Positions 1 to 22,310 of a stretch of DNA of 22,310 nt are shown piece by piece. A program made the position numbers and the translations under genes. The stretch's first letter is position 1. Each line of letters starts with the position of its first letter. The DNA is from a virus, in the IMG/VR virus record IMGVR_UViG_3300000227_000011, positions 1 to 22,310 of that record; one strand, written 5' to 3'. The notes beneath the pieces are model-generated. The model was not told the origin of the DNA, did not search any database, and was given only the letters and a program-made list of their open reading frames with translations.

Positions 1-19
1 TGAGACGTACTTTCGCCAT
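1..19 (-). CDS. Start of a further tail-region gene, cut by the window edge
   Basis: Only the first six codons are visible (M-A-K-V-R-L). The ATG lies one base after the TGA of the tail-tip gene. A strong Shine-Dalgarno sequence, GGAGGAG, sits seven bases upstream and overlaps the last glycine codons of the tip protein, so this is a credible translation start and not chance. Its position directly after the tail-tip protein suggests a tail fibre, receptor-binding or other tip-associated product, but the visible residues carry no functional information. Confidence 0.6.
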
Positions 20-20
20 A

Positions 21-2900
21 TCAAACTCCTCCGCCGACCGCGTAGGCTTCCACGTCTACCGGCGCGAACAGGTTGCCCGTCTTAGCCGCCATGTTAGAAG
101 GCGGCATCAAGAGCGGCAGCTTCAGCTCCGCTGGCCTCCAGGACTTGAGCCCATCCCGAACCGCCCGGACCTGGAACACGAGGATGGCGGAACCGTCCGG
201 GATAGTGTGTTCAAGCAGGTCAATCGTGTAGGTTTTCAACGCCCCGATGTCCTGCTGGAAGAACTGGACCTGGCTGCCGTCCTCCGTCTCGCCCAACATC
301 GTGACTTCATATGTGGTTCCAGCCTCCGGGACCACATCCCCGTCCGTCCAGGCCAGCGGCACGCCGCCCGTCTCCTGGAGCCGGTTGCGGTCCACCCACG
401 TAGCCACCGCCGGGTAAGTCACGTTGTCGTTGGGGTCCACGTCCAGCTCGCCGTTGATGCGGAGGTTCGCCGGGCGGTAGGGCCGGGCCGCGCGGCCTTG
501 GATGACCACAGGCAGCTCCGGAGCGAGGTCCGGGTTCAGCTGCCCCAGTCCGGTCACGCTTGCGAGCTTCACCCGCACGGTTTCGCTCGTCACGTATTCC
601 GTAGGCGAGCCTGCACCGTACAAGTCCCAGAAATAGATGACAGCACCGTCAGGGTGTGTTTGCGGAGTGGTGTCGAGGATGCAGCGGCGAACGGTGATGG
701 AGCTGGTGCCCGTGATCGACTCCACCCACACCAGCTCGGAACCAATCTGCGCCCAGCACGGCAGTTCCAGCATGTCGAGATCCACACCGTTTGTGATCGG
801 AATCGTCGTTGCGAAACGGGACAGAGCGCCGACCACAGTTGCAGTCGGGCAGAAGTCGATCAAGCCCACCTCTTCAAACTGCGTGTCAGACACGCCGGCT
901 GTGAACATGCGCGCCTGGATCGATGCGCTGTTCGGACGTCCACATGCCGCGCCAACGTATCCTAAGTCGGGATTCGTGGCAAGATCGGTGTCGACGGTCG
1001 TTTGCCCTTGCGTCTGCACAAGTTCCAGATACGGCGCTTCGAACGCGATCTGCTTCGTGATAATGGTGGGCGGGCTGTTCGGGTCTTCCCAGGCTGGGGG
1101 CTGCGGCTCCACCGGCGGCACAGCGGGCAGATCGAACACGTCCTCGGTGCAAGTCAGGCGAATGCGGTTCGTCTTGCCGTCACCGTAAGCAATGCCCGTG
1201 ACACGCATGACGACGTCGTTGATATTGTAGTCCGCCCACGACCAGCGGAACACACTACCGACAGTCAGATCCTTGGCTGTACGGTCCGCGTAGATGGTGC
1301 AGGTTGCACGCTGCGTTGACAAGCTGTTCAGGTCGCGCTGAGCCACACGGGACGCAATGCTGGGGTCCACGAACCCTGGATATTGCATCGTCGTTCCGAT
1401 GGTGACGCCCTGCATCTGCTGGAGAGCGATGTCCTGCGCGGTCACACTGGCATCGCGTCCGGTGTTCACGTTCCAGTAATTGACCGTCACCGCGTTCACG
1501 AGCTCGCCAAACGCGGGTCGAGAGAAGTTCTCCACCCGATCGATATTGTCCTCGTTCAGGTGAATCAGATCTGGTTTGTTATAGTCGCCCCGGATGAGCT
1601 TGAGTGTGAACAGCCCAGTTTTGCGATCGACGTACAGCGCAGCATCAATGTGGCGAACGATGTCCGAGATGAAGTCCTCGATCGACTTCTGCCTATCCCA
1701 CAGAACGCTGATGCCCATACGCTCCGCGTACAGCGTGTCAGCAGCTTTCATGAAGGACTGGTCGTCGACGTCCGTGTCCGAGTACCCCATACCCCAATCT
1801 GGATCGGTGAGGCATTCCCGGATGATGTGCGCGGGGTTCATGGCGGAACTGTCACCCATGACCGCGAAGAAGACTGCATCGTACAGCGCACGCGAGTTCG
1901 CGGAGTCTACGACGGGAATGCCGTCCTGAGGGGTGTTGTCGATCAGCGCGGTGTACGAAGTGTTATTGAGGTCGATGTTAATCGCAAAGATGTCAACCTG
2001 ATTGACCTCGTAAGCACCCGAGCGGCTGATCATATCCCCGTGGTTAGCCACAGCGTCGTCGACCGAGCTCACCGGCGTGGGTTCACCGTCCGTGATGAAG
2101 AACATCGCGCGTCGACGAGAGTCGCTTGAGGAAGGTTGGAAGAAGCTATCCGCTATTTCAAATGCGGAGTTGAAGTTCGTTCCCCCTCCGTCAGTGACGA
2201 TACCCTCAACGAAGTTTCGAAGGTCCACGAAATCCGATGTCTGCGCGTTATAGCGCGTCATCGTCGTTGTGCCTCCGCTCCAGCCCACGATACAGATGTC
2301 GACTTGCACCTTCGAATCGATGCGCATCTGGTTGATGGAGTCAAGCACGTCCTTGAGCTGGTCCTTAGCGATGCGCAGGCGTGACTGACCGCCGATCAGC
2401 GTGTCCATGGAGCCGGACTTGTCGAGTGCGAAGTAGAACATCTGCCGCGTCTTGAAGTTCGACGCGACCTTAATCTCCGCTCGAGGGTAGTACCATTGAG
2501 CCACACCGTTCTGACGGGTGTGAATGCGTTGCAAGCGGAACGACCAGCGCTTCAGATACGGGTTCAAGCCGAGATACACTTGGCGGAGGACCACACCAGC
2601 CACCCCGCGAAACGCCGGCACCAGCCCGCCTAGGCGCGATTGCAGGTAGTCGTTCACACCCTGCCCGGGCCCACCTGGCTCAAAATCGACCGCGCCTTGC
2701 ACGCCACCCTCTCGCGACTCACCGCCGAAGAGTTCGGGATTGTTGACGTAGATCCGCCCGGATTTGCGGTCTCCGACCCAGGCGTCTTTCGTGTCAACTT
2801 TGATACGAAGGATTTTATCCACGGGGCCATGACAGAGGATCATGTGCATCCCGAGATAATACTTGTATCCGACAGTGACTTTCTTACTTCTGCCGCCCAC
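21..2900 (-). CDS. Tail-tip protein with an inserted VWA domain
   Basis: A 959-residue protein expected at the distal end of the tail. Residues 1-145 (GYKYYLGMHMILCHGP, then VYLGLNPYLKRW) and residues 353 to about 600 (MNPAHIIRECLTDPDWGMGY onward) look like one continuous phage tail protein of the Phage-tail_3 type. Between them, residues 154-349 form a VWA domain with a complete MIDAS: D160-x-S162-x-S164 (ALDKSGSM), T241 (GGGTNFN) and D271 (FFITDGEP). After about residue 600 comes a proline-rich linker (PAVPPVEPQPPAWEDP) and a C-terminal beta-rich region. The start is GTG, preceded by GGAGG six bases upstream, and overlaps the previous gene by 17 bases. The tail-tip assignment rests on fold resemblance and on gene order after tape measure and hub. 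The VWA function is unknown; metal-dependent binding of a host surface ligand or of the hub is inference. Confidence 0.88.
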   Translation of the reverse strand: MGGRSKKVTVGYKYYLGMHMILCHGPVDKILRIKVDTKDAWVGDRKSGRIYVNNPELFGGESREGGVQGAVDFEPGGPGQGVNDYLQSRLGGLVPAFRGVAGVVLRQVYLGLNPYLKRWSFRLQRIHTRQNGVAQWYYPRAEIKVASNFKTRQMFYFALDKSGSMDTLIGGQSRLRIAKDQLKDVLDSINQMRIDSKVQVDICIVGWSGGTTTMTRYNAQTSDFVDLRNFVEGIVTDGGGTNFNSAFEIADSFFQPSSSDSRRRAMFFITDGEPTPVSSVDDAVANHGDMISRSGAYEVNQVDIFAINIDLNNTSYTALIDNTPQDGIPVVDSANSRALYDAVFFAVMGDSSAMNPAHIIRECLTDPDWGMGYSDTDVDDQSFMKAADTLYAERMGISVLWDRQKSIEDFISDIVRHIDAALYVDRKTGLFTLKLIRGDYNKPDLIHLNEDNIDRVENFSRPAFGELVNAVTVNYWNVNTGRDASVTAQDIALQQMQGVTIGTTMQYPGFVDPSIASRVAQRDLNSLSTQRATCTIYADRTAKDLTVGSVFRWSWADYNINDVVMRVTGIAYGDGKTNRIRLTCTEDVFDLPAVPPVEPQPPAWEDPNSPPTIITKQIAFEAPYLELVQTQGQTTVDTDLATNPDLGYVGAACGRPNSASIQARMFTAGVSDTQFEEVGLIDFCPTATVVGALSRFATTIPITNGVDLDMLELPCWAQIGSELVWVESITGTSSITVRRCILDTTPQTHPDGAVIYFWDLYGAGSPTEYVTSETVRVKLASVTGLGQLNPDLAPELPVVIQGRAARPYRPANLRINGELDVDPNDNVTYPAVATWVDRNRLQETGGVPLAWTDGDVVPEAGTTYEVTMLGETEDGSQVQFFQQDIGALKTYTIDLLEHTIPDGSAILVFQVRAVRDGLKSWRPAELKLPLLMPPSNMAAKTGNLFAPVDVEAYAVGGGV

Positions 2901-3087
2901 GAGCCGCCTCCACTACTTGAAGGGCCATCGGATCGCCTGTTGCAGCGAGCTTGTCGGCCGGAATACCGTTCTGAAGGAAGTCAGACCAGTCCAGGTCGTG
3001 CTTCTTGAAGAAGTCCCGCGTACCGCGTGAGCACATCTTCACAGAGCGTACATCGTCCATGCGAATGATGAGGGTGTCGTCGGTCAT
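2884..3087 (-). CDS. Conserved small tail-region protein (67 aa)
   Basis: A 67-residue soluble protein with no signal peptide or membrane segment. It resembles a family of small proteins found next to tail-tip genes in siphoviruses of Gram-negative hosts, recognisable by the pattern KMCSRGTRDFFKKHDLDW followed by GDPMALQVVEAARGR. No enzymatic motif is visible. Its ATG overlaps the stop of the 77-residue gene upstream as ATGA, and its end overlaps the tip gene by 17 bases, so the three genes are probably translationally coupled. Its position between hub and tip suggests a tail-tip assembly factor or minor structural subunit. The function is not known to me; the coding call is firm because of the overlaps and the conserved look of the sequence. 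Confidence 0.75.
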   Translation of the reverse strand: MTDDTLIIRMDDVRSVKMCSRGTRDFFKKHDLDWSDFLQNGIPADKLAATGDPMALQVVEAARGRQK

Positions 3088-3317
3088 TTCTTCCCGCCCT
3101 TCTTCTTGATTGCGACAGCGCGGAGATCTCCGTACCAGACGACGTTGGCACTGTCGATATCTCGCGTTCCGAACAGCACGGGGATTTCCCGGCCCTCCTC
3201 CGCGGTAGGCACCTGGATCTCACCCAGGCCGGCAGGCTTGTGGCTCTGCGCCTTGGGCGTCATCGAATAGGCAACGACCAGCGCGACAATGAAAACTGCG
3301 ATGTACCACCAGACCAT
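3084..3317 (-). CDS. Small membrane-anchored tail assembly protein (77 aa)
   Basis: A 77-residue protein with one hydrophobic segment at residues 3-17 (WWYIAVFIVALVVAY), followed by a short polar domain containing GLGEIQVPTAEEGREIPVLFGT and ending in a basic KKKGGKK tail. The GEIQVPTAEEGxxIPVLFGT pattern is one I associate with small tail assembly proteins encoded beside tail-tip genes. The segment could be a membrane anchor, or a hydrophobic helix that becomes buried in the tail tip. The ATG follows an AAGG-containing leader 12 bases after the hub stop codon. The gene occupies the slot between hub and tip where many related tail modules, including gene transfer agents, carry an NlpC/P60 peptidase; no peptidase motif is present here. 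Confidence 0.75.
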   Translation of the reverse strand: MVWWYIAVFIVALVVAYSMTPKAQSHKPAGLGEIQVPTAEEGREIPVLFGTRDIDSANVVWYGDLRAVAIKKKGGKK

Positions 3318-3329
3318 GATCGCGCCTTC

Positions 3330-4775
3330 TTAGAGGATGGAACTGCCGTCCATGGGGTTTCGAGTTGGAATCCAGTCGAAGCCCCCATAGTTGTTCAGGT
3401 TGTTAAACTTGCCCGCGCACGTCAGGCGGGTACGGTCGCAGCCAGGGAACATACGGCACGCAATGCCTCCGTAATATTTGCCGTAGGACAGACCGTAACC
3501 GTCTCCGACCAGCGCTTTGGCGAGCGATTCAAACGGGCGAATCAATACGAGCTGGGAACCCACATGCGAGACGATGAATCGCATGGTGCCGTCCGGGCCC
3601 TCGAGAATGCCTCCAGTGAAGAACCCATTCGGTTGATCAGCAGCTTCCGGAACGGTGACGACCTTACCGTTGATGGCGGTAGGGATGCCGCCGTAGGCGA
3701 ACGATTCCTTGTTCAGTCCGCAGCCCCGACCGTACAGCATATGACGACAGGTTCGCTGATAACGTGCCCGCAGGCCTGGGCGGCGCAAAGATGTGAAGAT
3801 AGATTCGAAGTTGAGAACGATCTCCGACATGGTGGGCTTAACGCCGGCAAGCCTGCCTTTCCACACCACACTGATTTCATCGTCGTCGTCCCGTTCGTAG
3901 ATCGTGAGACCTACCAGCGTCTCGACCTGATCGTGCAGCCAGCGGATGCCCATCGGGTTATCGAGTGACATACGCACTTCGAGGTTCGCGCGCGAGAGTT
4001 CGTTCTTGATTTCGGCTTCGGTGCGACCGATGGCCATGGGCTCGTACGTCTCGCCCTCGTATGTGACCCACTCGTCCCCGCTGGTGAAGGTCCACACATT
4101 GGATTCGGTGGGCACTGCCGACATGATCGCATTGTAGAGCGCGTCGGAGTTCGTGGAGGACAGCACGGGCACACCGTCGCGCGGGGTGTTGTCCAGGAGG
4201 CCTAGATACGTGGTGTCGTACAGGTCGACTGACAGGCAGTAGATATCGACATCGTTGCCAGTGGACGGTGCAAAGGAACCAGTCCGACCAATCATATCTG
4301 CACAGTTTGTGGCGGCCTGGGCTGCGGAGCTAGGCGGTTCAGGCTGTCCGTCGGTAATGAAGAAGCACGACTGACGGAAATCAGCAGGGGTTGGCGTCAG
4401 GTAGTACGACCGCGCAATCACCATCGGCAGATTGTAGTTCGTACCGTCCCACGTCGGCTCCAGTGCATCTACAAACGCCTTGAGCTCGGCGATGTTGGCG
4501 GTCTGCACACCGCGGCGAACGATGTCGACAGTAGATCCAGAGAACCCGCAGATGCCGATATGCACCTCAACATTCTTCTCAATGCGCTTGCGGTCAATCT
4601 CGTCGAGAACTTTCTTGACCTGCTCCTTGAGGATCATCATGCGGGTCACGCCTGGAGCAACCTGCTCAGCCATTGAGCCGGACCTGTCCAGGATGAAGTA
4701 GAAGTTCTGGTTCCCGTCGAACGGGTCACGCATACCTACTTCAGTGAAGCGATAGAGTTCCGCATGTGTCGTCAA
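3330..4775 (-). CDS. Tail hub protein (DUF2163/Phage_BR0599 type) with an N-terminal VWA insertion
   Basis: A 481-residue tail hub candidate. The family start MTTHAELYRF is at residues 1-10, and the DUF2163 fold resumes at about residue 227 (VWTFTSGDEWVTYEGETY). Between them, residues 24-222 are a VWA domain with full MIDAS: D30-x-S32-x-S34 (ILDRSGSM), T112 (GTNYN) and D142 (FFITDGQP). The C-terminal part has the Phage_BR0599 pattern CRHMLYGRGCGL and a final NNYGGFDWIP, with cysteines at 343, 352, 440, 446 and 453. In lambda gpL and gene-transfer-agent hubs, equivalent cysteines hold an iron-sulfur cluster; a cluster here is inference. The start is TTG, supported by GGAG eight bases upstream, by TTGA overlap with the previous stop, and by the conserved N terminus. 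The VWA clearly resembles the one in the downstream tip gene. Confidence 0.9.
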   Translation of the reverse strand: MTTHAELYRFTEVGMRDPFDGNQNFYFILDRSGSMAEQVAPGVTRMMILKEQVKKVLDEIDRKRIEKNVEVHIGICGFSGSTVDIVRRGVQTANIAELKAFVDALEPTWDGTNYNLPMVIARSYYLTPTPADFRQSCFFITDGQPEPPSSAAQAATNCADMIGRTGSFAPSTGNDVDIYCLSVDLYDTTYLGLLDNTPRDGVPVLSSTNSDALYNAIMSAVPTESNVWTFTSGDEWVTYEGETYEPMAIGRTEAEIKNELSRANLEVRMSLDNPMGIRWLHDQVETLVGLTIYERDDDDEISVVWKGRLAGVKPTMSEIVLNFESIFTSLRRPGLRARYQRTCRHMLYGRGCGLNKESFAYGGIPTAINGKVVTVPEAADQPNGFFTGGILEGPDGTMRFIVSHVGSQLVLIRPFESLAKALVGDGYGLSYGKYYGGIACRMFPGCDRTRLTCAGKFNNLNNYGGFDWIPTRNPMDGSSIL

Positions 4776-5932
4776 GGTTGAATCTCCACAGTGTTCACCG
4801 TGGCACGCAGAACGCTGTTCCCGAGCCAGTTGAGTTCAACGCGATCAGTATCCAGACGACGCAGGCCGAGGAAGCTGATTGCTCGAATGATGCTGGCCTG
4901 GATATTGAGGTTGCTGTCAAGGGTTAACTCTAGCACACCTGGAGTCGGAGTAGCAATCCCCGTCACAGTACGAGCTAACCACACACCGCCAGCATTCACC
5001 GCGATGTGGTTTCGATTGGGCGGCCAATCGGTGTACCCGTCGGCGGGATTCACCCTCAGCTTGTTCGTCAGCGTGCCCGTGGATGCGTTGCGCAGATCGT
5101 TCTCGTAGGTGGGCTCCCAGAAGCGACGGAAGCGCCCAGCACGGCGCATGAGCCAGCCCCGCAGCGCACGCACTTCAGCAGGGCCGTTGGCGAGCATGTG
5201 GCGCGGACGCAGATCTCGGTTGAAGTTCCACGGATAGCGATTCTCCACAAGGCCGAGCTCATAGTCGATGCGATCGGTGCGCGTGGTCAACGCGGTACTG
5301 ATGAGCCCGTCGTTGAAGAGCGTCGGATCGAGGTAGATGTCGTTCCCGAGAAACTGCGCGGGAACAGTAGCGTCCAGCGCGAGGTTATCCTCCACCTCGA
5401 AGATGATGCTGGTGCTACCCTCAAAGCCGTTGGACGCTCGGGTGATGTCATCCCGAATGCGGCCGACGCGCACAGGCAGCAAGTAGGCGTTCTGGAACGC
5501 GACTGTGAACCCATCAATGGTGATGGAGGTCGCATCCATAGCCGCAATCTCAACGACTTGCCACAGGTCGGGACTTTGCCAGAGCAGGGCAAGCCCGTTC
5601 GGACGCAAGTCATAGTTCACCGTATCGCAGAGGATCGTCCGGGTGTTCGCAATCACCGTTCCAAGGTGTTGCACCTCAGCCCACACAGGCACAGCCCATT
5701 TCAGACGCAGGGCGCCATAATAGGCCAGATAGGCGCGCAGCTTGCTGACGTTACCTTCCGGGATGTCATAATTGAACGACTGCCTGGCATGGTTGCGAAG
5801 CTGGATCGCTTTCTCGGTTCCGTTGAACGACTGCATGAGGTCTGTCTTCCATTCCAGGTTCTCCCGCATGGGAGCCCGGGCAGGAAAAGGCAGGAAGGCG
5901 AAGTCTCCGAGCGACGTTGTAATCTTCGCCAT
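4772..5932 (-). CDS. Minor tail protein, distal-tail candidate
   Basis: A 386-residue protein encoded directly between the tape measure and the hub, the usual position for the distal tail protein that connects tube to tip. It has no transmembrane segment. It starts with a beta-rich region (residues 1-60) and has a stretch near residues 255-275 (WLMRRAGRFRRFWEPTYEND) that I recognise from minor tail proteins of siphoviruses; the DUF2460-like distal proteins of gene transfer agents are a possible relation. The rest alternates short beta strands and loops, in keeping with a structural protein. The ATG begins one base after the tape-measure TAA, with a GGGGG run upstream as ribosome site. The stop overlaps the TTG of the hub. 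Placement in the tail tip is firm from context; the exact role is not. Confidence 0.8.
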   Translation of the reverse strand: MAKITTSLGDFAFLPFPARAPMRENLEWKTDLMQSFNGTEKAIQLRNHARQSFNYDIPEGNVSKLRAYLAYYGALRLKWAVPVWAEVQHLGTVIANTRTILCDTVNYDLRPNGLALLWQSPDLWQVVEIAAMDATSITIDGFTVAFQNAYLLPVRVGRIRDDITRASNGFEGSTSIIFEVEDNLALDATVPAQFLGNDIYLDPTLFNDGLISTALTTRTDRIDYELGLVENRYPWNFNRDLRPRHMLANGPAEVRALRGWLMRRAGRFRRFWEPTYENDLRNASTGTLTNKLRVNPADGYTDWPPNRNHIAVNAGGVWLARTVTGIATPTPGVLELTLDSNLNIQASIIRAISFLGLRRLDTDRVELNWLGNSVLRATVNTVEIQP

Positions 5933-5933
5933 C

Positions 5934-8804
5934 TTAACCCCCGTTCAGAATGGCACGGGTCTGATCGGAGTTGCGTCGCATCACGTTCATGATCACTTCT
6001 TCGCCCTCCGGCGTGCTGAGGTAGTCCCCGACCAGTGCCGGATCCACCACGTTAATGATCCGCGCATTCAGTGCGGGCTGCGCTGCGCCTCTGCCGGCAT
6101 TGCCCGTTGCTGCGTCCGTACCCTTGCGCACTTGAGTCGGGGTAGCGACGCTCACCGTTTCGCCCGGGCTCGCCCGGAACGCCACCATCTGCGAGTCAGC
6201 TCCACCGCTGCCTCCGACCTTAAAACTACCACCCGTCATGAAGCCCACGTTCTGCGCGACGATCGAGGCTACGTTTGCCGCGGCAGCAACACCAGCCGCG
6301 GCAGCCAGCGCATAGTTGGCAGGGGGCGGCGCGCTTGCCAGGGCCTTCTGCACAGCCAGGACACCGTCGATCGTGGCCTGCGTGATCGCTGCTGCCTTGC
6401 CAATCGCTGCAATCTTCTTGTTCTCCGAACGGGACAGAGTTGCAAGGTTGCCGAAGAAGCTCTGCGCGTTCTGGAGCTGGATCTGCTGCGCCTGCACGTT
6501 GACCTTCGCCTTCATTTGGGCGGCAGTCTGTTCGCTGATCAGATCTGCTTGCCGCATCTGATCGATCTGCAGATACATATTCTGAAGCGAGGCCAGCTGA
6601 GCGTTGATCTGTTCCTGCGTACCAGCGAACAGATCAGACCCGACACTGTTCATCAGCGCGTTCGTTGCGTCAGCACTGGTGAAGCCGCTGGACGGGTTAG
6701 CCAGCAAGTTCTTAATCGCTTCAATCTGCGTGGCGAAGTTCTGGCGCGTCTGGACGCTGTTCTGCAGAAGCGAATCCTGCGCCGCCACAACCTCGTTCAG
6801 ACGCTGCATTGCCTCCAGCTTAGCGCGCAGGCTTGCGGTCTCTTGCTCATTCAGGATGATACCCTGGGACTTGAGCTCCTTCTCGTACTGCATCATCTGC
6901 TGTTGAATCTGACGCTCGCGGTTATTCAGACCGAGAAGCGAAGTCTGCTCGTCGATCTCACGATTGATCTTGCCCAGCGGATCAATCGCGTCCTGATAAT
7001 GCGTCTTCAAGAGCTCGAGGTAACGCGCCTGATCCTGCGTGGTAATCAAGCCCTTGGCAACCGCCTTGTTGAGCGTCTCCTCGGCCTTCGCCATCTCCAG
7101 CTTAGCACCTTCGACCGGAGCAATAGTGTTCAACAGGCTGCGCAGTTCGTTCTTGAGCTTCTCGAGTTCCTTACGTTGCTTCTCCAGTTTCTTAGCATCC
7201 AGACCGGGGGCGCGCAGTTGGCCCAGCGGATTGCTGAGATCAGCGCCGCCAGCCTGTTCACGCGCAGCACGCTCGCGACCGATTTCCTGCGCCCGCTTGA
7301 TGCGGTCTTCCAGGAAGCGTTGAGCGTAGTCGACGGAGTTGAATCCGTCCATGAATGCGGTGCCCACGTCCTTTCCGAGCTGAGCGGCCGCGCCCTCGTT
7401 CTCGTTCGTCAGTTGCAGATTCAGAGTGGCAATCTTGCCTAGCCCCACGAATTCGGTCACGCTGCTCAGCAGTTGACCCGCCCCGTTGACGAAGTTACCG
7501 ATCTTGCCAAGAATGACGTTCAAGGCCTGCGTGAACAAGTCGCCCATTGCAGCGGGCAGCCCCTTGAACAGCGCGATCACGGCCTTGATGGCACCGAACC
7601 AGGCGCCAAAGTACGTGTCGACTGCCTTAGCTACGAGGCGCAAGATACCCACAAGGCTGATGTCGACTTCACCGACCCAGCTCTTGATCATGTCAATGGC
7701 AGGGCCAAAGGTGCGTTCGGCCCAATCTGCGATCAGCGTGAAACCCTGGACGGCGCTCTCCCATACTGCACGCATCAGGTCGCCCAACGAAGTCACGTCG
7801 TCAGTGCCCAGCTTGATCTGATCCCGGAACAGGGTCAGGGCAGTGATTGCGCTGGTGATCAACACCAGCAGAAAACCGATCGGGTTGGCTGCAATAGCCG
7901 CGTTAAGCGCCAGCACAGCCGCGCGCACAGCGTTGATCGCCGCTACCCCGCCTTGCACCAGCACAAACCCCGCAGCCACCGAAATAAGCGACTTTGCCAC
8001 GAGGTCGAAATTCTCGGCAAGCCACTTAGCAGCTTCGCCCAGCTTGTTACTGATGCCCAGGCTGGCGTCCATCTCGCCAATCCACTTCATGAAGGCGTTG
8101 CTGATCAGGGTCATACCCTGCGAGATGGTGATGGACGACTTGGCGAAGTCGGAATTGATCTGGTCGGTGCCCGCCATGACGGCATCGAAGAACTCACGCG
8201 AAGTGAGCTTGCCGTCCAGCATCATCTTCCGGAGCTGGCCAATGCTGCCGTCCGCGCCCTTGATGTTGTTCGCGACGACCTGCAAGATCGCGGGCGCGCC
8301 TTCCAAGATAGAGTTGAATTCTTCCGCACGCACTACACCCGAACCCAGCGCCTGGCCGAGCTGCATCAGCGCACCCTGGGCTTGTTCTGCGGTCGTAGCG
8401 CTGGACGCGAGCACCTTGCCCACGTTTTCGGTGAAGCCGATCAATTGTTCCTGGGACACGCCCAGTTCTTTACCCGCTCGCGCGGTGCGGCTGTAGAGCT
8501 CCACGATGTTCGTGAAGCCTTGACGGGTGTTCTGCGCAGCGCGGAAGAGCTTGTCGGCGACCGCTGCCGCTTCTTCGGTGTTGCGCGTGGCTACCCGGAT
8601 CTGGCCCGCAGCGCTGGCCCATGCGTCGGCGTAGCGTCGGATCTGGTCAATCGCCAATACACCAGCAAGCGCGCCGAGGGCGCGCTTGAGCATGTCGACA
8701 CCGCTGGCAGCCTTCTCAGACGAATTGCCGATGTCCTCGATGTTCCGCTTGACGACCCGGGAACCGTCTTCCCGGATTCGGATGTCAATAGTTTCGGTCG
8801 CCAT
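5934..8804 (-). CDS. Tape measure protein
   Basis: A 956-residue tape measure, the alpha-helical protein that sets tail length and passes into the host envelope during DNA entry. Residues 40-250 form the typical N-terminal tape-measure region (YADAWASAAGQIRVATRNTE, later GALMQLGQALGSG and FNSILEGAPAIL). Residues 272-326 are strongly hydrophobic, with two or more potential membrane segments (including IGFLLVLITSAITALTLF). A long coiled coil fills the region from about 480 to 800. The C terminus has the common glycine-rich ending (GFMTGGSFKVGGSGGADS, then VAFRASPGETVSV). With about 0.15 nm per residue, a tail of roughly 140 nm is expected, which fits a siphovirus. The ATG overlaps the previous stop as TAATG. 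A very long plus-strand reading frame across it is only a GC-rich shadow. Confidence 0.97.
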   Translation of the reverse strand: MATETIDIRIREDGSRVVKRNIEDIGNSSEKAASGVDMLKRALGALAGVLAIDQIRRYADAWASAAGQIRVATRNTEEAAAVADKLFRAAQNTRQGFTNIVELYSRTARAGKELGVSQEQLIGFTENVGKVLASSATTAEQAQGALMQLGQALGSGVVRAEEFNSILEGAPAILQVVANNIKGADGSIGQLRKMMLDGKLTSREFFDAVMAGTDQINSDFAKSSITISQGMTLISNAFMKWIGEMDASLGISNKLGEAAKWLAENFDLVAKSLISVAAGFVLVQGGVAAINAVRAAVLALNAAIAANPIGFLLVLITSAITALTLFRDQIKLGTDDVTSLGDLMRAVWESAVQGFTLIADWAERTFGPAIDMIKSWVGEVDISLVGILRLVAKAVDTYFGAWFGAIKAVIALFKGLPAAMGDLFTQALNVILGKIGNFVNGAGQLLSSVTEFVGLGKIATLNLQLTNENEGAAAQLGKDVGTAFMDGFNSVDYAQRFLEDRIKRAQEIGRERAAREQAGGADLSNPLGQLRAPGLDAKKLEKQRKELEKLKNELRSLLNTIAPVEGAKLEMAKAEETLNKAVAKGLITTQDQARYLELLKTHYQDAIDPLGKINREIDEQTSLLGLNNRERQIQQQMMQYEKELKSQGIILNEQETASLRAKLEAMQRLNEVVAAQDSLLQNSVQTRQNFATQIEAIKNLLANPSSGFTSADATNALMNSVGSDLFAGTQEQINAQLASLQNMYLQIDQMRQADLISEQTAAQMKAKVNVQAQQIQLQNAQSFFGNLATLSRSENKKIAAIGKAAAITQATIDGVLAVQKALASAPPPANYALAAAAGVAAAANVASIVAQNVGFMTGGSFKVGGSGGADSQMVAFRASPGETVSVATPTQVRKGTDAATGNAGRGAAQPALNARIINVVDPALVGDYLSTPEGEEVIMNVMRRNSDQTRAILNGG

Positions 8805-9259
8805 TAAAGTTCCTCACGCAGCGAGGTCTGCAATAAGCTTCCGGCGCCCTGCGCAGCAGCGACTCCGACCAAGACTGCCTTCTCAACGAAGCCCGCGGGA
8901 GCTTGCGCTGACCAGCCGTCATTGAGCCGTCCGATATATGGGAGATTGTTCGTGATGTGGATGGAGCTGCCGCCTCGATACTTCCCGATCTCGGCTTTGC
9001 CTTGGTCGATGGCGGCCTGGGCATTAGCGCCGCCGGTAGACCCATCCTTGCCTTCGGAATAGGCCTCGCGCGTTCCATCAGCAGGACTACCGATGTTCAC
9101 CTGCCAGTTGGAACGCGCGCGGCCGGTGTCAACAGGGGTTCCGATGACCACAGCACTATCGACAGCGAGCGCGACCTTCCGCACCATCGCGTCAGCGTTC
9201 TGTTCGATACGCTGACCGATGACCCGGATCCGTCCTGCAAACTGCCTCAAGTCAGCCAT
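8804..9259 (-). CDS. HK97 gp10-like tail protein
   Basis: A 151-residue protein with the hallmarks of the HK97 gp10-like family: a helical N terminus, then VVIGTPVDTGRARSNWQV, a glycine-rich loop (SEGKDGSTGGAN), IHITNNLPYIGRLNDGWSAQAP and a helical end (FVEKAVLVGV). Family members act as tail-completion or neck proteins, usually encoded before the tail tube gene. Here the gene sits after the tail assembly chaperones and directly before the tape measure, so it may instead be a minor tail component. Its ATG overlaps the stop of the chaperone T frame by eight bases and its TAA overlaps the tape-measure ATG, so translation of these three genes is probably coupled. The fold assignment is by pattern recognition only. 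Confidence 0.82.
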   Translation of the reverse strand: MADLRQFAGRIRVIGQRIEQNADAMVRKVALAVDSAVVIGTPVDTGRARSNWQVNIGSPADGTREAYSEGKDGSTGGANAQAAIDQGKAEIGKYRGGSSIHITNNLPYIGRLNDGWSAQAPAGFVEKAVLVGVAAAQGAGSLLQTSLREEL

Positions 9260-9614
9260 TCGATTTCCCCTTTGGTTCAGTGGCCTTCTTGAGCTTCTTC
9301 GCCTTGAAGTCCAGGTAGACCGCGTCGAGTGACTGTACGTGGTAGAACAGATCCTCTCGTTGCTCCCCTTCGACCTGATGCTCGTCTGCCCACTGTTTGA
9401 TGGATAGCCAGCTGATCGGACCCTCTGTCATGTACCCCGTACCCCTGCACGACGTCAGGTCCATGAAGGCGAGGTAGTAGAAATCAAGTCCTAGCAGCAG
9501 TTCAGGGGCATTGGCAATCTTCTCTGGCAGCGGAAGCCGCTGTTGAACACACTGTTGAATAATGAACTTCTCTGTCGGGCCCTGCTCCAAAAAGTAGAGC
9601 AGGACGTCCGTCAG
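9252..9614 (-). CDS. Tail assembly chaperone, T part of a frameshifted G-T fusion
   Basis: This reading frame of about 120 codons is best read as the C-terminal half of a G-T fusion made by -1 ribosomal frameshifting from the upstream chaperone gene; the fusion would be 259 residues. It begins L-T-D-V-L-L-Y-F-L-E-Q-G straight after the slippery site, and has a compact helical middle (FYYLAFMDLTSCRGTGY) and a lysine-rich tail (FKAKKLKKATEPKGKSNG). An independent start is unlikely: the only candidate is a TTG at 9590 with no Shine-Dalgarno sequence, and its position lies inside the predicted frameshift hairpin. In lambda and its relatives the G and G-T proteins bind the tape measure and recruit tube subunits, and are absent from the finished virion. 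Overlap with the gp10-like gene downstream supports one tail operon. Confidence 0.85.
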   Translation of the reverse strand: MTDVLLYFLEQGPTEKFIIQQCVQQRLPLPEKIANAPELLLGLDFYYLAFMDLTSCRGTGYMTEGPISWLSIKQWADEHQVEGEQREDLFYHVQSLDAVYLDFKAKKLKKATEPKGKSNG

Positions 9615-9620
9615 TTTTTT
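9579..9620 (-). promoter_or_regulatory. Programmed -1 frameshift signal (slippery site plus stem-loop)
   Basis: The slippery heptamer A-AAA-AAC (9620-9614) lies in the zero frame immediately before the TGA of the upstream chaperone. After an 8-base spacer, a 9-bp stem (9605-9597 paired with 9587-9579, one U-G pair) closes a 9-base loop. A slip of -1 joins the chaperone to the open T frame. Heptamer, spacer length and hairpin all match known -1 frameshift signals of siphovirus tail chaperone genes. Confidence 0.9.
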
Positions 9621-10030
9621 GCGTCGGCTTCCCGCACCTCCTGGCGGAACAGCGCAGCGCGCTGGCTCTGTTCCTGGATGTCGCGGAACAGGTCAGGCAG
9701 GTCATCGAACAGCTTCAAGCAATTCTCGACCGAGAACTCCATGTCGTTGCCGTTCTCATCTTCGACGTTTTCCCAGCCGAGGACGATCGTTTCGGCATAG
9801 ACTTGCTTGATGATCTTCTCGACCAGCGCGGTCTCGATGATCTCGTTCTGGATCTGACGGCGATACGGCTTGACGCGGATCTCCATCCGCTTCTCGTAGG
9901 CCTTGTTGGCGCCACCGGCGCGGGCGATGCGGATCGTAATCGGCTTGCCCTTGCTGTTCTCGCCGTACTCGAGGAGGATACCCTCCTTCTCCAGGCTGTT
10001 GTCGGTCTTGAATTGTTTGTACAGGCTCAT
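9611..10030 (-). CDS. Tail assembly chaperone (G-like)
   Basis: A 139-residue protein between the tail tube and tape-measure genes, the standard place for a tail assembly chaperone. It is mixed alpha/beta and rich in charged residues, with no membrane segment (ITIRIARAGGANKAYEKRM, then VLGWENVEDENGNDMEF). The sequence ends ...EADAKN, where the codons GCA-AAA-AAC-TGA contain the slippery site that lets a fraction of ribosomes continue in the -1 frame to make the longer G-T form. The ATG has an excellent ribosome site, GAGGTGATC, two bases upstream. It would bind the tape measure and keep it soluble while tube subunits assemble around it. The assignment rests on position, size and the frameshift signal more than on direct sequence resemblance. 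Confidence 0.9.
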   Translation of the reverse strand: MSLYKQFKTDNSLEKEGILLEYGENSKGKPITIRIARAGGANKAYEKRMEIRVKPYRRQIQNEIIETALVEKIIKQVYAETIVLGWENVEDENGNDMEFSVENCLKLFDDLPDLFRDIQEQSQRAALFRQEVREADAKN

Positions 10031-10056
10031 TCGATCACCTCATGATGCAAGTTTCA

Positions 10057-10082
10057 GGGCGCGAGCACCATTGCCCGCGCCC
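10057..10082 (-). terminator. GC-rich hairpin after the tail tube gene
   Basis: A 10-bp stem with one G-U pair (GGGCGCGGGC paired with GCUCGCGCCC in the transcript) closes a 6-base loop, starting a few bases after the tail tube stop codon. The bases that follow (TGAAACTTG) lack a U tract, so it may be a weak or factor-assisted terminator, or a hairpin that protects the abundant tube mRNA 3' end, with readthrough into the chaperone gene. Confidence 0.5.
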
Positions 10083-10089
10083 CCGTAGC

Positions 10090-11619
10090 TTACACTCCGC
10101 CTGCAACATCCGGCAAGTAGGAAAAGCTCTGGAAGAGCAGGGTGTGCGCGAACTTGCTCTCCGCAGCATTGGTCTCCAGCGGCAGGGTGATGGCCTGGTC
10201 CTGCTCCACCGCCAGACGGCCGTCGCCCAGCGACAGGAGCGGGATGTCCCACAGCAGCGCGAAGTTCTTTTTCAGCATGATGATGTCGAGGGTGACATCG
10301 CTGTTGTTCCGCACCGCCTGGACCGCTTGCACGTCAGCAAAGTAGGCCGTCATGTTGCCGCCCACCTCGAAGGTGCCTGCGCTGGTGTCGAAAGCGCCCA
10401 GCACACCGATCGCCTTGTTCGGGGTCACATTGTTGTTGACGGTCAGGGTCATTTCCGTCGCAAACGCAAACAGCGGGACCGGGGAGGAATCAGTCGCGCT
10501 CACCAGCGCCAGCTTGATGCGGCTGAAATCGCTGGAGGTGTTGAACGCAGCCCCCGGAGCCAGCGACGGACGGGTGCCCGTCTTGACGCCCTGAGCGCCG
10601 GTGCGCTGTTCGTTGTCCACCGCGACGAAAGACAGGTCGATCGTGACCTTGTCGGCCTGTGCGATGTTGAGCGACAGCTCGTTCGGTACAGCACCCACGA
10701 GGTACTCGGACATCGTGCCGTTGGCGTCGGCGCCCAGCGTGCGCTCCACCTGATAGGTGCGACGCTTGATCAGGGCGGGGTCCGCTTCGTTCTTCAGCAC
10801 AGCACCGAAGAAGATACGGATGGTCTTGCCAGTGCCCACTTCCGCAACACCATCCCACGAGGTCTTGTCGAACTCGATGTAGGTAGCGGTGATGGCGTTC
10901 ACTCGAGCGAATCCGCGGTTGTCGGCGAATTGCGTGCCCACTGCATCACCTCCGAGGTACACCCACTCACCCGGGATGAGGCCCAACGTGGTCATATCGA
11001 ACGTACCACTCGCACGGCTCAACCGCACAAGGTCACCGTTCAGGGTGATGTCCACCGTCTCGCTCGCAAACTGGTAGCCGACAGCGGTCAGCTTGGCAGT
11101 AGCGGGCGGGTTAGCTTCGTCGACCACGGTCTCGTTGACCACAACAGCGGTTGCAGTGCTTGCACTCGCAACAGACTTCAGTCCATTGTTGGCGGTCACA
11201 CCGAAGCCCTGCGCCAGCACGAGCTGATTCGCCAGGAAGCCGGTCAGGCCGGCCGCGGCTGCGTAGGTCTTGGACGATCCCGTGACGCCGGTCACAGCGG
11301 TGGCCGCACCGTTCAGCGGAGCAGTTGTCTTCTTCTCGCGGATGTCAGCAAAGAAGAAGCCCTGGAGCAGGCGGGTCGTGTTGTCGAAGGTCAGATCCTG
11401 GTTGAAGCCACCGGAGGCGTCCAGGTCGGTCGTCACGCCTTTCTTGCGCTGGCGAGACGGGTTGATGGGATTGCGCGCCACGGTCGAGATCTGACCGCCG
11501 AAATCGTTGTAAGAGTTAGGTTCCAGCGCATACCACACCGGAGAGCCGGGCAGTTGCTTGAGGGCGGACTCTTCCGCGAACCGGAGGCCCGTTACGTTCG
11601 AATCAATCTTGTTTGCCAT
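10090..11619 (-). CDS. Tail tube protein (major tail protein)
   Basis: A 509-residue protein that is the best candidate for the tail tube subunit. The N-terminal part (residues 1-95: GLRFAEESALKQLPGSPVWY, FNQDLTFDNTTRLLQGFFFA) and the C-terminal part (about 285-509: RTYQVERTLG, later MTLTVNNNVTPNKAIGVLGA and MLKKNFALLWDIPLLSLGDG) look like halves of a siphovirus tail tube fold. The middle, about residues 100-280, is a long Ala/Thr/Val-rich beta stretch that looks like an insertion, making the protein longer than the common 200-350 residues. The inserted domain may project from the tail surface, as Ig-like domains do in lambda gpV; this is inference. The gene follows the tail terminator, has a GAGGTGATC ribosome site, and is followed by a hairpin. 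Confidence 0.88.
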   Translation of the reverse strand: MANKIDSNVTGLRFAEESALKQLPGSPVWYALEPNSYNDFGGQISTVARNPINPSRQRKKGVTTDLDASGGFNQDLTFDNTTRLLQGFFFADIREKKTTAPLNGAATAVTGVTGSSKTYAAAAGLTGFLANQLVLAQGFGVTANNGLKSVASASTATAVVVNETVVDEANPPATAKLTAVGYQFASETVDITLNGDLVRLSRASGTFDMTTLGLIPGEWVYLGGDAVGTQFADNRGFARVNAITATYIEFDKTSWDGVAEVGTGKTIRIFFGAVLKNEADPALIKRRTYQVERTLGADANGTMSEYLVGAVPNELSLNIAQADKVTIDLSFVAVDNEQRTGAQGVKTGTRPSLAPGAAFNTSSDFSRIKLALVSATDSSPVPLFAFATEMTLTVNNNVTPNKAIGVLGAFDTSAGTFEVGGNMTAYFADVQAVQAVRNNSDVTLDIIMLKKNFALLWDIPLLSLGDGRLAVEQDQAITLPLETNAAESKFAHTLLFQSFSYLPDVAGGV

Positions 11620-11623
11620 GTGA

Positions 11624-12034
11624 TCACCTCACGTCGTCATAAGAGAAGGTTGCCAGGACGTTCAATTGCTCGAACGCCCCACTCGTGCCCGCTTCGTTCA
11701 TCCGGACGTCACGGAACCACAATTCCGGATGGCGGGACGCCTGGTAGGCATCCACAACGAGTTGAGCGGCGTCGTATCCGGCCTTGGAGCCATCTCCCAC
11801 GGGGGCGAACACTTGGATAAAAACGGTGCCGGTTCGATTCCAGCGCCTTGTGGCCTGGTCCCCAGCCAGCGAACCTTGATTACCAGTTGCGTGCCGGATT
11901 GTAGCACGAGCCCACACTGTCTCGCTAGTGGGCACGCTGCCGGGAACGTCGGTGTACACAGCAGGGAAACCAGTACCGTCCCAGGCCCCTTTGAACACCC
12001 CGAGGATGATGTCACGTGCCTCGTCGAAGGTCAT
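11624..12034 (-). CDS. Tail terminator protein
   Basis: A 136-residue protein resembling the phage tail terminator-like family (DUF4128 type), which caps the finished tail tube and joins it to the head. Visible features are the helical start MTFDEARDIILGVFKGAW, the central VWARATIRHATGNQGSL, the strand TGTVFIQVFAPVGDG, and the ending FEQLNVLATFSYDDVR. The frame is open further upstream to 12094, but the ATG at 12034 is chosen: it overlaps the stop of the previous gene as ATGA, has GGGTGA eight bases ahead, and gives the expected family length. Its TGA lies within the GAGGTGATC ribosome site of the tail tube gene, so the two genes are probably coupled. Position directly before the tail tube gene supports the role. 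Confidence 0.83.
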   Translation of the reverse strand: MTFDEARDIILGVFKGAWDGTGFPAVYTDVPGSVPTSETVWARATIRHATGNQGSLAGDQATRRWNRTGTVFIQVFAPVGDGSKAGYDAAQLVVDAYQASRHPELWFRDVRMNEAGTSGAFEQLNVLATFSYDDVR

Positions 12035-12414
12035 CGCTTCACCCCGAACACGTAGAGGACGGTCGTCGGTCCTGGTTTCAGTTCCTGCGCCCAATCGATG
12101 TTCCAGCGTACACCCTCATCAAGAATGACGTGAAAATCGGCAAGCCCAATATCCGTGGGCGCAACGAGTGCGACTTGATCGACGCGGTCGAGCAGCTCCT
12201 CTTTGACGATGTCGCGGCCCAGACCGGAACCGGACGCAGGTACGAACACGGCGGGCAAGGTGCGGGACGTGGCTACCGTCGGCGCTCCGGGGCCCTTCCA
12301 AGGTTTCGAAGTGTCAACAGCAGTCGCATCCAGCTTTTGAATCTGGACCTCGCGACCATTCTCCGCAATCAGTTCTTGCGCGAGTTGGACGAATTCGGTG
12401 TAGTCGGTAGCCAT
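12031..12414 (-). CDS. Head-tail stopper or joining protein candidate
   Basis: A 127-residue protein with a helical N terminus (YTEFVQLAQELIAENGREVQIQK), a central loop rich in Pro, Thr and Gly, and a beta-rich C-terminal half (DQVALVAPTDIGLADFHVIL, then TTVLYVFGVKR). Size, composition and position between a connector protein and the tail terminator match the head-closure or stopper proteins of siphoviruses, which seal the portal vertex after packaging. Direct resemblance to a named family is weak, so the role is inferred from order. The ATG has the ribosome site AGGTGATC two bases upstream, which contains the stop codon of the previous gene. Its own stop overlaps the tail terminator start as ATGA. 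Confidence 0.75.
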   Translation of the reverse strand: MATDYTEFVQLAQELIAENGREVQIQKLDATAVDTSKPWKGPGAPTVATSRTLPAVFVPASGSGLGRDIVKEELLDRVDQVALVAPTDIGLADFHVILDEGVRWNIDWAQELKPGPTTVLYVFGVKR

Positions 12415-12418
12415 GCGA

Positions 12419-12931
12419 TCACCTGATTACCTGGCTCGCCGAATAAACCAGCCCTCGTAGAAGCATGTCCGCCGCAGGGTACGGGCGGAACAGCATGGGC
12501 GTCGAACCCAGGCCCGTCTGCGCGACAGAATATTCGGTTTCGATAGGGCCGACCTTCTTCTTGCTGGCGACGACACTGAGGCCGCTGGGATCCACCTTCA
12601 GATCCGGTGCAAGGGCGGCGCTGAGGGCACGGACCGCGTATTCGAAGCACGCACGCTGGAGCTTGACAGGCACAGTGTCGTCAGGATAGGCGTCTGCGTT
12701 CTTGCGTGGCCAGGACAGCGCTTGAGTGTCGGTTTTCTTGGTCCCGATGAAACGATCGCCAAAACGCCCTTCGATGTAGTCAGTGGCCTGAATCAACACC
12801 GATTGCTTCTGTTCGGGCGTACCCGTCCAGGCAGTGATTCCGCGGTCTGCAAAATACGAGTCGGCGTCAGCGACTGCACCGTACGAGTTGGCGTCGGGCT
12901 TGCCGGTGCCGTCTTCCACGACGAAAGCCAT
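12419..12931 (-). CDS. Head-tail connector protein, DnaT-like family
   Basis: A 170-residue protein of the family often labelled putative DnaT-like ssDNA-binding protein in phages. The pattern is GTGKPDANSYGAVADADSYF, then ITAWTGTPEQKQSVLIQATDYI, RFGDRFIGTK and ALSWPRKNA, with a helical segment LQRACFEYAVRALSAAL. In structural gene clusters these proteins behave as head-tail adaptors, so the DNA-binding label is probably misleading here. Length is typical. The ATG overlaps the preceding stop by one base (TGATG), and its stop is embedded in the ribosome site of the next gene. The position after the capsid accessory genes and before the stopper and terminator fits the adaptor role. Family recognition is good; the exact role is inferred. 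Confidence 0.8.
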   Translation of the reverse strand: MAFVVEDGTGKPDANSYGAVADADSYFADRGITAWTGTPEQKQSVLIQATDYIEGRFGDRFIGTKKTDTQALSWPRKNADAYPDDTVPVKLQRACFEYAVRALSAALAPDLKVDPSGLSVVASKKKVGPIETEYSVAQTGLGSTPMLFRPYPAADMLLRGLVYSASQVIR

Positions 12932-13266
12932 CAGGCGCCCTCCCCGATCTTGACGAAGTTACTGAGGCCTGTGTCTAGCATGAGTTCGAAGCCGGCAACA
13001 GGGGTGACCACAGCTCCGCGGGCCACCTGATCCAGCACCAGCATTCCGCCGGCGTCCAGATCTGGTGCGTGGATGGTGCGGTCGCTTGCGCCTACGATGG
13101 TTGCAGCGGGGTCGCCTTCTACGGACCCCGCTACGCTGCGCAGAGCTAGACGAGCGTTGGCTGGAAGCGTCACCGCGCCGACAGCAGGAGTCGCCATCAG
13201 AGCCTTGAAAGCACTGATGTTCTGGCGTTGCTTACGACGCTTGGAGACTGCCTCCAGCCATTTCAT
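12931..13266 (-). CDS. Conserved head-region protein of unknown function (111 aa)
   Basis: A 111-residue protein. The first 25 residues are strongly basic (MKWLEAVSKRRKQRQNISAF); the rest is small, beta-prone and rich in Ala, Val and Gly (VGAVTLPANARLALRSVAG, then DAGGMLVLDQVARGAVVTP). There are no cysteines, membrane segments or catalytic motifs. It is encoded just after a coiled-coil head protein and just before the DnaT-like connector, with tight spacing on both sides (three bases before, one-base overlap after), so it is almost certainly translated with the head genes. A capsid-associated or neck role is possible, but nothing in the sequence decides it. I do not recognise the family. Confidence 0.7.
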   Translation of the reverse strand: MKWLEAVSKRRKQRQNISAFKALMATPAVGAVTLPANARLALRSVAGSVEGDPAATIVGASDRTIHAPDLDAGGMLVLDQVARGAVVTPVAGFELMLDTGLSNFVKIGEGA

Positions 13267-13269
13267 CTA

Positions 13270-14004
13270 TTAGCTCCCGGGACGTTGAGTGCCGCGCTGG
13301 GTCTTGCGGGCCATGGCGGCGTCCAGCGGAGAGCGCAGACCGCGCTGGAGCTCCTTCAGATCCAGGCCGCTTTCCTTCAGCAGTTGCTTCTTGGCCGCGC
13401 GCTCTTCAAGCTGACGGCGCTGGGACGCGAGGTATTCCTGGATGGCGTTCGGGGTGTCGTCCTTGACCGGGCGCACCGCTTCCAGCTTGGCCCGGAGGTC
13501 ATCTTCCTTCTGACGCTCGGTCACGAATTCAGCTTCGAGCTTGGCGCGGGCTTGGCGCAGTTCTTCGACCTTCTCCGACTGCGCCGCGAGCGCCTTTTCC
13601 AGCGCTTCGACTTCATCGGAAGAAGCGGGAGCGGGTTGCGCCACCGGGGGCTGTTCGGTTTGCTGACCAGACTGATCAGCAGGCTCGGTGCTGGACGGGG
13701 TTTCCGCGGGCGGCTGCGGGGCGGCAGGGGCCGCGTTTTCGGTGCTGCCGGTGCTACCCCCTTGGCCTTCCTGCTGCGTGGCCTGCTGGTCGGTGCTTTT
13801 GGCTTCGCCTTCGGTGGGCGGGGTCCAGGTCTCGGCGGTCGCACGGGAAAAGCCCGGGGCAGCGGCGGCCACCTGATCACGGGTGATGGTCTGGTCCGAG
13901 GCCAGCATCTTGACCGTGTCCAGACGGGGAAGACCGTCGGCGGTCCAATGGTTGTCGTTCTTGACGTCCAGCTTCTTGAGTGCGTCGACGATCTTCTGAG
14001 TCAT
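13270..14004 (-). CDS. Coiled-coil head-associated protein of unknown function
   Basis: A 244-residue protein in three parts. Residues 1-57 are a small domain with the pattern NDNHWTADGLPRLDTVKMLA, followed by TITRDQVAAAAPGF, which I associate with phage proteins next to capsid genes. Residues 58-128 are low-complexity, rich in Pro, Gln, Ser, Thr and Glu. Residues 129-190 are a heptad-like coiled coil (VEALEKALAAQSEKVEELRQ onward), followed by a basic C-terminal tail. The layout suggests an oligomeric, extended protein, perhaps bound to the head surface or portal vertex. The ATG is preceded by GGAG eight bases upstream. A proline- and glutamine-rich linker of this kind is also seen at the portal C terminus in this window. 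The function is not established. Confidence 0.75.
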   Translation of the reverse strand: MTQKIVDALKKLDVKNDNHWTADGLPRLDTVKMLASDQTITRDQVAAAAPGFSRATAETWTPPTEGEAKSTDQQATQQEGQGGSTGSTENAAPAAPQPPAETPSSTEPADQSGQQTEQPPVAQPAPASSDEVEALEKALAAQSEKVEELRQARAKLEAEFVTERQKEDDLRAKLEAVRPVKDDTPNAIQEYLASQRRQLEERAAKKQLLKESGLDLKELQRGLRSPLDAAMARKTQRGTQRPGS

Positions 14005-14005
14005 G

Positions 14006-14482
14006 TCAGTTCTCCATTACGTTGCGGTGATGGTAGCGGTCTCCGCACTGGTGGAGGTCACGCTGCCGAGGGTATTGGTGGCGGTCACGCGGACGCTGAT
14101 CTTTGTACCCACATCCGCAGCCTGCAGAACGTAGGTCGTAGGTCGTATCGGTCGCGCCCGAGATCGGAGCACCATTCCGCAGCCACTGATGGGTGTAGGT
14201 CGGCGCAGGATCTCCGGTCCAGGTTCCGTTCGTGGCGGTCAGGGTCTCGCCCGAAACGGTCGTGCCGGTGATTGCCGGAAGGACGGTGTTCGTCGGATAG
14301 GAACCGTCAATTTCCTCGATCTCGGTTGCGGTGGCGCCTGCCTTGAGGCGGGCGAACACGTTTGCAACGGAGGTCGACAGACGGGTGGCCTGGGCGCTGA
14401 GCCACGCCAGCAGGCGCTGGGAATGGCGGACGCGATCCTGGTCCCGCTGACGAAGGTGTCGGATATAAGGTGTGCGAGCCAT
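14006..14482 (-). CDS. Ig-like domain head protein, frame broken by a 7-bp duplication
   Basis: As it stands this frame encodes 158 residues. Residues 1-60 are basic and helical. Residues 66-115 are the first part of a bacterial Ig-like domain (LPAITGTTVSGETL, NGTWTGDPAPTYTHQWLRNG). After Y115 the sequence turns into a Cys/Arg/His-rich stretch unlike any Ig domain. In the neighbouring frame the missing half is present and intact: YVLQAADVGTKISVRVTAT, then NTLGSVTSTSAETATITAT and TAA at 14017. The switch coincides with a tandem repeat of GACCTAC; deleting one copy gives a 152-residue protein with a complete Ig domain. The ATG has GGAG six bases upstream. Ig-like domains of this sort decorate phage capsids and tails and may bind carbohydrates weakly. 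Whether the break is real, a sequencing error or bypassed in translation cannot be told from one sequence. Confidence 0.8.
   Translation of the reverse strand: MARTPYIRHLRQRDQDRVRHSQRLLAWLSAQATRLSTSVANVFARLKAGATATEIEEIDGSYPTNTVLPAITGTTVSGETLTATNGTWTGDPAPTYTHQWLRNGAPISGATDTTYDLRSAGCGCGYKDQRPRDRHQYPRQRDLHQCGDRYHHRNVMEN
14131..14147. repeat. 7-bp tandem repeat causing a frame break
   Basis: On the plus strand GTAGGTC is present twice in a row, followed by a partial third copy (GTA). On the coding strand this reads as repeated GACCTAC. The unit length is not a multiple of three, so gain or loss of a copy switches the reading frame inside the Ig-like domain. Confidence 0.9.
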
Positions 14483-14497
14483 GATCGTCTCCTAGTG

Positions 14498-14528
14498 CGA
14501 AAGAAGCCCGGGTCCGAAGACCCGGGCT
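14498..14528 (-). terminator. Intrinsic terminator after the major capsid gene
   Basis: In the minus-strand transcript a 9-bp perfect stem (AGCCCGGGT paired with ACCCGGGCT) closes a CUUCGG loop, a very stable UUCG-type loop, and is followed by UUCUUUCG. It begins about 20 bases after the capsid stop codon and lies before the next gene's ribosome site. Stem, loop and U-rich tail make this a convincing factor-independent terminator, probably partial so that downstream genes still receive transcripts. Confidence 0.9.
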
Positions 14529-14547
14529 GTCCGGTTCAGAGACCCGC

Positions 14548-15585
14548 TTAGAACTCGCGGGTAATCAGGCGAGCGATGCGGATCTGCTTGCGCTCCGGGA
14601 ACACACGGCGCCAGCTGTCGGCGTGGGCCAGGTTGTTCGCGGTGTTCGCGTTCGACGGACCGCCAGCGGCCGGGGTGCCGGCAAACTGATAGCCGACCGG
14701 GTGCAGGATCCACTCGTGGCGGTTGTGCAGAACGTCCTGACCGCCACCGTTACCAGCAGCAGGCTTGCGATCGACCTCGGTCGGCACCTTGGGCGAACCC
14801 ACACCGGCACGCACCGCACCGCGGCCGAAGAGCCAGGTGTTGAACACGCCAGCAGTGCGCGGCACGCCGTCATCGACAATCACTTCGCGGCCCAGGAAGG
14901 TCGGGATGCGGATCGCCTGACCGTTCACACTGTCGCTGATGAAGTCGATCAGGTTGTTCTTCAGTGCGCGGGCATAAACCAGCGAATGCATCATCACCAT
15001 CGTCAGGTCTTCCATGGAGTCGCCCATGGTAGCGGTCGCATCGATGAACGCTTCCGCGCTGAAGTTGGTGACGCCGTCCACGAACGAAGTGCCCGAGATG
15101 TCGTGGGTCATGTCGTTCTGCGTGTGGGTATCCGCACCGGACGGAGCCGCAGCGTTGTCCGCGAACACGCCATTGATGGTGGCGACGAACGCAGCCTGAT
15201 GACGACGGGTCCAGTAATCGGACACGCGGGTGGCAATGGCCTGCATCGGGTCCGCACCAGCGAGGTCAGCTGCCAGGTCCATGGAGCTCCAGGAGTTGTT
15301 CCGCGACAGGCGGACCTGAATCTCGGTGGCGGTGCCGATCTTGTTGGGCGAGCTATTGGTCGCCGGGTCGTCGGACGAGACGTTCTCGGCATCGTTGTCG
15401 AGGTCCTTGAAGGACGGTTCGTTGAAGGTCAGACCGCCCCCTGCCAGCACAGCGTTGAGGCGCTCATCGGAGACAATCGCGCCCGAACGAATCAGGCGGC
15501 TCTTCTCCTGCGTCAACTGCTGCACGTAGGGCGAAAAAATCTCGGGAACGATAACGTCGGAAATTCGGGTTACGCCGTTAGCCAT
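14548..15585 (-). CDS. Major capsid protein
   Basis: A 345-residue protein with features of HK97-fold major capsid proteins found in siphoviruses of Gram-negative hosts: the N terminus TRISDVIVPEIFSPYVQQLT, the motif TEIQVRLSRNNSWSSMDLAA, the long helix VSDYWTRRHQAAFVATINGV, the AEAFIDATATMGD helix, MMHSLVYARALKNNLIDFI, and IPTFLGREVIVDDGVP followed by FNTWLFGRGAVRAG. It follows a scaffold-like gene and is bracketed by a hairpin-containing leader upstream and a strong terminator downstream, as expected for the most abundant head protein. The ATG has a GAAGGAGA ribosome site six bases upstream. No protease gene or cleavable N-terminal delta domain is evident, so maturation probably relies on the separate scaffold protein. 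Confidence 0.93.
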   Translation of the reverse strand: MANGVTRISDVIVPEIFSPYVQQLTQEKSRLIRSGAIVSDERLNAVLAGGGLTFNEPSFKDLDNDAENVSSDDPATNSSPNKIGTATEIQVRLSRNNSWSSMDLAADLAGADPMQAIATRVSDYWTRRHQAAFVATINGVFADNAAAPSGADTHTQNDMTHDISGTSFVDGVTNFSAEAFIDATATMGDSMEDLTMVMMHSLVYARALKNNLIDFISDSVNGQAIRIPTFLGREVIVDDGVPRTAGVFNTWLFGRGAVRAGVGSPKVPTEVDRKPAAGNGGGQDVLHNRHEWILHPVGYQFAGTPAAGGPSNANTANNLAHADSWRRVFPERKQIRIARLITREF

Positions 15586-15663
15586 GGTGCTTCTCCTTCT
15601 TCAGAGTTCGGATCAAGTTTGTCAGACTCGAATCCAGACCCCATGGCTGGCGTTCGATCGTTG

Positions 15664-15691
15664 AGTATGGCTCATGCCACATTGATCGCAA
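15664..15691 (-). promoter_or_regulatory. Weak candidate promoter for the capsid gene
   Basis: On the minus strand TTGCGA (4 of 6 to the -35 consensus) and CATACT (4 of 6 to the -10 consensus) are 16 bases apart. The elements overlap the downstream arm of the leader hairpin. The match is modest and could be chance; the support is mainly that the capsid gene has a 148-base leader in an otherwise closely packed cluster. Confidence 0.25.
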
Positions 15692-15705
15692 ATGTAGCAT
15701 GAGCC
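15669..15705 (-). other. Long hairpin in the capsid leader
   Basis: A 15-bp inverted repeat with a 7-base loop. In the minus-strand (sense) transcript the only imperfect pair is a U-G wobble, while the plus-strand transcript would have a C-A mismatch, which favours a role in the sense RNA. There is no U tract after it in the sense direction. It could be an mRNA-stabilising or RNase-processed structure, or an attenuator. It lies 84-120 bases upstream of the capsid start. Confidence 0.7.
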
Positions 15706-15720
15706 TTTTCAGCGTGCAAG

Positions 15721-15745
15721 CCCCGCAGTTTGATTATTTGCGGGG
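15721..15745 (-). other. Hairpin spanning the scaffold stop codon
   Basis: A 7-bp stem (CCCCGCA paired with TGCGGGG) with an 11-base loop that contains the TAA of the scaffold gene. It has no U tract. It lies just upstream of the larger leader hairpin, so the two together form a structured junction between scaffold and capsid messages. Confidence 0.45.
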
Positions 15746-16552
15746 TTGCGGCCGCTGGCCACCGATGGTAGTGCCTGCCGCCTTGGCCAGCTGCTCCGCA
15801 CGGGTACGGTTTTCCTTCAGAATCCGTCCCTGCTCGGTCATGTTCCAACCTTCGTGGGTCCACGGGTTGGCACCGCCGACACCGCCGTTGCGGTTGCCGC
15901 CACCAGCGCCGCCACCGGAGGACGGGCCCCACCAGTGCGGGCGCTTGGCCTGCAGATCGGTGAACCACACCGCAGGCTCTACGCCCGGCGTGACGCCGAC
16001 ATTGTCCTTCGTCGTGACCTTGCCGTCCTCGTTGACTTCGAACACGCGCTCGGCAAGCATGAGGGCGTCTTCCAGCGCTTCCGGCAACACCTTCGAGGCG
16101 GCAGCAGCCGAACGCACCGCGTCATGGATCATGCGGGTGCGTTCCTTCGTGGTGTAGCTCTCGATCAGCTTGTCCTTCTCGCCCAGCTGATTGCGCAAGG
16201 TGTCGCGCTCACGCTCGAGGGGCGCCAGCTTCGTCTTGATGCGCGTCTCGACGATCTGGTTGATCTTCTCGTCGTCCATCTTGCCAGCGGCAGCAGCTTC
16301 GAGTTCGGGAATGCGGTCAAGCTGCGCCAGCACGTCTTCGATCTTGCGATCGCCGAGCATTCCCAGGCGCTCACGCACCGCCTTGTGATCGTTTCGCTCC
16401 TTCGCCAGCGCGGACTGCAAACGGTCCACGTCCGCCTGCGTCTTGACGCCTTCGATGCCGGTGAGCTCGAACTTGCCGTTCTTTTCGGTATAGAGATCGT
16501 GGTACTTCTCGTCCACGTCATCCAGGTTGTCAACGAGTGCTTTGAGGCCCAT
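15734..16552 (-). CDS. Scaffold-like coiled-coil protein
   Basis: A 272-residue, highly charged, helical protein directly upstream of the major capsid gene, the usual place of the scaffolding protein that shapes the procapsid and is then removed. Visible parts are the N-terminal MGLKALVDNLDDVDEKYHDLY, a long coiled coil through the middle (including LAPLERERDTLRNQLGEKDK), a Gly/Asn-rich linker (GPSSGGGAGGGNRNGGVGG) and a short basic helical C terminus, which in other scaffolds binds the coat protein. The ATG at 16552 is preferred over an in-frame GTG at 16576 because GGAGA precedes it by six bases and the protein then starts like its apparent relatives. A weak 5-bp hairpin sits at 16572-16585 just upstream. 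The assignment comes from composition and order. Confidence 0.8.
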   Translation of the reverse strand: MGLKALVDNLDDVDEKYHDLYTEKNGKFELTGIEGVKTQADVDRLQSALAKERNDHKAVRERLGMLGDRKIEDVLAQLDRIPELEAAAAGKMDDEKINQIVETRIKTKLAPLERERDTLRNQLGEKDKLIESYTTKERTRMIHDAVRSAAAASKVLPEALEDALMLAERVFEVNEDGKVTTKDNVGVTPGVEPAVWFTDLQAKRPHWWGPSSGGGAGGGNRNGGVGGANPWTHEGWNMTEQGRILKENRTRAEQLAKAAGTTIGGQRPQPRK

Positions 16553-16608
16553 GCCTGTTCTCCAAGTAAATGCCACTCATGTGGCGGTTGATGACCACAC
16601 CATCGCGG

Positions 16609-17808
16609 TCAATAGTCTGCCGGGTTCAGCCCAGCGGCGCGGAACGCATCCGCCTCCTTCTGAGCCAATTGCTTCAGGGTGAGCTCGGTGCCATTACGGT
16701 CAACGAACTTGTCCAGCGTCAAGCCCCCGTCGCGGAAGAGCTTGGCTTTCGTGTCGCCCAGCACTTCGTTCTGGAAAGCATTCGACTGGCCCTTGAGCCA
16801 TGTCTGATAGGTCTGCGTCGCGGGAACGGGGCCAACCAGTTGGCGGATCCTACCGCGTGCCCACTTATCATAGTCGCCCTTCGTTCCCCTCGGCAGTTGA
16901 TCCCTCGACCGCACATCCCCCAGGCCGTTCTTCTCCGCGTACTCTTTCACGAGGAGCTTCTCGGTTGTGGGCTTGGCAGGACGATCACCCGCGAGCGTAC
17001 CATCAATCGCGGCGATACGCAAGCTCCGGCAATTGAAGTGCAGCGGCGGACGCGGGCCCTTGCCTACTGGATACGTCTTACCGTCCAGCGCGCGGCAGAT
17101 AGGGGTCGTGCGGGAGTCGAGGGTTGCGACGAACTGCTCCGCTTCCAGGATATCCGAGTTCTCATCGAACCATGTATCACGCGCCCCGTTCGCAATGTGC
17201 TGAACAGCAGTGCGAGTGATGGTCTGGATCTGCCTACGGGTGATCTCAGTTACGCCGTCGGCACCCTTCAGCGTACCCGTACCGACCACACGCCGCGCGA
17301 TGGTTGCGCTGTCTTCGCCCGCCACCATACCAGCCTGGATGGCGCTGTGGATGCGACGGATATCGTCCGCCGCCATTGTGTCAGCCCACTCTTTCAGGAT
17401 ACGGCCTTCGAACGGACGGGACAGCGCGATGGCGCGCAGCATGCGGGCGCTAGGCATGACGGTCTCGACCGCCACAGGAAGCACCGCCTGCATCATTGCG
17501 TTAAGCCGAATCGGCTCCTGGTACGACAGCTCCACCATCTCTTCGATGAGAAACTTCGTAGCTTCATCCCAGGATTCGCGACGCAGGGCGTCCAGGCCGG
17601 CTTGCAGGCTTTGCAGGCGCTGCCACTCGACAGGGGTGCTCAGGCCTTGCGTGTTGCGCAGCTTGTCACGAATACGCCGAGCGAGTTCGTCCTCGCTGGC
17701 GTTCATGATTGTGGTCATGCGGTTGCGTACATACCCGCTATAACGCAGCACGTAGATCTGATGACGCACGAGTGCGTCATAGAGCTCCTCGTTCGCCGTC
17801 TTCGCCAT
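16609..17808 (-). CDS. MuF-like head morphogenesis protein
   Basis: A 399-residue protein of the phage Mu F-like family, minor capsid proteins that bind the portal and take part in head assembly; some are ejected with the DNA. The N-terminal two thirds are helical (VRNRMTTIMNASEDELARRI, later LLRAIAL-like repeats and IQAGMVAGEDSATIARRVV). The conserved MuF segment lies near residues 210-275: RTAVQHIANGARDTWF, then ATLDSRTTPICRALDGKTYP and PPLHFNCRSLR, with C, H and C residues that look like a metal site in this family. The C-terminal 100 residues are a charged helical tail. The ATG overlaps the portal stop as TAATG, the usual portal-MuF coupling. No toxin domain is attached to the C terminus. 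Confidence 0.9.
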   Translation of the reverse strand: MAKTANEELYDALVRHQIYVLRYSGYVRNRMTTIMNASEDELARRIRDKLRNTQGLSTPVEWQRLQSLQAGLDALRRESWDEATKFLIEEMVELSYQEPIRLNAMMQAVLPVAVETVMPSARMLRAIALSRPFEGRILKEWADTMAADDIRRIHSAIQAGMVAGEDSATIARRVVGTGTLKGADGVTEITRRQIQTITRTAVQHIANGARDTWFDENSDILEAEQFVATLDSRTTPICRALDGKTYPVGKGPRPPLHFNCRSLRIAAIDGTLAGDRPAKPTTEKLLVKEYAEKNGLGDVRSRDQLPRGTKGDYDKWARGRIRQLVGPVPATQTYQTWLKGQSNAFQNEVLGDTKAKLFRDGGLTLDKFVDRNGTELTLKQLAQKEADAFRAAGLNPADY

Positions 17809-19337
17809 TATTCGTCACCCTGCCCTGGCTGCTGACGCGGGGGCTGCTGTTGCCCCGGTAGCGGCAGCGCGCCCCCTGCACCCGTACCGCCAGCGGACGG
17901 TGCGTTCGCGTCCTCTTCCTCGATGGTGTCCATTTCGGTCTCGAAGTCCATCTTCGTGACGCCGCGGTCCACCAGCAGAGCATGAATCGACTTCTTGGAC
18001 AGCGGAGCGCCCATGGTGCGAGCCGTCATAAAGTCAACCAGATCTTTACCGGACATCTCGAAGTTGGCGAACTCGAGGTTCGGAGTAACCTTCACGTCGT
18101 CGGGATTGGCGCCCATCCATTCCGCGCAAGCCTTCAGAATGAATTCCAGCGCAGCGGCGCCGGTGCTGGCAATCTGGTTGAGGGTAGCGGTCTGGGCGCC
18201 GATGCGGGTCTGGAGCGCATTTCCACTCTCCACCTGACTGCCTCCCGCGTTGATCAGCTGACCGGACTTCGTCTCCGCGCGCTTACGGTCATTCTCGAGC
18301 GCCTGGCGCTGTTCCGACAGGCCTTGGCTGTTGACGCCGATGTACTTCGCGTCACCGCCTTGCTCCACCTCGATCATGCTGCCCGCACCAGTGCGCAGAG
18401 GTGCATTGTCAGGCTGCGTGGCGTCCTTCTGGGCACGCGAACCCACGACGACAAGCGTGTCCTGCCCCTGCATGAACAGGTTCTGGCGATAGTCAGCTTC
18501 GCCTCTATACACCGCCAGGGCAAGCCGGCCTAGACCCAGCAGAGGCGGCTCGTCGGGAGTCGCTAGGATGTCTTTCGTATTAACGAAGCAGAACGGAATA
18601 CGTTCGAGCGATTTACCGCGTAGCATGGGGACGGTGACCTTGGACGGGTCGAACGTCGCGGACTGCCCTTCGTTGTTCGTGAAAACGCCCACTTGATAGG
18701 TGACGCCGGGCTGCCCTTCTGCCTCATTGGCGTCGGGCGTGCCTAGCAGAAGAACGCGATACTTCGTCTGCGTAGTCCACTCGAAGTCGCTACTGCGGCG
18801 GACACCGCTTTCGTCCAGCACCACGAGGTTCAGGCGTGCTTCGCCCTCGTCCGCTTCTCCGTCGTCCCAGTTCCGAATAGACTCCGCCACGTACAGGGCG
18901 ATATACGGCATCGGATTGGACGGGTCAGGGTTGACCGGGAGATCCAGCAGTAGGCCCAGGCGCCCGGTGACAAGCTGCTCCTCGTTAATTCGACGCAGCA
19001 GTAGATCCAGCGTCTCACCATATGCGGTCGCCTTGTTGCGCAGCGGTTCGAGCGCGCTGGGCAGTTCGATCGTCGCAGGCTTCTGGTGCATGAGGCCGAT
19101 ATAGGCTTCCACACCTTCCTTCACGTAGTCATGGAACACCGCGCGCAGCTTGTAGGCGTCATAGGCCTCGCGCCCCGGCTTGCCGGTCTCCATGCCGTCC
19201 AGCCGCATGCCCTTTGTGGGCGGCAGATAAATCTCGCCTTTCGCTTTGACCGCGCGCTCGCCCTTGTAGAGGTCGCGCATGGTGACCCAATCGTCTTTGA
19301 ATTCCGCATACTTCGGATGAACCGAATCGAGAGCCAT
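17808..19337 (-). CDS. Portal protein (DUF4055 type)
   Basis: A 509-residue portal, the dodecameric ring at the head vertex through which the terminase pumps DNA. It resembles DUF4055-type portals: the N-terminal YAEFKDDWVTMRDLYKGERA, then YLPPTKGMRLDG, YVKEGVEAYIGLMHQKP, TGRLGLLLDLPV, later LGLGRLALAVYRGEADYRQN and the stem helix GLSEQRQALENDRKRAETKS. The C terminus is a flexible Gly/Pro/Gln tail (ALPLPGQQQPPRQQPGQ). It is encoded between large terminase and MuF-like protein, as expected, and has the length usual for the family. The ATG is 12 bases after the large terminase stop, with GGAG-type purines upstream. The TAA overlaps the MuF ATG. Confidence 0.92.
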   Translation of the reverse strand: MALDSVHPKYAEFKDDWVTMRDLYKGERAVKAKGEIYLPPTKGMRLDGMETGKPGREAYDAYKLRAVFHDYVKEGVEAYIGLMHQKPATIELPSALEPLRNKATAYGETLDLLLRRINEEQLVTGRLGLLLDLPVNPDPSNPMPYIALYVAESIRNWDDGEADEGEARLNLVVLDESGVRRSSDFEWTTQTKYRVLLLGTPDANEAEGQPGVTYQVGVFTNNEGQSATFDPSKVTVPMLRGKSLERIPFCFVNTKDILATPDEPPLLGLGRLALAVYRGEADYRQNLFMQGQDTLVVVGSRAQKDATQPDNAPLRTGAGSMIEVEQGGDAKYIGVNSQGLSEQRQALENDRKRAETKSGQLINAGGSQVESGNALQTRIGAQTATLNQIASTGAAALEFILKACAEWMGANPDDVKVTPNLEFANFEMSGKDLVDFMTARTMGAPLSKKSIHALLVDRGVTKMDFETEMDTIEEEDANAPSAGGTGAGGALPLPGQQQPPRQQPGQGDE

Positions 19338-19349
19338 GTCGCGCCTCCG

Positions 19350-20672
19350 TCAATAATTGCCCGTAACTGTACCCGATTTCGTAAGGATCCGTCCAGCGGG
19401 CCAGTGCCAGTCGATAAAATAACCGATCGCTGTGGTTATGTGTTGATACTGGTTCTTATCATCCTCTTGGAAACTCGAACCCGTTTTCAACTGCACGGTG
19501 CTCAGACCTTTATGGCACCAGACCGCAGTCTGCGGATTTACTCGCAGACGAACCTCGCCCTTGGCGTTCTTGATCATGGCACGCACAGCGTTCTGGCGAT
19601 CCTTGATAGCAGGGTGCGCAGGGCGCACGCGCCGCTCGAACTTCCAGTTATGCAGACGGAGGTAATCCTCGATCTCGTTGTAATCCGATTTGTGACCGTG
19701 CTTCTCGCCCGCGCGACCAGCGGGGTCACCGTAGATATAGACCGTCTTGTTCTTGTGGTCCTTGAACTTCTCCACGAACTCAATTGCCGACTGCCGGCTG
19801 ACTGCGCTTTCCAGAACGATCTCGTCCAGGAAGAAGGGGACACCATTGCGGATGACCGCAACGGCGGAGCTCAGCGGCGTGAAGTTCTGGTCGTGCGTCC
19901 AGTGCAGCGCCTCGTGAGGGAGGATTCGCTCTGTCGTGAAATTGTCTTTCGAGTAGTCCTCGTAGATTCGACCGCTGGCGGTCTCGAAGCTGGCGCGGTA
20001 CTCTTGATTATATTGCTTCCTCGACATGGTGCGCTTCGCAGCCTCGATCACGTCGGGAGGCAGGATCTCTTCTGATGTCCAGTGGAACAGGCCCCAGTCT
20101 GGATCGTTGGCGGTGCGCGCGTATTCCGCCATGTCGTAATAGTGGTTGAGACCATCAGGAACACCAATGAACCAGCACCACGCCCGATAGTAGGGTCGAG
20201 TCGGGTTCACGGTGTTCAGCGCAGGCATGATGTTCGCTTGGAGCGCTTCACCCTTGACGTCCGCAATTTCGTCGATCACACCTCCGGTCCAGTTGATACC
20301 TTCAATTCGCTGGGGCTGGTCCAGGCCGATAATGTGGATCTCGGTCCCGTTCGGCAGGAAGATCTTCAGCTCCGACTCGCTGGGCTTCTTCGGGTGCATG
20401 CACGACAGCGTGAGCGCCTTCAGGTCGTCCCACCAGATCTTCTTGGCCTGGTTGTACGTGGGCGCAGCCGCGAAATACTTTTCACCCGGATACCACATCG
20501 CCTGACGTGCCAGGAAGCGCTTAGCGCGCTCCGTCTTGCCGCTGCGTCGCCCTGCGGGCACAATGGGGAAGCGAATGCCGTCTTCCACCGCGCGCAGCAG
20601 GCGAAGCTGGACGTCGTGGTCCTTCAGCCTGTACCAGCGCGCCATCTGGCGTTCGAGAATGATCTTGCTCAA
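19350..20672 (-). CDS. terL: Terminase large subunit
   Basis: A 440-residue packaging motor. The ATPase domain has Walker A AGRRSGKT (residues 40-47) and Walker B GGVIDE (130-135). The nuclease domain starts at about 250, with candidate acidic residues D261 (THDQNF), D316 (YIYGDPAGR) and D421 following HITTAIGYFI. The start is TTG at 20672, supported by GGAGG eight bases upstream and by overlap with the previous stop as TTGA; the next in-frame ATG (codon 10) has no ribosome site. It works with the small terminase and the portal to fill the head and cut the concatemer. Whether packaging is headful or cos-based cannot be read from this window. Confidence 0.97.
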   Translation of the reverse strand: MSKIILERQMARWYRLKDHDVQLRLLRAVEDGIRFPIVPAGRRSGKTERAKRFLARQAMWYPGEKYFAAAPTYNQAKKIWWDDLKALTLSCMHPKKPSESELKIFLPNGTEIHIIGLDQPQRIEGINWTGGVIDEIADVKGEALQANIMPALNTVNPTRPYYRAWCWFIGVPDGLNHYYDMAEYARTANDPDWGLFHWTSEEILPPDVIEAAKRTMSRKQYNQEYRASFETASGRIYEDYSKDNFTTERILPHEALHWTHDQNFTPLSSAVAVIRNGVPFFLDEIVLESAVSRQSAIEFVEKFKDHKNKTVYIYGDPAGRAGEKHGHKSDYNEIEDYLRLHNWKFERRVRPAHPAIKDRQNAVRAMIKNAKGEVRLRVNPQTAVWCHKGLSTVQLKTGSSFQEDDKNQYQHITTAIGYFIDWHWPAGRILTKSGTVTGNY

Positions 20673-20857
20673 CGGGTGGCCCTCCGCGCAGCAGCTTTGG
20701 CCTTCGCCTCTTCTGTGATCTGGAGGGCCTCCTCTTCAGACAGCGGCTTACCGCTCAATGCTTCATACATCCAGCGCATGGCGGTGATGCCGTTGTACGT
20801 CTTGCCGTCCGGGTTGCGATCAACTTCGAACAGTGGCTTGTCGGTGAGCTTCGTCAT
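20669..20857 (-). CDS. Small protein between the terminase genes (62 aa)
   Basis: A 62-residue protein: polar N terminus (KPLFEVDRNPDGKTYNG), a helical middle (AMRWMYEALSGKPLSEEEAL) and a lysine/alanine-rich helix ending in RRATR. It overlaps the small terminase stop as ATGA and the large terminase start as TTGA, so it is translated in the same coupled run. No known motif is visible. It could assist terminase assembly, or be a translational bridge whose main role is coupling of the two subunits. It is likely a real gene because the overlaps on both sides are exact and the codon use matches its neighbours. Confidence 0.7.
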   Translation of the reverse strand: MTKLTDKPLFEVDRNPDGKTYNGITAMRWMYEALSGKPLSEEEALQITEEAKAKAAARRATR

Positions 20858-21300
20858 ACGGGTGCCCTCTGTGCGAAGTCGCGGAACGCATCGATGAGCG
20901 CCTGCTCATCTTTCTCACCGCCGTCCGGACGATCCATGCCCAGGATGCTGGCCAGCTTGGATGCAGCGGCGACACGGGAAGTATAGGGGCCATTCTGTGC
21001 AGCCTGGCGGAGCACGCTCAACACCAGCGCCTTATCTTCCTTCGACTGAGCTTCTTCGTTCTCAGGGGTCAACCGCTGGAGTTCGACGATGCGGCGATGC
21101 ACATAAGGCTCGCCCATGAACTTCTTCGCGTACTCAACAGCAAAGGCAGCCTGAAACCCCACACGGAGGCAAGCCTGAAAAGGATCGAAATCCTTCAAAT
21201 ACTCCTGAACGAATACATCACGAAGGGCCTGTTCTTGTGCCGAGAGCTCCGGCTCCATGAGCCGAGGATCCAAGTAGAGACCCGATGTGTTCTCAGCCAT
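20854..21300 (-). CDS. terS: Terminase small subunit
   Basis: A 148-residue protein at the head of the packaging genes, with the small-terminase layout: an N-terminal helix-turn-helix-like region (QEQALRDVFVQEYLKDFDPF, QACLRVGFQAAFAVEYAKKF) for recognising the phage packaging site, a central oligomerisation helix (YVHRRIVELQRLTPENEEAQ) and a C-terminal segment (FRDFAQRAP) that would contact the large subunit. The ATG at 21300 is chosen because GGAG lies six bases upstream; an in-frame TTG at 21312 overlaps that ribosome site and is unlikely. The gene is preceded by a candidate promoter and separated from the lysis genes by a 90-base gap. Confidence 0.87.
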   Translation of the reverse strand: MAENTSGLYLDPRLMEPELSAQEQALRDVFVQEYLKDFDPFQACLRVGFQAAFAVEYAKKFMGEPYVHRRIVELQRLTPENEEAQSKEDKALVLSVLRQAAQNGPYTSRVAAASKLASILGMDRPDGGEKDEQALIDAFRDFAQRAPV

Positions 21301-21352
21301 GTGGAACTCCAATCGGATTAAATATGGCGGATCACCCGCCCAGTTTGATCGG

Positions 21353-21382
21353 AGTATAGCGGCACTAATGCCGGATACGCAA
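21353..21382 (-). promoter_or_regulatory. Candidate promoter for the packaging and structural genes
   Basis: On the minus strand TATACT (5 of 6 to the -10 consensus) is preceded by TTGCGT with an 18-base spacer. The spacer holds an inverted repeat CGGCA-TTAG-TGCCG (21360-21373), which could be an operator. A short 5-bp hairpin (21326-21340) follows in the leader. The site lies in the only sizeable gap between lysis and terminase genes. Confidence 0.45.
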
Positions 21383-21390
21383 TGAGAACA

Positions 21391-21699
21391 TCAGGGCGAG
21401 TTTTTGCGGCAAGCCGGCAATTCTGCGGGCTTTTTGCCGGTATTCCACTCGATCAGGCGTGCCATTCGGGAGGAGCATTCGCAGAACGCGGTGATCCAAT
21501 CCTGCCGGGAATCAATGATGTCCCGGGTCACTGCCATCTCGCGGTCAGCGGCGGCCAGACACTGCTGCACCAGCTCCGCTGGCGGGGTTGCCCGCTCGAT
21601 CTTTGTCACTACCCTGATTTCCGGCTTCGCAGGTGCCGTTGAGCAGGCAGGCAAGATCAGGAGGGATGCGCTGATTAAGATAAGTCCGAACTGCCTCAT
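21391..21699 (-). CDS. Rz1: Rz1 outer-membrane spanin lipoprotein
   Basis: A 102-residue lipoprotein. The signal sequence [19 protein letters not shown] ends in a lipobox LPAC, so cleavage would leave lipidated C19 and a mature periplasmic protein of about 84 residues. It would sit in the outer membrane, contact Rz across the periplasm and fuse the two membranes at lysis. The gene starts inside Rz in another frame and continues about 150 bases beyond its end, the overlapped arrangement of two-component spanins. GGAG precedes the ATG by seven bases. The mature part is longer than lambda Rz1 and contains further cysteines and a helical segment, so it is not a minimal proline-rich Rz1. Confidence 0.88.
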   Translation of the reverse strand: MRQFGLILISASLLILPACSTAPAKPEIRVVTKIERATPPAELVQQCLAAADREMAVTRDIIDSRQDWITAFCECSSRMARLIEWNTGKKPAELPACRKNSP

Positions 21700-22075
21700 T
21701 GCTTTTCTCCAAGGAATCGAGCTGCCTACGAGCGCGGGCGTCGTTCTCAGCCAGCACCTTATAGTCCGTCAGCAAGCCCGTCAAGGCCTGCGCGTCGGTG
21801 TGCCTGAGTTCCTTGAGCTCACCGATGGTGGCTTCTTGCGCCTGGTTGATCGACTCTACAGCCGTCAGACGCCCCTGCACCGTCACGAGGTCAGTGCGCG
21901 TTTCAGCCAGTGCCTTCTCCGTGCGGATCTTGGATAACCACAGTGTGAAGGTAAAGCCTGCCATCGCCACAACGATGGCGATCAGCACGTACTCGATGAC
22001 GAGTCGCTTCTTGTTCTTGAGGAAGCCCCAGGCCGTCGCGAGCCAGGGCAGCTTAGTCAGCAGAAGGGTGATCAT
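21545..22075 (-). CDS. Rz: Rz inner-membrane spanin
   Basis: A 176-residue inner-membrane protein. After a short cytoplasmic N terminus there is one membrane segment at about residues 27-47 ([21 protein letters not shown]), followed by a long periplasmic coiled coil ([20 protein letters not shown], later [20 protein letters not shown]) and a Gly/Ala-rich end. This is the standard Rz layout; partner choice is confirmed by the Rz1 lipoprotein overlapping its 3' part by 155 bases. The ATG at 22075 is chosen because GGGAG precedes it by seven bases; an in-frame GTG two codons earlier is less well placed. The gene overlaps the holin end by about 23 bases, so holin and spanin are coupled. The endolysin is not in this window. 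Confidence 0.9.
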
Positions 22076-22310
22076 CGGCACGCTCCCGAATGGGTTCAGC
22101 GGAGGGTTTCTCGATGCCCAGCTTCTTCAGAACGACCGCTTCCAGCATGCGAATCGTGGCGTTGGCCCCCAGCCACCCGGATACGCCGACAATGACGCCC
22201 GTCCACTGCTCGGACAGGTTCATCGCTTGGCACATGAGCATCACCAGCAACCCGACGAAGCCAGCCGCGCCACCCTCCAGAGCTGCGCGGCCCCATTTGA
22301 TCTTCTCACC
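22053..22310 (-). CDS. Holin (LydA-like), N terminus beyond the window
   Basis: The reading frame is open to the window edge, showing 85 codons of a partial gene. The visible part begins [20 protein letters not shown] and continues with two hydrophobic segments ([13 protein letters not shown] and [18 protein letters not shown]), then a charged tail ([19 protein letters not shown]). This resembles phage holins of the LydA/superfamily III group, in which the visible part is the C-terminal two membrane helices and the cytoplasmic tail. The holin forms lesions in the inner membrane that release or activate the endolysin. Internal TTG and ATG codons near 22250 are not needed as starts, because the preceding in-frame sequence is clearly holin-like. 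The Rz gene overlaps its end. Confidence 0.82.

Follow-up and report, generated by a model that had tools for sequence, protein, structure and literature searches.

Why would a phage carry the same kind of von Willebrand factor type A (VWA) domain in two neighbouring proteins of its tail tip? This question is raised by a window of 22,310 nt, by which we mean the whole stretch of DNA that was analysed here and which belongs to a virus record of 41.6 kb. The gene order on the minus strand of this window is that of a standard siphophage: the tape measure (5934-8804) is followed by a distal-tail-like protein of 386 aa (4772..5932; phrog_1082, E 1.6e-93), a hub protein of 481 aa (3330..4775; PF09931/PF09356, TIGR02218-like), two small proteins and a tip protein of 959 aa (21..2900; Phage-tail_3, PF13550, E 1e-11; phrog_1101, 962 bits). 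The two small proteins, the order of which is conserved in relatives, are open frames of 77 aa with a hydrophobic N-terminus (3084..3317, minus strand) and of 67 aa overlapping the start of the tip gene (2884..3087, minus strand). With its VWA domain included, the hub matches PHROG 15205 (tail assembly protein) at 560 bits, and the tip gene of Bordetella phage MW2 has already been annotated as 'von Willebrand factor type A'; both of these are database names only. The reading that we favour, with a probability of about 0.68, is that the VWA domain is a module for metal-dependent adhesion to the host, that it sits in a port with interchangeable contents and that it acts as insertions do in evolved Dit proteins.

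The two VWA domains lie inside the tip protein (aa ~153-351; 1854..2441, minus strand) and within the beta hairpin at the N-terminus of the hub (aa ~23-225; 4110..4706, minus strand), at the positions given in a first-pass annotation of this DNA. Both score above the curated Pfam cut-off (tip: PF13519, E 6e-11, and PF00092, E 6e-9; hub: PF13519, E 9e-9, and PF00092, E 3e-6), and a profile search of the whole 41.6 kb record returned exactly these two copies. The hub and tip VWAs align with 44% identity over 197 residues (E 1e-57, one comparison), and the motifs that had been noted as common to both lie within this alignment. AlphaFold2, supplied with alignments whose rows came from the loci described below, annotated phage records being left out, confidently predicted the VWA alpha/beta fold in both models (mean pLDDT 80 for the hub and 85 for tip residues 1-638). 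When compared with solved VWA domains, the models gave VIA Z values of ~20-22 and an rmsd of 2.0-2.5 Å over 170-184 residues; the hub VWA scored ~22 to the CMG2 VWA and 20.8 to an Aeromonas adhesin vWFA. Integrin I domains and vWFA domains from large adhesins of bacteria (9das, 9no5) are among the solved structures that come closest.

The metal site that had been proposed for both domains is indeed intact: the MIDAS residues DxSxS, T and D are present in both window VWAs (D160/S162/S164, T241 and D271 in the tip), and the site is presumably occupied by a metal ion. Asp-Ser-Ser-Thr-Asp is retained in nearly all of 116 VWAs, irrespective of whether the domain resides in the tip (81-83/83), the hub (20/20) or the distal-tail protein (12-13/13). 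In a less redundant set (n=56), these five residues and a neighbouring Met take the top six ranks in conservation across the domain. The phage VWAs form a profile family of their own, with scores of 43-280 bits versus 10-22 bits for host-genome VWAs. The DNTPxDG segment, which reads DNTPQDG in the window tip (aa 321-327), ranks next in conservation after the metal site and is flanked by a short helix and a late strand in the tip model.

Furthermore, both domains are inserted into a tail scaffold rather than appended to it, as the first-pass annotation had claimed, and comparison with insert-free homologues reveals a clean insertion in either protein. In the tip alignment (A3), most relatives without the insert have no residues in the VWA columns (aa ~153-350) but align on either side of them. 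In the hub alignment (A4), none of the VWA-less hubs has residues for the domain; their alignment covers the opening ~20 residues and resumes at ~225. The domain thus follows ~20 residues of scaffold, and VWA-less hubs are continuous across the site. The insert-free Bhz59 hub, for instance, reads MIELYKIVEGNQSWFLTSADEDYEYLGD, and the window hub reads LTTHAELYRFTEVGMRDPFDG-VWA-TESNVWTFTSGDEWVTYEGE at the insertion.

The scaffolds themselves have solved counterparts. The tip scaffold is that of gp53, the baseplate hub of phage JBD30, and of the tail-tip protein of phage Chi: it matches 8rk3_b of JBD30 (VIA Z 38.1, 396 residues, 33% identity) and 8vjh_A of Chi (VIA Z 36.9, 406 residues, 35% identity). 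Foldseek further linked the tip model with 8fqc_C1 of Milano and 9h4p_BD of HFTV1; the Milano paper does not mention a VWA. For the hub scaffold, Foldseek returned 8rk3_O (JBD30 chain O, E 1.7e-19) and 8vjh_D (Chi chain D, E 2e-17). We take 8rk3_O as gp50, the upper baseplate protein of JBD30 and the scaffold to which we assign the window hub, where the gp50 and gp53 assignments rest on the description and the common cysteine pattern in the JBD30 paper (PMC11445458) and not on a chain table. Hub residues C343, C352, C446 and C453 are invariant with spacings of 9 and 7, the same spacings as in Cys147/156 and Cys238/245 of JBD30 (PMC11445458), and the window hub has all four metal-cluster cysteines. 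Although JBD30 (8RK3) and Chi (8VJH) share both the tip and the hub scaffold with the window phage, the matched chain stretch is ~200 residues shorter and thus too short to accommodate a VWA at the port. JBD30 has three copies of its hub-like and three of its tip-like protein (PMC11445458), from which three domains are a fair expectation for each of the two rings suggested by the first-pass annotation, and there would be six VWA copies per tail tip.

Screening of phage records by tblastn showed that PaMx28, QH3, BAPIC_0004, V45iii, Mallos and Bordetella phages have a VWA in both hub and tip, that Bhz59, Elanor, R6L and ZS04 have one in the tip only, and that Rhodobacter Titanviruses have it in the gene preceding the hub. 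A search with the hub VWA by itself as query found no loci. A profile scan of 241 loci placed the VWA at a single site in each of three genes, namely at aa ~185-388 of the distal-tail-like protein, at aa ~19-228 of the hub and, as the third site, in the tip. Where all three genes could be scored, the VWA was found in hub and tip at 19 loci, in the tip only at 50, in the distal-tail protein only at 12, in distal-tail protein and tip at one (Wenxinia marina) and in none of the three at 115, counts that come from redundant, search-biased loci and are not frequencies. Since so many relatives lack any VWA, the module is dispensable for infection in the family generally. The distal-tail VWA is carried by L002, L003, L207, L144, L147, L149, L189 and L182; with it, the two conserved halves of the protein are 220-236 aa apart, versus 37-63 aa in most VWA-less relatives. 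The distal-tail port of the window phage is empty (aa ~183-220; 5273..5386, minus strand). At the same site, L158, L161, L163, L169 and other loci (prophages) contain a different insert, with a gap of 130-141 aa versus ~38 aa; the one such insert that was tested had no Pfam match. The tips of L121, L122 and further Rhodobacterales contain an extra insert of ~65 aa near residue 70, ahead of the VWA port, and the tip therefore has a second insertion site.

These distributions bear on the earlier suggestions that hub and tip VWAs bind each other and that they might always occur in pairs. If the two rings were held together by mutual VWA binding, with the pair as the functional unit, one could point to the tip VWA in 19/19 fully scored hub-VWA loci and to the co-occurrence of both throughout the window group; there were zero cases of a hub VWA without a tip VWA. 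However, in 50 of the 70 fully scored loci with a tip VWA, that VWA is the only one in the three genes, the 12 loci with a distal-tail VWA only have no pair at all, and the identity between hub and tip VWAs of one phage drops to 27-33% in the PaMx28 group. Pairing is therefore no rule, and mutual binding is very unlikely to be the main function of these domains.

The first-pass annotation had also explained the two domains by one module that was copied from gene to gene, or by a common source. What stands is that one homologous module occupies both proteins, and that transfer between tail genes did occur, albeit in another phage; a simple recent copy does not stand. The window VWAs have their nearest relatives in the same gene of other phages, at 78% and 70% identity. 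A sister relationship of the window hub and tip VWAs was rejected (AU p=2e-6), and this sister-pair test rules out recent copying within the window phage; on the evidence of these trees, the two are old paralogues. Both fall among the phage tail VWAs and not closer to unrelated bacterial VWAs, where the only five true bacterial sequences have long branches, do not form one group and are too distant for a firm root, so that the root of the tree is uncertain. Nine hub VWAs form one clade (support 100/99) and the Bordetella/L198 hub pair is placed elsewhere, while a single hub clade is compatible with the data (AU p 0.44). A single origin of the distal-tail VWAs as one clade was rejected (AU p 0.0016), and this port was filled at least two times independently. 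The distal-tail VWA of L182, the Wenxinia marina locus, shares 70-72% identity with the tip VWAs of its own group but 47-51% with its closest distal-tail counterparts, and it is nested in the tip clade with support of 100/98. It is clearly a descendant of tip VWAs, and the module has thus moved from one tail gene to another.

Because the hub VWA is never found without a tip VWA, our data favour an order in which the tip VWA came first. Taken one step further, the hub VWA would have been gained once by copying from the tip and would now merely be tolerated, with the function residing in the tip copy. The compatibility with one origin of the hub VWAs and their constant company of a tip VWA would fit this course of events, but the uncertain root does not settle the direction of copying and the MIDAS residues are intact in 20/20 hub VWAs, which argues that the hub copy is still functional. 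We give a merely tolerated hub copy hardly any credence.

The tip port proved to accept other domains as well. Among 235 scored proteins of a redundant set, the port was empty in 77, occupied by a VWA in 83 and occupied by another domain in 75. These other domains comprise Laminin_G_3/ConA-like lectin folds, which exceed the Pfam cut-off in L055 and L065, a jelly-roll-like group with a weak likeness to BetaGal_ABD2 (E ~0.004, below the cut-off) and several insert groups that have no Pfam match; the fold hints suggest that most of the replacing domains are adhesive. Mapped onto a quick scaffold tree, VWA presence requires 18 gains or losses, at least 14 of which are forced by starred branches. 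The clearest case is provided by the Septimatreviruses QH3 and SCUT-S3, the DNA of which is 75-85% identical across the tape measure and replication genes: QH3 has a VWA at the tip port where SCUT-S3 has a jelly-roll-like domain, and a VWA in the hub where SCUT-S3 has no insert. Similar non-VWA modules also occur in the distal-tail N-terminus and the tip of the same phage (50% identity in L052, 39% in L107). For modules of the jelly-roll type, such sharing was seen in 9/20 same-phage comparisons and in 126/380 cross-phage comparisons, a modest excess that represents a pattern rather than a rule.

The same observations weigh on the idea that the VWA acts as a clamp, in which the MIDAS binds an acidic residue of an adjoining tail protein, stabilises or gates the closed tip and lets go upon receptor contact. 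VWA domains often mediate protein-protein assembly, and the MIDAS is kept in all three VWA-bearing proteins. In addition, the N-terminal domain of the JBD30 hub homologue contacts the distal-tail and hub proteins through loops (PMC11445458), and for this reason a structural role is possible for the hub VWA. Nevertheless, many relatives with the same scaffold evidently assemble without a VWA, unrelated domains occupy the tip port in close relatives, and there is no fixed partner VWA. A clamp is therefore an unlikely explanation for the module.

Host adhesion, the reading that we prefer, is suggested by the lectin-like replacements, the likeness to adhesin VWAs, the conserved metal site and the absence of an obligatory VWA partner. 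The tip, hub and distal-tail-like proteins would each offer a site that tolerates a whole domain, and the phage-borne VWA copies would be fitted to these insertion sites, or 'ports'. Exposed on the surface, as we infer, the VWA would bind the host through its MIDAS metal, presumably at an acidic group of a host surface structure, and would thereby add grip and avidity ahead of the dedicated receptor step.

Evolved Dit insertions are known to promote adsorption (PMC10688798). In the evolved Dit proteins of siphophages such as lactococcal skunaviruses, a whole binding domain is likewise inserted in a conserved tail-tip protein, and 'classical' insert-free versions exist in related phages, just as the window proteins combine a whole-domain insertion with insert-free homologues. 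However, those phages infect Gram-positive bacteria and have carbohydrate-binding modules as inserts, whereas the window inserts are MIDAS-bearing VWA domains; lectin-like inserts occur in relatives only, the cultured relatives of the window phage group infect proteobacteria, and the VWA is present in up to two of three proteins. The window proteins may thus work like evolved Dit proteins, and we do not file them as such. A comparable protein set is found in roseophage R4C, whose RcGTA-like tail contains Dit, hub and megatron proteins with accessory domains for which carbohydrate binding and anchoring of the host were proposed (PMC10276861). The R4C hub also has the four metal-cluster cysteines; its accessory domains were described as OB-, CBM- or hydrolase-like, and the paper makes no mention of a VWA (PMC10276861). 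The VWA fold with a MIDAS, as in the phage proteins, is shared by the large adhesins LapA and that of Aeromonas and by the pilus-tip proteins PilY1, of which the MIDAS was described (PMC9210963), and Mfa5. Against 9das, 9no5 and 6tnj, the phage VWAs gave VIA Z values of ~18-21, but these bacterial proteins are cell-surface adhesins and not tail proteins. Descriptions of a VWA in phage tail tips, of a VWA pair, of three ports or of domain exchange were not found in the open-licence papers searched, which is weak evidence of absence.

The VWA is a swappable insert that probably serves to grip the host, and the adhesion repertoire of phages would thereby gain an integrin-like, metal-dependent and exchangeable domain; three neighbouring tail-tip proteins provide fixed insertion sites that are used repeatedly. 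The module-swapped sisters QH3 and SCUT-S3 make the function of the inserts testable by ordinary adsorption assays, and the ports offer a simple sequence handle to read adhesion modules in uncultivated phages. A bolder version, which we put forward tentatively and regard as rather doubtful in its entirety, has the tail tip as three standard sockets on stacked rings that are repeatedly loaded with interchangeable adhesins, often the same type twice for avidity; the VWA would then bind the host in an integrin I-like, metal-dependent and possibly conformation- or force-dependent manner and help to trigger tail opening.

Some further features of the window and its surroundings deserve mention. The window tip sequence has a best segment of 100% identity in a MAG from a cave that bears the name Anaerolinea thermophila (L114 and L115, DYKZ01000001.1). 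The 112 kb contig of this MAG has a second related tail module ~57 kb away, and a third is located on another contig (L116, DYKZ01000002.1); the name of the MAG is a doubtful guide to the host. Two neighbouring frames (9252-9590 and 9611-10030) resemble tail assembly chaperones. Since the second chaperone of Rhodobacter relatives is annotated as a joined gene of two pieces, a frameshift may take place at these frames. Lastly, the tail tube protein (10090-11619, 509 aa) is longer than its match to phrog_290 and has two stretches that match Phage_tube_2, which suggests that this protein contains an extra inserted domain.
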